Assembly (NCBI RefSeq): GCF_005222205.1
Contig: NZ_CP032349.1
Coordinates: 186,001-250,000, forward strand
Length of the DNA stretch: 64,000 nt
Reading direction: 5' to 3'
DNA from: Azospirillum brasilense
GTDB taxonomy: Bacteria > Pseudomonadota > Alphaproteobacteria > Azospirillales > Azospirillaceae
The position numbers and the translations under genes were made by a program. The notes under the pieces were generated by a model. It saw nothing but the letters and a program-made list of their open reading frames with translations. It was not told where the DNA came from and ran no database searches. This document shows positions 1-64,000 of this stretch, one piece after another; the stretch's first letter is position 1, and each line of letters starts with the position of its first letter.

Positions 1-2
1 CG

Positions 3-176
3 CCACAGTGCTTGGTGGAGCAGGCGGTCAACGCTGCACTGGACCAAGCCCTCCGCCAAGCTCAGGAGCTTCTTCTCGCCTCCTTCCATGGTGTGACGCT
101 GGCGGCACTCAGCGCCGACTTCCACCGGCGCCTTGAGTGCCACCCGTTCAAACAGACCGGAACCGACCATGCCTGA
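3..176 (+). CDS. C-terminal end of an unidentified protein (runs in from the left edge)
   Basis: The open frame enters from the left edge and stops at TGA 174-176. It overlaps the ATG of the methyltransferase gene (169) by 8 bases, an arrangement typical of translational coupling. The visible 57 residues are amphipathic and helix-forming (a run rich in Ala, Leu and Gln), and of the three forward frames this is the one that reads most like protein. I do not recognise the family. The position in front of a methyltransferase would suit a small regulator, but that is a guess. Confidence 0.45.
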   Translation, partial: PQCLVEQAVNAALDQALRQAQELLLASFHGVTLAALSADFHRRLECHPFKQTGTDHA

Positions 177-876
177 CGACAGCGCGAATGGCGCGAACCA
201 CTTCCTGAAGACCTTCTCCGATCCGGACGCGGTTGCCCGCTACACCGAGGGGCCGAAGCGTTTCGTTCCCGGGTTGGACGGGTTGCACCGGATGACCGGC
301 GTGCTCCTGGCGGAAAAAGCGCCGCGCATTGCGCGTGTGCTTGTGCTGGGGGCCGGCGGCGGACTCGAACTCAAGGCCCTGGCCGACGCTCATCCCCACT
401 GGCGCTTCGTCGGCGTCGATCCGGCTGCGGAGATGCTGCGGCTGGCGGAGCGCACGCTTGGGCCGCACATGGGCAGGGTCGAGCTTGTCGAAGGGTATAT
501 CGACGACGCTCCCGAAGGGCCGTTCGATGCGGCGACCTGCCTGCTGACGCTGCACTTCCTGGCGCCGCCGGAACGCGAGAGGACGGTTCGCCAAATCCAT
601 CGGCGGCTCGTCCCCGGTGCGCCGTTCGTCGCCGCGCACGGCAGCTTCCCGCAACGGCCGGCCGAACGCGGTCTCTGGCTGGATCGCTACGCCGCCTATG
701 CCGTTGCTTCGGGGGCTGATCCCGAACAGGCAAACGCTGCTCGCAGCGCCGTGGAGGCGAGTGTGCAGATGTTGAGCCCCGAGGAAGACGAAGCAGTTCT
801 GCGAAAGGGTGGCTTTACCGATGCCCAACTCTTCTACTCGGCGTTCACATGGCGCGGTTGGGTCGCTCACGCATGA
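169..876 (+). CDS. Class I SAM-dependent methyltransferase
   Basis: A 235-residue soluble protein with the Rossmann fold of class I methyltransferases. Motif I (VLVLGAGGG) lies at residues 57-65 and the acidic residue that binds the SAM ribose is in VGVDPA at 81-86. A predicted third strand and the L-x-F loop follow at about 120-130. The ATG at 169 is preferred over the TTG at 133 because it overlaps the upstream stop codon and begins at a normal N-terminus. The acceptor cannot be told from sequence; many relatives of this size are annotated only as methyltransferase domain 25. The gene is probably translated together with the partial gene before it. Confidence 0.85.
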   Translation: MPDDSANGANHFLKTFSDPDAVARYTEGPKRFVPGLDGLHRMTGVLLAEKAPRIARVLVLGAGGGLELKALADAHPHWRFVGVDPAAEMLRLAERTLGPHMGRVELVEGYIDDAPEGPFDAATCLLTLHFLAPPERERTVRQIHRRLVPGAPFVAAHGSFPQRPAERGLWLDRYAAYAVASGADPEQANAARSAVEASVQMLSPEEDEAVLRKGGFTDAQLFYSAFTWRGWVAHA

Positions 877-1109
877 AGCGTGTGGCGTAGTTGGGCGCTG
901 AACAATGTGCAAAGTCTTTGATGAGCCGACATAGGGCCGCGAACCGCCTCGATCGCGGCGACGTCGATTTTGGTCATGCCCATCACCATCTGGAACGCAT
1001 GCTTCGCTTCTGCTCCTGGCGCTTGGCCGACCTCGAAAGCGGTCGGCCAAGCTGCCAACCACTGCGTCGACAAGCGGCGATCGGCATTGAAAAGCAGTTG
1101 ATGGCGCAT
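867..1109 (-). pseudogene. Remnant of the C-terminus of a VOC (PhnB-like) protein
   Basis: On the minus strand, positions 1013 to 936 encode a stretch ending in MGMTKIDVAAIEAV. This closely resembles the usual end of PhnB/glyoxalase-type VOC proteins (a residue run ending in K-I/L-D-I-A-A-L). No VOC domain precedes it: the upstream frame runs into the 81-bp repeat and then the efflux gene. The tail beyond it up to the TGA at 867 has no family character. I read it as a scar of a deleted gene; an unrelated small ORF is possible. Confidence 0.4.
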
Positions 1110-1148
1110 TTCTATGATGCGCCTCGTGAAATACGCCGAGAGCGCGCC
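1068..1148. repeat. 81-bp direct repeat, copy 1, containing a 7-bp-stem hairpin
   Basis: This segment aligns with 7069-7149, exactly 6001 bases away and in the same orientation. The best conserved core is the hairpin at 1103-1123 (GGCGCAT, 7-base loop, ATGCGCC) plus about 25 bases on its right. Read on the minus strand in one frame, most differences between the copies are silent or conservative, so the ancestor was probably coding. The efflux gene ends inside this copy (stop 1112), so its last residues come from repeat sequence. Confidence 0.7.
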
Positions 1149-2716
1149 ATCTTGCGGCGAGAGAGGCCGATCTTGATGCCGACCAGCACGGGAGCGGCGA
1201 TCACGAAGAGCAGGGCGACGGCGGTGAACGCCGTGTCGAAGGCGATCACCGTGGACTGACCCGTCACGGTCCGGCCCAGAAGGCTCGTCGCGACCCGGCT
1301 TGCGGCCGCCGCCTCCAGCCCCTTCGCCGTCAGCGTGGCTGCGGTGGTCATCAGCCGCTCGATGGGCATGAGGCCTCCCGCGGCGACGTTGGCGCCGAGG
1401 ACCGCGGCGTTGGCGGGGATGTCATGGTCGATCAGGGTCTGGAGCGCCGCGACTCCCATCAGGCCGCCAAGCTGGCGACCGGTGTTGAAGAGGCCGATTC
1501 CGGCCGCCAGACTCCGGCGATCGAGGGTGCCGAAAGCGATCAGTGTGATCGACAGGAACAGCAAGCCGAGGCCCAGACCGCGCAGCAGGATCGCCGCCAT
1601 CATGTCGTCAGCACCACTCTCGGCGGTCGAGCCGGACAGCATCCACATGGCGCCCGTGATGGTCAGGATGCCGAAGGGCACCGTGGCGAACGGAGGGACG
1701 CGGCGCACCTGAATCAGAAAGGCGGCCATCAGGAGCGAGCCGATGAAAAGCGCGCCGCTCGGCAACAGCAGCAGGCCGGCCTCGGTGGGCGTGAAGGCGA
1801 GGACGGACAGGGCGAACGACGGAATCAGGAACGCGCTTCCGAACAGGGCGGCGCCGGCGACGAAGCTGACAATGAAGGCGAAGGAAAAGGCGTCCGACTC
1901 GAACGGGGAGACGTCGAGCAGGCCCTGGCCCTTCATCAACGCCTGTTGGCCGAGAAAGACCAGCAGGGCGGCTGCGCCGGTCACGGCCAGCCACAGGATG
2001 CGGGGCTCCTCGAGCCAGTCCCACCGGCTGCCCTGGCTGAGGACGCCGGTGACGCAGAAGAGTGTGACGGCGATCAGGGCAAAACCGACGCCGTCAAAAG
2101 GACGGGGAGCGGTCTTGGCGGGCATCGGTCCATCGGCGATCAGCAGAGGTCCCGCGGCCGCCAGGGCCAGCGGAACGACGCTGAAAAAGATCCAGGTCCA
2201 GGATTGGCTGTCGAGCAGCGCCCCCTGAAAGGCCGGGGCGATGGTCGCGGGAGCGACGACGGCCCCCATGGCGAACAGGGCCTGCAGGGCCGGCTGACGG
2301 GATCGGGGACAGGCGAGGAAAAGCATAGCCTGTCCCCCGACAAGCAGGGTGCCGCCGGCGAAGCCCTGGACGGTGCGAAGGGCGACCAGCAGGTCCAGCC
2401 GATCGGTCACAGCGGCCATGCCGCACGCCATGCCCATGACCAGGGTCGAGCCGACGACCACGCCGCGCGGAGGGTTGCGGGTCATCAGCCAGGGGGCGGC
2501 CATGAAGCCGATAAGCTTGAGCGTGGTGTAGCCAATGTCCAGCCAGGCGAACTCGTCGGGGGTCGCGTGGGTGTCGCCCATGATGTCGCCGCGCCCGAGC
2601 GACAGGACGGTGCCGGCGACCGCCTCCGTCAGTGTGGCGAGCAGGATGCCGGCAACGAGGAAAATTTCGGCCGCGGCCCTGTCGCGGCTCGGCGTGGCGG
2701 TGGGGGCGGTGGTCAT
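1112..2716 (-). CDS. MFS drug efflux permease, DHA2 (EmrB-like) family
   Basis: 534 residues of almost continuous hydrophobic segments, consistent with the 14-helix DHA2 family of proton-driven multidrug exporters. The N-terminus (about residues 15-45) holds the first helix with TEAVAGTVLS in the position of the family's helix-1 motif. The ATG at 2716 overlaps the stop of the preceding membrane-fusion gene as ATGA, which fixes the start. The last residues are basic and unusual because the reading frame ends inside a direct repeat, so the C-terminus may have been remodelled. With the partner gene it would form an EmrAB-type tripartite pump using an unlinked TolC-like channel. The substrate is unknown. 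Confidence 0.9.
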   Translation of the reverse strand: MTTAPTATPSRDRAAAEIFLVAGILLATLTEAVAGTVLSLGRGDIMGDTHATPDEFAWLDIGYTTLKLIGFMAAPWLMTRNPPRGVVVGSTLVMGMACGMAAVTDRLDLLVALRTVQGFAGGTLLVGGQAMLFLACPRSRQPALQALFAMGAVVAPATIAPAFQGALLDSQSWTWIFFSVVPLALAAAGPLLIADGPMPAKTAPRPFDGVGFALIAVTLFCVTGVLSQGSRWDWLEEPRILWLAVTGAAALLVFLGQQALMKGQGLLDVSPFESDAFSFAFIVSFVAGAALFGSAFLIPSFALSVLAFTPTEAGLLLLPSGALFIGSLLMAAFLIQVRRVPPFATVPFGILTITGAMWMLSGSTAESGADDMMAAILLRGLGLGLLFLSITLIAFGTLDRRSLAAGIGLFNTGRQLGGLMGVAALQTLIDHDIPANAAVLGANVAAGGLMPIERLMTTAATLTAKGLEAAAASRVATSLLGRTVTGQSTVIAFDTAFTAVALLFVIAAPVLVGIKIGLSRRKMARSRRISRGAS

Positions 2717-3825
2717 TGGTCGCCTCCCTCGGTGATCTCGACACGCGCCGACAGGCCGGGCACGAGACGGCCGGGCAACGGGTTGCCGACAAGCCGAATC
2801 TTCACCGGCACGCGCTGGACGACGCGAACGAAGTTCCCCGTCGCGTTGTCCGCGGGCAGCAGGCTGAAGGCGGACCCGCTGCCGGGCGCAAGGCTGTCGA
2901 CCACGCCGTCGAACGTCCCGTCCGGATAGCCGTCGACGGTGACGCGGGCGCGCTGGCCGGGCCGGATGTGTTCGAGCTGGGTTTCCTTGTAGTTCGCCAC
3001 CACCCACACATCGTCGACCGGAACGATGTCGAGCAGGGAGGCGCCCGGCGCGACGAGGCGGCCGACGCGGACCTGGCGGTTGCCGACGGCGCCGCCGACC
3101 GGCGCGCGCACCACGGTGCTCTCGAGATCGATCTGGGCGAGGTCGCGCGCGGCCTGAGCCTGCGCCAGGGCGGCAACGGCCGCGTCGCGTTGCGCGGCAA
3201 GGATGGCGATGCGTTGCTGCTGGGCCTCGACCGTCGCCGAGGCGGCCGACAGGCCCGCCTCCGCTTTCAAGCGCGCCGCCTCGCTTTCATCGAGGTGGGA
3301 TTGGCTGACGGCGTTGCCGCGGATCAGTTCACGGCGGCGGTCGTAGGCCCTGGCCGCGAGAGTCATCTCGGCCATGGCCGACCGTCTTTGGGCTTCGGCC
3401 TGCCGGATCAGGACGTGTTGAAGACGGGTTTCCGCATCGACGTTCGTAAGCCGGGCCTGGGCCGCCTCGACATTGGCCACCGCTTGAGCCAGCCGCGCGC
3501 GGTAATCACGGTCGTCGATCCGGAACAGGACATTGCCGGCTCCGACGGTCTGGTTGTCCTCGACCTCGACGGCCGTGACGTAGCCGGCGACCTTCGGGGC
3601 GAGCGAGGTCACGTTGCCGCGGACATAGGCGTTGTCGGTCGCCGTCCCGCCGTTTGAACGGGCCCAGTTCCACCCACCCGCCGCGACCATGACGGCGCCG
3701 AGGCACAGCAGCACGCCGACCGTCCTTCTTTTGCTGGGGCGCTCCGCGGCGGCACCGACCGCGGAGCGTTCGCCTGTGACGTTTGTGCCGGCGACGACGG
3801 CCCCCCTGTCCTCGAGCGTGTCCAT
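2713..3825 (-). CDS. HlyD/EmrA-type membrane fusion protein
   Basis: 370 residues: a short cytoplasmic tail, one transmembrane helix at about 36-54, a biotinyl-lipoyl-like half (KVAGYVTAVEVEDNQTV), a long coiled coil rich in Ala, Gln and Arg at about 110-210, the second lipoyl half and the beta-barrel. This is the standard EmrA plan. ATG 3825 is chosen because the conserved region begins soon after; upstream in-frame codons add a non-conserved leader. It is the first gene of the efflux operon and overlaps the permease gene by four bases. It would bridge the inner-membrane pump and an outer-membrane channel. Confidence 0.9.
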   Translation of the reverse strand: MDTLEDRGAVVAGTNVTGERSAVGAAAERPSKRRTVGVLLCLGAVMVAAGGWNWARSNGGTATDNAYVRGNVTSLAPKVAGYVTAVEVEDNQTVGAGNVLFRIDDRDYRARLAQAVANVEAAQARLTNVDAETRLQHVLIRQAEAQRRSAMAEMTLAARAYDRRRELIRGNAVSQSHLDESEAARLKAEAGLSAASATVEAQQQRIAILAAQRDAAVAALAQAQAARDLAQIDLESTVVRAPVGGAVGNRQVRVGRLVAPGASLLDIVPVDDVWVVANYKETQLEHIRPGQRARVTVDGYPDGTFDGVVDSLAPGSGSAFSLLPADNATGNFVRVVQRVPVKIRLVGNPLPGRLVPGLSARVEITEGGDQ

Positions 3826-3897
3826 TCCCTCGTTCCCTGTTGGGGGTGTCCCGAAGTCACAGCTAATCGCCACGCCACCGCTCCCATCCGCATCGGC

Positions 3898-4344
3898 TCA
3901 GGCCTTGGCGGCCACCGGGAGACGGAAGGGGGCACCCAGCCGGTTGAAGGCGTTCATCGCCGCGATGGCGATGGTGAGATCGACCAGATCCTTCGGCTCG
4001 AACGCCGACGATGCCGCCGCATAGGCGGCGTCGGACGCGTGGGTTTCGCTGACGCGGGTCACCTCTTCGGCCCAGGCCAGGGCCGCGCGCTCCGTGTCGG
4101 AGAACAGGTGCGGGACCTCCTCCCACACCGGCACCAGCGTGACCTTGTCGATCGACATGGTCTTCCGGAGGTCGCGGCTGTGCAGATCGATGCAGTGAGC
4201 GCAGCCGTTGATCTGCGAGACCCTGAGGAACACGAGGTGGATGAGTTCCTCGGGCAGGTTGGTGCGCTTCGTGACGTAATGATGGACGCCGAAGAGAGCC
4301 TTTGCGCCGTCGGGCGCGACCTCGTACCAAGCCAAGCGTGCCAT
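3898..4344 (-). CDS. AhpD-like / carboxymuconolactone decarboxylase family protein
   Basis: 148 residues, all-helical, with the AhpD redox signature CAHC (C48, C51) followed by H55 inside NGCAHCIDLHSRDL. Proteins with this CxxC-H core act as alkylhydroperoxidases or thiol-dependent reductases, and many are uncharacterised redox proteins. The ATG at 4344 starts a sequence typical of the family (MARLAWYEVAP). It lies between the NAD(P)-binding protein gene and the efflux operon, all on the minus strand, with gaps of 82 and 72 bases, so shared transcription from the divergent promoter region is possible. Peroxide or electrophile detoxification would suit the neighbours but is inferred. Confidence 0.85.
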   Translation of the reverse strand: MARLAWYEVAPDGAKALFGVHHYVTKRTNLPEELIHLVFLRVSQINGCAHCIDLHSRDLRKTMSIDKVTLVPVWEEVPHLFSDTERAALAWAEEVTRVSETHASDAAYAAASSAFEPKDLVDLTIAIAAMNAFNRLGAPFRLPVAAKA

Positions 4345-4426
4345 GTCCCTTGCCTTTCCTATCAAGAATTGATTGCGGTTCCCACAGCGCCGGCCCATGG
4401 CCGCCGCTGGGTGTCTTCGACGCCCC

Positions 4427-5179
4427 TCAGCGCGCGGTTTGCCGGCCGAGCCAGTCCTCGAACCGGGTGGTGCCGAGGCGGGGGTTCCGGCCGGGGGTCA
4501 GCGATTGATCGTTGAGGACGTCGCCGAAGTAGCGCGCGTGGATGTCCGGCACGACCTTGCGCGTGTCCTTCGTCGCCTGCAGGAGGCGCCGAACCAGCTC
4601 GTCGAGCGGGATCGCCTCCGGACCGGCGACTTCGAGCGTGCCGTTGACCGGCGACGCGAGCGCGACCTCCGCGAGGGCCGCCACCACGTCGTCGGAGGCG
4701 ATCGGTTGGATCAGCGCCGGCGACAGGCGGATCTCCCCGCCGACCGTGGCCGCCTGCGCGATCCCGCCGACGAATTCGAAGAACTGCGTGGCGCGCAGGA
4801 TGGTGTGGGGAATGCCCGACGCCTTGATGAGGCTTTCCTGGGCGACCTTCGCCCGGAAGTACCCGTTGTCGGGAAGCCGTTCGCTGCCGACGATCGAGAG
4901 GGCGACGTGGTGACGGACACCGGCGGCCGCTTCGGCGGCGAGCAGGTTGCAGCCCGAGGTCTCGAAGAAGTCGAGGACGGCCTTGTCCTCCCAGACCGGC
5001 GCGTTGGTCACGTCGACGACGACGGCGGCTCCGTCCATCGCCTGGGCCAAGCCCTCGCGGGTGATGGTGTTCACGCCCGTTTTTGGGGAGGCTGCGAGCG
5101 CATCGTGGCCGCGCTCGCGGAGGGTCTGCACCAGCTTCGATCCGATGAGGCCGGTGCCTCCGATGACGACGATCTTCAT
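4427..5179 (-). CDS. NmrA-like atypical SDR (NAD(P)-binding)
   Basis: 250 residues beginning with a Rossmann dinucleotide motif GGTGLIG at 7-13. The later YFRAKVAQE and a substrate-region HTILRATQFFEF are typical of atypical SDRs of the NmrA/ytfG type (redox sensors or quinone reductases). The ATG at 5179 puts the nucleotide-binding strand at the extreme N-terminus, as usual; longer upstream reading is not family-like. It is transcribed away from the winged-helix/TPR regulator and shares a 254-base intergenic region holding a palindrome, so it is the likely first target of that regulator. Confidence 0.87.
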   Translation of the reverse strand: MKIVVIGGTGLIGSKLVQTLRERGHDALAASPKTGVNTITREGLAQAMDGAAVVVDVTNAPVWEDKAVLDFFETSGCNLLAAEAAAGVRHHVALSIVGSERLPDNGYFRAKVAQESLIKASGIPHTILRATQFFEFVGGIAQAATVGGEIRLSPALIQPIASDDVVAALAEVALASPVNGTLEVAGPEAIPLDELVRRLLQATKDTRKVVPDIHARYFGDVLNDQSLTPGRNPRLGTTRFEDWLGRQTAR

Positions 5180-5276
5180 GTGGGCTCTCCGCTTCTCGAC
5201 GGAAACCAGCGCCGTCGATGGAAGGGAGAGTGCCCGCGCGCGCCGGGGAAGTCCTTGCGGCGGGCTTGAATTGCCC

Positions 5277-5306
5277 TCCAAGGACGCTTGGATTTCCGTC
5301 CAAGGA
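5277..5306. promoter_or_regulatory. Candidate operator between the divergent NmrA-like and regulator genes
   Basis: TCCAAG (5277-5282), GACG, CTTGGA (5287-5292) form a perfect 16-bp inverted repeat, and a further direct half-site TCCAAGGA occurs at 5299-5306. Half-sites repeat at 22-bp spacing, close to two helical turns, as seen at sites of OmpR-type winged-helix proteins. It lies between the divergent genes, near the NmrA-like gene start. Binding is inferred, not shown. Confidence 0.45.
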
Positions 5307-5433
5307 AGCCATACGGCGCATCTCGACGCGAACGGTGCAGCCGTCCATGCGCCGCCGTGCTATCAAGGGCGCATCGTTCGCCCGCTGCCCCGGACAGGGA
5401 GGCGATGGCGCTCGGTCCAGGGAGGTGCGGGCC

Positions 5434-7044
5434 TTGCCGTTCCGTTTCGGAGAGTGTGTGCTCGATCAGGAGCGCCGGGAACTGACCCTGCGCGGACAGG
5501 TCGTGGGCGTTGGCCCGCAGGTCTTCGACCTGCTGCTGCATCTCGTCCGCAACCACGACCGCGTCGTCAGCAAGGATGATTTGCTGGAGGCGGTGTGGAA
5601 CGGACGGATCGTCTCGGAATCGACAATCACCAGCCACATCAACGCGGTTCGCAAGGCCATCGGCGACAGCGGCGGGGAGCAGCGTCTGGTCCGCACGGTC
5701 CCCCGCAAGGGGTTCCGCTTCGTTGGCGCGATAGACGTCAGGGGGGCCGAGGTCGGCGCGATCGGGGAGACACCGCAGCCCGGCGGGTCAGGCATCGCCA
5801 GCCGTTCCTCCAGCGAAGGCCGGGAGACGCCGTCCGGGCCGGTCCTGCCGGGCAAGCCCTCGATCACCGTGCTGCCATTCCAGAACCTGAGCGGCGACCC
5901 GGAGCAGGACTATTTCGCCGACGGCGTGGTGGAGGACATCATCGCCGCCCTGTCGCGCATCCGCTGGCTGTTCGTCATCGCGCGCAACTCGAGCTTTGCC
6001 TTCAAGGGCCGGGCGGTGGATGTGACGGACATCGGCCGCGAACTGGGCGTCCGCTACGTGCTCGAAGGCAGCGTCCGCAAGGCCGGGACCAGGGTGCGCA
6101 TCACAGGGCAGCTCATCGACGCGACGAGCGGGACGCATCTCTGGGCCGAGCGCTTCGAAGGCATGCTCGACGACCTTTTCGAGCTGCAGGACCGGATCGC
6201 CGAAAGCGTCGTCGGCGCGATCGCGCCGCAGCTCGAGCGGGCGGAGATCGAGCGCGCCAAGCGCAAGCCGACGGAAAGCCTGGACGCCTACGATTACTAT
6301 CTCCGCGGCATGGCGAAACTGCACAGCGGAACCCGCGAGGCGATCGACGCGGCGCTGCCCCTGTTCCACAAGGCGACGGACCTCGACCCGGAATTCGCAT
6401 CGGCCTATGGCGGGGCGGCTTGGTGCCATCTCTGGCGCAAGGTGAACGGTTGGATGACCGACCGCCCCCGGGAGATCGCCGAAGGGGTGCGGCTGGCGCG
6501 GCTGGCGGTGGAGTTCGGCCGAGACGACGCCGTCGCGCTGACGCGAGCCGGACACGCGCTTGGTCACTTCGTCGGCGATCTCGATGGCGGCATCGCGCTC
6601 ATCGACCGGGCCGTGCTGCTCAACCCCAATTTCGCCCCCGCCTGGTTCCTCGGCGGCTACCTGCGCGCCTTTCGCGGTGAAACGGAAAGCGCGAGCGAGC
6701 ATTTCGCCCATGCCGCCCGCCTGAGCCCGCTGGACCCGGAGATGTTCCGGATGCAGGCGGGGACGGCGCTCGCGCATTTCTTCGCCGGGCGCTACGATTG
6801 CGCGGTGGCCTGGGCGGACAAGGCGTTGGGGAACCTGCCCAGCCTCCTGGTCGCCATCGCCCTAACGGCGGCGAGTCACGGGCTTGCCGGGCGGACGGAG
6901 GACGCGCGGGAGACGATGCGGCAATTGCGTGCGCTCGACCCGTCCTTGCGCGTCTCCACTCTCAGGGAGTGGCTGCCGATCCACCGTCCCGAGGATCTCA
7001 CGCGGTTTGCGGAGGGGCTGAGACTGGCCGGGTTGCCCGAGTGA
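5434..7044 (+). CDS. Winged-helix transcriptional regulator with TolB-like and TPR regions
   Basis: About 536 residues. An OmpR/CadC-type winged-helix domain (about 1-95, ending in VRTVPRKGFRFVG) is followed by a linker and a periplasmic-TolB-like segment beginning ITVLPFQNLSGDPEQDYFADG. Tetratricopeptide-like helices follow to the end. This architecture is common in alphaproteobacteria and often annotated as adenylate-cyclase-like, but no cyclase catalytic domain is present. There is no transmembrane helix after the DNA-binding domain, so it is probably cytoplasmic. TTG 5434 is chosen because GGGAGG sits 8 bases upstream and the family begins at PFRFGE; GTG 5425 or ATG 5347 are alternatives. 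It probably controls the opposite strand genes and itself. Confidence 0.82.
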   Translation: MPFRFGECVLDQERRELTLRGQVVGVGPQVFDLLLHLVRNHDRVVSKDDLLEAVWNGRIVSESTITSHINAVRKAIGDSGGEQRLVRTVPRKGFRFVGAIDVRGAEVGAIGETPQPGGSGIASRSSSEGRETPSGPVLPGKPSITVLPFQNLSGDPEQDYFADGVVEDIIAALSRIRWLFVIARNSSFAFKGRAVDVTDIGRELGVRYVLEGSVRKAGTRVRITGQLIDATSGTHLWAERFEGMLDDLFELQDRIAESVVGAIAPQLERAEIERAKRKPTESLDAYDYYLRGMAKLHSGTREAIDAALPLFHKATDLDPEFASAYGGAAWCHLWRKVNGWMTDRPREIAEGVRLARLAVEFGRDDAVALTRAGHALGHFVGDLDGGIALIDRAVLLNPNFAPAWFLGGYLRAFRGETESASEHFAHAARLSPLDPEMFRMQAGTALAHFFAGRYDCAVAWADKALGNLPSLLVAIALTAASHGLAGRTEDARETMRQLRALDPSLRVSTLREWLPIHRPEDLTRFAEGLRLAGLPE

Positions 7045-7335
7045 ACGCAGCCCTTGTTTGAAGCGCGCCGATGAGCGGCGCTCGACATCGAGAAGCAACC
7101 AATGGCGCATTTCTATGATGCGCCTTGTGCAGTAGGCCGAGAGCGCGCCCTTTCGCGACACCCGCGACCGCTGCCGCCGGGCAGCAGCTCGCATCTTTTC
7201 CCGGACCTTCCCCAGCTCCGCCATCGGCCAGTTGGCCACGGCGCCTTCGTCGGCACCTTCCCTGAAGGAATCGACCATGTCCGCCGCGAACCGGATCGCG
7301 TCCATCTCAGCCTTGGTCAACGACAGCGAAGCCAT
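6862..7335 (-). CDS. Small unknown protein, probably truncated at its 3' end
   Basis: The first ~55 residues (MASLSLTKAEMDAIRFAADM, then acidic/amphipathic helices) look like genuine coding sequence. The frame then enters the second 81-bp repeat (KGALSAYCTRR) and continues antisense through the last 183 bases of the convergent regulator, which is unlikely to be its original end. The start ATG 7335 follows a GCGAAAGGGCGC leader that recurs in front of several small genes here. I recognise no family. The gene may have lost its tail when the upstream 6-kb block was inserted or rearranged. Confidence 0.45.
   Translation of the reverse strand: MASLSLTKAEMDAIRFAADMVDSFREGADEGAVANWPMAELGKVREKMRAAARRQRSRVSRKGALSAYCTRRIIEMRHWLLLDVERRSSARFKQGLRSLGQPGQSQPLRKPREILGTVDRQPLPESGDAQGRVERTQLPHRLPRVLRPPGKPVTRRR
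7069..7149. repeat. 81-bp direct repeat, copy 2
   Basis: The counterpart of 1068-1148. The hairpin GGCGCAT/ATGCGCC lies at 7104-7124, just beyond the stop of the winged-helix regulator, where it could also stall transcription. On the minus strand the copy is read in the small gene 6862-7335. Immediately right of it (7147-7160) is the recurring leader motif TGTCGCGAAAGGGCGC on the minus strand. Confidence 0.7.
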
Positions 7336-7365
7336 GTCCGCGCCCTTTCGCAACAGCGTTGTCGG

Positions 7366-7602
7366 TCAGTAGAACTCTTCCAGCCACTCGGCATGGACCC
7401 ACGCAAGATCACGGTCACCTGTGTCCGCTACGTCGTCACGCAATGGTTCATGAGCCACATGCATAACGCGAAGCCGCTGCACGCGACCGCGATCATCCGT
7501 AATGTTAATTCGATCCCCTGGAGACGGGAGTTGGATGAAACGGAATCTCCCCCACAGTTTACGGTCTCCATCACGGTAAACTATCAAAGGCACTGAAATC
7601 AT
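7366..7602 (-). CDS. Small hypothetical protein, beta-rich
   Basis: 78 residues starting MISVPLIVYRDGDRKLWG, alternating hydrophobic and charged residues as in a small beta-barrel, with no signal peptide or membrane helix. The ATG at 7602 is preceded by GTGAAAGGGCGAGAT, a variant of the leader motif found before other small minus-strand genes nearby, which supplies an AAAGGG ribosome-binding site. The middle (PSPGDRIN, then VMHVAHEPL) matches the plan of the neighbour encoded at 7614-7868 (PRVGEYLW, then VVEVAHWIVPG), so the two look like diverged paralogues. I do not recognise the family. Confidence 0.55.
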   Translation of the reverse strand: MISVPLIVYRDGDRKLWGRFRFIQLPSPGDRINITDDRGRVQRLRVMHVAHEPLRDDVADTGDRDLAWVHAEWLEEFY

Positions 7603-7613
7603 ATCTCGCCCTT

Positions 7614-7868
7614 TCACGACACCGGTTCGACGTATGCGCACACCGAATGAATCGGCTCACCGGTGTGCGTTGAGGGCGACCAGCCGGGCACGATCCAGTG
7701 CGCCACTTCCACCACCTTGAAAGAGGTGGTGCCGTGCTTTTCCCGGAAGGCTTCGCCGTCGGCTGCGATCCAGAGGTATTCCCCGACGCGCGGCGCCTCT
7801 CGCATCCACACGCTTGCGATCTCTTCGTCGCTTTGGCTGTGCACTTTGACTTCGATCATCTCGCGCAC
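7614..7868 (-). CDS. Small hypothetical protein, paralogue of its neighbour
   Basis: 84 residues (or 81 from an internal ATG three codons on), charged and beta-rich with no membrane segment. It shares a pattern with the downstream small protein: P-x-x-G-(D/E)-x-(I/L) in a turn, then a strand ending V-x-(H/E)-V-A-H. Its start touches the point where phage-derived sequence begins on the opposite strand (about 7866), so its original promoter may have been removed. The gap to the next gene is 11 bases, suggesting a two-gene unit. Function unknown. Confidence 0.5.
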   Translation of the reverse strand: MREMIEVKVHSQSDEEIASVWMREAPRVGEYLWIAADGEAFREKHGTTSFKVVEVAHWIVPGWSPSTHTGEPIHSVCAYVEPVS

Positions 7869-8864
7869 TTTTACGTCGGAGACGGAACCAACAATGCTGG
7901 CGTGCTGATGCCCTACTCTTTGCAGGGGCTCGGCTGGGTGGCCGTGTGGTTCGTGCGTCGTGGTTCGACCTTGGAAGCCTGGATGAATGGCACGCTAGTG
8001 GCCACCGTTTCCGCAGGCTCTGTCGGGTCCCTTGCCAACACCGCGGCCACTCTGACGCTCGGAAACGTGAGAACTCTGGGCGCCAACGCAAACTCGTCTC
8101 TTGCCATGTTCCGGGTGACTGGGACCGCCCCAACCCCGGCGTAAATTCGTCGGATGTACGCGGACGAGGCACCGCTGTTCCAGGCCGGCGCGAAGGAGCT
8201 GCTGGGCGGGACGAGCAACGCCGTGTCGGCCCTAAGCCAAGACCCGCTCACTGGCCGGTTGGCTGTCGGCACCGGTGATGGTGTGTCGATCTTCCAGGGC
8301 CTGCGACGGGTGTCCTATCTGGACGAGGTGGCTTTGGCCGCAACCACCAGCGATACCGTGCGGTCGGTCGCCTTGCGCGGCGGCGTGCTGGCCATCGGCA
8401 CCGCGGCTGAGGTCGGTGTGGTGCTGGACGCCATCGGCGGCAAGGAGGCTATCGCAGTAGGCGGCCCCCGCCCGGTCGGTGGCGGCTTCGTCGCTCGCGG
8501 TGTGACCACCGACGCCACGCCGCTCGATCTGGCGCCGCGGGTGCCGGTGGGTGAACGTGAAACGGTGTTGGTCGAGGCGCGCATAGTCGGGCGTGTCGTC
8601 GGCGCCGCTGACACGGAGCGGCTGGGCTACGTCCGCAAGGCCACGGTCTACCGGGACGCGGGCGGCAACGTGACGATACAGGGCAGCGTCCAGACGATAG
8701 GCACGGACACCGAGGCGACCAGCACCGCCGACGCGACGTTGCAGATCGACACGACGGCCCAGACCGTGGCCGCCCGCGTGACCGGGGTGGCCGGCAAGCG
8801 GATCGCCTGGACCGCCGCCATTACCATCACCCTTATGAGCGAGGAGAACGCCTATGCTGCGTAG
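7866..8864 (+). pseudogene. Phage tail/appendage protein fragment with lectin-like region, interrupted by TAA
   Basis: The frame opens without a start at about 7866 and reads through a laminin-G/concanavalin-like strand pattern (VAVWFVRRGSTLEAWMNG). It stops at TAA 8142-8144 and continues in the same frame to the TAG at 8862-8864. Around the stop it reads TPA-stop-IRRMYADEAP. LamG-type phage proteins commonly have TPAQIRRMY here, so one CAA-to-TAA change explains the break. The second part is Gly/Val/Thr-rich beta structure, as expected of a tail fibre or appendage protein. The 5' end is missing. An alternative is two separate short proteins, but the missing start argues against that. Confidence 0.65.
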
Positions 8865-9330
8865 CGCGGGCATGCAGCCTGACCGGTACCGGCACGACCG
8901 GTACCTGCGGCAGTGGACCATATTCGACGGGCACCCCCGGTGCCTGCTGGATGCTATGGACACGGCCAAGGCGACCGAAGAGGAAGTCGTGGCGGTGGAG
9001 GAGCTAAACCGCGAACTGGCGGAGCGTCTGGCGGCGGTGGAGACGTTCGAAGCCGCGCAAGCCCTGCTCACGCAGGTGTCTGCGCAGGGCGCCCCGCCGC
9101 CGGAAACGATCCCGTCATTCGGGGCCAACGGCCAACCGGCAACAGCACCGAATCCCGAATGGGAGGCGTGGCACGCCGCCCTTGCGGTGGGGCGTGACGC
9201 CTCCGACCTGACCCGCGCTTATGCTCTCGTCCGTGCTGGCAAGCCGCCGGAGCCCGCGCCGGGTGGCGCCGTCTCGGCGGAATGGACGGCTTACCAGCAG
9301 GCGGTCGCCACCATTGAGGCGGCGGGCTGA
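8854..9330 (+). CDS. Phage-associated hypothetical protein
   Basis: 158 residues, soluble, with an acidic helical middle (EEEVVAVEELNRELAERLAAVE) and a Pro/Ala-rich C-terminal part. The ATG at 8854 overlaps the stop of the tail-protein remnant by 11 bases, the tight packing of phage late genes. Small proteins placed after tail fibres often assist fibre assembly; that role is inferred from position only. Its reading frame is intact. A terminator-like hairpin follows at 9367. Confidence 0.55.
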   Translation: MLRSAGMQPDRYRHDRYLRQWTIFDGHPRCLLDAMDTAKATEEEVVAVEELNRELAERLAAVETFEAAQALLTQVSAQGAPPPETIPSFGANGQPATAPNPEWEAWHAALAVGRDASDLTRAYALVRAGKPPEPAPGGAVSAEWTAYQQAVATIEAAG

Positions 9331-9366
9331 TCGCCCGCGACAAGACTCCCAACCCGTTCACCACCC

Positions 9367-9388
9367 GGCGCCCGCGAGGCGCCTTTTT
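9367..9388 (+). terminator. Rho-independent terminator-like hairpin
   Basis: GGCGCC, CGCGA loop, GGCGCC then five T (9384-9388). It lies 37 bases after the stop at 9330. A structurally similar hairpin followed by TTTTT precedes the holin gene at 12585. Confidence 0.6.
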
Positions 9389-9424
9389 CATGCCCGCGCC
9401 TCGGCGCCGGCCGCAGGAGGTCCC

Positions 9425-9898
9425 ACGCCCGATCCATCGTCCGCCGCAGACGGCGGTGTACAGAACAATGCCCTCAGCTATCTCGGAACGGGCGCCCTCG
9501 GGGCGGCGGTTCTTTGGCGGGCGCTGGTCTACTTCGGCCGTCACGACCGCGCCGCCAAGATGGAGGCGGAGCTGCGCGACGATCTCCGCCTGCGTCTCGA
9601 CAAGGCAATGACCGACATCGCCTCGATGGCCCATGAGCGGAACCAGGCCGTGATGGTGAAGCTGCAGCTCGAAACCGAACTGCGGCTTTCCAACGAGCAT
9701 CTGGCATCGGCCCGGTCGGAACGGGATGACGCCCGAACCGCGCTGATGCGGGTCCAACAAGAGGTGGAAAACCTGATGGCGACGAACCAGCGGCTTGTCG
9801 AGGAGGCCGCGGTCGCTGAGGCTGAAGCTCGCGGCGCGCCGGCCGGCACAAAGCCCACAGCGCGGCAGGTGCCCGGAGAGCAGCCATGGAAACGCTGA
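9425..9898 (+). CDS. Phage small membrane protein with coiled coil; start codon apparently ACG
   Basis: About 157 residues: a hydrophobic N-terminal segment (ALSYLGTGALGAAVLWRALVYF) followed by a long charged coiled coil to about residue 130 and a disordered tail. This is the layout of small membrane-anchored phage proteins such as spanin i-subunits, although sequence proof is lacking. No ATG, GTG or TTG lies at a sensible place. An AGGAGG at 9415-9420 is followed four bases later by ACG CCC GAT, so the start looks like an ATG mutated to ACG. The gene lies in a block with other damaged phage genes and may be poorly or not expressed. Confidence 0.45.
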   Translation, partial: TPDPSSAADGGVQNNALSYLGTGALGAAVLWRALVYFGRHDRAAKMEAELRDDLRLRLDKAMTDIASMAHERNQAVMVKLQLETELRLSNEHLASARSERDDARTALMRVQQEVENLMATNQRLVEEAAVAEAEARGAPAGTKPTARQVPGEQPWKR

Positions 9899-10071
9899 GC
9901 GAGCCGGACCAGTTCGACGCCCAGCAGGTCGCCACGCAGGCTCTGTCCGATTGCGAGGGCAGCAAGGACGGCGCCCTCCTGCTGCTGGCGCACCTGCTCA
10001 TCAACGCGCGCCTGGGCATGTCCCCCGGCTTCCTGCGGCTCGGGCCGCCGGGGTGGCGGTCTGCCGGCTGA
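9886..10071 (+). CDS. Small phage-region hypothetical protein
   Basis: 61 residues, mainly two amphipathic helices (DALLLLAHLLINARLG-like centre). The ATG at 9886 overlaps the end of the preceding gene by 13 bases and has GGAGAG upstream, so translation is plausible. It is too short for family assignment and could be the N-terminal piece of a longer lost gene, because its C-terminal residues (GPPGWRSAG) are low in complexity. Confidence 0.4.
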   Translation: METLSEPDQFDAQQVATQALSDCEGSKDGALLLLAHLLINARLGMSPGFLRLGPPGWRSAG

Positions 10072-10163
10072 ACCTCTCCCCTGTCGAACCTCGGCGCGCC
10101 GGCAAAAAGAATGGCGGCCACAGAGAGCCGCCAAGGTTCAGCTAATTCTGCCGTGGAAAGCAG

Positions 10164-10196
10164 ATGGCGCAACGCTAAACGGCGCCATTCTTTAAA
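10164..10196 (+). terminator. Terminator-like hairpin before the lysozyme remnant
   Basis: ATGGCGC (10164-10170), 11-base loop, GCGCCAT (10182-10188) then TTCTTT. A second hairpin, GGCGGC/GCCGCC, lies at about 10112-10132. Both occupy the gap between the small phage gene and the lysozyme remnant. Confidence 0.45.
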
Positions 10197-10220
10197 ACAA
10201 TTCCAATGAGGAAGTAACTC

Positions 10221-10694
10221 ATGACCACCACGCCCGCCGGCGCGGCGACCCCGCGCGAGATCCACGACGACGCCCTGGCCCTCGTCCGCCACTTCGAGGT
10301 CCTGTAACTCAAGGCCTACCTGTGCCCCGCGGGTGTTCCCACCATCGGCTACGGCCACACCGCCGGGGTCCGGATGGGCCAGACCATCACCTCCCTCCAG
10401 GCTGAGGTCTACCTGCGTGCCGACATGGCCGAGGCCGCCCGGGACGTCGACCGGCTCGTGAAGGTGCCGCTGACCGATCGGCAGCGCGGCGCCCTGGCCT
10501 CCTTCGTGTTCAACCTGGGGGCCGGCGCCCTGCAGACCTCGACGTTGCTGCGCCTGCTGAACCAGAGCGACCACAAAGGCGCCGCCGGCCAGTTCGGGCG
10601 CTGGGTATACGCCACGGTGAACGGGGAGAAGGTGGAGCTGGAGGGGCTGAAGAAGCGCCGGGCGGCGGAGAGAGCGATATTCGAGGCGGGCTGA
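10221..10694 (+). pseudogene. Phage lysozyme (GH24 muramidase), interrupted by an in-frame TAA
   Basis: The frame begins at ATG 10221 with a good AGGAAG site. It reads the GH24 N-terminus up to the catalytic Glu (VRHFE), then V-L and TAA at 10305-10307, and continues in the same frame as LKAYLCPAGVPTIGYGHT, the family signature with its T/G-Y-G-H-T loop. The C-terminal half (RQRGALASFVFNLGAGALQTS) is intact to TGA 10692-10694. In working endolysins the sequence after Glu is G-L-(R/K)-L-K-A-Y, so both the Gly-to-Val change and the stop are damage. It once lysed peptidoglycan together with the holin downstream. Readthrough is conceivable but unlikely to restore full activity. Confidence 0.8.
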
Positions 10695-10806
10695 TTTGGG
10701 CACGGCTATCGCGTTGGGGGTGGCGTGTCAGCAGGCCGGTGGCTCTACAAGCAATAGTGCTCATCGGCACGGCGCGTGATAAAAAATTGAGCCTACCTCG
10801 TGCGAG

Positions 10807-11496
10807 ATGAGAATGAGAACGCCTAAAGCCTTAACAGAATCCCGAAACGTCTTTTGTGGACTACTGGCGCTACTATCCGTTGCGGCCCTGACTGCGCCGG
10901 CTGCTGCGGAACCGGCCTACGGCTTCGCACCAGGGAACACACTGCCGATCTTCACATTCCACGGCGAGGACGGTGTGCGTCGCTCAACGGCGGAGTTTCG
11001 TGGCAAGTGGTTCCTTTTCAAGCGGGGAGCCGAATGGTGCATGCCGTGCATCGGAGAGCGGCCTTCGGTCGAGAGCTTCATGAAGGCCCACCCGGATGTG
11101 CCTGTCGTAATGATCGTTTCCCCGCGTCCCAGCGAGACCGACCTGGAAGGGGCATTCCAGCGTGACCTGAACTATCAGCGGCGAAAGGGGCTGCGTACGG
11201 ATTACATCGCCGTGTCTGACAGCCGCGACCCAGCACCCCGCGACCTTCCATCGCCGAAGTCCGTCACCGACCTTCCGTTGACCATCGTCGTCGATCCTCA
11301 GGGCGTTATCGCCGCGCTGTGGACCAGCACGTACCAATACCAACGCCACTTCATGAGGCATGGGATCGTCGGCAAGGCTGAACCAGAGTTCCGTGACTAC
11401 GTCGAGGCTTTGCTTTCGTGTAAGGGAGCTAAAGGGGTGGCTGCGACCTCCTCAGCGCTGGAGATTGCGAAGTCGTTCGACGCTTCCTGCTCATGA
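10807..11496 (+). CDS. Exported thioredoxin-like (TlpA/AhpC-TSA fold) protein
   Basis: 229 residues. A Sec signal peptide (about 1-35, ending APAAAEPA) precedes a thioredoxin-fold domain with the redox motif WCMPC (C78, C81) and a later cis-proline-type LPLTIVVDPQGV. CxxC proteins exported this way act in the periplasm as thiol-disulfide reductants, for example in cytochrome c maturation, or as peroxiredoxin-like enzymes. It sits alone between the broken lysozyme and a terminator, with no cytochrome-biogenesis gene nearby, so its partner is unknown. Its position within a phage lysis block suggests a passenger (moron) gene or an insertion. Confidence 0.82.
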   Translation: MRMRTPKALTESRNVFCGLLALLSVAALTAPAAAEPAYGFAPGNTLPIFTFHGEDGVRRSTAEFRGKWFLFKRGAEWCMPCIGERPSVESFMKAHPDVPVVMIVSPRPSETDLEGAFQRDLNYQRRKGLRTDYIAVSDSRDPAPRDLPSPKSVTDLPLTIVVDPQGVIAALWTSTYQYQRHFMRHGIVGKAEPEFRDYVEALLSCKGAKGVAATSSALEIAKSFDASCS

Positions 11497-11550
11497 CGTA
11501 AGGACGCCTCGGCGACCAGCCCAGCATCGCCGATCAGCACCGTAGACCCA

Positions 11551-11585
11551 GCCCGCCCGAACTTCCGCGGCGGGCTTTTCCTTTT
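11551..11585 (+). terminator. Rho-independent terminator of the thioredoxin-like gene
   Basis: GCCCGCC (11551-11557), 11-base loop, GGCGGGC (11569-11575) and TTTTCCTTTT. It sits 55 bases after the stop codon at 11496 and is the strongest terminator in this part of the window. Confidence 0.75.
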
Positions 11586-11678
11586 CCGCAGCCCCCATGG
11601 CCGAACTCCTCAACCCGAAACCGGCCCGCCCACCGGCTCGGGCGATGGGGCAATGCCGCTGGGATCGACGGAAAGCGC

Positions 11679-12152
11679 TCATCGGAAAGGAGCAGCCAAC
11701 CCCTGGAAGCAACTGGCTGGCGACTGGTTCAGGCTGGCCCAGAACGCGCTCAAACTACGGATCGCCTCAGATAAAGCTTCGGAATCCATGGGCTTAACAA
11801 CGAACGCGTTCGCGCCCAGCTCGTAGCTGAGTATGATGTCGTTGTGCTCGCATGACGCCGTGAACATGACGATAGGGACGTGCCGGATGGCCGGGTTGCT
11901 CTTCACCCGTTCCAGCACTTCCAGCCCATCGATCTTCGGAAGATGGAGCTCGAGCAGGACGACTGCGGGAAGCTGGGTTGGCCATCCGGTTTCCGGATCG
12001 CGAAGAGACAGCAACCGCAGCGCTTCTTCACCATCGCGGGCGACAATAATACCGTTGGAAAGTTTGCATTTCTTCAGCGCCGCCAGCGTCAGTTCCAGGT
12101 CCCGTAGGTTGTCCTCGACCACCAGGATGGGCTTTAGGGCACTTGTCGTCAC
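11679..12152 (-). CDS. Stand-alone receiver protein (Rcp1-like) with Glu in place of the phosphoacceptor Asp
   Basis: 157 residues covering one receiver domain of the Rcp1/CheY-like type used with phytochrome-like kinases. The acidic pair is present (E13, D14 in VVEDN), as are the switch Thr (T98 in VMFTAS) and Lys (K120 in VVKPMD). The strand that normally reads LLDLNLP reads LLELHLP, so the phosphorylated Asp is Glu68. A receiver of this kind cannot form the usual aspartyl phosphate and may be locked in an active-like state. GTG 12152 is preferred as start because GGGAG lies six bases upstream; ATG 12167 lacks a site. No kinase gene is adjacent. Confidence 0.85.
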   Translation of the reverse strand: MTTSALKPILVVEDNLRDLELTLAALKKCKLSNGIIVARDGEEALRLLSLRDPETGWPTQLPAVVLLELHLPKIDGLEVLERVKSNPAIRHVPIVMFTASCEHNDIILSYELGANAFVVKPMDSEALSEAIRSLSAFWASLNQSPASCFQGLAAPFR

Positions 12153-12584
12153 TCGCGTCTCCCGCATCAGTTAGTTTGTCGTTGAACACCGCGGGCGCGA
12201 AATTATTCACTCACTACCCAAATGTGACGATTGGTGCTCCTTCGATGCTGTCCAGGGAATTTAGGCGGAGGCGGGGCGGTACAGGTTCAGGCCTTCATTG
12301 GCTATCAGTTGCCGAACTGGTGAGGGTGACAGCAACCCGCACGCTCTCGCCGAATATTCCAGCGGGCGAGTTGGTTTGAGGGCGTGACCGCCGGGTAGGG
12401 ACGTCACCCCCTACGTTCGGTCGCCCCACCCGAAGATGGGCCGACGCCGGCCCGTATTGTCCGGTCCACACAACGGTCACTGTCCGCGACGTGTGCGTGC
12501 TGAGCCGAGGCTCCCCCGCCACCCAACGTCCGAAACGTCTTCGCAGACTGCCCAAAGCCTACAGCACCGAGGTTTCACCCACCA
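12153..12584. other. Gene-poor stretch between the receiver gene and the holin gene
   Basis: I see no convincing gene. The left part (to about 12240) is the promoter side of the receiver gene and is less GC-rich. The rest is GC-rich with short frames only, and ends at the hairpin leader of the holin gene. Confidence 0.5.
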
Positions 12585-12615
12585 GCCGCCCGGCCCTCGC
12601 CGAGGCGGCATTTTT
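12585..12615 (+). promoter_or_regulatory. Hairpin plus T-run in the holin leader
   Basis: GCCGCC (12585-12590) pairs with GGCGGC (12604-12609), followed by ATTTTT. It ends 25 bases before the holin ATG and resembles the hairpin at 9367-9388. It could be a terminator of upstream transcription or an attenuator. Confidence 0.4.
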
Positions 12616-12640
12616 CATGCTCGAAGGAGGGGCACCCATC

Positions 12641-13174
12641 ATGCTGCCACTGCTCATCCCCATCATCTCCGCCCTGGCACCGGTGCTGCTGCCGGAGGTC
12701 GCCAAGGCTGCGGGCGGCACCGGCGAGACCGCCCAGAAGGTCGGCGAAGCCGCGGTGTCCGTCGTCTCCGCCGTCACCGGCGTGCCGACCGAGACCCCGG
12801 CGGACGCTGAGCGCGCCGTCGCCGCAGTGCAGACCGATCCGGCGAAGCTGGCCGAGCTGTACCGCCAGCAGAGCGATCAGGTCGTGGCGCTGCTCCGGCT
12901 GGACAATGAGGACCGGGCCGACGCCCGCGCCCAGACGGTCCAGCTTGCCCAAGCCGGAAGCCGCATCTCCTGGGGAGCGCCGGTCGTCTCGACCATCGTC
13001 CTGGTGACGTTCGGCATCGTGCTTTACCGGGTGCTGAGTCAGCCGGCCGGCGCGATCGACCAGAACGCCACGCTGATGCTCGGCGCCCTGACCACCATGG
13101 CATCGGCGGTGGTGTCCTACTGGGTCGGCTCCAGCGCCGGCAGCGCGGCGAAGGACAAGCTGCTGCGGAAGTGA
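12641..13174 (+). CDS. Holin-like membrane protein (GTA-type 3-TM holin family)
   Basis: 177 residues with hydrophobic segments at about 1-20, 112-130 and 144-162 and an acidic middle containing DNEDRADARAQ. This order fits the three-helix holins of gene transfer agents and related alphaproteobacterial phages, which open the inner membrane to endolysin. ATG 12641 has GAAGGAGG ten bases upstream; an earlier in-frame ATG (12617) overlaps that site and is less likely. The reading frame is intact, unlike the lysozyme partner upstream. The gene is followed by a short frame that may be another truncated lysis gene. Confidence 0.75.
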   Translation: MLPLLIPIISALAPVLLPEVAKAAGGTGETAQKVGEAAVSVVSAVTGVPTETPADAERAVAAVQTDPAKLAELYRQQSDQVVALLRLDNEDRADARAQTVQLAQAGSRISWGAPVVSTIVLVTFGIVLYRVLSQPAGAIDQNATLMLGALTTMASAVVSYWVGSSAGSAAKDKLLRK

Positions 13175-13184
13175 GGGACTCGAC

Positions 13185-13445
13185 GTGACCATTCCTCACC
13201 TCTCCGACCTTGCCTGGGCCGCCGGGTTCATCCTGGTTGCCCTCTGGCCCTGGCTGTCCGGGCACTGCCGCTTTTCCGGAAGCATCACCTTCGTCACAGT
13301 GGCTTGCGGAAAAAAACGACGCGTTCCGTCTCTTCAAAGCCGAGCGCGGCGTGCATGCGTTGGGACACGTCATTTCCGATGTCCGCGTCGGAGGCGAACT
13401 CCGAACAGCCCTTCTCCTTTCCCCAACTTTCAACGGCCTGGATGA
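13185..13445 (+). CDS. Possible truncated phage lysis-region membrane protein
   Basis: From a GTG at 13185, eleven bases after the holin stop, the first ~30 residues (MTIPHLSDLAWAAGFILVAL, then WPWLSGHC) form one transmembrane helix, as expected of a small lysis protein. The remaining residues are antisense to the acetyltransferase gene and look random, so the original 3' part has probably been replaced. Only the N-terminal ~90 bases are likely to be genuine. Confidence 0.3.
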   Translation: MTIPHLSDLAWAAGFILVALWPWLSGHCRFSGSITFVTVACGKKRRVPSLQSRARRACVGTRHFRCPRRRRTPNSPSPFPNFQRPG

Positions 13446-13737
13446 GCCGGCGGGCGATGCCGCGTTTCCGCTGTTCCGCCCGCACGTAGATCCCTTCCAG
13501 GAACGCGACAGGTGAGGTCTCGCATCCATTCACATAGTCCCGACGCAACGAGGCCTCTGCAAAGCCCACAGCTACCCCATCCTGGTCCCAAACGATGAAA
13601 GCGACCGCTCGATCCGGAACACTGAGGTCATCGGCGGCTTCGGTGCGGTGGGTCTCGATCGGCGCCTCCGGCCAGAGTTCCCACCGCAGCGCGACCAAAT
13701 CATCAAGCGTTTCGTGCGTGCATCGCTCGATGCGCAT
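13294..13737 (-). CDS. AAC(6')-I-like aminoglycoside N-acetyltransferase (GNAT family)
   Basis: 147 residues of the GNAT fold. The region FAEASLRRDYVNGCETSPVA followed by FLEGIYV, the acetyl-CoA loop (QRKRGIARRL) and the end ALGFEETERVVFFRK match the aminoglycoside 6'-N-acetyltransferase AAC(6')-I pattern closely. The enzyme would acetylate the 6'-amino group of aminoglycosides using acetyl-CoA in the cytoplasm. ATG 13737 gives the usual length. No recombination site of an integron cassette is visible beside it, so it looks like a chromosomal-type gene. Whether it confers resistance cannot be told from sequence. Confidence 0.8.
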   Translation of the reverse strand: MRIERCTHETLDDLVALRWELWPEAPIETHRTEAADDLSVPDRAVAFIVWDQDGVAVGFAEASLRRDYVNGCETSPVAFLEGIYVRAEQRKRGIARRLIQAVESWGKEKGCSEFASDADIGNDVSQRMHAALGFEETERVVFFRKPL

Positions 13738-13910
13738 CCGGCACTCCCATCCTCTGCCCATCATCAGGTCGGGTGATTTGCGAAGCGATGATACGGCCTT
13801 CAAGGCGTACAATGTCTATTGGGGTTTACTACACGAAAGTGCGCAAATTGTTCGGGATGTGAGAACGCTGCATGAACTTAAACTCTGCCGCGCTCCAACG
13901 CTCTTTTCTG

Positions 13911-14020
13911 CGCCCTTTCGCGACAGCACCAGGGCGGGTGAGCCCGCCCCTTTCCGACGCAGCTTGAGTGAGCTTCTGCCCTGAAGCGGACGGCTGAAAT
14001 TGGCTTACGGTGTGTCCGCC
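13911..14020 (-). repeat. Dispersed two-hairpin element, copy A
   Basis: One of three ~110-bp copies (others at 16672 and 36668). It holds a GC hairpin (GGCGGG, TGAG loop, CCCGCC) and a second, more open hairpin in which GCGGAC pairs with GTCCGC. Read on the minus strand it ends with the leader TGCTGTCGCGAAAGGGCG. This copy is the most diverged and has a shortened second stem. The only frame just downstream encodes 14 residues. Confidence 0.75.
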
Positions 14021-14087
14021 ATCCTTCCTTCCCAAACGCATCTTCAGGGGCTGATGGGGATGGCCGGCATCCGTGATCGGCAAGTCG

Positions 14088-14618
14088 CTACCGGCCAGCT
14101 TGGCGGGTCTTCAACAGCAAGGCGAGACTGCTTGCGGCCGAAAGCACTGAACCGCCAAGAAGCGCGAGGCGTGGCCAAAGATTCCCATGACCAATGAACA
14201 CAGCAGCCACACCGATAACCGCCAGAATGACGCAAACCAAAAAGAAAAACCAAAGAAAATTTCTGCCAGATCCATAAACTAGATCTCGCCAGGATCTTTG
14301 CCATAACTCAGAAAATGTTATTCGTTCATCTGAAATCTGATTACCTCTCACTGGTAAGTACGAAATGGTGTTCGCTACCGTAAAAAGCGCAGAAATGAGA
14401 AAAAATTTTACCATAAAAGAAGAATTTGCTCTTAATATAAAGAACGCTGCAGGAGAAAGAATTATAACACCCCAAAACAAAATTTTCTTTAATTTTTTCT
14501 CCTCTCTCTCGCTTGACAGAATGCGTCCACGCCCGAACGCCCCAAACGGGTAATATATCCGTTGCCCGGTGGCGCTCGTTTTGAAGACCATTTCGATCAT
14601 ATTGTCAGAGTAGCTCAT
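14088..14618 (-). CDS. Unknown four-helix membrane protein in an AT-rich patch
   Basis: 176 residues. A short polar N-terminus (MSYSDNMIEMVFKTSATGQ) is followed by about four hydrophobic helices: two around residues 45-85 and two around 120-165. The gene and its upstream region (roughly 14200-14730) are clearly AT-richer than everything around them and use codons such as ATA and TTT freely, a sign of recent acquisition. ATG 14618 is chosen over a GTG six codons earlier. I recognise no family. It is followed on its 3' side by the two-hairpin element, copy A. Confidence 0.6.
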   Translation of the reverse strand: MSYSDNMIEMVFKTSATGQRIYYPFGAFGRGRILSSEREEKKLKKILFWGVIILSPAAFFILRANSSFMVKFFLISALFTVANTISYLPVRGNQISDERITFSELWQRSWRDLVYGSGRNFLWFFFLVCVILAVIGVAAVFIGHGNLWPRLALLGGSVLSAASSLALLLKTRQAGR

Positions 14619-14714
14619 TGAGATGCCCCACCCCACCGCTTCAAGCGCATGCTGTGGTGGAACAATTACACAAAATGGAGAAGAAAAAAAGAACAGCCGA
14701 CATGGATTATTGTT

Positions 14715-14900
14715 TTATAGACGTCTGTTGCCGATATTAAAACCGGTGGTTGAGCAGCCTTCACACCAGGGTACAATTTGACGCAGCTCCGTGATGGCGC
14801 TCTCAAGCGCACCGTGACGCTTCGCACCCAGGATCACCGCATAAGGATCGCACCCACATCGGTCACAGTGTGAGGCGAGGTCTGGATGAGCTGGCCAACA
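14715..14900 (-). pseudogene. Possible degenerate small cysteine-rich ORF
   Basis: The minus-strand frame encodes a stretch with CDRCGC and later WCEGC, a spacing reminiscent of a small zinc-binding protein, ending at 14715. No start codon in this frame follows the leader motif at 14914-14932. The ATG there reads another frame and stops after 12 codons, so a frameshift near 14870 may have broken the gene. The support is weak. Confidence 0.25.
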
Positions 14901-14934
14901 TGCTATAGGAATTCGCGCCCTTTCGCGACAGCAC

Positions 14935-15207
14935 TCAGCACTCCTTGACACCTTCTGCCCAGCGCCGGAGTTGTGCGAAGTCAGCTAACAGCCTTTGTCC
15001 TTCTACGCTGACTTCGCTGCCACGGGGCGTATTGCGGATCATCAGATATCCGATTCTCAGGGGGATTGTGCTGTCGATGACGAGATGCCTCGCACCGTCC
15101 GGTAGCTCCTGTCCCTCCATTGGCCCCTGATCTAAGAAATCTTTCCGGCATGCAGCGATCATGGTCTTAAGCCGAAGAACAATGAGGGTTGGCTCATCCG
15201 CAACTAG
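14935..15207 (-). pseudogene. 3' part of a 140-codon gene split by the IS5-family element
   Basis: Without the IS and one copy of its CTAG target duplication, this segment joins 16513-16666 in frame. It makes a 423-base reading frame (140 residues and stop), which confirms that both pieces were one gene. This part encodes VADEPTLIVLRLKTMIAAC onward to EGVKEC and TGA at 14935. The product was soluble after a hydrophobic N-terminus; I do not recognise the family. Confidence 0.75.
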
Positions 15208-16512
15208 CAGGGTGCGGAAAAAGGGCTGTGCACGGGCGGTTGGTCGTGATTCTTTTCGGTTGAGAAGAACGCGACCGACGAGGGGACGATGCGGGGTTCG
15301 GACGAACGCAGCGAGGGTCTGTTCAGCTACGTGAGCTGCGAGGCGCGGGTTCCAGCCAACCACCCGCTGCGAGCGATCCGGGCCATCGTGGACGAGGCGC
15401 TGGAGGTGATGTCGCCGGCGTTCGAGGGGCTGTACTCCAAGATCGGGCGCCCCTCGATCCCGCCGGAGAAGCTGCTGCGGGCGCTGCTGCTCCAGGCCTT
15501 CTACTCGGTGCGCTCGGAACGCCAGTTGATGGAGCAGCTCGATTACAACCTGCTGTTCCGCTGGTTCGTCGGCCTGTCCATGGACGCCCCGGTGTGGGAC
15601 GTCACCGTGTTCACCAAGAACCGCGAGCGTCTTCTGGCCGGCGATGTGGCGGCCAAGTTCCTGGCGACCGTGCTGGGTCAGCCGAAGGTCAAGGCGCTGC
15701 TGTCGGACGAGCATTTCTCGGTGGACGGCACGCTGATCGAAGCCTGGGCGTCGGTGAAGAGCTTCCGGCCCAAAGACGGCAGCGGCGAGCCGCCGGGGCC
15801 GGGGCGCAACGGCGAGCGCGACTTCCATGGCGAGAAGCGGTCCAACGAGACGCATGCCTCGACCAGCGATCCCGAGGCGCGGCTCTACCGCAAGGGCAAC
15901 GGCCAGCCGGCGAAGCTGGCCTTCATGGGCCACGCGCTGATGGAGAACCGCCACGCCCTGGTGGTGGACGTGCGGCTCACCGCGGCCAGCGGCCTGGCCG
16001 AACGTGCGGCGGCGGTGGCCATGATCGAGGCCATCCCCGGCCGCCACCGCATCACGGTCGGCGCTGACAAGGCCTACGACACCAAGGATTTCGTGGCGGA
16101 CATGCGCGACTTGGGCGTGGCTCCGCATGTTGCCCGAAATACCAGCAACCGCCGCTCGGCGATCGACGGCCGGACCACCCGCCATCCCGGCTACGCCGTC
16201 AGCCTGCGGGTCCGCAAGCGGATCGAAGAGGTCTTTGGCTGGATCAAGGGAGCCGGCTTGCGCAAGACGCGCCATTGCGGAGCAGCCCGTGTCGGTTGGA
16301 TGTTCACCCTAACCGCCACCGCTTACAACCTGATCCGCCTGCCCAAGCTGCTGGCTGCGGCATAATCACGCCCGCAATCCGCCTGAACGGCGGTTCTGGG
16401 AGCCTCGGAGCGAGGAAAAACGCTCCGTCCCGACCAAATCGCCCGCTGAAACCCGCATTCTCAGCCTCAGCGGAGGAAAAAGGCCGGAATATGTTCGTTT
16501 TTCCGCACCCTG
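15208..16512 (+). mobile_element. IS5-family insertion sequence, complete
   Basis: 1305 bp. The left end CAGGGTGCGGAAAAA and the right end read inward are identical over 15 bases. CTAG flanks both ends (15204-15207 and 16513-16516), the 4-bp target duplication typical of the IS5 subgroup. One transposase gene fills it. The perfect ends and duplication mean a recent insertion. Confidence 0.9.
15289..16365 (+). CDS. IS5-family DDE transposase
   Basis: 358 residues. It contains an N-terminal helical domain (GRPSIPPEKLLRALLLQAFY) and a DDE catalytic core with D in HFSVDGTLIEAW, D in VGADKAYDTKDF and E in RKRIEEVFGWIK. The frame is intact, so the element is probably active. ATG 15289 is the first start after the left end. 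Confidence 0.93.
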   Translation: MRGSDERSEGLFSYVSCEARVPANHPLRAIRAIVDEALEVMSPAFEGLYSKIGRPSIPPEKLLRALLLQAFYSVRSERQLMEQLDYNLLFRWFVGLSMDAPVWDVTVFTKNRERLLAGDVAAKFLATVLGQPKVKALLSDEHFSVDGTLIEAWASVKSFRPKDGSGEPPGPGRNGERDFHGEKRSNETHASTSDPEARLYRKGNGQPAKLAFMGHALMENRHALVVDVRLTAASGLAERAAAVAMIEAIPGRHRITVGADKAYDTKDFVADMRDLGVAPHVARNTSNRRSAIDGRTTRHPGYAVSLRVRKRIEEVFGWIKGAGLRKTRHCGAARVGWMFTLTATAYNLIRLPKLLAAA

Positions 16513-16666
16513 CTAGAAACCATGGTGCTCTGGGATGGATAAGAGTTGCAGTCGCCATTCGCGGCGGCTCTGCACAAGCGGACAGCGCTAAAGCTGTAAA
16601 TACGGGAAGGGCCGGGTGTAATTTTGAGCGTACACGTTCGGCAGCACCGACAAAAAAATCAATCAT
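16513..16666 (-). pseudogene. 5' part of the 140-codon gene split by the IS5-family element
   Basis: Starts at ATG 16666, six bases after the AAAAGG of the leader that ends the two-hairpin element copy B. It encodes MIDFFVGAAERVRSKLHPAL and then a hydrophobic run ending LALSACAEPP, possibly a lipobox-like export signal (Cys after LSA). It runs to the IS junction at 16513 and continues beyond the IS at 15203. The protein family is unknown. Confidence 0.7.
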
Positions 16667-16671
16667 TACAT

Positions 16672-16782
16672 GCCTTTTCGCGACAGCATCAAGGCGGGCG
16701 AGCCCGCCCCTATTCCGGCTGCAGCTTGAGTGACCTTCTGCCCTGAAGCGGACATCCGAAACTGGTCTACGGTATGTCCGCC
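16672..16782 (-). repeat. Dispersed two-hairpin element, copy B
   Basis: Hairpin 1: GGCGGG-CGAG-CCCGCC at 16693-16708. Hairpin 2: GCGGACAT (16748-16755) with ATGTCCGC (16774-16781), extended inward by CCG/CGG. On the minus strand the order is hairpin 2, hairpin 1, then GATGCTGTCGCGAAAAGG directly before the ATG at 16666, i.e. in the place of a structured 5' leader. Confidence 0.8.
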
Positions 16783-16843
16783 AACCCTCGGCCAGTCGGA
16801 CGCTCAACATGCAACGTATAGCCCGTGGGTTGATGAAAAGCGT

Positions 16844-18457
16844 CTACACCCCGTGCCGCCGCTGCAGGATGTCAGCGGCACGCTCGCCCACGATCGCGCA
16901 CGGTGCTTGTGTGTTGCCCGTCGTCACCCTCGGGAGGATCGAGCCGTCCGCGACGCGCAGCCGGTCGATGCCGTGGACCGCCAGCGACGCGTCGACGACC
17001 GACCGGTCATCCATGCCCATCCGAGCCGTCCCGCATTGGTGCCAATAGGTCACCGCCGCGTCACGGAGGAATTGATCGTCGATCGCCGCCCCCGCCCCAG
17101 GGATCGCCTCGCGCCGGACATGGGGCGCGAAAGCCGCATCGTTCCCGATCTCGCGGCACAGCCGCACGCAGGCGCGTGCCGTTTCCAGGTCCCGCGGGTC
17201 GGACAGCATGTTGGGATCGACCACAGGCGCCACGGCCGGGTCCGCCGACCGCAGCCGCACCTCGCCACGGCTGTGGGGCTGCGCCAAGCCTGCGAACATC
17301 GTCCACCCGTGATCGGGGACGCCGCGCGCCGCCGTGCGCTCGCTGGGAACGGGGAATTCGACCTGGCAGAACAGAAGGTCCGGCGCCTCCAAGCCGGGGC
17401 GGCTTGTCCAGTAGAGCGTCGCCTCGCTTCCACTGGCGCGCGGAGCGATCGGCTCCCGGTACTCCCAGGTGCAGCCGAACGACACATGATCCTGCAGGCC
17501 GCGGCCGACGCCGGGCAGATGGCGCACGACCGGAATGCCGTGCCGGTCAAGCTGGCTCCGGTCGCCGATCCCGGACAGCATGAGCAGCTTGGGCGTGTTG
17601 ATGGCGCCGGTGGACAGGATGACCTCCGAGCCTGCCGTGATCGACCGAATCCGGCCGTCCCGTTCGACCTCGACGCCGGTCGCCGTCGTCCCGTCGAGGA
17701 GCACGCGGCGCACGAGCGTGTCCGTCAGGATCGTGAGGTTCGGTCGATCGGCCACAGGATGGACATAGGCGCGGTAGAGCGAGTTGCGCCGTCCATCCCG
17801 CACGAGCATGTCGGTGTAGGCCACGCCTCCCGCGGTTTCCATCATCCGGCCATTGGGGCTGTCGTGGCGCGGGATGCCGAGGGACCCGGCCGCGCTGAGC
17901 AGAGCGTCGGCGATCGGACTCGGGTTCTGGGCAGGCTGCACCCACACCGGTCCGGAGTTGCCGCGGTAATGCGGGTCCGGCGCACCCCGCCAGTTCTCGA
18001 TGCGTCGGTAGATGCCGAGAACCGCCTCATAGCTCCAGCCGGCATCGCCGGACTGGTCCGCGAAGTGATCCCAGTCGGCGCGATGGCCCCTTGCCCACAC
18101 CATGACATTGATGCTCGACCCGCCGCCGAGCCCCTTGCCCATGGACATGGGAAGCGTGCGGCCACCCAGATGCGGGTTCGGCTCCGCCTGGAACCCCCAG
18201 TCGCGCCGACCGCCGAGGTTGGTGGGCCACAACGACGGATTCAGCACCGCCTCATCCTCGTCGCTGCCCCCCGCTTCGATGAGGAGCACGGAGCAATCGG
18301 CATTCTCAGCCAGGCGGCGTGCGATCACGGATCCCGATGCGCCGGCACCGCAGACGATGAAGTCATAGGCCGGCTTGAGGTTGGCGAGTCGTTGCGTCTG
18401 GTTGTCACGGACGCGCCGGTTGAACTCCTCGGAACCGCCGGAAATGGAATGGTTCAT
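16844..18457 (-). CDS. GMC-family FAD oxidoreductase (choline dehydrogenase-like)
   Basis: 537 residues. The FAD-binding motif CGAGASGSVIARRLAE lies near residue 36, the GMC signature region GKGLGGGSSINVMVWARGH near 110. The C-terminal catalytic part has WHQCGTARMG (active-site His) and GNTQAPCAIVGERAAD (active-site Asn). These enzymes oxidise primary alcohols or polyols with FAD; choline, benzyl alcohol and polyethylene glycol enzymes share the fold, so the substrate is open. The next gene upstream on the same strand is a secreted alpha/beta hydrolase 49 bases away, and the pair is divergent from an OhrR-like regulator, suggesting regulated co-expression. Confidence 0.88.
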   Translation of the reverse strand: MNHSISGGSEEFNRRVRDNQTQRLANLKPAYDFIVCGAGASGSVIARRLAENADCSVLLIEAGGSDEDEAVLNPSLWPTNLGGRRDWGFQAEPNPHLGGRTLPMSMGKGLGGGSSINVMVWARGHRADWDHFADQSGDAGWSYEAVLGIYRRIENWRGAPDPHYRGNSGPVWVQPAQNPSPIADALLSAAGSLGIPRHDSPNGRMMETAGGVAYTDMLVRDGRRNSLYRAYVHPVADRPNLTILTDTLVRRVLLDGTTATGVEVERDGRIRSITAGSEVILSTGAINTPKLLMLSGIGDRSQLDRHGIPVVRHLPGVGRGLQDHVSFGCTWEYREPIAPRASGSEATLYWTSRPGLEAPDLLFCQVEFPVPSERTAARGVPDHGWTMFAGLAQPHSRGEVRLRSADPAVAPVVDPNMLSDPRDLETARACVRLCREIGNDAAFAPHVRREAIPGAGAAIDDQFLRDAAVTYWHQCGTARMGMDDRSVVDASLAVHGIDRLRVADGSILPRVTTGNTQAPCAIVGERAADILQRRHGV

Positions 18458-18506
18458 GGCATGGACCTTGTGATGAGCGGAGAGAATGGTCCGACGGGAC
18501 CGGGGC

Positions 18507-19301
18507 CTAGGGCGAAACCGCGCCCGACTGCTGGGCCGCGTCGTCGATCACCGTCGCGACCACCTCCGCCCGCGTGACGTAGACGGCATGGCTGGCCGGG
18601 ACGTTCGTGACCTTCGCACCGATGCGTTTGGCCATGTCCTGGAGCATCCGCTGATCGAAAGCCTTGTCCTCCGTCGCGATCACCGCCCAGCTGGGCTTGG
18701 TCCGCCAGGCGGCATGCCGGAGCGTCACGCCGAAGCTCGCCATGTTGATCGGAACCTGCGACGCCGTCAGGAAATCGACGTCGGCCTTCGTCGCATCCGC
18801 CGCGAAGCCGGCGGCGAAATTCTCCGGCTTGATGAAGCCGAAGCCGTCCCCGCTCGTCTCGATGACGAACTCGGGCGGTGTCGTATAGCCGTCATACTGC
18901 TGCGCCGTGGTTTCGCCGGCGTCGGGCGACAGGGCGGACACATAGACCAGACCACGCACCTTGGGATGGACACCGGCTTCGGTGATGACCGTGCCGCCCC
19001 AGCTGTGGCCGACCAGAACGGCGGGGCCGTCCTGCCTGTCGAGCGCCCGCCGCGTGGCCGCCACATCGTCTTCGAAGGAGGTGAGCGGGTTCTGGACGAT
19101 CGTGACCCGGTATCCCCGGTTGGTCAGGTCCTCATAGACCTTCCGCCATCCCGATCCGTCGGCGAAGGCGCCATGGACGAGGACGATGTTCCTGACGACC
19201 GCCCGATCGACGGAATGGCTGGTCGGCTGCGCCTGCGCGATCGACACCGGGAGCGTGACGACTGACGCGGCTAGGATCAGGGTCCGAAGCGTGTTCTTCA
19301 T
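18507..19301 (-). CDS. Secreted alpha/beta hydrolase
   Basis: 264 residues. A Sec signal peptide (about 1-24, cleaved after AQA) precedes an alpha/beta-hydrolase fold: oxyanion region LVHGAFADG at 41-49, nucleophile elbow GHSWGG with S100, and a C-terminal His in ASHAVYV. It resembles the small esterases of the salicylate-esterase/EstC-like type that are widespread next to MarR regulators. It is exported to the periplasm or beyond. Start ATG 19301 faces a 128-base region with repeated GCGATAA boxes shared with the divergent regulator, so it is the probable main target of that regulator. Confidence 0.88.
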   Translation of the reverse strand: MKNTLRTLILAASVVTLPVSIAQAQPTSHSVDRAVVRNIVLVHGAFADGSGWRKVYEDLTNRGYRVTIVQNPLTSFEDDVAATRRALDRQDGPAVLVGHSWGGTVITEAGVHPKVRGLVYVSALSPDAGETTAQQYDGYTTPPEFVIETSGDGFGFIKPENFAAGFAADATKADVDFLTASQVPINMASFGVTLRHAAWRTKPSWAVIATEDKAFDQRMLQDMAKRIGAKVTNVPASHAVYVTRAEVVATVIDDAAQQSGAVSP

Positions 19302-19316
19302 GCTTGCCTCTGCTTG

Positions 19317-19394
19317 ATTGCGATAATTGTTATTGCGATAACTGTGTGTACCGCCGGCGCATCTCCTTGTCCAGGAAATTTTATCGCGATATAT
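19317..19394. promoter_or_regulatory. Repeated GCGATAA boxes between the hydrolase and OhrR-like genes
   Basis: TTGCGATAA occurs twice as a direct repeat (starting at about 19319 and 19334) in an AT-rich patch. An inverted copy TTATCGCGATA lies at about 19381-19391. MarR/OhrR dimers bind AT-rich palindromes overlapping divergent promoters, so these are good operator candidates. Confidence 0.45.
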
Positions 19395-19429
19395 GTCGGT
19401 GGAAGATGCGCTGCGAAGGGAGCCAGCCT

Positions 19430-19903
19430 GTGTCGAACGAGAACAACCCGCCGGTGCCGCTGGAGGATCAGCTCTGCTTCGCGATCTACTCGGCCGGCAT
19501 CGCCATCCAGCGGGCCTACAAGCCGCTGCTGGACGCCCTTGGCCTCACCTATCCGCAGTATCTCGTCCTCAACATCCTGTGGCGGGAGGACGGACAGACG
19601 GTGGGGAGCATCGCCCAGCAGCTCGCCCTTGAGTCCAGCACGCTGACGCCCCTGCTCAAACGCCTCGAGGCTGCGGAGCTGATCCAGCGCACGCGCAACC
19701 CGACCAACGAGAGGCAGGTGATCGTGTCGCTGACGGCCAAGGGAATGGATCTGCGCTCCAGGGCCGGCTGCCTGGGCGATACGCTGCTCCACGCCTCCGG
19801 ACAGTCGCCCGCCGCCTTGGCGAAGCTCAACCGCGAGATCGCGCAACTGCGGGATTCCGTTTACGCGCATATCGGCGGCTGGACGTCCCCCGACGCACAT
19901 TGA
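19430..19903 (+). CDS. MarR-family regulator of the OhrR type
   Basis: 157 residues. The N-terminus PLEDQLCFAIYSAG carries C16 in the position of the peroxide-sensing cysteine of OhrR (L-x-x-QLCF-x-LYS). The winged helix spans about 45-110 (VGSIAQQLALESSTLTPLLK as recognition helices). OhrR-type proteins are repressors that release DNA when this Cys is oxidised by organic peroxides or related stress. GTG 19430 is chosen because AAGGGA lies eight bases upstream and the family begins here; ATG 19406 would add eight residues. There is no ohr gene next to it; the divergent genes are a hydrolase and an oxidoreductase, so the effector may differ. Confidence 0.85.
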   Translation: MSNENNPPVPLEDQLCFAIYSAGIAIQRAYKPLLDALGLTYPQYLVLNILWREDGQTVGSIAQQLALESSTLTPLLKRLEAAELIQRTRNPTNERQVIVSLTAKGMDLRSRAGCLGDTLLHASGQSPAALAKLNREIAQLRDSVYAHIGGWTSPDAH

Positions 19904-20078
19904 TGAGCGGGGCGCACGATGGTGCAGGGTGAGGGCAGTGCGAGGATGATGCGCCCCAACCGATCCTGTGGTCGATCCAGGCGTGGGCAAAGCCGGTGGC
20001 CGGGAGCGTCATGCCTGCGCCACAGGACCCGCTGCTTCCCGACGCCCCCCACGGAGGCCGAACGTCGGGGTGATGACC

Positions 20079-20867
20079 TCAGACAGTCCGAACGGTGCCG
20101 CCGTCGATGATAAACTCGGCGCCGTGGATCGCGGCGGCGCGATCCGAGGCCAGATAGGCAATGAGATCGGCAACCTCATCGGGCTTGGCCGCACGCCCGA
20201 TCGGGATCCCACCCAGAGCATCAAGGACAGCTTGCCGCGCCTCCTCGATCGTTCCGCCATTGGCGGCCTGCAGACGCTTCAGAAAGTCGACGGACGACTC
20301 GGTCATGATCCAGCCGGGGGAGACGGCGTTGACCCGCACGCCCTTCGGTCCCAGCTCCTTGGAGATCGACTTGCTGTAGGTCCTGAGCGCAGCCTTTGCG
20401 GCGGCGTAGCCAGTGGTCGATTCGGGAAGCGGCAGGATCGATTGGATGGACGTGATATGCACAATCGCGCCGGCACCCCGTTCCATCATCTGCGGAGCCA
20501 AGAGGCGATCAAGGCGGACAGTGGCCAAAAGGTTAAGGTTCAGTTCGGCGAGCCAGTGATCTTCTGTCAGGGCAAGAAAGCCGCCGCCCGGCGAGGCCGA
20601 GCCGCCGATCACATGAGCGAGGATGTCGATGCCGCCCATACGCTCGAGCGCCGCCTTGGCCAGGGTTGCCCCGCCCTCGGCTGTCGTCAGGTCTGCCTGG
20701 ACGAACTCGACGCCGTTGATCGGCTGTGGAGTTCCGCGGGCGGCGGTGATCACCTGGGCGCCACCGGCCAGGAAGCGATCGACGGTAGCGCGGCCCAAGC
20801 CCTTGGTGCCGCCGCTGACGAGCACTCGTTTCCCCGCGAACTCAGTTGGATCAGCCTTGATGTTCAT
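20079..20867 (-). CDS. SDR-family oxidoreductase
   Basis: 262 residues of the classical short-chain dehydrogenase fold. The cofactor motif GGTKGLG is at 19-25, the catalytic Ser in HITSIQS, and YAAAK supplies Tyr and Lys. The end AEFIIDGGTVRTV is the usual C-terminal strand. Substrate unknown. ATG 20867 overlaps the stop of the SnoaL-like gene as ATGA, so the two are translated together, and both face the divergent LysR gene that probably controls them. Confidence 0.88.
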   Translation of the reverse strand: MNIKADPTEFAGKRVLVSGGTKGLGRATVDRFLAGGAQVITAARGTPQPINGVEFVQADLTTAEGGATLAKAALERMGGIDILAHVIGGSASPGGGFLALTEDHWLAELNLNLLATVRLDRLLAPQMMERGAGAIVHITSIQSILPLPESTTGYAAAKAALRTYSKSISKELGPKGVRVNAVSPGWIMTESSVDFLKRLQAANGGTIEEARQAVLDALGGIPIGRAAKPDEVADLIAYLASDRAAAIHGAEFIIDGGTVRTV

Positions 20868-21193
20868 ACCGTGATCTCCAAGGCTTTGATCGCGTCGTGT
20901 TCGAGCGTGAAGCGATAGGTGAAGCGGATCGGGCTGCCCTTGAAGTCGCCATGGGCAGGGCCTTCGACCACGACTTGCCCGTTCTCGTCGCGAACAGTGT
21001 CCGGCGTGAAGATGGCCTTGACCGCAATCACCTCGTCTTCAAACAAGGTTCGCAGCTCGGCGTGGCCGTTGTGACGTTTTCCGTTGTCCAAGAGGACCGC
21101 GTCGGCGGCAAAAGGCGTCAGCATGCCGTCCACATCGAGTTGTGCATTAGCCTCGACATAGTCGGCTATGGGTTTGGGCAGTTCGATCGACAT
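20864..21193 (-). CDS. SnoaL-like / NTF2-fold protein
   Basis: 109 residues with the alpha+beta barrel pattern of the NTF2 superfamily (N-terminal helix IADYVEANAQLDVDGML, then strands to YRFTLEHDAIKALEITV). Members are small isomerases, cyclases or ligand-binding proteins. It leads a two-gene unit with the SDR downstream. The LysR gene starts 97 bases away on the other strand. A function in modifying the same small molecule as the SDR is inferred from the coupling. Confidence 0.8.
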   Translation of the reverse strand: MSIELPKPIADYVEANAQLDVDGMLTPFAADAVLLDNGKRHNGHAELRTLFEDEVIAVKAIFTPDTVRDENGQVVVEGPAHGDFKGSPIRFTYRFTLEHDAIKALEITV

Positions 21194-21289
21194 CGCTCGG
21201 CTCCTTGACGTTGCAAGGTTGATTTAGAGCCAAACATCAATCACGATAATCGGGGTAAATCAGCATGCGGTATTGCGAAAAGCGGGACA

Positions 21290-22198
21290 ATGTCGAAACA
21301 CGGTCTGATCGAATTTGATGCTGTTCTCGCCATTGCGCGGCGTGGATCGTTCCGGGCAGCGGCCTTGGAACTTGGCCTGTCGACCACCGCACTAAGCAAC
21401 GTCATCGGGAAGCTGGAACGTCAACTCGGCGTCCGACTGTTCAATCGCACGACCCGGAGCGTCTCCCTGACCGACGCCGGGCGGCAGTTCGTGGATAAAA
21501 TCAGTCCCGCGCTCCAGGACATCCATGAGGCGATGGAAAACGCCCAGTCGCAGCAGGATACGCCATCGGGCACCTTGCGGATCAACAGCTTTGCCGCAGC
21601 CGCGCGTGAGATCCTTCCCCTCCTGCTCCAGTTCCTGCGACTCTATCCGCAGGTCCATGTCGATCTCGTCACCGAAGGCCGGCTCGTCGACATCGTCGCG
21701 GACGGTTTCGATCTCGGCATCCGCACCGCGGACCTCGTCCCCAGCGACATGATCGCGGTGCCGCTCGGTCCGCACCGCCGCTATGCGGTGGTTGCATCAC
21801 CGGGCTATTTCCGCACCCGGGGCCAGCCAAGGTCGCCCTCCGACCTGCTGTCCCATCCGTGCATCCGCGTGAGGCTGCCCAATGGAGCGCTTTATCGGTG
21901 GCAGTTCGAGAAGGGGGGACAGCCGATCCAGATCGACGTGGACGGCCCGATCACCCTGGACGAGGCCAGCCTCGCCCGCATGGCGGTGCTGGAGGAAATG
22001 GGGATCGGTTTCTTCATGGAGTCCGATGTTCAAGGCGACCTAGCCGCCGGCCGCCTCGTTCGCATTCTCGAAGACTGGACCCCGCCACTGGAGCAGCTTT
22101 GCCTCTACTATCCCAGTCGGCGACACCCGTCTGCCGCGTTCAAAGCACTCATTGATCTTGCCCGGAAATTTTCTGTTTCAACAACTGCGATGGCTTGA
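21290..22198 (+). CDS. LysR-family transcriptional regulator
   Basis: 302 residues. The N-terminal winged helix ([20 protein letters not shown], then [15 protein letters not shown]) is classical LTTR, followed by the periplasmic-binding-like effector domain from about 90. It is divergent from the SnoaL/SDR pair and almost certainly regulates it; the 96-base intergenic region is AT-richer than its surroundings. The effector is unknown. Confidence 0.92.
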
Positions 22199-22661
22199 TC
22201 ATCGCCGCAGGGTTCCATTGCAAAGATTGACGGCGGGCGGCGATCGCCCCGCGTTTGTTGCCGTTGTCGGGTAGTTCGTGTGAAAAGCCGGATTCCAGGG
22301 ATTCTAACGCCCTGCTTGGCCCCGTTTTGCAGACCGGATCATGCGAAATGCGGGCGGTTTATGCGAGAAGCTCCCCGGCGGGGCGCGTGGAATCGCCTCA
22401 TGTGTGGACGGCCCTCTCGGCGCAAGGGGCGAATTCGTGTTGACGGTTGGTCGGGTGCATCCATGTGTCCGGCCTGTCGTCGCGACCTCTGGTCACCCCA
22501 GGTTTGCGACGGTCTGATGTAACGATGCCCATTCCCTGTTCCGCCGATCACGCAGCTGGTGGTGACTATATAACATAAACGCATACGGAATCGATAGCAG
22601 CGCATTTGATTTTATGCGCATCCCTGAATATCGTTCACCTCCATTTCTCACGGAACGAACG
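22199..22661. other. Intergenic region with the PrpD-operon promoter
   Basis: No gene is convincing in this 463-base stretch. The last 100 bases are AT-rich and contain ATGCGCAT (22614-22621) and a nearby CGCATACGG, resembling the TATGCG palindrome found upstream of the GlpD-like gene at 32353. This is probably the control region of the catabolic cluster. Confidence 0.5.
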
Positions 22662-24107
22662 ATGCCGACCACAACCGCAGCGGTCTCACGCTTCTTCTCG
22701 GAGTTCCAGCTCAAGGATGCGCCGACCGAGGTGCGTCATGAGGCCAAGCGCATCCTTCTCGATACGTTGGGTTGTCTCGCCGGTGGGCGGGCCTGCGAAA
22801 TCGCGCCGACGTCCGACAGACTAGCGCTCTTGCTTGGGCAGCGGCTGGCGTCCGGGGGCAGCACGCTCGTCGGGCAGGGCAACACCACGTTGATTTCCGC
22901 GGTCTACGGCAACGCACGAATTGCCAACGCGCTTGATTTCGACGAAACCTTTCCGGTCGGTGTTCATTTCGGCGTGGCCGCGGTGGCGGCCGCTCTGGCG
23001 ACGGCCGAGGAGCGTGGCGCCTCGGGCGACGATGTTCTGCACGCCGTCATCGTGGGCTACGAACTGGGGGCGCGGATCGCGACCTACATCGGTCCGATGA
23101 CCGAGGTGGTCGACGGCCAAGTGAAAGGCTTCTCGAAGGTTTGGGGCGTGGCGGCGCCGGTCGTGCTTGCCGCCATGGGGGCCGCCGCCGCGGTCGCGCG
23201 ACTGGACGAGCGCCAGTTTGCCCAGGCGATCGGGCTGGCCGTCTCGAACAGCCCCCTGCCCGCGGGGGCGCTGTGGTCCAACGCAGTCGACCTGCCCAAC
23301 TGCAAATATTGTGACGCCGGTTGGTGCGCCGTCGCGGGGGTCTTCGCGGTGCTGTCCGTCGAGGCCGGTTCGACAGGTTTCACCGATGCGCTCGATGGCC
23401 CCTACGGCCTCGCCCGGATGTGCGGGGTGCAGACCTTCGACGAGGGGAGTCTGACGAGCGGACTTGGGACGAACTGGCTGATTTCCAACGCCACGTACAA
23501 GCCCTGGCCGACGTGCCGCTTCACCCACTATCCCCTGACGTCGCTCGCACGCATTCTCCGGCGCGAGACCATCGCCCCGGGCGAGATCGAGGAGGTCGTG
23601 ATCGAGACCGGTCCGATGGCGGCTTCGCCCCGGTTTACCAAGCCTCTGCCGCGCACCTTCGCCAGCCGCAGCTTTAGCTATCCCCATATGGTCGCCATGC
23701 TTGTTCGTGGTGTCGCGGCGGGGCCGAAATGGCTGGACGCCGAGAGCGTCACGGACCCGGACACCCTGAGCATCGCGGACAAGGTCCGTGTGGTCGCGCA
23801 TGAACGAGGCAACGACTTCGCCCGGACGATGGAGGCCAACCAGATCCGCACCATGCCGGGCGGCGTGCTCGTCCGAACGGTGAGGGGTGAATTCCGCGAC
23901 GAGGACGATTTCGCCCTCGGCGATCCGTGGACGGACCATTCCCGACTGAGCGACGCCGATCTCACCGAAAAGTTTCTCGGCATGTCGGGGAGCGGGGCGG
24001 CCGATCTCGTCGACCGGATCTTCAACGTAGAGCGCGAACCCTCGGCTCACGCGCTGATGCAGCGGCTGAACGACTGCCTTGAGAACACCCGTGCGAACGC
24101 CGCCTGA
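22662..24107 (+). CDS. MmgE/PrpD family protein (2-methylcitrate dehydratase-like)
   Basis: 481 residues with the PrpD fold: an all-helical first half (AVYGNARIANALDFDETFP) and a C-terminal alpha+beta part (YKPWPTCRFTHYPL). Characterised members dehydrate 2-methylcitrate or isomerise/decarboxylate similar tricarboxylates such as cis-aconitate. No methylcitrate synthase or lyase gene is nearby, so propionate catabolism is unlikely and the substrate probably relates to the ABC importer that follows. ATG 22662 is chosen because the family starts with a short helix here. It is the first gene of the cluster, 111 bases before the binding-protein gene. Confidence 0.87.
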   Translation: MPTTTAAVSRFFSEFQLKDAPTEVRHEAKRILLDTLGCLAGGRACEIAPTSDRLALLLGQRLASGGSTLVGQGNTTLISAVYGNARIANALDFDETFPVGVHFGVAAVAAALATAEERGASGDDVLHAVIVGYELGARIATYIGPMTEVVDGQVKGFSKVWGVAAPVVLAAMGAAAAVARLDERQFAQAIGLAVSNSPLPAGALWSNAVDLPNCKYCDAGWCAVAGVFAVLSVEAGSTGFTDALDGPYGLARMCGVQTFDEGSLTSGLGTNWLISNATYKPWPTCRFTHYPLTSLARILRRETIAPGEIEEVVIETGPMAASPRFTKPLPRTFASRSFSYPHMVAMLVRGVAAGPKWLDAESVTDPDTLSIADKVRVVAHERGNDFARTMEANQIRTMPGGVLVRTVRGEFRDEDDFALGDPWTDHSRLSDADLTEKFLGMSGSGAADLVDRIFNVEREPSAHALMQRLNDCLENTRANAA

Positions 24108-24218
24108 TGTGTTGAACGGTCGCTGGCTCGACGCCGCGAGCCGCTGGCCAAAGACTTCATTGAGCGCATTGCTTCGGTCGGTCAACGATCAATAACATGC
24201 AGAACAGAGAGGCGTAGA

Positions 24219-25777
24219 ATGGGCCCGATTACTTTCAATCGCCGGCAGGCGCTGTCCTTGGTCGCTGCGGCTGCCACTCTGCCGATGAGCTTCCGCGCGC
24301 AGGCGCAATCGACGACGTCACAATCGCCGGCGTCTCTGCTGCGCGCGGCGATCACCGGCTACACGGTCATCAACACGTTCGATCCCGCGAAGGTCACGCA
24401 GCTGCCCGAAAGTTACGTCGTCTGGGCCGTGTTCAACGCGCTTGTCAAGTTCAACGACAAGATGGAGATCGTCCCCGATCTGGCCGAAAGCTATTCCTTC
24501 ATCGATCCCACCACGCTTGAGTTCAAGCTTCGCAAAGGCGTGAAGTTCCACGATGGAAGCGAACTGACGTCCGACGACGTGAAGTTCTCGCTGCAGCGCG
24601 TGCTGGATGAAAAGACGGCTTCGCCGAACCGCGCCAAGCTTTCGTCGATCAAGACGATCGAAACCCCGGACGCCCACACGGTTCGGATCATCACCCATGC
24701 GCCTTTCGCGCCGCTCCTGACCTATCTGGCCAACACCCGCACGGGCACGCAGATCGTGCCGCGGAAGGCCGTCGAGAGGCTGGGCGACAAGTTCGATGCC
24801 AATCCGGTCGGCACCGGCGCCTATATGCTCAAGGAGTGGAAGACCGGGAGCGGCGTCAAGCTGGAGGCGTTCCCGGACTACTTCGACGGCGCGCCGAACT
24901 TCCAGACCGTGTCGATGCCCTTGATCGGCGAGGAATCCAGCGGACTGACGGCCCTGCAGGGGGGCAGATCGATCTGACCTCGACGGCGCCGTTCGCTTCC
25001 ATTCCAAACCTCGTCAAGGACCCGAAGATCAAGGTCTACAAGCAGACCGGCCTGAACGTCCGCTACATCGGCTTGAACGGCCGCAAGGCGCCGTTCGACG
25101 ATCAGCATTTCCGCCGTGCCCTCTCCATGGCGTTCGATCGCCAGGCGATGGTCCGCTCCGTCGTCTTCGGCGAGGGCAGCCCGGCCACCGGCCTGCTTCC
25201 GCCGGCCATCGCCAAACCCGGCCAGCCGGTGCCATCGCTGCTGAGCTTCAACCCGGCCGCGGCGAAGGCCGAGCTTGCCAAAGCGAAGTACCCGGCCGAC
25301 ACCGAGATCAAGCTCCTGATCTGGGGTCCGACATGGTGGCGGAAGATCGGCGAATTCTTCGTCATCCAGGTCAATCAGGTTCTCGGCACGAAGATTCAGA
25401 TCGAGGCGGGAGAAAGCAACGCCGTCTTCAGTCGACTGCGTTCGGGCGACTATCAGGCGGCGGTCTGGGGCTGGCTCGGCTTCATCGACGCGGACGAGTA
25501 TCTGGGCGATCTGCTCGGGAAGGACGGGTCGCGCAACTTCCACGGGTACAACAACCCGGCGTTCGAGACCCTGCTTGAAAAAGGCCGCAGCGAGGTCGAC
25601 CCGGCGGTCCGCCGCGATGTCTATCACAAAGCGGAACTCCTGATGCTGGAAGACATGCCGCTGATCCCATGCTTCAACTCGAACGTGCACAACCTGTCGG
25701 TTCCGGCCCTGAAGGGCTTCACGCAGCTGCCCTATTCGAACTACGGCGATCAGTTCGCCAAGTTGCAGCTCGGCTGA
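24219..25777 (+). pseudogene. ABC importer substrate-binding protein (family 5), frameshifted at a G-run
   Basis: The first 250 codons read a Tat-like leader (NRRQALSLVAAAATLPMSFR, then AQAQ) and the N-terminal lobe of a DppA/OppA-type binding protein (LRKGVKFHDGSELTSDDVKF). The frame breaks just after a run of six G (24959-24964). The family sequence then continues one base earlier, in the second frame, from QIDLTSTAPF to TGA at 25777. One missing base accounts for it. Either the gene is broken, which would silence the importer, or the base is a sequencing slip in the homopolymer. The intact product, about 519 residues, would capture peptides, opines or glycosides for the permeases encoded just downstream. 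Confidence 0.85.
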
Positions 25778-25784
25778 GGTTGAC

Positions 25785-26741
25785 ATGGCTTTCGCACTCC
25801 TACGCCATGTCGTGACGCGAAGCGCCGGGGTGTTGATTCTGGCCCTGATGGGGGCGGCCGTGGTGTTTTTCGCCATGCGCGCCGCCCCCGGGGATCCGGC
25901 TTTGACGGCCCTTGGCGAAGGCGCCTCCACGGAAACCATCGCGGCCTTTCGGGCGCGATGGAATCTCGATGAACCTCTGCTCGTTCAGTTTGGGCTGTGG
26001 GTCGCAAACGCCCTGCGTGGAGATTTCGGACAGTCGCTGTCGATCGCTTCCGGAACGGCCGTGTACTCGCTGTTCGCCGACCGGCTGCCCAACACGCTCT
26101 TCATCGGTGTCTACGCCATCATCCTGGCGGTGCTGATTTCCCTCATCGCTGGCACCGTGGCGGCGCTCAACCGGGGGAAGATCATCGACACCGTTGCAAC
26201 GTCGATCGCGGCGGCCGGCATCTCCATGCCGGATTTCTGGATCGGCTACGTGCTCATCTACGCCTTCGCGCTCGGCCTGGGCTGGTTTCCGGCCTACGGC
26301 TTCATCTCGCCGGTGGAATCCCTGGGGGGCGCCCTTCTCAGCGGATTCCTGCCGGCGCTTGCCATCGCGGCGCCGATGGCGGCCTCCTTCACGCGCATCC
26401 TGCGCTCCGCGCTGATCGACAACGCACACCGCGACCATGTGCGTGTCGCCCGATCGCTGGGGCACGGCCCAAGCTTCATCTTCCTGCACCATGTCCTGCG
26501 CAACGCGCTGATTCCCTTCGTCACCGTCATCGGCCTTCAGGTCCGCTACCTGCTCGGCGGCACGGTGGTCATCGAACGCATCTTCGGCATCAACGGCGTG
26601 GGATCCCTTATGATCGACGCCGCCTTCGGGCGGGACTATCCGATCATTCAGGCCTGCGCCCTCACGTTCCTGCTGATCGTCCTGCTCGTGAACATCGTCG
26701 TCGACCTGATCTGCACCATGCTGAACCCGAGGATGCGATGA
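25785..26741 (+). CDS. ABC importer permease, DppB/OppB type
   Basis: 318 residues with six predicted helices. The N-terminal DppB signature AAPGDPALTALGEGAS follows helix 1, and the cytoplasmic EAA-loop region contains ARSLGHGPSFIFLHHVLRNAL. It starts seven bases after the binding-protein gene and overlaps the next permease gene by four bases (ATGA). With it, this forms the membrane channel for the solute delivered by the binding protein. Confidence 0.93.
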   Translation: MAFALLRHVVTRSAGVLILALMGAAVVFFAMRAAPGDPALTALGEGASTETIAAFRARWNLDEPLLVQFGLWVANALRGDFGQSLSIASGTAVYSLFADRLPNTLFIGVYAIILAVLISLIAGTVAALNRGKIIDTVATSIAAAGISMPDFWIGYVLIYAFALGLGWFPAYGFISPVESLGGALLSGFLPALAIAAPMAASFTRILRSALIDNAHRDHVRVARSLGHGPSFIFLHHVLRNALIPFVTVIGLQVRYLLGGTVVIERIFGINGVGSLMIDAAFGRDYPIIQACALTFLLIVLLVNIVVDLICTMLNPRMR

Positions 26742-27577
26742 TCCCTGTGCTGAAGCGGCTTGCCGCAAACAAGACTGCATTGACCGGGGCAATCATTTCG
26801 GTTCTGGTCGCCTTCGCCGTCATCTTCGGGCCGATGATCTCCCCCTATGACGGGGACGCCATGGACGTCATGGCCATGCTGGCGCCGCCGAGCCTCGCCC
26901 ATCCGTTCGGCACCGACACGATGGGACGGGACGTCCTGACGCGGGTCCTTTATGGAGCCAGGCTGTCCCTTCTGATTTCCATCTCGGGCGTCGGCATCGC
27001 CGCCGTTCTGGGGTCGATGATCGGCCTGTTCATCGCCTACCGGCCGGGGTTCGTCAGCAACGTGCTGATGAAGGCGTCCGACCTGCTGTTCTCGTTCCCC
27101 AGCTTCGTCCTGGCGCTGTTCCTGATGGTGGTCCTGGGCTATGGCGTCTTCAACGTCGCGCTTGCGATCGCGTTGATCTACCTGCCGATCTTCGTGAGGC
27201 TCGCGCGCAATCTGGCGCAGCTCATCGTGCAGGAGCCGTGGGTGCAGGCGGCGAAGCTGTTCGGCCAGCCCACCCATTCGATCCTGCTGCGGGAACTGTT
27301 GCCCAACGCCCTGTCGCCGCTCCTGGTGCAGGCGACGATCGGCGTCGCCTTCGGCATCGTCATCGAAGCGGGTGTCAGCTTTCTCGGCCTGGGCGTCCAG
27401 CCGCCGGCCCCGTCCCTCGGGCTCGTGATGTCGGATGGGCGCGAATACTTCAACACCGCCCCCTGGGTGCTCACCATGACGGGCCTGGCCATTTCCATCG
27501 CCCTTCTCGGCCTGAATCTCCTGGGCGACGGCCTGAGGGACCTGACCGATCCGAAACTGAAGGAGCGCCTGTCGTGA
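26738..27577 (+). CDS. ABC importer permease, DppC/OppC type
   Basis: 279 residues, about six helices, with the DppC hallmarks HPFGTDTMGRDVLTRVLYGAR after helix 1 and VSFLGLGVQPPAPSLG near the end. ATG 26738 overlaps the DppB-type stop, and its own TGA (27575-27577) overlaps the ATPase ATG by one base. The tight packing shows a single transcript. Confidence 0.93.
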   Translation: MIPVLKRLAANKTALTGAIISVLVAFAVIFGPMISPYDGDAMDVMAMLAPPSLAHPFGTDTMGRDVLTRVLYGARLSLLISISGVGIAAVLGSMIGLFIAYRPGFVSNVLMKASDLLFSFPSFVLALFLMVVLGYGVFNVALAIALIYLPIFVRLARNLAQLIVQEPWVQAAKLFGQPTHSILLRELLPNALSPLLVQATIGVAFGIVIEAGVSFLGLGVQPPAPSLGLVMSDGREYFNTAPWVLTMTGLAISIALLGLNLLGDGLRDLTDPKLKERLS

Positions 27578-28557
27578 TGCCGACTCCCCTTCTGCGCGTG
27601 CGTGACCTGAGAACCTCCTTCGGCTCGGGCGATCGGAGATCCGAGGTCGTCAAAGGCGTCTCCTTCGATCTGAACAAGGGCGAGGTGTTGGGCCTCATCG
27701 GCGAGTCCGGATCGGGGAAGACGGTGACGGGACTGAGCGTTCTCCAGCTCCTGCCCGACAACGCCCATGTGGAGGCGGCGGAACTGACCTACAACGGCCG
27801 GTCGCTGGCCGAGGTCGGCGCCAAGGACATGCAACGCCTTCGCGGCGCCGATCTGGCGATGATCTTCCAGGACCCCGTGGGCTCGTTCAACCCCGCGAAG
27901 ACCATCGGCTGGCACATCGTGAAGGCACTGGGCCGCCATTCCGCCGGGCCATCCGGGGACCTGAGGCCCGGGGACCTGAAGGAGGTGGCCGCCGACCTTC
28001 TGAAGCAGGTCAACATCCGGGAGCCGGAACGCACCATGGCGTCCTATCCGCACCAGCTGTCCGGCGGGATGCTGCAGCGCGTGCTGATCGCGATGGTGTT
28101 CGGACTGAACCCGAAACTGGTGATCGCCGACGAGCCCACGACCAATCTCGACAATCTCGTGGAACGCCAGATCCTGGAACTCATCCGGAGCCAGCAGCGG
28201 CAACACGACACGGGCGTCCTGTTCGTCACGCACGACCTGACCGTCGCGCGGCATCTGTGCGACCGGGTTGCGGTCATGTACAGCGGCCGCATCGTCGAGA
28301 TCGGCCCGACGGAGCGGATCCTCGAACGGCCGGCGCATCCCTACACGGCGGGCCTGCTGGCGACCGCGCGCTCCCTGGAGAAGCGCGACGCGGCGCTCTA
28401 TGAGATCAAGGGCGAGCCGGGCGCCACGAGTTGGGCGAAGCGCTGCGCCTTTTCGGCGCGCTGCCCCCAGGTGACCGACCGTTGCACGGCCGCGGAGCCG
28501 ACCGAGCGCACGGTGGAGGCTGGCCACAGCGTAAGGTGTTTCAATCATGCTGCATAA
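27577..28557 (+). CDS. ABC importer ATPase, DppD/OppD type
   Basis: 326 residues. Walker A GESGSGKT at 42-49, signature SGGMLQR, Walker B LVIADEPTTNLD and the switch His in FVTHDL are all present. The C-terminal oligopeptide-transporter extension includes the Cys-rich RCAFSARCPQVTDRC that binds an iron-sulfur cluster in relatives. It overlaps the second ATPase gene by 11 bases. Confidence 0.93.
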   Translation: MPTPLLRVRDLRTSFGSGDRRSEVVKGVSFDLNKGEVLGLIGESGSGKTVTGLSVLQLLPDNAHVEAAELTYNGRSLAEVGAKDMQRLRGADLAMIFQDPVGSFNPAKTIGWHIVKALGRHSAGPSGDLRPGDLKEVAADLLKQVNIREPERTMASYPHQLSGGMLQRVLIAMVFGLNPKLVIADEPTTNLDNLVERQILELIRSQQRQHDTGVLFVTHDLTVARHLCDRVAVMYSGRIVEIGPTERILERPAHPYTAGLLATARSLEKRDAALYEIKGEPGATSWAKRCAFSARCPQVTDRCTAAEPTERTVEAGHSVRCFNHAA

Positions 28558-29497
28558 CGCGATCGACGCGATGCCGGTGGGCGCCTCTCCGCTCATCCGC
28601 ATTCGCGACGCCGTTCTCGAATTCAAGATCGGCAAGGCCTGGGGCGCCAAGCGCGACCTCCGCGTCCTCGACGACATTTCGCTCGACGTGAAGGAAGGGG
28701 AAATCATCGCGCTTCTCGGGGAATCCGGCTCGGGCAAGACCACGCTCGGCAAGGCGATGCTCGGTCTCCACCCGCTGACCTCCGGGAGCATCAAGGCCGA
28801 ACCCCCGAAGGCCGCAGCGCCGCGCCGTCAGGACGCGCACGATCTGCAGATGGTGTTCCAGGATCCCCTGTCCTCGTTCAACCCGCGCTTCACCGTCGGG
28901 TCCTCGATCGCGCTGCCGCTGCGCTTGCATCGGAAGCTGTCCGAGGAAACCATCGTCGAACGGGTCGCCGAGCTGCTGAGCCGGGTTGGTCTCAACGCGG
29001 GCTTCGCTCAGCGCCACCCGCACGAGATGTCCGGTGGCCAGTTGCAGCGCGCCGCCATCGCGCGCGCCCTGGCCTTGTCGCCGCGCCTGATCGTCGCCGA
29101 CGAGGCGGTGTCGAAGCTCGACGTCTCCGTGCGCGCCCAGATCCTCAATCTGATCAAGTCGCTGAACCGTTCGGAAAAGATCGCGTTCGTCTTCATCACG
29201 CACGATCTCGGCGTCGCGCAGTTTCTCGCCGACCGCGTCGCGGTGATGTATTTCGGCCGGATCGTCGAACTCGGCCCCGTCGATCAGGTCATGGACAGCC
29301 CGCGCCATCCGTACACGACGATGCTGATGAACGCGCGCAAGGGACAGGCCCCGGTGGCGGACGAGGCCAAGCGGAGCGCGAAGGGCTGCAATTTCGCGAA
29401 CCGCTGCCCGCGCGCGCTCGGCAAATGCCACGAGGTCCGGCCCGAGGTCACCGTGTTCGGCGACGATCACGAATTCCGGTGCTTCAATCCGGTCTAG
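28547..29497 (+). CDS. ABC importer ATPase, DppF/OppF type
   Basis: 316 residues. Walker A GESGSGKT, signature MSGGQLQR, Walker B LIVADEAVSKLD (the usual DEPVSALD has drifted: P to A and A to K) and switch His in FITHDL. The C-terminal NFANRCPRALGKC repeats the cysteine motif of its partner. It closes the importer; an SDR gene follows 32 bases later in the same transcript. Confidence 0.92.
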   Translation: MLHNAIDAMPVGASPLIRIRDAVLEFKIGKAWGAKRDLRVLDDISLDVKEGEIIALLGESGSGKTTLGKAMLGLHPLTSGSIKAEPPKAAAPRRQDAHDLQMVFQDPLSSFNPRFTVGSSIALPLRLHRKLSEETIVERVAELLSRVGLNAGFAQRHPHEMSGGQLQRAAIARALALSPRLIVADEAVSKLDVSVRAQILNLIKSLNRSEKIAFVFITHDLGVAQFLADRVAVMYFGRIVELGPVDQVMDSPRHPYTTMLMNARKGQAPVADEAKRSAKGCNFANRCPRALGKCHEVRPEVTVFGDDHEFRCFNPV

Positions 29498-29529
29498 CGA
29501 CCCGATCCGGCGACAAAAGAGGACATCCG

Positions 29530-30345
29530 ATGAGAAGCGAGGATCGTGCAACCCCATCCGTTGCCGTGGTGGTCGGCGGAACGAAGGGAATGGGACGGGC
29601 CGCATCGCTGGCCTTGGCTCGGGACGGTTTCGAGGTCTTCGCCTGCAGTCGGGACCGGAAGGACGTCGATGCCCTGTGCGAGGAGGGGCGCCGGGCTGAT
29701 CTGCGGATCGACGGGGCCGTCTGCGACGTCGCGGACGAAGCGGCCCTGAACGGCTTCATCGACGCGGCCGCCCACCGGCATGGGCGCATCGACACGCTCG
29801 TCTTCGCCGCGGGCCGGGCCTACCCCGGCAACGCGCTCGAACTCACCAGCGAGGACTGGGATTCCTGTTTCCGGCTCAACCTGCGCGCGCCGTTCCTTGC
29901 GGCGAAAAGGGCCTTGCCGGTGATGATCGCCGGCGGCGGAGGCTCTCTGGTGTTCGTCTCGACGATCTGGGCCTTCACGACGCCGTGCGACCGTTTGGCC
30001 TATCTGACGGCGAAGTCCGGATTGACGGCGCTCGTCCGCGGGCTGGCGGTCGATCACGGCGGCCAGGGCATTCGCGCCAACGCGGTCGCGCCGGGCTATG
30101 TCGACACGGAGTTCCTCCGGCGGTCCATCGAAACGGTTCACGGCAGCGCGCAGACGCCGGAGGTTCTGGCGAACGTGCTCAAGGCCCATCCCATGGGACG
30201 GATGGTCCGGCCGGAAGAGGTCGCCGAGGCGATAAGTTTCCTTGCCGGCGAACGGTCCAACGGCTTTAACGGCCAGACCTTGATCGTGGATGGCGGGGCG
30301 ACGACCAAATTCTCGCTGGCCGACGCCTGGCGCCGGAATGAATGA
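29530..30345 (+). CDS. SDR-family oxidoreductase
   Basis: 271 residues. The nucleotide-binding motif GGTKGMG lies near 16-22, the catalytic Ser/Thr in VFVSTIWAF, and YLTAK gives Tyr and Lys. ATG 29530 is preceded by AGAGGA. It is cotranscribed with the importer and overlaps the following LysR gene by four bases, so it likely acts on the imported compound or a product of the PrpD-family protein. Substrate unknown. Confidence 0.9.
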   Translation: MRSEDRATPSVAVVVGGTKGMGRAASLALARDGFEVFACSRDRKDVDALCEEGRRADLRIDGAVCDVADEAALNGFIDAAAHRHGRIDTLVFAAGRAYPGNALELTSEDWDSCFRLNLRAPFLAAKRALPVMIAGGGGSLVFVSTIWAFTTPCDRLAYLTAKSGLTALVRGLAVDHGGQGIRANAVAPGYVDTEFLRRSIETVHGSAQTPEVLANVLKAHPMGRMVRPEEVAEAISFLAGERSNGFNGQTLIVDGGATTKFSLADAWRRNE

Positions 30346-31343
30346 ACGAAACGAGTGAACGGCCGCGTTGGCGGGGGGCCACAATGGTGACGGATGCCGA
30401 GAAAACGCCGAAGGGCAGCGCCCGCGACATCGGCTATGGCCAGGTGCGGTTGAGCGTTCGCCAGCTCGAGGCGTTCCGGGCCTTCATGCTCGCCCGCACC
30501 ACGAATGGGGCGGCTGCGATCCTCGGCATTTCCCAGCCGGCGATCTCGCGCTTGATCGAACAGCTCGAACGCTCGCTGCGCTTCGAGCTGTTCGACCGCA
30601 AGAACGGCCGCCTCGTCCCGACGCCGGAGGCCGACATCTTCTTCGAAGAGGTCGAACGGACGTTCGTTTCCGTCGACAAGATCTCGGAGATCGCGCGCGA
30701 TATCCAGGCGGCCCGCATGGGCAGCCTCACCGTCGCGACCATGCCGGCTCTGGCGCACGCGTTTCTGCCGACGGTCATCGCTCGCTTCGCCAGGCAGCAT
30801 CCCCAGGCTCGCATTTCGGTGCTGGTCTTCCCGTCCACGAAGATCGAGGAACTGGTCTCGGCCCACCACGTCGATTTCGGCCTGGGCGAGTTCCCCTTCG
30901 TCCGCAGCGGCATCAACGCCGCGGAGTTTTGCTGCACGCCCTACGTCCTCGGCATGCCGGCCGGGCACCCATTGGCGGCCTTGCCGCAGGTGTCGGTGAC
31001 CGATCTGGCGGGCGTGCCGTTCATCTCGCTCAGCAGCAACACGGCGGCCCGGCACGCCATCGACCAGCAATTCCTGATGGCCAATGTGCCGCGAGAGCAA
31101 TATTACGACGCCCAGAACTCCGGGGTAATCGCGGGCATGATCGCCCAAGGGCTCGGCGTCGGGCTGATCGATCCCTTTACGGCGCGGGATTTCCAGGGCC
31201 GCGGGATCGACGTGCGGCCGTTCGAACCGAACATCCCCTTCCGGGTCGGCGTCCTCCACCCCGCCCACCGTCCGCTCTCCCGGGTCGGCCGCGAATTCCT
31301 CGGGATGCTCCAGGCGATCCGGAAGGAATGGGGGATCAAGTGA
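30342..31343 (+). CDS. LysR-family transcriptional regulator
   Basis: 333 residues with a 35-residue N-terminal extension before the winged helix (QLEAFRAFMLARTTNGAAAI, then LFDRKNGRLVPTPEAD). ATG 30342 overlaps the stop of the SDR gene, so the regulator is made with the operon it probably controls. Its C-terminal domain is similar in layout to that of the next LysR protein (both contain a VGLIDPFTA/VGIVDPFTA element), suggesting that the two are paralogues. Confidence 0.92.
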   Translation: MNETSERPRWRGATMVTDAEKTPKGSARDIGYGQVRLSVRQLEAFRAFMLARTTNGAAAILGISQPAISRLIEQLERSLRFELFDRKNGRLVPTPEADIFFEEVERTFVSVDKISEIARDIQAARMGSLTVATMPALAHAFLPTVIARFARQHPQARISVLVFPSTKIEELVSAHHVDFGLGEFPFVRSGINAAEFCCTPYVLGMPAGHPLAALPQVSVTDLAGVPFISLSSNTAARHAIDQQFLMANVPREQYYDAQNSGVIAGMIAQGLGVGLIDPFTARDFQGRGIDVRPFEPNIPFRVGVLHPAHRPLSRVGREFLGMLQAIRKEWGIK

Positions 31344-31442
31344 GGCGGCCTCCCCCGGATGCCGTCCCACCCACCGCATTCGCGAGCGCATGCGTCCGCG
31401 CCGCGCAGCCGCGACAAGCTCGGCGGAGCGCTAGGAAAATCC

Positions 31443-32351
31443 ATGAATCTCAGTCACTTCGAAGCCTTTCGCGCCATCATGCAGACGGGAACCGTAAGTG
31501 GCGCGGCGGAAATTCTCGGGCGCAGCCAGCCGGCGGTGAGCCGTATGATGGACCGCCTGGAGTACGAGATCGGCCTGACCCTGTTCGTCCGCCGCAAAGG
31601 TCGGGTGTCGCCGACCGCCGCGGCGCATCATCTGCTGGACGAGGTGGAACGCGCCTTCGTCTCGCTGTCCTCCCTGCAGGACTTCGCCCGCCGCCTGCAG
31701 GAAGGCGACGAGAGCGAGGTGGCCTGCTCCGTCATGCCGGCGCTCGGCATCGACTTCATGCCGCAGGTCATCAGCCGCTTCCTCGCCAGCCATCCGCGCA
31801 CGCGCGTCACCCTGAACGTCCGCATGTCGGTCAACGTCGAGGATTGGGCGGCGACGCAGCAGGTGGATTTCGGCCTGGCGGAAACGCCTTTCAAACGGTC
31901 CGGTTTCCGCACGGAGCCGTTCAGCGAAGCTCCCTACGTCGCCGCCGTTCACGCCGATCATCCGCTGGCGAAGCGCGGCGAGGTCCGCGCGCGCGATCTG
32001 GCGGAGTTTCCCCTGCTGTCATGGTCTCCCTTCGCCACCGTGAACCGGATGCTGGAGGAGGTAATGCAGAGTGCGGGGGTGCGACCGCGTCCCATCTGCA
32101 CCACCACCTTCTCCTCGTCCATCTGCGGCATGGTCAGGCGTGGGCTCGGCGTTGGAATCGTGGACCCCTTCACCGCGGCGGCGCAGAAAGGCAACGGCCT
32201 GTGCGTGCTGCCCTTCGTGCCGGACATCCCTTGCCGCGTCGCCCTGCTGCTGCCCGATACGCGCCCGCCGACGCCGCTCGCGAGCGCGCTCATCACGTAT
32301 GCGGAAGAGGAGCGCGACCTCCTGCTGCGGGGGCTTTTCGACAAGGCGTGA
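31443..32351 (+). CDS. LysR-family transcriptional regulator, paralogue of the preceding one
   Basis: 302 residues. The winged helix begins HFEAFRAIMQTGTVSGAAEI; the effector domain contains GVGIVDPFTAAAQ as in its neighbour. Start ATG 31443 lies 99 bases after the previous stop. Two related LysR proteins in tandem between two catabolic modules suggest that each governs one side, or that they respond to different intermediates. A strong palindrome follows immediately after this gene. Confidence 0.92.
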   Translation: MNLSHFEAFRAIMQTGTVSGAAEILGRSQPAVSRMMDRLEYEIGLTLFVRRKGRVSPTAAAHHLLDEVERAFVSLSSLQDFARRLQEGDESEVACSVMPALGIDFMPQVISRFLASHPRTRVTLNVRMSVNVEDWAATQQVDFGLAETPFKRSGFRTEPFSEAPYVAAVHADHPLAKRGEVRARDLAEFPLLSWSPFATVNRMLEEVMQSAGVRPRPICTTTFSSSICGMVRRGLGVGIVDPFTAAAQKGNGLCVLPFVPDIPCRVALLLPDTRPPTPLASALITYAEEERDLLLRGLFDKA

Positions 32352-32352
32352 C

Positions 32353-32399
32353 TATGCGGTTTGCGCATAACGTAGGGAGTTCTTCTCATTTTGCGCAAA
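32353..32399. promoter_or_regulatory. Two palindromes upstream of the GlpD-like gene
   Basis: TATGCG-GTTTG-CGCATA (32353-32369) is a perfect 6-bp inverted repeat with a 5-base centre, and TTTGCGCAAA (32390-32399) is a perfect 10-bp palindrome. They lie 60-105 bases before the start. A related ATGCGCAT precedes the PrpD-family gene, so one of the two LysR regulators may bind both places. Confidence 0.5.
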
Positions 32400-32458
32400 C
32401 CCATCGCTGCCGCCTAATGGCTTCCTACGCTCCACGTTACCGACAAAGGTCAGAGGCG

Positions 32459-34036
32459 ATGGCACAGACCACAGTGGCCGGCACACGGACCAGGCAGCAG
32501 GAACTGCCACAGGATGAGCCACTGTACGACTCCGTGATCATCGGCGGCGGCATCAACGGCACAGCGGCGGCTGTGGAACTGAGCCGAGCGGGATACTCCG
32601 TGCTGCTGTGCGAGAAGGGCGACTTTGCCGGCGGTGCGAGCGGGCGGTCCTCCCGGATGCTGCACTGCGGCCTGCGCTACTTCGAAACGCCCAGCCCGGT
32701 GCGCGATTTCGCCATGCATCCACGGCGCTTCGTCTCGGCGCTGTCCATGGCCCGGGCGGCCATGGAAGCCCGGGCGGATCTGGCGCAGGACCACCGGGTC
32801 GCGACACGGCCGATCACCCTGTGCTTTCCCATCTGGCCGGACAGCCCCGTCCAGCGCTGGCACCTCTCGGCGGGCTTGCGGCTCCTGCAGGCGCTGCACA
32901 CCAAGGGTCCGTCCCTCGATGCCCGCATCCTCGGCGCGGCCGAGGCGCGCAGCCATCCCATCACGCAGGACCTGCGCGATCTCGACCGCTTGCAGGCCAT
33001 GGCGGCCTTCCGCGAATACCTGTTCGTCCATCCGGAACGCCTGTGCCTCGACGCGGCCCTGGATGCGGAGGCCCACGGCGCGACGATGGAGCTTTTCACA
33101 ACGGCGCGGATCGCTGACCGGCAGCCGGACGGCACGTGGCGGGTCGCGCTGGACACGCCGCGGAGCCAGCGCCATGTCCGGGCGCGCACCGTGATCAACA
33201 TGGCGGGCACCTGGATGGAGTCGGCGGGCACCATTCCCGGTCGGCTGGTGCGGGGGACCAAGGGCGCCCACATCGTCGTCCGCCTGCCGGAGCGCTACCG
33301 CGACCACGGCATCGCGACCATGCATCGCGGCGGCCATCCCTTCTACTGCCTGCCGCTCGGCGACGAGTTCTTCTACTTCGGGCCGACCGAAACCCCCTTC
33401 GAAGGCGATGCGACCGACGTGGCGGCCGATCAGGAGGACATCGACTTCCTGCTGGCCGAAGCCAACCATCTGCTGCCGGGCCTGGGATTGACGCGCGCCG
33501 ACGTGCACCAGACCTGGGCGGGTGTGCGGCCGCTGACATGGGACCCGCAGCGCCCGATGGGCGCCCGCGAGCGCATCCTTCACGACCTGGAAGGCCGCGG
33601 CATGCCGAACGTCTTCGCCATGACCGCCGGCCCAGTCATGAGCCACCGCAGCGCCGGCCGCGAGATCCTGGACAAGGTTCGCGGGCGGCTCGGCAGCCGC
33701 AAGCCGGTGAACGCGCAGTCCCCGGCCAAGCCCTCGGCGTTCGGCGCGGACCCCATCCTGCCCGGCCGCGGCGGTGTGCCGAGGCAGGCGCTTCTGGATG
33801 CCGTGACGCGTGAACACGCCCGCGACCTCTACGGCGTGCTCGTGCAACGGACAGGCCTGGTCTGGCAGGGTCTGCTCAGCCGCGAGGATGCGGCTGCGGT
33901 GGCCGATGTGATCGCCGGTCCGCTCGGCTGGTCGGAAGATGACAAAGCGCGGGAGGTCGATGCTTTCCTAGCGCTCCAGGCGCGGCGCTTCGCTCCCCCC
34001 ACACCGACACCGACGGCATCGCCAAGCCGGCCATAG
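32459..34036 (+). CDS. GlpD-like FAD-dependent oxidoreductase
   Basis: 525 residues. The FAD motif SVIIGGGINGTAAAVELSRA opens the protein and FAGGASGRSSRMLHCGLRYF matches the second FAD/substrate region of glycerol-3-phosphate dehydrogenase (GlpD/DAO superfamily). A C-terminal helical cap of about 100 residues is also GlpD-like (TREHARDLYGVLVQRTGL). ATG 32459 follows AGAGG. No glycerol transport or kinase gene is present, and the neighbours handle a different compound, so the substrate may be another hydroxy- or amino-acid. It would feed electrons to the quinone pool at the membrane. Confidence 0.85.
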   Translation: MAQTTVAGTRTRQQELPQDEPLYDSVIIGGGINGTAAAVELSRAGYSVLLCEKGDFAGGASGRSSRMLHCGLRYFETPSPVRDFAMHPRRFVSALSMARAAMEARADLAQDHRVATRPITLCFPIWPDSPVQRWHLSAGLRLLQALHTKGPSLDARILGAAEARSHPITQDLRDLDRLQAMAAFREYLFVHPERLCLDAALDAEAHGATMELFTTARIADRQPDGTWRVALDTPRSQRHVRARTVINMAGTWMESAGTIPGRLVRGTKGAHIVVRLPERYRDHGIATMHRGGHPFYCLPLGDEFFYFGPTETPFEGDATDVAADQEDIDFLLAEANHLLPGLGLTRADVHQTWAGVRPLTWDPQRPMGARERILHDLEGRGMPNVFAMTAGPVMSHRSAGREILDKVRGRLGSRKPVNAQSPAKPSAFGADPILPGRGGVPRQALLDAVTREHARDLYGVLVQRTGLVWQGLLSREDAAAVADVIAGPLGWSEDDKAREVDAFLALQARRFAPPTPTPTASPSRP

Positions 34037-34188
34037 GCCGGGAAAATCGGAAGAACGGCGAGAACAACGCACGGCGAGAAGGCTCAAGGCCGGCCCACCG
34101 TTCAACATTCCCGTGCAGAGCGGCGGCGTCCGGGGTCACGAGGCTTCGGAGCCGAGGCCTCCTGCACCCACACTGAGTATCATAAGAC

Positions 34189-36228
34189 ATGCTCGACCAG
34201 GCCATCACGACGACGCACGACCCTCTGCTCGAATCGCTGACCATCAAGAAGACGGTCTTCCGCAACCGCATCATGAGCACCAGCCACGCCTGCGGCCTGG
34301 AAGAGGACGGGATGCCCAAGGAGGCCTACCGCGCCTACCATGTGGAAAAGGCCCGCGGCGGCATCGCGCTGTCCATGTTCGGCGGGTCGTCCAACGTCGA
34401 CCGCGACAGCCCCAACATCTTCCGCCAACTCAATGCCGGTTCCGACGGGATCATCCCCCACCTGCAGCGCTTCTCCGAGGCCATGCACGCCGAGGGGGCG
34501 GCGCTCATGTGCCAGATCACCCACCTCGGGCGGCGGGCCGACCCCTACGCCCAGGACTGGCTGCCGGCCATCGGACCGTCCGCCCTGCGCGAGACCCTGC
34601 ACCGCGCCATCCCGCGCGAAATGGACGATTACGACATCGAACGCGTGGTGAAAGCCTACGCCGCCGCCGCCCGCCGCTGTTGGGAGGGCGGCCTCGACGG
34701 AATCGAAACGCTCGCGGCTGGTCACATGATCGGCCAGTTCCTCTCGCCCAAGACCAACCAACGCACCGACCGCTTCGGCGGCAGCCTGGAAAACCGCATC
34801 CGCTTCGGTCTCATGGTCCATGAAGCGATCCGCAAGGCGGTCGGCGACGACTTCCTGGTCGGCATGCGTTTCGTCGTCGACGAAGGCATAGACGGCGCCC
34901 TGAAGGCGGACGACTGCATCGCCGCCGCCGAGATCCTCAAGCGGGAAGGGGCGGTCGATTTCTTCAACGCCATCTATGGTTCGATGGACACGGCGCGGGC
35001 CCTGACCGAGGAGAACATGCCCGGCATGGGCACGCGCCTTGCTCCCTGGGTGAGCGCCGTCGGCGCCTTCCGGCGTGAGATCGGGCTTCCGGTGTTCCAT
35101 GCCGCCCGGATTTCCGACATCGCCACCGCCCGCTACGCCGTCAGCGAGGGGATGGTGGACATGGCCGGAATGACGCGCGCGCAGATCGCCGACCCCTATC
35201 TGGTTACGAAGCTGGCGCGCGGCGAGGAGCATCTGATCCGGCCCTGCGTCGGGGCGACGCACTGCCAATCGCCCTACCGCCCCCGCTGCCTGCACAACGC
35301 TGCGACCGGACGCGAGCTTGCCCTGCCGCACGTCGTCCGCCCCACCACCGGTCCACGCCGGCGCGCGGTCGTCGTCGGCGCCGGCCCGGCGGGGCTGGAG
35401 GCGGCGCGCGTGCTGGCGGAGCGTGGCCACGACGTGTCGGTACACGAGGCCGGTGCCGAGGCGGGCGGACAGGTGCGCATCGCGGCCGAAGGGAAGTGGC
35501 GCCGCGACATCATCGGGCTGGTCGACTGGCGGGTGGCGGAACTGGAGCGGCTGGGCGTGACCGTGTCCTACAATGCCTACATGGAAGCCGCCGACGTGCT
35601 CGCGCTCGCGCCGGATCTCGTCATCGTGGCGACGGGCGGACTGCCGCAGACGGAATTCGGCGAAGGGGCGGATCTGGTGGTCCCCTCCTGGGACATCATC
35701 GGGCGCCAGGTTCCGCCGGCGGCGGAAGTCCTGATCTTCGACGGCACCGGCCGCCATCCGGCGCCGCTTGCCGCCGAACGGGCGCATACGGCCGGGTCGA
35801 ATATCCATTACTTCAGCATCGACGGGTTCCTGGCGCAGGAACTCACCTATGCCGAGCGGACCCGGTGGAAGCAGGAGTTCATCCGCATGGGGATCACGCC
35901 CCATCTGGAGCATCGTCTGGTGAAGGTGACGCGCGCCGGCAATCGTTTCGCGGCGACGGTGCTGGATGAGCTGACCCACGACCTGCGTGAGATCCAGGTC
36001 GACCAGGTCATCGTCGAGATGGGGACGGTGCCCATGGACGACCTGTTCGAAGGGTTGCGGAGCCACGCCGGCAACCGCGGAGTCACCGACATTCCGGCCC
36101 TGCTGGCAAACAAGCCGCAACCCATGCGCAACGAAGGGTTCGAGCTGCATCGTATCGGGGATGCCGCCGGCAGTCGGAATGTCCATGCCGCCGTGCTCGA
36201 TGCTCTGCGGCTGGCTCATGTGTGCTGA
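34189..36228 (+). CDS. FMN/FAD oxidoreductase, N-methylproline demethylase (StcD)-like
   Basis: 679 residues in two parts: an old-yellow-enzyme TIM barrel (about 1-370; signature RTDRFGGSLENRIRFG) and an FAD/NAD(P)-binding part (RRAVVVGAGPAGLEAARVLA). Between them the cluster-binding segment reads CVGATHC with one further Cys before HNAATGRE. Trimethylamine dehydrogenase uses four Cys starting CxxC; here the second is Ala, as in N-methylproline (stachydrine pathway) demethylases, which share CVGA and HNAATGRE. The protein probably removes N-methyl groups from a quaternary or tertiary amine. It ends the cluster. The N-methylproline assignment is by resemblance and the true amine is unknown. 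Confidence 0.82.
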   Translation: MLDQAITTTHDPLLESLTIKKTVFRNRIMSTSHACGLEEDGMPKEAYRAYHVEKARGGIALSMFGGSSNVDRDSPNIFRQLNAGSDGIIPHLQRFSEAMHAEGAALMCQITHLGRRADPYAQDWLPAIGPSALRETLHRAIPREMDDYDIERVVKAYAAAARRCWEGGLDGIETLAAGHMIGQFLSPKTNQRTDRFGGSLENRIRFGLMVHEAIRKAVGDDFLVGMRFVVDEGIDGALKADDCIAAAEILKREGAVDFFNAIYGSMDTARALTEENMPGMGTRLAPWVSAVGAFRREIGLPVFHAARISDIATARYAVSEGMVDMAGMTRAQIADPYLVTKLARGEEHLIRPCVGATHCQSPYRPRCLHNAATGRELALPHVVRPTTGPRRRAVVVGAGPAGLEAARVLAERGHDVSVHEAGAEAGGQVRIAAEGKWRRDIIGLVDWRVAELERLGVTVSYNAYMEAADVLALAPDLVIVATGGLPQTEFGEGADLVVPSWDIIGRQVPPAAEVLIFDGTGRHPAPLAAERAHTAGSNIHYFSIDGFLAQELTYAERTRWKQEFIRMGITPHLEHRLVKVTRAGNRFAATVLDELTHDLREIQVDQVIVEMGTVPMDDLFEGLRSHAGNRGVTDIPALLANKPQPMRNEGFELHRIGDAAGSRNVHAAVLDALRLAHVC

Positions 36229-36465
36229 GGCTTCAAAAGCTCAGCGGCCACATCCCTGAGGATTGGTGTAGCAACCGTGCCCGCCTGGAAGAGGGGAACC
36301 GGCACTGTCACACGAACGGTCGAGGCGCGCGATATTCCGTGAGCTTCGGGCGGTCTCACACCGCAGCGGTTGCGGCGTGCCAGTCGGCCACGGCCAGCGG
36401 CCATTGCCTGCGCGTCGACCGGCATGTCGATGCGGGCGCCCTGCGCCGAGTGCTCGCCGTTCTGG

Positions 36466-36612
36466 AGCGCCGATGCCGATGCCGCCTACAGCGAGGCCCT
36501 GACCATCTATCGCGCCCTGTCGGCGAACCAGCCAGACATCTGCTTAAGGAAGGTCGAGCAGATGACGGCCGTATTGGCAATAATCAGGGAAGCCTCTGCC
36601 CCGTCGCGATGA
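36466..36612 (+). pseudogene. Possible fragment of a TPR protein
   Basis: A stretch reading DADAAYSEALTIYRALSANQ looks like one tetratricopeptide unit, followed by a short helix and a stop at 36612. No start or further repeats are visible. The rest of 36229-36667 shows nothing convincing. Probably debris. Confidence 0.3.
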
Positions 36613-36667
36613 TCGCGGAACGGCTTTTCCGGGAAACACGGATCCTCAACCGGCCGTGCCTCTTTTC

Positions 36668-36777
36668 GCCTTTTCGCGACAGCACCAAGGCGGGCGAACC
36701 CGCCCCTATTCCGGCTGCAGCTTGAGCAGCTTCTGTCCTGAAGCGGACACCCAAAACTGGTCTACGGTGTGTCCGCC
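36668..36777 (-). repeat. Dispersed two-hairpin element, copy C
   Basis: Hairpin 1 GGCGGG-CGAA-CCCGCC; hairpin 2 GCGGACAC paired with GTGTCCGC. Compared with copy B the last pair has changed on both sides (T-A to C-G), which keeps the stem. The copy is followed on the minus strand by the CTGTCGCGAAAAGGCG leader but no gene. The stretch 36778-37016 to its right holds no gene I can support. Confidence 0.8.
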
Positions 36778-37016
36778 AACCCTCCATTTCGCAACAGTTC
36801 TCCGCCGGCCTGGCTATGTCTGCCGGAAGTAGGCGATGACGTGGCGCCCCGATCCTGCCCAGCCGACCGGTGTCGATGCGCCGGACACGATCTTCCATCC
36901 CCTCAATGCCCCGTCGAAGTCAAGCCAAGTCGTCCGCGTCAAACTCCTCATCCGTCATGATGAGGATCGCTACGATGATAATTCCTCTCAGCGATTTCGT
37001 TCAATCTGAGGATGCT

Positions 37017-37391
37017 CTAGATTGACTTCCACTCACCTCGCCAATCATACAGCGGGTCTGTTGTGGCATATTCGCGCAAATACGAGATCTTACCATCACG
37101 CAACTTTGCAATGGTTGCTCCATCAAAGGTTCTCTCTTCGCCGCGCAAAGTGTAGTGGAATGTCCATTCGACAATTTCCAAGTCGCCCAGCGACTGCAAA
37201 TCGTGGATTGTCCAGTCGAGGACGCAGCCGTTCTCGGCGAGCCACGTCGAAACCCATTGTTCCACCCAAGCGTGACCGCGGTAGACTGGTCCAAAACTCT
37301 CGATGACGACGCAGTCCGGAGTGAGCGTTGCGAGGATCGCATTCGCGTCCTGCGCGCGCCAGCCAGCGATGTACCGCTCTAATAACATCAT
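37017..37391 (-). CDS. NTF2-like (SnoaL) family protein
   Basis: 124 residues with the cone-shaped alpha+beta barrel pattern: an N-terminal helix (LERYIAGWRAQDANAILATL), TPDCVVIESFGPVYRGH, then long strands with repeated aromatic residues. Members are small-molecule-binding proteins or isomerases. It is 24 bases after the antitoxin gene stop on the same strand, so readthrough from the higBA promoter is possible. The gene has an ordinary start (MM at 37391) and stop. Function unknown. Confidence 0.75.
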   Translation of the reverse strand: MMLLERYIAGWRAQDANAILATLTPDCVVIESFGPVYRGHAWVEQWVSTWLAENGCVLDWTIHDLQSLGDLEIVEWTFHYTLRGEERTFDGATIAKLRDGKISYLREYATTDPLYDWRGEWKSI

Positions 37392-37415
37392 TTATATAAA
37401 CTCCTCGTTTTAGCG

Positions 37416-37727
37416 TCAGGCGGCGTTGAGGGTGGGGATGGTGGCCAGTTCATCCTCCAGCTCGGTGGCGAGGCGGGCCAAATCATAGCGGGCCTGGAGG
37501 TTGACCCAGAGATCCGGCCCATTGCCGCACAGCTTGCCCAGGCGCAGAGCCATAGCCGGGGTCACCGGCGCCTCTTCACGCAGGATGGCGTGCAGGGTCT
37601 GACGAGAGACCTTCAGCAGCTTGGCGACGTCGGACACCGGACGGTCGAGCGCCGGCAGCACGTCCTCGCGCAGGAGGGCGCCGGGGTGCATCGGGGCGAG
37701 GCCCCGCTTCAGAGTGGTGGCGGTCAT
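37416..37727 (-). CDS. higA: HigA-family antitoxin
   Basis: 103 residues. It begins with the HigA hallmark MHPGALLREDVLPAL and has an XRE helix-turn-helix (VSDVAKLLKVSRQTLHAIL) and GNGPDLWVNLQARYDL. It neutralises the toxin encoded just upstream and represses the pair by binding the operator. Its ATG overlaps the toxin stop (TGATG). As in other higBA loci the toxin gene comes first. Confidence 0.93.
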   Translation of the reverse strand: MTATTLKRGLAPMHPGALLREDVLPALDRPVSDVAKLLKVSRQTLHAILREEAPVTPAMALRLGKLCGNGPDLWVNLQARYDLARLATELEDELATIPTLNAA

Positions 37728-38008
37728 CAGTGATAGTCCTCCAGGTCGACGTCGATGGCGTCCGGGGCGTCCCAGGCAAAGGTGATGCGGTAGTTGGCGG
37801 TGACCCGCACCGACCAGCGCTGTGGTGTCCCCTCCAGGCCGTGGAAGTGATAGCCGGGAAGGTTCATGTCCTCGGGCTTGGTCGCAGCGTCCAGCGCCAG
37901 CAGGATGCGGCCGACGCGGGCAACGGCGGCACCCTGCACCGGCAGCTTGTCGGCTTTGCCGGTTTCGAAGTAGCGCCGCAGCGCCTTATTCTGAATGGCG
38001 CGGATCAT
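37727..38008 (-). CDS. higB: HigB-family toxin (RelE-fold mRNA interferase)
   Basis: 93 residues from ATG 38008, where the family motif begins (MIRAIQNKALRRYFETGK). A later GYHFHGLEGTPQRWSVRVTA plus NYRITF carries the basic and aromatic residues of the RelE/HigB active surface. HigB cuts mRNA at the ribosome when HigA is degraded. The upstream in-frame codons to 38035 overlap the operator and are not used in this reading. Confidence 0.92.
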   Translation of the reverse strand: MIRAIQNKALRRYFETGKADKLPVQGAAVARVGRILLALDAATKPEDMNLPGYHFHGLEGTPQRWSVRVTANYRITFAWDAPDAIDVDLEDYH

Positions 38009-38024
38009 GAATGTAATGTACTGC

Positions 38025-38056
38025 TTTACACTCATGGCATCAACGGGAAAGTGTAA
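38025..38056. promoter_or_regulatory. Inverted repeat in the higBA promoter
   Basis: TTACACT (38026-38032) and AGTGTAA (38050-38056) form a 7-bp inverted repeat spaced 17 bases, just upstream of the toxin start, with a further GTTTACA box at about 38064. Likely HigA operator. The remaining 38057-38396 stretch holds no gene I can support. Confidence 0.5.
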
Positions 38057-38469
38057 GGCAGCGGTTTACATTCTTGTCGGGTTCGCGGCTATGCCAAAAC
38101 CGAGCGGTTCCGGCACTGGCCGCCTAAGTGACCCCAAGAGGCTCCAGCCGCTACCGCCTCCACCACGCGCCAACGACCGTTAAAGCTCGCCTCTCCAGCC
38201 CCTGCCGCTCCCAGACGGTGAGGCCTGACGCCCCTCCGCCAGCTTAAAATTCACGCCGATAAAGGGGGCACGCCATAGAACGGGCGAGAATATACGCTAA
38301 GCGGACAAAGCCGGAACATCATGCGGCCAAGAGTTCGGTTGGCGCGCGCAATGGGCGATAGCCGGTCATGCTTGGCACACGGTTCGCGCTCCAGAGGGCA
38401 CTGTCAACTTGTTGATTCTGGCGGTTCTCGAGGGCACGTGTTACCTATGGACGCCCCGGGACCGGGCGA

Positions 38470-38828
38470 TCACGCAGCAACCAGCGGCGCGCCGACGACC
38501 TCGGCCCAGGTGGCGAAGGCCTGGGCTCGGGCGGTGCGGTAGTCGGAGGCGGGACGGCTGTCGCGGCGGAGATGAAAAAGGTTGTTGACCGGGTCGTGGA
38601 TAGAGAGGAAGCGCTGCACTTGGCGGGGTGACTTGAAGCGCTTCATCTGGCGTTCCCGTCGTCGGGTCGGTTGGTGAGAGTTCTCGGCGCGGTTGTTGAG
38701 CCCCTTGTGCTGACGGTGCTCCACCCCCGGCATGATGTCCCGCTTGGCGGCGGCGTAGGACTTCAGCTTATCGGTCACCAGCACTCGCGGCGCGCGGCCC
38801 TGCTTTTTCAGCAATTTGCGGAGCAGGT
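38470..38828 (-). pseudogene. C-terminal part of the IS6-family transposase, cut off by IS66
   Basis: Encodes LVTDKLKSYAAAKRDIMPGV onward, with the second Asp, HKGLNNRAENSHQPTRRRER carrying the catalytic Glu, and the C-terminal helices. Joined with 41388-41757 minus one GCGTACGC copy it gives a 243-codon frame (729 bases) with the intact sequence AKHLRTHLLRKLLKKQ across the junction. The transposase is inactive as it stands. Confidence 0.85.
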
Positions 38829-38927
38829 GCGTACGCCTCCGGTGAGCGCCGCCTTGGCAAAGTAGGGGTCAGCGTCTGAGGTTTGTGTGGCGCGTCATCG
38901 CGCGGACGCAAACGAGTTGCAAACGTC

Positions 38928-39338
38928 ATGGCTTACCAGCGGGTCGAGGTTCTGACGGGAACGGAGCGGCGGCGGACCTACACGCCGGCGGAGAAGGTAC
39001 GGATGGTCGAGGAGGCGTTCCGCCCCGGCGTGGTGGTGACGGAGGCGGCCCACCGGCTGGGCGTGCACGAAAGCCTGCTGTACCGCTGGCGGGGGCTGAT
39101 GAAGGCCACGGGGGCCGTCGTGGCCGAACCGTCCAGCTTCGTCGCGGTGACCATCACGCCGGAGCCGACCCTAACCGAACCGCCGGTCGTGGAGCCCCCT
39201 GGGCCATTGCCGCTTCCGGCCGCGCCGGCCACGCGCCCGGCGGTCCTCGAGGTCATCTTGCCCAGCGGGGCACGCCTGCGTCTGGAAGGGCCGGTCGACC
39301 CGGCTTTGGCGGCGGCTGTCATCGGTGCCCTGGCATGA
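38928..39338 (+). CDS. tnpA: IS66 accessory protein TnpA
   Basis: 136 residues. The helix-turn-helix of the TnpA/Orf1 family (EKVRMVEEAFRPGVVVTEAA, then HRLGVHESLLYRWR) is followed by a proline-rich linker and LPSGARLRLEGPVD. It is required with TnpB for IS66 transposition. Its stop overlaps tnpB as ATGA. Confidence 0.92.
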   Translation: MAYQRVEVLTGTERRRTYTPAEKVRMVEEAFRPGVVVTEAAHRLGVHESLLYRWRGLMKATGAVVAEPSSFVAVTITPEPTLTEPPVVEPPGPLPLPAAPATRPAVLEVILPSGARLRLEGPVDPALAAAVIGALA

Positions 39339-39682
39339 TCCCGGTGCCGAGCGGGGTGCGGGTCTGGCTGGCCACCGGGCACACCGACATGCGCAAGGGC
39401 TGGGCGAGCTTGGCGTTGCTGGTGCAGGAACGCTTCGCCCAAGACCCGCACAGCGGCCATCTCTTCATCTTCCGCGGACGCCGCGGCGATCTGGTGAAGA
39501 TCATCTGGCATGACGGCCAGGGCAGTTGCCTGTTCATGAAGAGGCTGGAGCGGGGCCGTTTCATCTGGCCCACGCCGGCGGACGGCGCGGTATCGATCTC
39601 GGTCGGGCAGATGGGCTATCTGCTCGAAGGCATCGACTGGCGCAATCCGCAGAAGACTTGGCGCCCCGAGACCGCGGGGTGA
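39335..39682 (+). CDS. tnpB: IS66 accessory protein TnpB
   Basis: 115 residues with the Orf2 signature HTDMRKGWASLALLVQE and the later FIFRGRRGDLVKIIWHDGQG and WPTPADG. It is the standard length for TnpB. ATG 39335 overlaps the tnpA stop. Confidence 0.94.
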   Translation: MIPVPSGVRVWLATGHTDMRKGWASLALLVQERFAQDPHSGHLFIFRGRRGDLVKIIWHDGQGSCLFMKRLERGRFIWPTPADGAVSISVGQMGYLLEGIDWRNPQKTWRPETAG

Positions 39683-39761
39683 CTGCGACACGGTGAATCG
39701 ACGGACCGGTTCAGGGGGGATTGCGGCGGTTCGACGGCGCGATCCCAGGTAAACTGGCTCC

Positions 39762-41369
39762 ATGACCGCCACCCTGCCCGACGACATCGCCCGCTTGCGC
39801 GCCGCCTTGGCGCAGGCCGAGGCACGGGCGGACGCGGCGGAAGCCGAAGCGGCCCGGGCCAGGGCGATGGCGTCGAACACCGAGGCGCTGATCGCCAGCC
39901 TGAAGCTGGAAATCGAGAAGCTCCGGCGCGAACTCTACGGCACGCGCTCCGAGCGCAAGGCGCGCCTGCTGGACCAGTTGGAGTTCCAGCTCGAAGAGCT
40001 GGAAGCAACGGCCAGCGAGGACGAACTGGCGGCCGAGCAGGCCGCCGCCAAAACCACCGCGGTGACGGCCTTCACCCGCAAACGGCCATCGCGCCAGCCC
40101 TTTCCCGACCACCTGCCGCGTGAGCGCGTCGTTGTGCCGGCCCCGGCGAGTTGCCCGTGCTGCGGCTCGGACAAGCTGTGCAAGCTGGGCGAGACGATCA
40201 CCGAGACGCTGGAGGTGATCCCGCGCCAGTGGAAGGTGATCCAGACAGTGCGGGAGCGGTTCTCCTGCCGGGCCTGCGAGACGATCAGCCAGCCGCCGGC
40301 GCCGTTCCACGCCACCCCGCGGGGCTGGGCCGGCCCCAACCTGCTGGCCACCGTTCTGTTCGAGAAGTTCGGCCAGCATCAGCCGCTGAACCGGCAAGCC
40401 GAACGCTTCGCGCGCGAGGGCGTGCCGCTCAGCCTGTCCACCCTGGCCGACCAGGTGGGCACCGCCGCCGCGGTGCTGAAGCCGCTGCACGACCTGATCG
40501 CGGCGCATGTGATGGCGGCCGGGCGGCTGCATGGAGACGACACGCCGGTGCCCGTGCTGGCCAAGGGCAAGACCGACACCGGGCGGCTGTGGGTGTATGT
40601 GCGCGATGACCGGCCGTTCGCCGGCCAAGCCCCACCGGCGGCGCTGTTTCACTATTCGCGCGACCGTAAGGGCGAGCATCCCGAACAGCACTTGGCCGGC
40701 TTCACCGGCTGGCTGCAGGCCGATGCGTTCGCCGGCTACAACCGGCTGTACGAGCCCGACCGTCGGCCGGGGCCGATCCATGCCGCGCTGTGCTGGGCGC
40801 ATGCCCGGCGCGGCTTCTTCAAGTTGGCCGACATCGCCGCGAACACCAGACGCGGCAAGGACGCCCCGCCGATCTCACCGCTGGCGCTGGAGGCCGTGAG
40901 GCGCATCGACGCCCTCTTCGATCTCGAGCGCGCCTTGAACGGCAAGCCGGCGGCCGAGCGGCGGGCGGCCCGCCAGGAGCACGGCATCGCCCTGGTAGCC
41001 GCGCTGGAGGGCTGGATGCGGATGGAGCGTGCCCGGCTCTCCCGCCATGCCCCCGTGGCCAAGGCGATGGACTACATGCTGACCCGTTGGGACGGCTTCA
41101 CCCGCTTCCTCGGCGATGGCCGGCTGTGCCTGACGAACAACGCCGCCGAACGCGGCCTGCGCGGGATTGCCTTGGGCAGAAAGGCGTGGCTGTTCTGCGG
41201 CTCCGATCGCGGCGGCCACCGGGCCGCCATCATGTACGGCCTGATCACCACAGCCAAGCTGAACGACGTTGACCCGCAGGCGTGGCTGGCCAATGTGCTG
41301 GCCCGCATCGCAGACCTCCCGCAAAACCGCCTGCCCGAACTGCTGCCCTGGAACTGGAAGCCAGCCTGA
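39762..41369 (+). CDS. tnpC: IS66 transposase TnpC
   Basis: 535 residues. An N-terminal coiled coil (residues 1-80), a zinc-ribbon (CPCCGSDKLCKLGE, then SCRACETI) and the DDE core (HGDDTPVPVLAKGKT; LQADAFAGYNRLYE; NNAAERGLRGIALGRK) are followed by the C-terminal IS66 tail. It is intact and ends 18 bases before the right end of the element. Confidence 0.94.
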   Translation: MTATLPDDIARLRAALAQAEARADAAEAEAARARAMASNTEALIASLKLEIEKLRRELYGTRSERKARLLDQLEFQLEELEATASEDELAAEQAAAKTTAVTAFTRKRPSRQPFPDHLPRERVVVPAPASCPCCGSDKLCKLGETITETLEVIPRQWKVIQTVRERFSCRACETISQPPAPFHATPRGWAGPNLLATVLFEKFGQHQPLNRQAERFAREGVPLSLSTLADQVGTAAAVLKPLHDLIAAHVMAAGRLHGDDTPVPVLAKGKTDTGRLWVYVRDDRPFAGQAPPAALFHYSRDRKGEHPEQHLAGFTGWLQADAFAGYNRLYEPDRRPGPIHAALCWAHARRGFFKLADIAANTRRGKDAPPISPLALEAVRRIDALFDLERALNGKPAAERRAARQEHGIALVAALEGWMRMERARLSRHAPVAKAMDYMLTRWDGFTRFLGDGRLCLTNNAAERGLRGIALGRKAWLFCGSDRGGHRAAIMYGLITTAKLNDVDPQAWLANVLARIADLPQNRLPELLPWNWKPA

Positions 41370-41387
41370 CCGCGGCGCTCACCGGAT

Positions 41388-41757
41388 GCGTACGCAGGTG
41401 CTTGGCCGCCTTGGCATTGCGCCGGCTCTGCACCAGCACATCGAGCACGAAGCCATCGCGGTCGACGCCCCGCCAGAGATACAGCTTCTTGCCAGCGATG
41501 GTCAGGACAACCTCGTCGAGGTGCCACTTGTCGCCGCGCTGGGGAGCACGTCGGCGCAGTTGGTCGGCGATGTCGCGGCCGAACTTCAGGCCCCACTGCC
41601 GCACCGTCTCATAACTGACGAGGATGCCGCGCGCTGCCAGCATCTCCTCGACCATCCGCAGGCTCAGGGGAAAGCGGAAGGACAGCCAGACCGCCGTCGC
41701 GATGACCTCGGCGGGGCAGCGGTAACCAGTATAGCGGTGGTCGGCGCGGGTCGTCAT
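41388..41757 (-). pseudogene. N-terminal part of the IS6-family transposase, cut off by IS66
   Basis: Begins MTTRADHRYTGYRCPAEVIA with the zinc-ribbon/HTH-like start and the first catalytic Asp region (KWHLDEVVLTIAGKKLYLWR). It breaks at HLRT in the GCGTACGC target site and continues at 38828. The start is nearly identical to the second copy at 63932 (one visible codon difference, Cys to Tyr). Confidence 0.87.
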
Positions 41758-41955
41758 GCCGCTCCATATCCCGCCTTCGTCCGATCCCGCAACCCGTCCA
41801 ACGCCAAATTGACGGTGCCGACGTCACCGAAAAGCTCTTCCGCTCACGGGACGAGGGCGGCTTCTGAGCAGGAAATTTGGTCCCCATTTCCCGGATTAGA
41901 TGTTCTCCCGCCGTGCGTTGCATCATTGTCGTCGGGAACAAGGACCATGTGCCGT

Positions 41956-44900
41956 CTACCCGGATCGAATCGCCGCGATCGAAGAACACACTGTTACCTC
42001 GTCGTACAGGGAGCGAGCCCGGCGTAGATCCTGCGTCCCCCAGCCTTCGCCGTACCGCCCGAGCACGTTGGACAACGTCGTGGTCGCTTCGGCCGTGTCA
42101 CCTTGATCGCGGAGGAACCGGGCGAAGCTCGTCGCGGCACGCAATTCCCAGGCAAGGGCGCCCTGCCGTCGGCTCTCGGCCAATGCGCGTTCAAACCAGC
42201 GCCGCGCCTCCACCGGGTTGCCATTCCGGGCTGCCAGTTCACCACGCACCCGTTTCAAATCGGCCGCGCACCACCCTTCGCCATTCCGGCGCAGGCGGCC
42301 GAAGGCCTCGCGCAGGGCCCGCTCGGCCTCAACAGGGCGGCCGGCGTCGATCAGGATCGCCGCATACTCCCCAAGTATATGCGTCAGAAGCGGTCCATGT
42401 CGGATGTGGCGCAACTCGCCCAAGACCTCAGCCAGTTGACGCAGGCCGATGTCACGCCGGCCGTGACCGATCAGGAGGAAGCTCTCGTAGCAGCGGCCGA
42501 GAGTGTGCCAGATGGCCAAGCCGGCGCCCTTGGTGCGGGCCATCAAAAGGCCAGCGAAGCCATCCAACTCTTCGAGGTTGCCATTGCGCAGAGCGATCGG
42601 GCAGGCCGCCTCCGACAGGGCATAGCTGATGCTGCCGGCATGGTCACTGGACACCGCATCCTCGACGTTGCGCCGGCTGACGGCGCGCGCCTGTTCCGGG
42701 AAGCCCTGCAGCCACAGGATTTGCGCCTCGAAGCAGCGGGCGGCGACCGACTGGTCGAACTGGAAGGCGGCGATCTGCACCGAACGGGGAATGGTTCCGC
42801 TGCGCGCGAGCATGCGTTCGATGCTGCCGCGCGCTGTCGCGAACCGTCCGACAAAGAAGTGTGAGACGCCAAGCATCCGATCGCCGAGGATGGCGAACAG
42901 CGGATCGTCGACACCGCTGGACAGGCGCGCATAGGTTTGGGCGATCGTCAGCGCTCCACGGGCGTCACCCTGATTGCGCCGGTCGATCCACAGCCCCCAC
43001 AGCGCCTTCAGCCGTGCCTCGCGGTCGCCCAGCTCCTCGGCGATGACCAGCACCGTACTCCAGGCGGCTTGCACGCGCTCGCCGGCTCCGTCGATGTTCA
43101 TCAGAGCGCCGCCCAGCGCGGCGTGAAGCCGCATCACGTCGCGCCGCCGCGTGGGATCACCCGACGGGATGGCGTCGAGTGCGTGTCCGACGGCCTCGAT
43201 GGTTTCGGCGATCAGCGACAGGTTGGTCCACAGCGGCACGGCGGCGAGGGTAAGGCGCACGCCAAGCGGTAGCCCCTCCTCCGTCGACCAGCACCAGCGC
43301 AACGCCGAACGGACGTTGGCGAGCATCGCCTCCCAGCCTGTCCGTTGTGAAGCGCTGTCCGCCGGCTCCGGCGTCCAGTTCTCCAACCGCATCGTCCAAT
43401 GCTCGGCATGCCGTGCCATCGCGGCATCCTGTTCGCCGTTGGCGACCAACTCCGCCCAGGCGAAGTCCCGGTTGGTGTCGAGCATGCGACAGCGGACGCC
43501 AAGCCCGTCGGGCGTCACCTCGATCAGCGATTTCGAAGCCAGCCGCTGGAGCAGACCTTTCACGAGGGCGGCGTCGGCGGCGTCGAAGGAAAGGACGGCA
43601 ACCGCGTCATCCCAGGCGACGGCGCCGCGGAGCACGCTGAAGCAACGAAAGACCCTCCGCTCCGCCTCGTCAAGCAGGCGATAGCTCCACTCCACCGTCG
43701 CCAACAAGGTCTGGTGGCGGGGCAGTGCCGTGCGGTAACCGCTGGTGAGCAGCGCGAAGCGATCGGAAAGTGCCTGCAGAAGACCGGCGACACCGAAATG
43801 GGGAACCAGGGCCGCAGCCAGTTCGATGGCCAGCGGCAGCCCGTCCAAGCGCCGGCAGATGTCCGCCAGGATGGGCGCCTCCGCCGCACCGAAGCGCAAA
43901 CCGGCGGAGGCCGCGCCGGCGCGTTCGATGAACAGCCGCACCGCCGGGAAGGTTAGCGCGTCGGCCGGTGCCACTTGGCCGGCGACTGGCGACGGTAGGC
44001 CATGCACCGGATGAATCTGTTCCCCCGCAACACGCAGCGCCTCACGGCTGGTGGCAAGAATGCGGACCCCCGGTGCCACCGCCAGAACCGCCTCGACGAA
44101 GCGCGCCGCCGTAGCGACGAGATGTTCGCAGGTGTCGAGCAGCAGAAAGGTGCGCCGGTCCGACAGGTAGCGCAGGATCGTCGCCGTGGGGTTCAGGCTA
44201 TTGCCCGGCAAACCGAGCCGACCGGCCACGGCGGCGGCCAGCAGTTCACCGTCCGGCAGCGGCGACAGATCGACGGGAACCACTTCCTCCCCTCTGCCCG
44301 CCGCCAAGGTGGCGACCCGCATTGCCACTGCCGTCTTGCCGGCGCCGCCCGGCCCGACCAGCGTGACCAGCCGATGAGCGCCGATTTGTCGTCCGACCTC
44401 GGTGACCAGCGCGTCACGGCCGATCAGCCGCGTCAGCGGAAGCGCCGGTTGGGGCGGCGACAGATCATGCTCTTCCGGCGCGGTGGAGAGCGGGCGGAGC
44501 GGAGTGGTGGACACCGATGGCACGGCAAACGCGTAACCGCGCCCCGTTACGGTGACGATGCAGTCCAGACAAGACGGCTCGACGCCGAGCAGTTTGCGCA
44601 GTGCGGCAATCTGGACCCGCAGTGTGTTGCGCTCGACGTGGATGCCGGGCCAGACGGCGGTCATCAGTTCTTCGCTGGTCAGGGTCCTTCCCGCCCGTGT
44701 GGCCAGCAGGATCAGCAGATCCATGGCCCGACTGCCGATGCGCACCATCGTATCGCCACGGTAGAGCTTGCGAGCCTGCGGCAACAGCCGATAAGGGCCG
44801 AAGACGATCTCGCCCAGGTCAACGGCGTGACTGGGAGCATGGATGGCGCGACCCAGCGAAATTGCGGGTGCCCCCGGAACGTGCGCGTTGCGTGCCGACT

Positions 44901-44958
44901 GTGATCCAGCAGCCGGACATGGTTCCACGTCACACCGGCTCCCGCCGAAATCCCCCAT
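41956..44958 (-). CDS. Giant winged-helix/ATPase/TPR regulator (SARP-like architecture)
   Basis: 1000 residues. The first ~45 are unstructured, then an OmpR-type winged helix (about 48-150, ending VTVTGRGYAFAV), an NB-ARC-like ATPase with Walker A GPGGAGKT and Walker B FLLLDTCEHL, an AAA-type lid, and TPR-like helices to the end. This plan (DNA binding, nucleotide switch, ligand-sensing repeats) is that of SARP/MalT-like activators. It is divergent from the molybdenum hydroxylase genes, with a pair of TCACCTTTGT repeats between them, and so is the likely activator of those genes. The start at 44958 is the only ATG before the domain; a later non-ATG start is possible. Confidence 0.87.
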   Translation of the reverse strand: MGDFGGSRCDVEPCPAAGSQSARNAHVPGAPAISLGRAIHAPSHAVDLGEIVFGPYRLLPQARKLYRGDTMVRIGSRAMDLLILLATRAGRTLTSEELMTAVWPGIHVERNTLRVQIAALRKLLGVEPSCLDCIVTVTGRGYAFAVPSVSTTPLRPLSTAPEEHDLSPPQPALPLTRLIGRDALVTEVGRQIGAHRLVTLVGPGGAGKTAVAMRVATLAAGRGEEVVPVDLSPLPDGELLAAAVAGRLGLPGNSLNPTATILRYLSDRRTFLLLDTCEHLVATAARFVEAVLAVAPGVRILATSREALRVAGEQIHPVHGLPSPVAGQVAPADALTFPAVRLFIERAGAASAGLRFGAAEAPILADICRRLDGLPLAIELAAALVPHFGVAGLLQALSDRFALLTSGYRTALPRHQTLLATVEWSYRLLDEAERRVFRCFSVLRGAVAWDDAVAVLSFDAADAALVKGLLQRLASKSLIEVTPDGLGVRCRMLDTNRDFAWAELVANGEQDAAMARHAEHWTMRLENWTPEPADSASQRTGWEAMLANVRSALRWCWSTEEGLPLGVRLTLAAVPLWTNLSLIAETIEAVGHALDAIPSGDPTRRRDVMRLHAALGGALMNIDGAGERVQAAWSTVLVIAEELGDREARLKALWGLWIDRRNQGDARGALTIAQTYARLSSGVDDPLFAILGDRMLGVSHFFVGRFATARGSIERMLARSGTIPRSVQIAAFQFDQSVAARCFEAQILWLQGFPEQARAVSRRNVEDAVSSDHAGSISYALSEAACPIALRNGNLEELDGFAGLLMARTKGAGLAIWHTLGRCYESFLLIGHGRRDIGLRQLAEVLGELRHIRHGPLLTHILGEYAAILIDAGRPVEAERALREAFGRLRRNGEGWCAADLKRVRGELAARNGNPVEARRWFERALAESRRQGALAWELRAATSFARFLRDQGDTAEATTTLSNVLGRYGEGWGTQDLRRARSLYDEVTVCSSIAAIRSG

Positions 44959-45038
44959 GGTACCCCCGGCGCTCTCCGGCCGCCCTCGCCCTCCGGCGGT
45001 GGTGCAAAATCATATCGTACGGGACCAAAACGGCAACT

Positions 45039-45068
45039 TCACCTTTGTAAAGTCAGCCTCACCTTTGT
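45039..45068. promoter_or_regulatory. Tandem TCACCTTTGT repeats in the regulator/hydroxylase intergenic region
   Basis: TCACCTTTGT occurs at 45039-45048 and 45059-45068, 20 bases apart, about two helical turns on the same face. OmpR-like winged-helix activators bind direct repeats of this kind next to the -35 region. It is 200 bases before the iron-sulfur subunit gene, so a longer leader is implied, or the site serves the regulator gene itself. Confidence 0.5.
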
Positions 45069-45265
45069 GATAGCGCGCCCCCCATCGGCGCGCCTCACAC
45101 ATTTTCACACCATTTAAGTCGGTCTGCTCAGTTCCGGCTGCCTAAGGTTGAGACCGCAAACCGACCCGTCTCTGCCTGACCGACCGCCGGGCAGCCACCG
45201 CACCAGGACATCGCAAGCACGGCCGAACATCGCAACAACAGCGCATCGCAAGGGAGCCTCCGACC

Positions 45266-45742
45266 ATGCCCCACACCCTTAACGTCAATGGTATGACGCA
45301 CACGGTCGATGTGGATGGAGACATTCCCCTGTTATGGGTGCTGCGCGACGTTCTCGGTCTGACCGGCACAAAGTTCGGCTGCGGCATCGCCATGTGCGGC
45401 GCCTGCACCGTCCATCTCGACGGGCAGGCGGTGCGGTCCTGCGTCACCACCGTTGCGGATGCCTCCTCCTCCACCATCACCACCATCGAGGCGGTCGGCA
45501 GGACCGACGAAGGCGCGCGCGTCCAGCGCGCTTGGCTGGCCGAAGAGGTGGTTCAATGCGGCTATTGCCAGTCCGGGCAGATCATGGCGGCGGCGGCCTT
45601 GCTGGCCGTCAACCCACAGCCCAACGACGAGGACATCAATGCGGTGATGTCCGGGAACATCTGCCGTTGCGGGACCTACCCGCGCATCCGTGCCGCCATC
45701 AAGCGCGCCTCCGGCGTCATCGTCAGCGAGGAGAATCTGTGA
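45266..45742 (+). CDS. 2Fe-2S subunit of an isoquinoline 1-oxidoreductase-type molybdenum hydroxylase
   Basis: 158 residues with the two [2Fe-2S] domains of xanthine-oxidase-family small subunits. The plant-type cluster is [15 protein letters not shown] with a later Cys in VRSC, and the second is [10 protein letters not shown] plus [11 protein letters not shown]. It passes electrons from the Mo centre of the partner to a cytochrome. The absence of an FAD subunit gene and the presence of a cytochrome gene are the hallmark of the isoquinoline/nicotinate type. The next gene starts one base after its stop. Confidence 0.92.
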
Positions 45743-45743
45743 C

Positions 45744-47948
45744 ATGGCCATGGCTAACCGGAACACACTGTCCTCGCCTCCCGCCAGCCCGCTTTCCCGC
45801 CGGGGCTTCCTCATCTCCGCCGCCGCTGTGGGGGGCTCCCTGGTGATCGGGCTGCGCCCCGCCGAGGTCGCCGCACAGAATGAAGGTGGAACAGCGGCCG
45901 AAGCGGCGACGGTTGGCGATGCCACCCTCACTCCCTTCATCCGCATTCCGCCAGCCGGGGCGATCGAGGTGATCGTGCCATCGGCCGAGATGGGGCAAGG
46001 CGTTTATGCTGCGATCGCAACGCTGATCGCCGAAGAGTTGGAGGTGCCGCTGGAGCAGATCCGGGCCATGCCGGCGCCGGCCGACCCAGCGCGCTACGCC
46101 CACCCTTTGCTTGGCGACCAGATAACCGGTGGTTCGGTCACCATCCGCGGTTTCTGGACACCCATGCGCCAAGCCGGGGCGGCGGCACGGACGATGCTGG
46201 TCGCTGCGGCGGCGCGGCAATGGGGCGTGTCCGCCGACTCCTGCAAGGCCGAAGCCGGGGTCGTGCGCCACCCCGAGAGCGGACGCAGCGCTCCCTACGG
46301 CACGCTGGCCGCCGCCGCCGCGCGGGAACCGCTTCCGGAAACCGTGATGCTCAAGCCGGCCTCGGCCTTCACCCTGATCGGCAAAACGCTGCCCCGCATC
46401 GACTCGCCGGAAAAGGTGAACGGAACCGCCCGTTTCGGGCTCGACGCCCACCCACCGGGAGTCAAATTCGCGGCTTTGGCCATCTGCCCGACCTTTGGGG
46501 GCACGCTGAAGGCGATGGACGACAGTGCGGCGCTCGCCGTCAAGGGGGTCCGGCAGGTGGTCCGACTGAGCGATGCCGTCGCCGTGGTCGCCGACCACAC
46601 CGGATCGGCCCGCAAGGGGCTGGCGGCGCTGCGCATCACCTGGGATGCCGGGCCGAACGGCGGCCTGACCACCGAGGAATTGGAGCGGCGCGCCGACGCC
46701 GCCATGGCGGGAGAGGCTCTGGTCGCCCATGAGGCCGGCGACGTGGCCGCGGCGGAGGCGGCACAGGCCCGCGGCCTTGACACCCTGTACCGGTTGCCCA
46801 TCCTCGCCCATTCGGCGATGGAGCCGATGAACTGCACCGTGCATGTGCGCAAAGACTCCTGTGACGTCTGGGTTGGGACCCAGGTGGCCGGGCGGGCCCG
46901 CCAAGCAGCGGCGGCGGTCACTGGCCTGCCTGTGGAGAAGGTGGTGGTCCACAATCACCTGCTCGGCGGCGGCTTCGGCCGGCGCCTCGATTATGACGGC
47001 ATCACCCTGGCAACCCGCGTGGCCCAGCAGGTCGACGGGCCCGTGCAGGTGGTGTGGAGCCGTGAGGAGGACATCCGTCACGACTCCTTCCGCTATCTGA
47101 ACCTCAGTCGGCTGCACCTCACGCTCGGCCCCGACGGGCTGCCGGTGTCGTGGCGCCACCGCGTCGTCGGACCGGCGATCATGGCGCGCTTCTTGCCGGC
47201 CTTCTTCAAGGACGGCATCGATCTCGACATCGTTGGCGGCGCCGAGGGACCCTATGATATCCCCAACAAGCGCGTCGAGTACGTCCGTCACGAAGCGCCG
47301 GAGGGCATGTTGACCGGCAACTGGCGCGGCGTCGGCCCGACCCGCAACGCCCCAGCCATCGAATGCGGCATCGACGAGGCGGCCCATCTTGCCGGCCAGG
47401 ACCCTGTGATCTATCGGCGGCGCCTGCTCACCGGCCTACCGCGGTTGCGCGCGGTGCTCGACCTCGCCGCGGAGCGGGCCGGCTGGGGAACGCCACTCGA
47501 ACCGGGGCGCGGACGCGGCGTGGCGGTAATCGCTGACTTCGGAAGCTTCGCCGCCCTGGTCGCCGACGTTCAGGTGACACCGGGCGGTACCGTCCGGATC
47601 GACCGCATGGTCTGCGCCGTCGATTGTGGGCAGGTCATCAATCCGGTGATCCTCAAGCAGCAGGTGGAGAGCGGCATCGTCTACGGCCTGAGCGCGGTGC
47701 TCTATGGCCGTCTGACCGTGGCCGACGGCGCCATCGTCGAGGGCAATTTCGATGACTCGCCGGTTCTGCGCATCAACGAGTGCCCCCGGATCGACGTCCA
47801 TGTCGTGCCGAGCACCGAGGCGCCGGGCGGCGTCGGCGAACTGGGCACGCCGCCCGTAGCCCCGGCGGTGATGAACGCGATCTTCGCGGCGACCGGACAA
47901 AGGCTCCGCAATTTGCCGATCGACGGCAGCCGGCTGAGGAGGGCATGA
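45744..47948 (+). CDS. Molybdopterin subunit of an isoquinoline 1-oxidoreductase-type hydroxylase
   Basis: 734 residues. A twin-arginine leader (SRRGFLISAAAVGGSLVIG) shows folded export to the periplasm. The two molybdopterin-binding aldehyde-oxidase-like domains follow, with GGGFGRRLDYD and the C-terminal GVGELGTPPVAPAVMNAIF, where the Glu is the catalytic base. Family members hydroxylate N-heterocycles such as isoquinoline, quinaldate or nicotinate, or aldehydes; the substrate here is unknown. ATG 45744 is chosen, with a second ATG two codons on. It overlaps the cytochrome gene (ATGA). Confidence 0.9.
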   Translation: MAMANRNTLSSPPASPLSRRGFLISAAAVGGSLVIGLRPAEVAAQNEGGTAAEAATVGDATLTPFIRIPPAGAIEVIVPSAEMGQGVYAAIATLIAEELEVPLEQIRAMPAPADPARYAHPLLGDQITGGSVTIRGFWTPMRQAGAAARTMLVAAAARQWGVSADSCKAEAGVVRHPESGRSAPYGTLAAAAAREPLPETVMLKPASAFTLIGKTLPRIDSPEKVNGTARFGLDAHPPGVKFAALAICPTFGGTLKAMDDSAALAVKGVRQVVRLSDAVAVVADHTGSARKGLAALRITWDAGPNGGLTTEELERRADAAMAGEALVAHEAGDVAAAEAAQARGLDTLYRLPILAHSAMEPMNCTVHVRKDSCDVWVGTQVAGRARQAAAAVTGLPVEKVVVHNHLLGGGFGRRLDYDGITLATRVAQQVDGPVQVVWSREEDIRHDSFRYLNLSRLHLTLGPDGLPVSWRHRVVGPAIMARFLPAFFKDGIDLDIVGGAEGPYDIPNKRVEYVRHEAPEGMLTGNWRGVGPTRNAPAIECGIDEAAHLAGQDPVIYRRRLLTGLPRLRAVLDLAAERAGWGTPLEPGRGRGVAVIADFGSFAALVADVQVTPGGTVRIDRMVCAVDCGQVINPVILKQQVESGIVYGLSAVLYGRLTVADGAIVEGNFDDSPVLRINECPRIDVHVVPSTEAPGGVGELGTPPVAPAVMNAIFAATGQRLRNLPIDGSRLRRA

Positions 47949-48589
47949 CCATGCGACGTATCGCCTGTCTCATCCTTCCCGCCGTGACCGTGAGCGCCCT
48001 GGCCCTGGCCGCTGCCATCGGCGCCGCCCGAGCGGATACCACCGATCTCGGGCGCGGCTTGAAAAGCCCCGCCGAGATCGTCCCGACCGGAGATCCCGCG
48101 TCCCGCTCGCGCGCGCTCTTCACGGAAGCGGCCAAGGTTCTCACCGATCCCCGCTGCATGAACTGCCACCCGGCCGACCGCCAGCCGACCCAGGGCGATG
48201 CGATGCGCCCGCACGCTCCGTTCATGCAGGCCGGGGAGTCCGGGTTCGGTCAGCCCGGATTGAACTGCAACTCCTGCCACCGGACGGAGAACACCACCCT
48301 GGTCGGCAGCCGCATCGGCTCCGTTCCTGGCGCCACGCCATGGCTTTTGGCGCCGGCCAGCATGGCGTGGCAGGGGCTGACCCTCGGCGGGATCTGCCAG
48401 CAGTTGAAGGACCCGGCCCGCAACGGCGGCCGCAGCCTTGCCCAGATCCACACGCACTTGGCCGAGGATCATCTCGTCGCCTGGGCTTGGCATCCCGGCG
48501 AAGGCCGCCGTCCGGCACCAGGCACGCAGGCCGCCTTCGGCGCGTTGATCGCCGCCTGGATCGAGACCGGCGCAGAGTGCCCGCCCTGA
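47945..48589 (+). CDS. Periplasmic diheme cytochrome c for the molybdenum hydroxylase
   Basis: 214 residues. A signal peptide (about 1-30, AARA cleavage) precedes two heme-binding motifs CMNCH and CNSCH and later Met/His candidates for axial ligands (MAWQG, HTHLAEDH). It overlaps the large subunit gene by four bases and would carry electrons from the hydroxylase to the respiratory chain, as the cytochromes of related nicotinate dehydrogenases do. Confidence 0.88.
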   Translation: MTMRRIACLILPAVTVSALALAAAIGAARADTTDLGRGLKSPAEIVPTGDPASRSRALFTEAAKVLTDPRCMNCHPADRQPTQGDAMRPHAPFMQAGESGFGQPGLNCNSCHRTENTTLVGSRIGSVPGATPWLLAPASMAWQGLTLGGICQQLKDPARNGGRSLAQIHTHLAEDHLVAWAWHPGEGRRPAPGTQAAFGALIAAWIETGAECPP

Positions 48590-48736
48590 TCCGGTTCGCT
48601 GCAGGGATGCCGGCTCAGTGCCGCTCAAACAGATGCAGGCGGAGGGCGACCACTGTCGCGGTGGTCAGCAGTGTACCGTCGAAGCCCGCCACAGCCGCCC
48701 GCCGGTCCAACCCTTCTGGCGCCGCGTTGGCGTTTG

Positions 48737-49342
48737 CTATACGGCCTGCACGATCCGCGCCCGCGCGGCACCGATGGCCTGTTCGTGAGCTTCCGCCCCC
48801 AAAGCCAGCCGTTCCGCGCGGATGAATGTGACGTCGGTGATGCCCATGAACCCAAGCAAGGCTCGAAGATGCGGCTCCTGTGCGTCCATCGCCTGCGCCG
48901 GGCCCTCACTGTACAGACCACCCCGGCTCTCGATGACGATTGCCCGCTTTTCCGTGAGCAGCCCCGCCGCGCCGCTGGCGGAATACTGGAACGTGACGCC
49001 GGCGCGCAGCACATGGTCGAACCATGATTTCAGGGTCGACGGAATGCCGAAGTTGTACATCGGCGCACCGATGATCACCGTATTGGCCGCTTTGAGCTCG
49101 GCAACGAGATTGTCCGAAAGTGCGCGGGCTTCCGCCTGATCGGCGTTGGCCGGATCACCGCCCCGCAGCGCGACGGCGGCATCAATGGTCAGGTGGGGAG
49201 GCGGATTGCGGCCAAGATCCCGGGCGATGACGTGAAGATCGGGTTCTTGCGAGCGTAGACGTGCAACGACCTCTTCGACGAGGCGGTTCGAGACGGACGC
49301 GTCGCCAAGGACGCTGCTGGTAAGGACGAGAACTGTGGACAT
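48737..49342 (-). CDS. azoR: FMN-dependent NADH azoreductase / quinone reductase
   Basis: 201 residues of the flavodoxin-like AzoR fold. The FMN phosphate loop is near the N-terminus (LTSSVLGDASVSNRL); the flavin and substrate regions are GAPMYNFGIPSTLKSWFDHV and SRGGLYSEGPAQAMD. It reduces azo compounds and quinones with two electrons per cycle in the cytoplasm. It is divergent from a LysR gene 116 bases away, the usual arrangement for quinone-responsive control. Confidence 0.92.
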   Translation of the reverse strand: MSTVLVLTSSVLGDASVSNRLVEEVVARLRSQEPDLHVIARDLGRNPPPHLTIDAAVALRGGDPANADQAEARALSDNLVAELKAANTVIIGAPMYNFGIPSTLKSWFDHVLRAGVTFQYSASGAAGLLTEKRAIVIESRGGLYSEGPAQAMDAQEPHLRALLGFMGITDVTFIRAERLALGAEAHEQAIGAARARIVQAV

Positions 49343-49458
49343 GGATTTGGACCTCTTGAGCCATCCGACGATGGCGACCGGTCCAAGTTAGCGGTTCACC
49401 TGGCGGGCCAGAATGGCCTTAAATGCGCCCAGACTGTTGCCTGATTGGGAACACCGGC

Positions 49459-50397
49459 ATGCCAGAGTTCGCGGACCTGAAGAGCTTCGTCGAGATCGTC
49501 GACAGCGGCGGCTTCAACCGGGCGGCGCATCGTCTGGGCATTTCAAAGTCGATCCTCAGCCGGCGCATGGCGCGGCTCGAAGCCGAACTCGGCACCCGCC
49601 TTCTCAGCCGCACCACGCGCGGCATCAGCCCGACCGATGCCGGTCTCGAATTCAAAGCGCGGTGCGAGCGGATTCTGGCGGACTTGGAGGACGCGCGTGA
49701 CTCCATCGCCCAACGAGGGGGTGGGATGATCGGGCGGTTGCGCCTTTCCGTGCCCGCGGCTTTCGTCCATCACATGGCTCCAGTCCTGGCGGACTTGGCC
49801 CGGCTCCACCCCAGGCTCGCCATGGATGTGTCCTACAGCGACCGGATTGCCGACCTGATTGGCGAGCGTTTCGATGCCGCGGTCCGCATTGGCACGCTGC
49901 GCGATTCCAGCCTCGTGGCGCGCCGAATCGCGCCGGTCCGAGCCGTGCTGGTCGCCAGCCCGGAGTATATCGGGCGACACGGCCGACCGGACGCGCCGCC
50001 TGACCTTGCCGCCCATGAATGTCTGATCTACAGCGGCGCGGTACAGACGGAGTGGCGGTTCCGCTCCGGTAAAAATTGGCTGTCGGTTCGCCCGGAAGGG
50101 CGCCTACGGACCGACAGCGGGGATGCCATCGTGCAGTGGGCGCTTGCGGGGCTTGGGATCGCCGCCGTTCCGTTGTTCCTCGTGTCGGAGTTCATCGCGA
50201 GCGGAAGGCTCGAAGCGCTCCTTCTCGATTACGACATGCCAGAACATGGTCTCTACGTTTTGCGACCTCCCGGCCCCCATGTTTTGGGAAAGGTCCGGAT
50301 ATTGATCGATACGCTTGTCGCGCGCTTCGGCGGCGAACACGCCTCATGCGTCGGTTCGCCGTCTCCGCAGGAGGAAGGTCCGCCACGCGGGAATTGA
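49459..50397 (+). CDS. LysR-family transcriptional regulator of the azoreductase gene
   Basis: 312 residues. The winged helix begins DLKSFVEIVDSGGFNRAAHR and ends LLSRTTRGISPTDAG; the effector domain follows with the conserved VAVRIGTLRDSS region. ATG 49459 gives the usual N-terminus. It is divergent from azoR and probably activates it on exposure to quinones or azo dyes; the effector is inferred. Confidence 0.92.
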   Translation: MPEFADLKSFVEIVDSGGFNRAAHRLGISKSILSRRMARLEAELGTRLLSRTTRGISPTDAGLEFKARCERILADLEDARDSIAQRGGGMIGRLRLSVPAAFVHHMAPVLADLARLHPRLAMDVSYSDRIADLIGERFDAAVRIGTLRDSSLVARRIAPVRAVLVASPEYIGRHGRPDAPPDLAAHECLIYSGAVQTEWRFRSGKNWLSVRPEGRLRTDSGDAIVQWALAGLGIAAVPLFLVSEFIASGRLEALLLDYDMPEHGLYVLRPPGPHVLGKVRILIDTLVARFGGEHASCVGSPSPQEEGPPRGN

Positions 50398-50433
50398 TGC
50401 GCCTGCCACGCGGTGGGCAGGACAGCCGCTCTG

Positions 50434-50967
50434 CTACTGCGTCGGCGTCACGCGCTGCCAGAAATCGTTGAACGCGATGCTGTCGAAGAACGCGGTCGCT
50501 TTGATGATCCGGTCGTTCCGCAGCGTAAGGAACCACGCGTAACTGTTGCGATACGGCTGGCCATCGCGGGCCGTTCCTTCCGCATCGAAATGCACGATCA
50601 CCGTGTCGCCGTCAGCATAGAGATTCCGGATTTCCGGAACGAAACGGCTGGCCATGCGGGCACCGAAGGGCCGGATCACGTTGCTGAGGAAGTCCTCTCG
50701 GCCCGTGTAGGTGCGTGCAACCAGGGATGCACCGACGATGGTCCAGTCGGCGTTCTCGTCAAGCAGGTCGTAGGGGCTTCCCGTACCGTCCCGCCACGCC
50801 TCGAAGCCTTTGGTAACCGTCGCCCGATTGCGCACCTCCACGCTGTCGGGCGTCTGCTCCGCCGCAACCGCCGGAACCGAAAGGGCGCTTCCGAACGCCA
50901 GCGGCACGCACAACGCCAAGGGAGCAAGGGTCCATTTCCTTTTCCGTTGCCGCGTTTGCACGGTCAC
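50434..50967 (-). CDS. Exported NTF2-like (SnoaL) protein
   Basis: 177 residues. A signal peptide (about 1-36, ending VPAVAAEQ) is followed by an NTF2-fold domain: helix ATVTKGFEAWRDGTGSPYDL, ENADWTIVGASL, then strands with IVHFDAEGTARDGQPYRNSY and an aromatic-lined cavity. Proteins of this kind bind or isomerise small molecules in the periplasm. It is convergent with the LysR gene and 36 bases from its end. Exact function unknown. Confidence 0.8.
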   Translation of the reverse strand: MTVQTRQRKRKWTLAPLALCVPLAFGSALSVPAVAAEQTPDSVEVRNRATVTKGFEAWRDGTGSPYDLLDENADWTIVGASLVARTYTGREDFLSNVIRPFGARMASRFVPEIRNLYADGDTVIVHFDAEGTARDGQPYRNSYAWFLTLRNDRIIKATAFFDSIAFNDFWQRVTPTQ

Positions 50968-51096
50968 GCCTCCTTCAGAAAATGATCGATCCGAGCGTTG
51001 GCAGAGCAGCGTGCAACACGCTGAGCGCTTTGGGCCGTGAAGCGTTGTTGCGTAATGTTAAGAGGTGTTCAATGTGCCGAGGTGGGAACAGGCGTT

Positions 51097-51528
51097 TCAT
51101 CGTTGCGATGCTGTTGCCGGCCGTCGTACCTCCCCGCTCCCCGTCTGAACGATGCCCTTACCGGTTCCTCGTGCTGCCGACAAAACTGCCGACCGCAGCT
51201 TGTCGAGGCCGAACGGCATTTCGAGAATCGGCACCTTGTCCTGCATCAGCCAATCTGACGTAAGAAAATGTGCCGCCAAGCCGATGGCGCCGATCGGGTG
51301 CCGACGCAACAGGCTTTCGATCTCGTTCAAATCGCTCATCAAGTCGATGTTGAACAGAACAACGTCGGGTGTGGCCTCGCTCAGCGCCGCGGCCAACTCG
51401 GTGCGCGTGGAAACCGCTTCGCACCCTCCCACACCCCACTGCTCAAGCATCAGGCGGAGGCCCGACGCAATGGCAGGATTGGCCTCGGCAATCAAGACTC
51501 TGACTTCGCTTAGCATGGGCATTGTCAT
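51097..51528 (-). CDS. Degenerate receiver-domain protein
   Basis: 143 residues. The receiver fold is recognisable (VRVLIAEANPAIASGLRLML; PDVVLFNIDL; PILEMPFGLDKL), but the acidic pair is EA, the phosphoacceptor Asp is Asn (LFNIDL) and the switch Lys is Met (EMPF instead of EKPF). It therefore cannot be phosphorylated in the normal way and may act as a binding or decoy partner. ATG 51528 is taken; ATG 51522 or 51516 are equally possible. No output domain is present. A second receiver-like protein with a changed Asp occurs at 11679-12152. Confidence 0.72.
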   Translation of the reverse strand: MTMPMLSEVRVLIAEANPAIASGLRLMLEQWGVGGCEAVSTRTELAAALSEATPDVVLFNIDLMSDLNEIESLLRRHPIGAIGLAAHFLTSDWLMQDKVPILEMPFGLDKLRSAVLSAARGTGKGIVQTGSGEVRRPATASQR

Positions 51529-51739
51529 TCCGCCTGCTGAGTCGGAATTACGCCAAATCTCTTGCTGCAAGAACCCACGCAGTCGAGCCGGCGTCTGTTC
51601 CGCGATTGATACGGCACGCTGTGCCTGAAAGCGGTTGTACGCCGTTCACGCCGGAGTCATAATCCGGAGATTTCTTTTTTCCTTGATGAGCTGGATTCAG
51701 CAGTGGTGATTGTTGCGATACCCCCGTCGGACCGGGGGA

Positions 51740-52630
51740 TCAAGCTTTGATCGCCTCGATCAGAGCGCGCATCGCCGCCGATACATGGCGCCGGTTGGGA
51801 TAGTACAGGTAAAGCCAATCCTCCGATGCGCACCAATCATCCAGACATTGGATCAATCGACCCGCCTCAATATGAGGGCGCGCGTAGCCTTCCCAGACAT
51901 AGCCCAGGCACACACCGCCCAACACAGCCTCGATCATCAGTTCGTTGTCGTCGAGCGCCAGCGGCCCGCTCGGTTCGAAGACAACGCGCTCACCATCCTT
52001 TTCAAATTCCCAGGGATAGGAGATGCCGCTCGGGTACACATTCTGGATGCAGGTGTGCTGCCGCAGATCCTGCGGCAACTGCGGGAGGGGACGAGTTTCA
52101 AAATACTCGGGTGATCCCACGACGACGAGGCGCAGGCGCGGTCGCAGCTTTACACCGACCATGTCCTGCGAAATCGTTCCGCCCAGCCGGATGCCCGCGT
52201 CGAACCCGTCGTTGACGATGTCCACCATCCGGTCCGTCGCAATGACTTCGAGACGGAGCGCGGGATTGTTCCGGATCAGGGGGCCGATGACCTTGCCGAG
52301 GACGAATCGTCCGATGGAGTGCGGCACGTTGATGCGCACCGTTCCGAAGGGAGCATCGCGAAACTGGTTGAGGCTGTCTACGGCATCACGGATCTCCAGA
52401 AACGCCGGAGCCAGCCGCGCGTTCAGGAGATCGCCTGCGTCGGTCAACGACACGCTGCGCGTCGTGCGGTTCAGCAAGCGGACCCCGACGCGTTCCTCCA
52501 AGCTCGTCACCGCATGGCTGATCGCCGATGCGGTGACTCCGCGTTCCAGGCCGGCAAGCCGGAAATTCCGTGTCTTGGCCACGGAGACGAAGGCTGCCAG
52601 CTCAGACAGTTCGGACGCGCGCATTCCCAA
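51740..52630 (-). CDS. LysR-family transcriptional regulator
   Basis: 296 residues. The winged helix (LAAFVSVAKTRNFRLAGLER, then [15 protein letters not shown]) is of the LTTR group common near oxidoreductases, and the effector domain spans from about 90. It is separate from the catabolic operon at 52700-56747, though on the same strand. Its own target is not adjacent on the opposite strand, so it may act elsewhere or on itself. Confidence 0.9.
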   Translation of the reverse strand: MGMRASELSELAAFVSVAKTRNFRLAGLERGVTASAISHAVTSLEERVGVRLLNRTTRSVSLTDAGDLLNARLAPAFLEIRDAVDSLNQFRDAPFGTVRINVPHSIGRFVLGKVIGPLIRNNPALRLEVIATDRMVDIVNDGFDAGIRLGGTISQDMVGVKLRPRLRLVVVGSPEYFETRPLPQLPQDLRQHTCIQNVYPSGISYPWEFEKDGERVVFEPSGPLALDDNELMIEAVLGGVCLGYVWEGYARPHIEAGRLIQCLDDWCASEDWLYLYYPNRRHVSAAMRALIEAIKA

Positions 52631-52699
52631 ATCCGTTCATCAGCGTCATGACCAACCCGACTCTAGCCGAGGCAGGCGGCCGACACCACGGATCAGAGA

Positions 52700-53107
52700 T
52701 CAACGCGGCGCCATCCGCTTGAAGCTTCCCTGCGCCGTCGCAACGACCGAACCGTCGCCGGCATGGACCACTCCGTTTGCGAAATAGATGCGCCTTCCGC
52801 CCCCCGTGACCGTCCCGACGGCGCGCAAGCGACCACCCTCCACACGCGCCAGATAGTTCACCATCAAGGACAGCGTCACAGCTTGACCCTCGCCCACACC
52901 CTCGGCCACGCCGGTCCCGTCATGGAGGCCGGCATAGCCGCAGGCGGCATCAAGCATGGTCGCAAGAACTCCTCCTTGCAGGATGCCCTGTCGGTTGGTG
53001 TGGCGATGATCGACCACAAGGTCGAACTCCGCCATGCCCGGCTCCCATCGCGAGAGCGTGAGGCCGATCATGGTGAGGAATGCATTGTTGTGATGGTCGA
53101 GATTCAT
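52700..53107 (-). CDS. PaaI-type hotdog thioesterase
   Basis: 135 residues of the hotdog fold, with the HRHTNRQGILQGGVLATMLD region in which the catalytic helix follows the G-G. Relatives hydrolyse aryl- or acyl-CoA esters to recycle CoA. ATG 53107 follows GGAAGG. It is the last gene of a four-gene operon (hydroxyisobutyrate-dehydrogenase-like, CoA-transferase, aldehyde dehydrogenase, this), starting 22 bases after the aldehyde dehydrogenase stop, and may release stalled CoA intermediates of that pathway. Confidence 0.87.
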   Translation of the reverse strand: MNLDHHNNAFLTMIGLTLSRWEPGMAEFDLVVDHRHTNRQGILQGGVLATMLDAACGYAGLHDGTGVAEGVGEGQAVTLSLMVNYLARVEGGRLRAVGTVTGGGRRIYFANGVVHAGDGSVVATAQGSFKRMAPR

Positions 53108-53129
53108 GACGCCTTCCAAAATCCGCCAC

Positions 53130-54566
53130 CTACAGCTTGATGATGACCGACTTCAGCTGGGTGTAGTGCGACAGGGCGTCGATGCCCTGCTCACGCCCAT
53201 AGCCGCTGTGCTTGAAGCCGCCGCAGGGCGTCTGGACGAAGCCGCCGCTATAGTCGTTGACGACGATGCGCCCGGCTTCGAGCCGTGCGGCAACGCGGTG
53301 GACACGCCCGACATCCCGGCTCCAGATACCTGCGGCCAGCCCGAAGTCGGACTCGTTCGCAATGCGCACCGCGTCGCCCTCGTCCTTGAACGGAATGACG
53401 CACACCACCGGGCCGAAGATCTCCTCGCGCGCGACGGTCATGTCATTGGTGACGCCGGTGTAAACCGTGGGCTCGATGTACCACCCGCCGCCCAGGCGGG
53501 GATCGTCGGCCACGCGGCCACCGATGGCGGGCGTCAGCCCGTCGCGCGCCGCGGCCTCGAAGTAGCTCTGGATCTTCAGGAACTGCGCGTGGGTGGTGAT
53601 GGGACCGGACGTCGCGCCATGCTCGGGACCGACGCGCAGTTCGGCCACGGCCGTCAGCAGCTTGTCCACGAAGCGGTCATGGATGCTCTCCTGCACCAGA
53701 AGGCGCGTGCCCGCCGCGCACCACTGCCCGCTGTTCCAGGTGAAGGCGCGCGTCGAGCCGATGGCTGCGGCGTCGAGGTCGGCGTCGTCGAAGACGATGT
53801 TTGCCGACTTGCCGCCGAGTTCGAGCGTGAGCGGAAGAACGCGGTCCGCCGCGATGCGGCCGAGTTCCTGGCCAACGCGCACGCTGCCCGTGAAGGAGAT
53901 CTTGCGCACCTCCGGATGGTTGGCCATCGCCGGGCCGATCACGCTGCCCCTGCCCACGATCACGTTGAGCACGCCGGGCGGCAGCCCGCCTTCCTCGACC
54001 GCGATGCGGGCCAACTCGACCAGCGAACCCGACGTGTGTTCGGACGGCTTGGCGGCGACCGTGTTGCCCGTCGCCAGCGCCGGCGCGATCGCCCGTGCCG
54101 CCTGATGAAGCGGGGCGTTCCAGGGCAGGATCACGCCAATCACGCCGAACGGATCGCGGCGGGTGTAGACGTGATGTCCGGGCCCGACATTGATCACCTC
54201 GCCGTCCATCACGTTGACGATGCCGCCGTAGAACTCGAAATACTGGGCGGTCAGGTCGATGAGCTGGGCCATCTCGATGCCCGGCTTGCCGGTCTCGCGG
54301 GATTCGATGGCGCCGAGCCGCTCTTCGTTGCGGCGGATTGCGCGCGCGGTCTCGACCAGGATGCGGCCGCGTTCGGACGGTCGCGTGTCGCGCCACGCGG
54401 CCAGTGCGTCCGACGCCGCAGCGACGGCCCGGTCGAGATCCTCGGGCGTGCTGTCGGCGACCCGCTGCATCCGGGCGCCGGTGCGCGGATCGAACTTGTC
54501 GAGATAGGCGCCCTTCAGCGGTGGCGCGGAGCGTCCCGCAATGTGGCTGTCGACGGTCGCAAGCAT
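53130..54566 (-). CDS. NAD(P)-dependent aldehyde dehydrogenase
   Basis: 478 residues of the ALDH superfamily. The catalytic Glu is in LTLELGGKSANIV and the nucleophilic Cys in NSGQWCAAGTRLL; EEIFGPV and the C-terminal GFKHSGYGRE motif are also present. ATG 54566 follows GGGAGGA; an alternative ATG at 54599 overlaps the CoA-transferase stop (ATGA) and would add 11 residues. It oxidises an aldehyde of the pathway to an acid, probably an intermediate that is next activated by the CoA-transferase. Substrate unknown. Confidence 0.92.
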   Translation of the reverse strand: MLATVDSHIAGRSAPPLKGAYLDKFDPRTGARMQRVADSTPEDLDRAVAAASDALAAWRDTRPSERGRILVETARAIRRNEERLGAIESRETGKPGIEMAQLIDLTAQYFEFYGGIVNVMDGEVINVGPGHHVYTRRDPFGVIGVILPWNAPLHQAARAIAPALATGNTVAAKPSEHTSGSLVELARIAVEEGGLPPGVLNVIVGRGSVIGPAMANHPEVRKISFTGSVRVGQELGRIAADRVLPLTLELGGKSANIVFDDADLDAAAIGSTRAFTWNSGQWCAAGTRLLVQESIHDRFVDKLLTAVAELRVGPEHGATSGPITTHAQFLKIQSYFEAAARDGLTPAIGGRVADDPRLGGGWYIEPTVYTGVTNDMTVAREEIFGPVVCVIPFKDEGDAVRIANESDFGLAAGIWSRDVGRVHRVAARLEAGRIVVNDYSGGFVQTPCGGFKHSGYGREQGIDALSHYTQLKSVIIKL

Positions 54567-54595
54567 GGCTTCTGTCCTCCCATAATCTGTTCTTG

Positions 54596-55810
54596 TCATG
54601 GGGCCGTCCGCGGGTGCCGGGAGCCGATCACCTTGCGGTCGAGCAGTTCCGCGATGGCGCCGCGGGAAAATCCGAACGACGCGAGGATGTCGGCGGAATG
54701 CTCGCCGAGCGCGGGGGCGGGGGCGTGCGGCACCGCGTTGGACTCGCGACTGTTGATCGGGAAGCCGGGAACCTGGATCGTTCCCAAGGCAGGATGGCTC
54801 ATCCCGGCGATCATGGCGTTGGCCGCCACCTGTGGATGCCCGACAAGGTCTGTGTAGTCGGCCACCCGTGTGCACAGGACGTCCACCTTGCGCAAGACGG
54901 CCAGCCAGTGTTCGCTCGGCTGCGCTTTGAAGAGTGGCCCGAGCGTGTCGCGCATCGCCTCCCGATTGGCGACCCGCGTTGCGGAGGTTTCGAACCTCTG
55001 GTCGTGGATCAGGTCGACGCGCCCCAGCACCTCGCACAGCCGGTCCCAGCGACCGCCATTGTAGGCCGCGACCATGATCCAGCCGTCAGCGGTCTCGAAT
55101 GCCTCGTTGGGGGCCGAATAGGGCGCGGCGCTGCCCTGGCGCTTCGGCAGCACACCGTCCGCCAAGTAGCCGGCAATGGAGGGCTGCTGGAGTGCCAGGG
55201 CGGCGTTCAGCAGGTTGATGTCGAGCTGGCCGCCCTTGCCGTCGCGCCGGCGCTCCATCATCTTGGCCAGGATGCCGAGCGCCGCGACGTAGCCGGTGAA
55301 CACGTCGACCACCGGCGCCTGGACCTTGCACGGTTCGCTCGCGGGCGTTCCGATGATGCTCATCAGGCCGCTGTCGGCCTGGATGATCCCATCGACACCG
55401 GGGCGCTCGGCGTAGGGACCGTCCTGTCCGTAGGCCGAGATCGACGCGTAGACGAGACCGGGGTTGTGCGCCGAAAGCACGTCGTAGCCGAGGCCGATGC
55501 GCTGCATCACGCCGGGCCGCATGCTCTCGACCAGCACGTCCGCCGTCCGGGCAAGGGTCCGGGCGACCTCGACTCCCTGCGGGGTCTTGAGGTCGAGCGA
55601 CATCCCCAGTTTGTTGCGGTTGAAGGCGTGGTACAGCGCGCTGTCGTCCCCGATCCAGGCCGGGCCGAGTTGGCGGCCGAGTTCGCCTTGCGGCGGCTCG
55701 ACCTTGATGACGCGGGCGCCCATGTCGGCCAGGAGCATCGTGCAGGTCGGACCCGCACCGATGTGCGTGAAATCGAGGACGGTCAGGCCGTCGAGAGCAT
55801 GACGCATCAT
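54596..55810 (-). CDS. CaiB/BaiF family CoA-transferase
   Basis: 404 residues with the class III CoA-transferase fold: GLTVLDFTHIGAGPTCTMLL at the start, ESMRPGVMQRIGLG, and PGVDGIIQADSGLMS containing the catalytic Asp. It moves CoA from an acyl-CoA to the substrate acid without ATP. It lies between the dehydrogenase and aldehyde dehydrogenase genes in the same operon (gaps of 46 and 29 bases). It probably activates the imported carboxylate; carnitine, oxalate and benzylsuccinate enzymes are relatives. Confidence 0.92.
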   Translation of the reverse strand: MMRHALDGLTVLDFTHIGAGPTCTMLLADMGARVIKVEPPQGELGRQLGPAWIGDDSALYHAFNRNKLGMSLDLKTPQGVEVARTLARTADVLVESMRPGVMQRIGLGYDVLSAHNPGLVYASISAYGQDGPYAERPGVDGIIQADSGLMSIIGTPASEPCKVQAPVVDVFTGYVAALGILAKMMERRRDGKGGQLDINLLNAALALQQPSIAGYLADGVLPKRQGSAAPYSAPNEAFETADGWIMVAAYNGGRWDRLCEVLGRVDLIHDQRFETSATRVANREAMRDTLGPLFKAQPSEHWLAVLRKVDVLCTRVADYTDLVGHPQVAANAMIAGMSHPALGTIQVPGFPINSRESNAVPHAPAPALGEHSADILASFGFSRGAIAELLDRKVIGSRHPRTAP

Positions 55811-55856
55811 GGCGTGACTCCATTCATTCGGGGAACGGCGGCGGCCGCCTCTGGCG

Positions 55857-56747
55857 TCAGGAACGGGCGATCTCCGCTCCAGCGGCGCGCTCCAGCTCCT
55901 TCACGACGACCGTCATGTCGTCCTGTCCGCCACCATGGGCGTGGGCCAATTCGTAGAGTTGCTTGGCGAGCGCGCAGATCAGCATCGGCGCGCCGGCGGC
56001 CTCCGCCTCGGCCACGCACAGCCGCAGATCCTTGCGCATGAGTTCGAGTCGGAAGCCGAAGTCGAAACGCCGGTCGAGGATGCGGTCCGCGAGGATGCTC
56101 TCCGTGACGAAGCTGCGCGCCGTGCTGGCGTTGAGCATGTCGAGGATGGCGTCGGCGGACAGGCCGAAGCGGACCCCGAACAGGATCGCCTCGCTGGCCG
56201 CGACGAGGTTGGCGCCCACGATCATGTTGTTGATCAGCTTCAGCGCCTGCCCCTGGCCGACGCCCGTGCCGACATGGACGACGTGGCGGCCGAAGCTGCG
56301 GAAGACGGGGGCGAGCGCCTCGTAGGCCCAGGTCTCGCCGGACACCATGACGGACAGCGTGCCGGCCTGCGCGCCGGACACCCCACCGGCCAGCGGTGCG
56401 TCCAGGGCCGTGATTCCACGGCCCGCGAGCCGGTCCGCGATCTCGCGGGCGGCGCTCGGCCCCGTCGTCGAGTGGTCCACGCAGATCCGGACCTTGCTCC
56501 CCTCGATCACGCCGCCGGGGCCGAGCACGACCTGCCGGACGATGTCCGGTGTCGGAAGGCAGACCAGCACCGCCTCCGCCGCATGGCCGACCGCCGCCGC
56601 CGACGGGCAGACCGTCGCGCCGAGCGCCGCCGCGGCTTCAAGGGCGGCGGGGTTGGTGTCGAAGACGTGCAGGTCCTGGCCGGCCTTCGCGAGATGGCGC
56701 ACCATTGGGGCGCCCATCGCGCCAAGCCCGATGAAACCGATCGCCAT
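55857..56747 (-). CDS. 3-hydroxyisobutyrate dehydrogenase-like NAD(P) oxidoreductase
   Basis: 296 residues. The cofactor motif GLGAMGAPM is at 7-15, the substrate loop DAPLAGGVSGAQAGTLSVMV near 120, and the catalytic Lys in GQALKLINNM near 170. Beta-hydroxyacid dehydrogenases of this type oxidise 3-hydroxyisobutyrate, tartronate semialdehyde and similar 3-carbon acids. ATG 56747 is the family start. It opens the minus-strand operon and faces the transporter gene across a region with two GTTGA-N7-TCAAC palindromes. Confidence 0.92.
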   Translation of the reverse strand: MAIGFIGLGAMGAPMVRHLAKAGQDLHVFDTNPAALEAAAALGATVCPSAAAVGHAAEAVLVCLPTPDIVRQVVLGPGGVIEGSKVRICVDHSTTGPSAAREIADRLAGRGITALDAPLAGGVSGAQAGTLSVMVSGETWAYEALAPVFRSFGRHVVHVGTGVGQGQALKLINNMIVGANLVAASEAILFGVRFGLSADAILDMLNASTARSFVTESILADRILDRRFDFGFRLELMRKDLRLCVAEAEAAGAPMLICALAKQLYELAHAHGGGQDDMTVVVKELERAAGAEIARS

Positions 56748-56849
56748 GCCTTCCTCCCGTCTGTTGAAGCGACCGCCGGGTCGCCTTGAATTGCCGACCA
56801 CGCTGCGGCACGACGGTTCGCCGGGCAAATGAGTTTCCGGCCGCGGTCC

Positions 56850-56866
56850 GTTGACCTGAACTCAAC
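56850..56866. promoter_or_regulatory. GTTGA-N7-TCAAC palindrome, site 1
   Basis: GTTGACCTGAACTCAAC, 104 bases before the hydroxyisobutyrate-dehydrogenase-like start on its own strand. It is one of four 17-bp sites with identical GTTGA and TCAAC arms and a variable 7-base centre, all in one catabolic region; probable LysR operator. Confidence 0.65.
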
Positions 56867-56914
56867 GACATGGGGCGCAACGGATAAGAGAAAGCGCCCA
56901 GACCGACAGCCTCT

Positions 56915-56931
56915 GTTGACCTGAGGTCAAC
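56915..56931. promoter_or_regulatory. GTTGA-N7-TCAAC palindrome, site 2
   Basis: GTTGACCTGAGGTCAAC, which is itself an extended palindrome (TGTTGACCT, G, AGGTCAACA). It lies 109 bases before the transporter ATG and 65 bases from site 1, so the pair could serve both divergent genes. Confidence 0.7.
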
Positions 56932-57039
56932 AGCGCCCTGCGAAAAGCTCGCTTATTGTTGGATGACCGAACATTCACCCTCTCCCCATCGGCGCGGCTG
57001 GTCGCCGCATCGTCAGCAACGCTTGGGGAGGAAAAGGAA

Positions 57040-58383
57040 ATGGAACGGTTGGAGGCGGCGCGTGCGCCGAATTCCGCAGCGATCTTCGCGTCATCGGACG
57101 ACGCCGTCGTCCGGCGGCTGACCGCCGCTCAGAAGAAGGCGATCATCGCCGCAACGGCGGGCACGATCGTCGAATACACGGACTGGGTGATCTATGCGAT
57201 TTTCGCGTCGATCCTCGCGAACAAGTTCTTTCCGGCGGGCAACTCCTTCACCGCCCTTCTTTCGGTTTTCGCCATCTTCGCGGTCGGCTTCATCATGAGG
57301 CCGGTCGGCGGCGCGGTCCTCGGCGCCTTTGCTGACCGCCACGGCCGCAAGAAGGGCCTGACCCTGTCCATCCTGCTCATGTCGGGCGCGTCCTTCGTGA
57401 TCGGCGTCTGCCCAACCTACGACCAGATCGGTCTGGCCGCCCCGATCATCCTCGTGCTGGCGCGCCTGACGCAGGGATTCTCGGCCGGTGGGGAATTCGG
57501 CTCCGCCTCCACCTTCCTGATCGAATCCGCGCCCGCGGACCGGCGGGCCTTCGCCGGGTCCTGGCAATGGTTCGCCATCAACGCGGGCACGCTGATCTCC
57601 TTCGTGCTCGCCTTCTCCTTCACGGTCATCGGGAGCGACGGGGGGCTGTCGTCCTGGGGATGGCGCGCCGCCTTCATCATTGCCGGCCTGCTGGGCCTGG
57701 TCACGCTGTGGATTCGCCTCTCCGTCGGTGAGACCGAGGTCTTCAAGAAGCGAGCGGCCACGGAGGGCGTCCAACGGCACCCGATGGTTGACGTGTTCCG
57801 CAAGCATCCGCGCGACGCCCTCCGCGTCATCGGCATCGCCATGGCCGGCAATCTGCTCAACTATGTGTGGATGGTGAATTACCCGAGCCACGCGCACCTC
57901 GTCACCGGCCTGCCGATGAGCCAGACGCTCCTGGCGGGCATCGTTTCGGTCACCGTGTCGCTCGTCCTGATCCCCTTCGTCGGCATGCTTGCCGACCGGA
58001 TCGGGCGGCGCCCGGTGCTGATTGCCTTCGCCTTCAGCTCCGCCCTCTACGCTTGGCCGAGCCTCGCTCTGCTCTCCCCGGCCACCAGCTTTCCCGAACT
58101 CGTGGCGATCCAGACGGTCGCCATGGTGCTCATGACCGGCTTCGCCGGGGCCGGGGCCGTCACGATGGCCGAGCAATTTCCAACCGAAGTGCGGGTCACC
58201 GGCATTGCGCTGCCCTATGCCCTGTCCGTCACGCTGTTCGGCGGAACCGCGCCCTACCTGATCACGGCCATGGGCGGCTGGGGATACGGCCACCTCGTGT
58301 GGATTTACCTCGCGGCCATCAGTGTGATCGGCGGGATCGTCTACACGCTCATGCCGGAAACCAAGGGAAAGCCGCTGCCCTGA
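57040..58383 (+). CDS. MFS transporter of the metabolite:H+ symporter (MHS) family
   Basis: 447 residues, 12 predicted helices. The family motif GAFADRHGRKKGLTLS follows helix 2, and the N-terminus TAGTIVEYTDWVIYAIFASI is typical of proteins that import shikimate, ketoglutarate, proline/betaine or dicarboxylates by proton symport. ATG 57040 follows GGAGGAAAAGGA. It probably imports the acid degraded by the nearby operons, since its promoter carries the same palindrome sites. Substrate unknown. Confidence 0.92.
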   Translation: MERLEAARAPNSAAIFASSDDAVVRRLTAAQKKAIIAATAGTIVEYTDWVIYAIFASILANKFFPAGNSFTALLSVFAIFAVGFIMRPVGGAVLGAFADRHGRKKGLTLSILLMSGASFVIGVCPTYDQIGLAAPIILVLARLTQGFSAGGEFGSASTFLIESAPADRRAFAGSWQWFAINAGTLISFVLAFSFTVIGSDGGLSSWGWRAAFIIAGLLGLVTLWIRLSVGETEVFKKRAATEGVQRHPMVDVFRKHPRDALRVIGIAMAGNLLNYVWMVNYPSHAHLVTGLPMSQTLLAGIVSVTVSLVLIPFVGMLADRIGRRPVLIAFAFSSALYAWPSLALLSPATSFPELVAIQTVAMVLMTGFAGAGAVTMAEQFPTEVRVTGIALPYALSVTLFGGTAPYLITAMGGWGYGHLVWIYLAAISVIGGIVYTLMPETKGKPLP

Positions 58384-58452
58384 CCGGTTCTCTCCCCGAG
58401 GGGCGGCTGGCGGATGCCCGTCAGCCGCCCTTTGGCACGTCCTGGCCGACGC

Positions 58453-59337
58453 TTACGTCCGGGTTTGCGCCAAAAGCCACTCCCGGAACCGGCGGAAAGC
58501 CGGGTTGCGCATCCGGTTGCGGGGATAGATGAAGTAATAGGTGAACTCCCCGCGGTCGAGCGGCGGCCCGAAGGGCTGCACCAGACGGCGGGCACGCAGA
58601 TCCTCGGCGAACAGCGCCTTCTGCGCGATCATGACGCCTTGGCCTTCCAAGGCCGCCTGATAGGCGAGCGTGGAACTCGCGTATTTCGGCCCGGCATAGG
58701 GATCGATGCCTTCGGCGCCCGCCGCTTCCAACCAGTAGCGCCAGTCGTCGAGCCGCACCAGCGAGTGAAGCAGCGTCTGACCCGCAAGGTCGCCGACCCT
58801 TTTCAAACCCGCGTGCCGCCGCAGGGCGGGGCTGCACAACGGCACCAGTTCGTTCGCGATGAGCCGGTCCACCTCGACGCCGGGCCAGTTGCCGTCCCCC
58901 AGCCGGATGGCGCCGTCGACGTTTTCCCGGTCGAAATCCACCGCCTCCACGGAAGTCGTGAGGCGCACCTCTGTGGTCCTGTTGTCCGCATGGAACGACG
59001 ATAGGCGTGGAATCAGCCATTTGACCGCGAAGGTCGTGTAGGCGCGGATTCGGACGACCTCGATGGTCGTCTGGCCGGTGAGCTTCCGGGTGGCCTCGCG
59101 GATGCCGTCGAAATGCAGCGTGATCGCCGCCAGATACTGCTCCCCCTCGGGCGTCAGGACGATTTCCCGCGGTTCCCGGCGGAAGAGCGGCGTGCCGAGA
59201 TGGCTTTCCAGGCTCTGCACCTGACGGCTCACCGCACCCGGCGTGACGGACAGTTCATCCGCAGCCTTGCGGATGCTCCTGAGCCGGCCGGCGGCTTCGA
59301 AGGCGCGCAACGGGTTGAGAGGGGGAAGCCGATCCAT
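58453..59337 (-). CDS. LysR-family regulator, GcvA-like
   Basis: 294 residues. It starts MDRLPPLNPLRAFEAAGRLR, the GcvA-type N-terminus, with the helix-turn-helix ADELSVTPGAVSRQVQSLE and the effector domain from about 90. The GTTGA-N7-TCAAC site at 59358-59374 lies 21 bases upstream of its ATG, as expected for autoregulation, and three more copies precede neighbouring genes. It is therefore the best candidate for the regulator of the whole catabolic region. It is convergent with the transporter gene. Confidence 0.92.
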   Translation of the reverse strand: MDRLPPLNPLRAFEAAGRLRSIRKAADELSVTPGAVSRQVQSLESHLGTPLFRREPREIVLTPEGEQYLAAITLHFDGIREATRKLTGQTTIEVVRIRAYTTFAVKWLIPRLSSFHADNRTTEVRLTTSVEAVDFDRENVDGAIRLGDGNWPGVEVDRLIANELVPLCSPALRRHAGLKRVGDLAGQTLLHSLVRLDDWRYWLEAAGAEGIDPYAGPKYASSTLAYQAALEGQGVMIAQKALFAEDLRARRLVQPFGPPLDRGEFTYYFIYPRNRMRNPAFRRFREWLLAQTRT

Positions 59338-59357
59338 GGCATTAGGATTGATCCGCT

Positions 59358-59374
59358 GTTGAGCTTTGGTCAAC
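59358..59374. promoter_or_regulatory. GTTGA-N7-TCAAC palindrome, site 3
   Basis: GTTGAGCTTTGGTCAAC, between the LysR gene (minus, start 59337) and the SDR gene (plus, start 59600). The position is typical of an LTTR site controlling its own promoter and the divergent gene. Confidence 0.68.
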
Positions 59375-59599
59375 GGTGAATTCGGACCCGTTCGGGGCGC
59401 TCCACCGCACTCCATTGCTGAACGCCGTGCAACAGCCTGTGAAAAGGGCGGCGGATTGTTCGGGCCGGCGCCGGGGCGTAGCTTTTCCTCACCACGCCGG
59501 ACCGGCGGGGCCAGGAGAAACGGACGGGCTTTCATCCCCGGCCGCTCCGTCACAAAGACGACCCTTCGTTCCATTGTTCCTGAGAAGAGGAGACGCTCC

Positions 59600-60436
59600 A
59601 TGCGTGTGTGGTTCATCACGGGTGCTTCCCGCGGTTTCGGTTCGCTCATCGCTGCCGAAGCCCTCGCCGCCGGCGATGCGGTCGTCGCGACTGCCCGCAA
59701 TCCGAAGGCGGTCACCGAGCGGATCGGCGATCATCCCAACCTGCTCCCCGTGGCGCTCGATGTGACGGACGAGGCTCAAGCCCAGGCGGCAGCCGCGGCG
59801 GCTGTGGAACGCTTCGGTCGGATCGACGTGCTGGTCAACAACGCCGGTTACGGCCTGCTCGGCGCGGTCGAGGAGTCGAGCGGTCCCGAAGTCGAGAAGA
59901 TCTTCGCGACCAACGTCTTCGGCCTTCTCGCCGTAACCCGGGCCGTGCTGCCGCACATGCGGCGCCAGCGTTCGGGCCATGTCATCAACATCTCGTCCAT
60001 CGGCGGCTATGGGGCTTTCGTCGGCTGGGGCGTCTACGGTTCCACCAAGTTTGCGGTGGAAGGCATCACCGAGGCGCTCGCCGCCGAACTGGCCCCCCTC
60101 GGCGTCAAGGCGACCGTCGTGGAGCCGGGCTTCTTCCGCACCGATTTCCTGGACGGGCAATCGCTGGCGGTGAGCGCTGAAATCGCCGACTACGCCGAGA
60201 CGGTGGGAGCCATGCGCCGTTTCGCGGCGGACGCTAACCACGCCCAGCCCGGCGATCCCACCAAGTTCGCCAAGGCGATGCTCACGCTCGCCGGTGCCGA
60301 GAATCAGCCGGTGCGGCTGGCGGTGGGCAGCGACACGGTGGCCCACATCGAGCGCAAGAACGCGACGGTCGCAAGGGAACTCGATGCGTGGCGGGAGCTT
60401 TCGCTGTCGACCGACTTTCCGGTGTCCGCCGCGTAA
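59600..60436 (+). CDS. SDR-family oxidoreductase
   Basis: 278 residues of the classical SDR fold: GASRGFG at 8-14, NNAGYGLLG, catalytic Ser in NISSIGGYG and YGSTKFA with Tyr and Lys, then a long C-terminal part with substrate-binding helices. It starts 263 bases from the divergent LysR gene with site 3 between them, and is followed by a strong terminator, so it is probably a single-gene unit of the regulon. Substrate unknown. Confidence 0.9.
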   Translation: MRVWFITGASRGFGSLIAAEALAAGDAVVATARNPKAVTERIGDHPNLLPVALDVTDEAQAQAAAAAAVERFGRIDVLVNNAGYGLLGAVEESSGPEVEKIFATNVFGLLAVTRAVLPHMRRQRSGHVINISSIGGYGAFVGWGVYGSTKFAVEGITEALAAELAPLGVKATVVEPGFFRTDFLDGQSLAVSAEIADYAETVGAMRRFAADANHAQPGDPTKFAKAMLTLAGAENQPVRLAVGSDTVAHIERKNATVARELDAWRELSLSTDFPVSAA

Positions 60437-60476
60437 CGCCTCCCGCATCGCAAGCGCATATCGTCTTCTGAACGAA

Positions 60477-60518
60477 GGACCGTGGCTGCCGGGTTTTCCC
60501 GGCAACCACGGTCCTTTT
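60477..60518 (+). terminator. Strong Rho-independent terminator after the SDR gene
   Basis: A long stem: GGACCGTGG and GCCGGG pair with CCCGGC and CCACGGTCC around a TTTT loop, followed by TTTT (60515-60518). Confidence 0.9.
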
Positions 60519-60554
60519 CGTCGTTCCGCCCGCCTGTCGGCAACCGGCCTTCCT

Positions 60555-60571
60555 GTTGAGTTTTGCTCAAC
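60555..60571. promoter_or_regulatory. GTTGA-N7-TCAAC palindrome, site 4
   Basis: GTTGAGTTTTGCTCAAC, 98 bases before the DUF35 gene and just after the terminator, hence in the promoter of the DUF35/thiolase/SDR/enoyl-CoA hydratase operon. Confidence 0.68.
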
Positions 60572-60669
60572 CATGCTTGCCGCATTGTCGTTCTGAATGC
60601 CGGGCTTTCCTCACCTATCCTCTCACCATCGCAGCGCTGCGCTGCGCATCCAAAGGAAGGGGAGGACCC

Positions 60670-61074
60670 ATGGAAGGGCCGAACGGAGAGAACCCGCATC
60701 CGGAGCCGTCCTGGCTCGACCGGAGCAACGGCGCGCCCCGGCTGGCCGCCTCACGCCACCGGGAAACGGGCCGCTGCGTGTTTCCGCGCGTGCCGGCCAC
60801 GTCGCCGGCCGCGCCGCGCTACGAGCCGGTCACCTTGTCGTCCCATGCCCGGCTCTACAGCCACACCGTCATCCACCCCAACCCGAAGACCGGCCAGGCT
60901 CCGTTCGCTCTCGTCTATGCGGATTTTCCGGAAGAGGTCCGGGTTTTCGGCCGGCTCGACCTGCCGGAGGGTGAGCGCCCGTCCATCGGAGCGCGGCTGG
61001 AAGCCGTCATCGACGAGTCCGCGGACGGCAACGCCCGCTATGTGTTCGTTCCCGCAGAGGAGGCCGTTCCATGA
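60670..61074 (+). CDS. DUF35-type OB-fold protein, partner of the thiolase, without a zinc-ribbon
   Basis: 134 residues with the OB-fold half of DUF35 proteins (LYSHTVIHPNPKTGQAPFAL followed by VYADF, then RPSIGARLEAVIDE). DUF35 proteins normally have a four-Cys zinc-ribbon at the N-terminus; here only one Cys remains (C in TGRCVFP), so that finger is lost or rebuilt. In characterised aldolase and thiolase pairs the DUF35 subunit completes the enzyme. ATG 60670 follows GGAGGA, and the stop overlaps the thiolase start (ATGA), supporting a complex. Confidence 0.82.
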   Translation: MEGPNGENPHPEPSWLDRSNGAPRLAASRHRETGRCVFPRVPATSPAAPRYEPVTLSSHARLYSHTVIHPNPKTGQAPFALVYADFPEEVRVFGRLDLPEGERPSIGARLEAVIDESADGNARYVFVPAEEAVP

Positions 61075-62222
61075 GCCGCGACGTCTACATTGCCGGGGCC
61101 GCGATGACACCGTTCGGGCGCCATGACGCCCGATCCATGCAGGATCTGGCGCAGGCCGCCGTGCTGGGGGCGCTTGCCGACGCTGGTGCGGACCCGAACC
61201 GCATCCAGGCCTTCTACAACGCCAACGTCTATGGCGGCATGGTGCTGGGGCAGGTGCTGATGCGCGATCTCGGCATCACGGGGCCGGCGCTCTACAACGT
61301 GGAGAACGCCTGCGCCAGCGGTGCTACCGCCGTGCATCTCGCCTGCCAAGCGCTGCGCCTTGGCCTGTATGACACCGTCCTCGTCTGGGGTGTGGAGCAA
61401 CTGACCCGGCTGGGTGGCGGCACCATCCCCCTCCAGCGCAACGACTACAAGACGGAGCTTTACGCGGCACAGGGCATGACGCTGCCCACGGTCTATGCCA
61501 TGCGCGGCAGCCGCTATCTTCATGAACGCCGGGAGACGCCGGAAATCCTCGCCCGCATCGCCGTGAAGAACCGCGCCCACGGCGCGCGCAACCCCTACGC
61601 CCAGCAGCGCAAGGAGGTCACGGTTGAGGAGGTGCTGAATTCCCGCCCCGTCGCGGAGCCGCTGACGCTGCTGCAATGCTGCCCGTCGCAGGTCGATGGG
61701 GCCGCCGCCCTCGTGCTGACGACGGTGAAGCCGGCATCCTCCCGGCGCCCGGTGCGTGTTCTCGGCTCCGCCGTCCAGTCCGGCCATCTCGAAGAGGGCT
61801 GCGACGACATCCTTGACGCGGAAATCACCGCCCGCACGGCGCGCCTCGCCTATGAGGAGGCTGGTGTCGGCCCGCGGGACGTCGGTGTCGTCGAGCTGCA
61901 CGACGCCTTCACCATTGCCGAACTTCTCTATTACGAAGCGCTCGGCCTCTGCGAGAAGGGCGGGAGCGCCGATATGCTGCGGCGTGGGGACACCGCGCTC
62001 GGTGGCCGCGTTCCCGTCAATCCGAGCGGCGGCCTGCTCGCTAAGGGTCATCCGCTGGGCGCCACCGGCGTCGCGCAGATGGTGGAGATCGCTTGGCAGC
62101 TTCAGGGCCGTGCCGACGGGCGTCAGGTCGAAGGGGCCCGCATCGGTCTGACGCAATGCACCGGTGGCGGAATCGCCGGCGTCGACCATGCGGCGTCCTC
62201 TGTCCATATTCTGGGGGTGTGA
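61071..62222 (+). CDS. SCP2-type thiolase (acyl-CoA C-acetyltransferase-like)
   Basis: 383 residues. The nucleophilic Cys is in NACASGATA (C81), the catalytic His in LLAKGHPLGATG, and CTGGG near the end gives the second Cys. Thiolases of the SCP2/nondecarboxylating class that overlap a DUF35 gene work as a pair on bulky acyl-CoAs such as sterol or terpenoid side chains. It is the second gene of the operon, and the SDR gene follows three bases later. It probably cleaves the 3-oxoacyl-CoA produced by the SDR. Confidence 0.9.
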   Translation: MSRDVYIAGAAMTPFGRHDARSMQDLAQAAVLGALADAGADPNRIQAFYNANVYGGMVLGQVLMRDLGITGPALYNVENACASGATAVHLACQALRLGLYDTVLVWGVEQLTRLGGGTIPLQRNDYKTELYAAQGMTLPTVYAMRGSRYLHERRETPEILARIAVKNRAHGARNPYAQQRKEVTVEEVLNSRPVAEPLTLLQCCPSQVDGAAALVLTTVKPASSRRPVRVLGSAVQSGHLEEGCDDILDAEITARTARLAYEEAGVGPRDVGVVELHDAFTIAELLYYEALGLCEKGGSADMLRRGDTALGGRVPVNPSGGLLAKGHPLGATGVAQMVEIAWQLQGRADGRQVEGARIGLTQCTGGGIAGVDHAASSVHILGV

Positions 62223-62225
62223 GCC

Positions 62226-62978
62226 ATGGAAGCGCGGGATATCGTCGTCGTCACGGGCGGAGCCCGTGGCATCGGCTTCGGCATCGCCCGCCTCATGGCG
62301 AGCAGGGGTTACGACGTCGCTCTGTTCGACCGTGACCGGGCGGCACTGGACGAGGCGGCCGCCATACTGCGCGACAGCAGCGGTGCGCGGGCAGTCCCGG
62401 TCGCCGTGGACGTCACCAGCCGCATCGAGGTCGAAGAGGCCGTCGCCGCGGTCGCGGCGGAGTTCGGCCGCATCGACGTGCTGGTCAACAATGCCGGCAT
62501 CGTCCGTGACAAGCGGCTTTTTGCCATGGAGGAAGAGGATTGGGACGCCGTGGTGGCGACCAATCTCAAATCGCAGTTCCTCACCTGCAAGGCGGTCCTG
62601 CCCGGCATGGTCGAGCGCGGCTATGGCCGGATCGTCAACATCTCGTCGCGCGCCTGGCTCGGCGGCTTCGGTCAGGCGAATTATTCGGCAGCCAAAGGTG
62701 GTGTGGTCAGCCTCACACGCAGCCTGGCGGTCGAGTTCGCTGCAAAGGGTGTCACCGTAAACGCCATCGCTCCAGGCATCGTCGATACGCCCTTGTTCCG
62801 CACGTTCAGGGAGGATGTGCAGGAGCGCTTGAAGACGAGCGTTCCCGTGCAGCGGATCGGCACACCGGAGGACATTGCCCAGGTGGTTCTGTTCTTCGCG
62901 GCGCGCACGAATTCCTACATCACTGGCCAGCTTCTCTACGTGTGCGGTGGCCGGTCGCTCTCAAGCCCCAGCGTCTGA
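62226..62978 (+). CDS. SDR-family 3-hydroxyacyl-CoA dehydrogenase/FabG-like
   Basis: 250 residues. GGARGIG at 11-17, NNAGIVRDKRLF, catalytic Ser in NISSRAW, YSAAKGG with Tyr and Lys. The sequence is FabG-like, and in a beta-oxidation operon it would oxidise the 3-hydroxyacyl-CoA to the 3-oxo form used by the thiolase. Start ATG 62226 is three bases after the thiolase stop. Confidence 0.9.
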   Translation: MEARDIVVVTGGARGIGFGIARLMASRGYDVALFDRDRAALDEAAAILRDSSGARAVPVAVDVTSRIEVEEAVAAVAAEFGRIDVLVNNAGIVRDKRLFAMEEEDWDAVVATNLKSQFLTCKAVLPGMVERGYGRIVNISSRAWLGGFGQANYSAAKGGVVSLTRSLAVEFAAKGVTVNAIAPGIVDTPLFRTFREDVQERLKTSVPVQRIGTPEDIAQVVLFFAARTNSYITGQLLYVCGGRSLSSPSV

Positions 62979-62992
62979 ACGAGAGGTGCGCC

Positions 62993-63796
62993 ATGACCAT
63001 CACCAGCAACGTCGAGGATCGGATTGGCACAATCACGATCGACCGCGCCGAAAAGCTCAACGCCCTCGACCCGGAGCATCTGCGGGCGCTGCGGCGGCAT
63101 CTGGCCGGCCTTTCGTCCGATCCGTCCGTGAACGTCATCGTGATCACCGGTGCGGGCGGTCGGGCCTTTTGTGTCGGCGCCGATCTCACTTCCGCTCCGA
63201 CCAGCGATGCGGGCGTCGCCGAGGCCTTTCCCATGGATCTGGAACAGTCAGGCGAGAACGGGCTCTACATCCGCCTGTTCGACCTCTCCGGCCTGCAGAT
63301 CCGTAAGCCGTTGATTGCAGCCGTCGACGGATACTGCCTTGGCGGAGGACTGGAACTGGCTCTGCAATGCGACCTCGTTGTCGCATCGGGCAAGGCATCT
63401 TTCGGTCTGCCCGAGGTGGCGGTGGCGAGCGTGCCCGGAGGAGGCGGAGCGACCAACCTGATGCGGGCCATCCCTCGCGCCGTCGCGATGCGGATGCTGC
63501 TGACCGGCGAGCGCATCGATGCGCAACGGGCGCTCGCCATCGGCCTTGTCAGCGACGTCTGGCCCGCGGAACGTTTTGCTGACGAGACCAATGCGCTCGC
63601 ACGCCGTATCGCCGACAATGGCCCGCTGGCGGTTCAAATGATCAAGATGCTGGCCAGTCAAACCACGACGTTGCCAAGTCTTCAGGCGTTCCAACTGACG
63701 GAACTGGCCTGGAGCCTGCTGCGCGACACGGCTGACCGCCGCGAGGGGCGGCAGGCCTTTGCCGAAAAACGTAAGCCGGTTTACATTGGCCGCTGA
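62993..63796 (+). CDS. Enoyl-CoA hydratase/isomerase family protein
   Basis: 267 residues of the crotonase fold: an oxyanion region GRAFCVGADLTS, and the two catalytic Glu positions in GGGLELALQCD and FGLPEVAVASVPGGGGATNL. Both acidic residues are kept, so a hydratase reaction is expected. It closes the operon (14-base gap, GAGAGG site). The order DUF35, thiolase, SDR, hydratase covers a full beta-oxidation turn after activation by the CoA-transferase. Confidence 0.92.
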   Translation: MTITSNVEDRIGTITIDRAEKLNALDPEHLRALRRHLAGLSSDPSVNVIVITGAGGRAFCVGADLTSAPTSDAGVAEAFPMDLEQSGENGLYIRLFDLSGLQIRKPLIAAVDGYCLGGGLELALQCDLVVASGKASFGLPEVAVASVPGGGGATNLMRAIPRAVAMRMLLTGERIDAQRALAIGLVSDVWPAERFADETNALARRIADNGPLAVQMIKMLASQTTTLPSLQAFQLTELAWSLLRDTADRREGRQAFAEKRKPVYIGR

Positions 63797-63811
63797 TGGT
63801 TTGGGATGGTG

Positions 63812-63841
63812 CCGGAAACTTGTAATCTCTCCGGTTTCCGG
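63812..63841 (+). terminator. Weak terminator-like inverted repeat after the hydratase gene
   Basis: CCGGAAAC (63812-63819) and GTTTCCGG (63834-63841) with a 14-base loop and no T-run. Confidence 0.35.
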
Positions 63842-63869
63842 TGCAGTCGTGATGAGCAGACCGCCGCGG

Positions 63870-64000
63870 GGCACCGTCAATTTGGCGTTGGACGGGTTGC
63901 GGGATCGGGCGAAGGCGGGATATGGAGCGGCATGACGACCCGCGCCGACCACCGCTATACTGGTTACCGCTACCCCGCCGAGGTCATCGCGACGGCGGTC
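63870..64000 (+). mobile_element. Second IS6-family copy, cut by the window edge
   Basis: Starts with GGCACCGTCAATTTGG and matches the right end of the first IS6 copy read inward for all 131 visible bases with only about two differences. Its orientation is opposite to the first copy, so the 22 kb between them has IS6 left ends facing inward on both sides. Confidence 0.85.
63932..64000 (+). CDS. IS6-family transposase, N-terminal part (cut by the window edge)
   Basis: Starts MTTRADHRYTGYRYPAEVIA, identical to the interrupted copy at 41757 except Tyr for Cys at residue 14, and continues beyond the window. Whether it is intact cannot be judged. Confidence 0.82.
   Translation, partial: MTTRADHRYTGYRYPAEVIATAV

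Follow-up and report, generated by a model that had tools for sequence, protein, structure and literature searches.

A prophage-borne Azospirillum receiver with glutamate at the phosphoacceptor position and its descent from a bacteriophytochrome response regulator

The window, the whole 64,000-nucleotide stretch of Azospirillum brasilense DNA analysed here, holds a single-domain pseudo-receiver in which glutamate stands in the place of the phosphoacceptor aspartate (Table 1). Alignments, a tree and comparisons of loci show a single, phylogenetically placed Asp-to-Glu origin of this protein from the regulator of a bacteriophytochrome (BphP) operon and to its present life as prophage cargo under selection. 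That combination is what is new; Glu-bearing pseudo-receivers and receiver families in PHROGs were already known. An earlier first-pass annotation had read the gene as a natural constitutive receiver. What stands of that interpretation is a natural Glu receiver with no output domain, found here to be clade-fixed and under purifying selection. The permanent on-state appears less likely, and the prophage setting and the BphP-regulator ancestry had been missed.

Table 1. The receiver and neighbouring features in the window
Feature	Position	Strand	Remarks
Phage endolysin remnant	10221..10691	+	88.5% to the copy on contig C1; one in-frame stop
Thioredoxin/TlpA-like protein	10807..11496	+	AhpC-TSA at 23.2 bits, under the cut-off of 26; also at the receiver-less loci of G044 and Sp7
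Phage ORF start, 34 bp	11597..11630	+	MTELLSPKLVRR... in L089 6232-6795 minus; truncated by the cassette
Cargo cassette with receiver, 718 bp	11631..12348		blastn matches to receiver-less prophages stop at 11630 and resume at 12349
Single-domain pseudo-receiver, 157 aa	11679..12152	-	Glu68 (GAG) in the phosphoacceptor place; GTG start; alternative ATG start at 12167 gives 162 aa
Putative sigma-70-like promoter match (TCGTCA, 17 nt, AATAAT)	12202..12230	-	upstream of the receiver
177-aa PHROG 1544 protein	12641..13171	+	function unknown in PHROGs; 'holin-like' is a label from position and hydrophobic make-up
YgjV-type membrane gene stub, 26/170 residues	13185..13262	+	full length in the C1 prophage

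The Glu receiver and its copies

A GGGAG site, shared with the other copies, lies 6 nt upstream of the GTG codon. Because of this site, and because the resulting length is like that of the homologues, the GTG start was preferred over the upstream ATG. The same two points support the coordinates and numbering given earlier, to which the strand, minus, has to be added. Residues E13, D14, E68, T98 and K120 counted from the GTG are E18, D19, E73, T103 and K125 counted from the ATG. The strand sequence reads VVLLELHLP, the phosphoacceptor codon is GAG and the acid pair, Thr and Lys of the active site are all intact, so the first-pass reading of Glu for Asp with E13, D14, T98 and K120 preserved was borne out by alignment and codon alike. 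Pfam Response_reg matched with an E value of 7.3e-17 and no second Pfam domain was found in the ORF at E 0.001, in agreement with the claim of a natural Asp-to-Glu receiver without an output domain. The structure model has an ordinary receiver fold (mean pLDDT 78.5, low in the tails) and is uninformative on activation.

With a receiver profile, a (beta-alpha)5 fold (Pfam, model and Foldseek) and the conserved Asp missing, the protein belongs to the pseudo-receivers, or aspartate-less receivers (ALRs), in which Glu is reported as the commonest replacement, at 26% (PMC4395418). It differs from a typical ALR in keeping the acid pair, Thr and Lys together, in standing alone, in having an Asp paralogue of about 71% identity in the same cell and in being phage cargo. 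Similarity to the Glu receiver located 64 receiver places in the same genome, with Asp as the phosphoacceptor residue at 60, Ser at one and Glu at three. Two of the three Glu places are copies of this gene, and the third is a different receiver (L140, G000:C2:57643-58176, with VAVELALPHFD).

The second copy lies on contig C1 of the same genome and is 99% identical; with further ones in G040 and G043 (Azospirillum sp. OGB3), there are four close Glu copies within 3 of 45 Azospirillum genomes. Taken to E 1e-30, the genus homologue set from these 45 genomes comprised 44 matches, and the remaining 40, none above 73% identity, all have Asp. Glu, encoded by GAG in the window and GAA in the other three copies, is therefore fixed in its clade (4/4 against Asp in 40/40), which answers the alignment check that had been proposed. 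A read error or a single-strain mutation was ruled out by the four copies, two codons and three genomes. At 75 and 108 (ATG numbering) the window copy differs from the other three in having His for Asp.

The six Glu-Glu pairs had dN/dS values of 0.054-0.093, as against 0.25-0.39 in 16 Glu-Asp and 0.02-0.31 in 28 Asp-Asp pairs, with the first 33 columns of L010 masked here and in the fixed-difference analyses. In the codon comparison the L027 codons were disregarded as out of register, a stop having been dropped by the aligner. Glu was retained across the GAA/GAG difference between copies, and the values indicate strong purifying selection on the Glu clade. A chance Glu in a decaying gene was disfavoured by the low dN/dS. 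The G043 copy is split near codon 33, with its parts at the ends of two contigs (L040 and L097). The DNA past the break at one contig end recurs on other Azospirillum plasmids, and no named element was found in the annotated region of the best-matching plasmid. The split is likely due to an insertion; an insertion sequence as its cause is a guess. With one of four copies split, the gene seems dispensable there.

Descent from the bacteriophytochrome regulator

The tree was built from 44 rows, some from outside the genus (4 Glu and 40 Asp), with the phosphoacceptor column removed and the first 23 core columns of L010 masked. The Glu rows formed one clade (100/100; the bootstrap had not settled) nested among brasilense-group Asp rows, on a stem of 0.42. 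This gives a single origin of the Glu receiver from the BphP-operon response regulator, and the codons indicate that Asp became Glu by a third-position change, from GAC or GAT to GAA or GAG. Together with the nested clade, the nearest solved chains place the protein among the BphP-operon regulators by common descent. These chains were 5brj (3e-45) and 5ic5 (3e-41), then 6xvu and Rcp1; Foldseek likewise put 5brj at the top and returned chains named AtBRR, RtBRR and a Deinococcus regulator. Like the bacteriophytochrome regulators (AtBRR 5brj, RtBRR 5ic5, Rcp1, RcpA and DrRR), which are its best sequence and fold matches, the protein is a single receiver with a C-terminal extension. Unlike them, it has Glu for Asp in 4/4 copies, altered alpha5 phenylalanines and NEPP arm residues, and a place in prophages.

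The Asp relatives are flanked on one side by a bacteriophytochrome (PAS_2, GAF, PHY, HisKA, HATPase_c) and on the other by a PAS hybrid kinase. This trio was present at 8/8 Asp loci checked, among them those of all three Glu-bearing genomes. Of 11 Asp loci that are more distant, 10 have a BphP match alongside. The Glu-bearing genomes have thus retained the Asp regulator alongside its phytochrome kinase, and this paralogue is about 71% identical to the Glu form. Among the neighbours of the Glu copies, in the neighbourhoods examined, no phytochrome gene was found. The same order of phytochrome, CheY-type regulator and hybrid kinase has been described in Ramlibacter; there, losing the hybrid kinase has an effect like that of losing the phytochrome (PMC6848086). 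In A. brasilense the bacteriophytochrome is said to govern how the cell responds to photodynamic stress (PMC10383956) and to aid red-light tolerance (PMC4618731).

The prophage setting

Accessory genes that lie among the late genes of a phage are known as morons, and the comparison of loci assigns the receiver to such cargo in Azospirillum prophages. As in phage morons, it sits between late genes on the opposite strand, and related phages lack it at that site; unlike theirs, the cargo is a signalling receiver. PHROG profiles found baseplate wedge, tail fibre and endolysin proteins around the C1 copy, and further from it sheath, major head, head decoration, portal, terminase, tape measure, minor tail, helicase and replication initiation proteins. 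In L101-L102, 29 ORFs were picked; the distal scan covered 10 of them, and 9/10 matched. A PHROG family was absent for 3/10 L038 proteins, 4/7 window proteins and 1/10 L101-L102 proteins. A 'Mu-like' label for the prophage was dropped, as the PHROG matches support only a contractile-tailed prophage. When 11 C1-prophage proteins were searched in the window, three were found: the endolysin, the PHROG 1544 protein, in which Pfam found no match, and the YgjV stub.

The window receiver is flanked by the endolysin remnant and the PHROG 1544 gene, and at G040 and G043 the receiver stands between an endolysin match and a partial PHROG 1544 match. Receiver-less loci define the cassette. The A. brasilense Sp7 locus (L053 = L098) matches the window to 11630 and again from 12349, with a YCII-domain gene between, while locus L096 of G044 matches to 11630 and again from 12582; the matches of L092 and L093 also resume at 12349. 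On the left, the cassette cuts off a phage ORF after its first 34 bp. By eye, a GC-rich inverted repeat with T after it precedes 11597, where the terminator scan called none. The promoter search over 11400-12700 on both strands gave one match against a mean of 0.2 in shuffles, and the alignment shows the sequence around this match to be conserved in the copies of C1 and G040.

Cargo near the Glu receiver varies, with the TlpA-like gene in the window, L039 and L040, a globin-coupled chemoreceptor in L038, and a dCache hybrid kinase and Crp-type regulator in L039. A cargo slot between the endolysin and the PHROG 1544 gene can be followed through the window (11568-12601), L038, L039, L053, L089, L092, L093, L095 and L096, with junction sequences in common and contents that are exchanged (receivers, hybrid kinase, globin-coupled chemoreceptor, Crp, YCII, TlpA-like). 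In L039 the left junction element occurs twice, once on each side of the hybrid kinase, and in the C1 prophage a Protoglobin-MCP chemoreceptor (L038:7958-9322) adjoins the receiver. Another stand-alone receiver, of 125 aa, occurs in genomes G008 and G035 (L089:3197-3574, minus; L092:5572-5949, plus; L095:4940-5317, plus); by eye its Asp is the usual one, a PHROG 1544 gene or fragment is close by, and the L089 example was run against Pfam. Prophages L089 and L092 hold it in the same stretch as the slot of the Glu receiver. Placement of the L095 one in the slot is unsure: a PHROG 1544 fragment is nearby, and upstream come a Cache protein and a synthase-like ORF. Elsewhere in the window, 15289-16365 looks by eye like a transposase ORF, and 15204-15680 is 96.9% identical to a region of the Sp7 prophage.

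Six PHROG profiles matched the receiver, all of unknown function, and a search of phage records gave 63 matching records, all below 60% identity. No relatives of the receiver were found in viral contigs, and megablast of the 718-bp cassette against plasmids gave no match; a search of genome contigs gave eight loci, of which only that of Azospirillum sp. OGB3 (the G043 copy) exceeded 53%, and records of the same or nearly the same genome were possibly excluded from these searches. Searches of the available literature library returned nothing under 'phage-encoded response regulator' or like phrases and, among the matches listed and judging by title or by title and start of abstract, no work on a prophage bacteriophytochrome response regulator.

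Altered sites and possible modes of action

The 17 Asp rows in the parent clade served as reference for mapping fixed differences from the Asp parent at core positions 11-150, and four divisions of the protein were tried. The face formed by alpha4-beta5-alpha5 and the start of the arm had differences at 18/47 sites and the rest at 14/93 (p 0.003). The bias was also seen for alpha4 and alpha5 alone (13/28 against 19/112, p 0.002) and with the helices and strand of the model as the division (13/32 against 19/108, p 0.015). The alpha1 stretch, which is the kinase-docking helix, had changed at 2/16 sites compared to 30/124 elsewhere, a count that is not significantly low (p 0.36). Controls between Asp groups ran in the opposite direction without significance: 6/47 on the face and 23/93 elsewhere for the parent against the lipoferum group (p 0.12), 3/47 and 12/93 for the parent against a third group, and 4/47 and 17/93 for lipoferum against the third group. 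Compared to these more distant groups, the Glu form itself gave 22/47 and 37/93 (lipoferum, p 0.47) and 18/47 and 24/93 (third group, p 0.17). The clustering is therefore significant against the Asp parent only, and weaker against the more distant groups.

All 162 columns together gave 49 fixed differences. Polarising was possible for 33, of which 31 fell on the Glu side; L057, L058 and L059 were excluded from polarising. These three and L055 and L056 were also excluded from the site analysis of 35 Asp rows, where 66 sites are invariant. At least one Glu row differs at 13 of them, and every Glu row with a letter there differs at 12. The altered residues of the parent include D73, K75, F129, F132, G140 and E148 (ATG numbering).

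These observations suggest that the phage-borne Glu receiver probably acts on host signalling unphosphorylated. The best explanation, to which we give a rough probability of 0.38, is that the prophage pseudo-receiver docks on the phytochrome kinase and competes with the host regulator independently of phosphorylation. The Glu receiver would take no phosphate at the usual site and would work without it. It may still dock, by way of the little-changed alpha1, on the phytochrome kinase or on another kinase that shares its docking surface, while the altered alpha4-beta5-alpha5/arm face would have lost pairing and signalling of the kind seen in the host regulator. In a lysogen, competition with the host regulator would then damp or re-route red-light signalling. 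As the alpha1 count is not significantly low, the kept docking is argued from sameness and not from a test. The alpha5 helix and the beta5-alpha5 loop also contact kinases, and their alteration here counts against kept docking. The retained Thr and Lys, needless for a pure decoy, count against the decoy as well. A precedent is Osp of Rhodobacter, a single-domain receiver that inhibits a kinase unphosphorylated; FixT, discussed in the same paper, likewise acts on a kinase (PMC9430884). The acid pair kept here is absent in both, and the part of that paper available to us mentions no phage link for either.

Under the first-pass annotation the receiver would be permanently on: Glu would pair with the kept Thr and Lys, mimic phospho-Asp and drive the output of the phytochrome regulator constantly. 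Glu does lie beside an intact acid pair, Thr and Lys, and the underlying idea of Asp-to-Glu as a phosphorylation mimic holds in part, as the change activates some regulators but often is not enough by itself and needs further changes (PMC4395418; PMC12632262). An on-state copy should keep the parent's output face, yet the alpha4-beta5-alpha5/arm face, the would-be output surface, is the part most altered, with F129, F132, G140 and E148 among the residues lost. We therefore regard constant activation as unlikely, and a decoy or modulator at the phytochrome kinase appears to be a slightly better fit than a host-regulator copy that is always on.

The third main reading, beside competition at the kinase and constant output, is that the receiver was re-tuned in the prophage to another kinase, a chemoreceptor pathway or a phage protein, leaving the phytochrome pathway untouched. 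The long stem (0.42) followed by strong constraint is consistent with this, as are the signalling neighbours at single loci (the globin-coupled chemoreceptor in L038; the dCache hybrid kinase and Crp-type regulator in L039), but the neighbours vary by locus with none constant, and alpha1 is little changed (2/16 sites). We give a new partner a lower probability than the competition reading. The in-frame stop of the window endolysin, the recovery of only 3/11 C1-prophage proteins in the window and the split G043 copy would suit an inert passenger on decaying prophages. Such a passenger is improbable given the clade dN/dS of 0.05-0.09 and a frame that is intact in 3/4 copies, one of them inside a prophage remnant. 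Continued acceptance of phosphate, on Glu or on the Asp two residues on, would agree with the kept catalytic neighbours and with LLELDLP in 3/4 copies. The window copy has His at that place, and we know of no receiver that uses the position two residues past the phosphoacceptor; we consider this the most improbable of the readings, with very little chance of being correct.

A wider version of the competition reading is that temperate Azospirillum phages captured the BphP regulator, froze it with Glu, rebuilt its output face and override red-light signalling in the lysogen, with a slot that swaps other signalling genes. This is speculative, with the odds against it as a whole. A 2025 review called the switching of pseudo-receivers on and off a mystery (PMC12632262). 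Here the upstream kinase is known and one genome holds both an Asp parent and a Glu derivative, about 71% identical, which makes it possible to test within a single cell what losing the phosphoacceptor costs and does. If the proposed reading is true, a phage would be carrying a piece of a light-sensing pathway.
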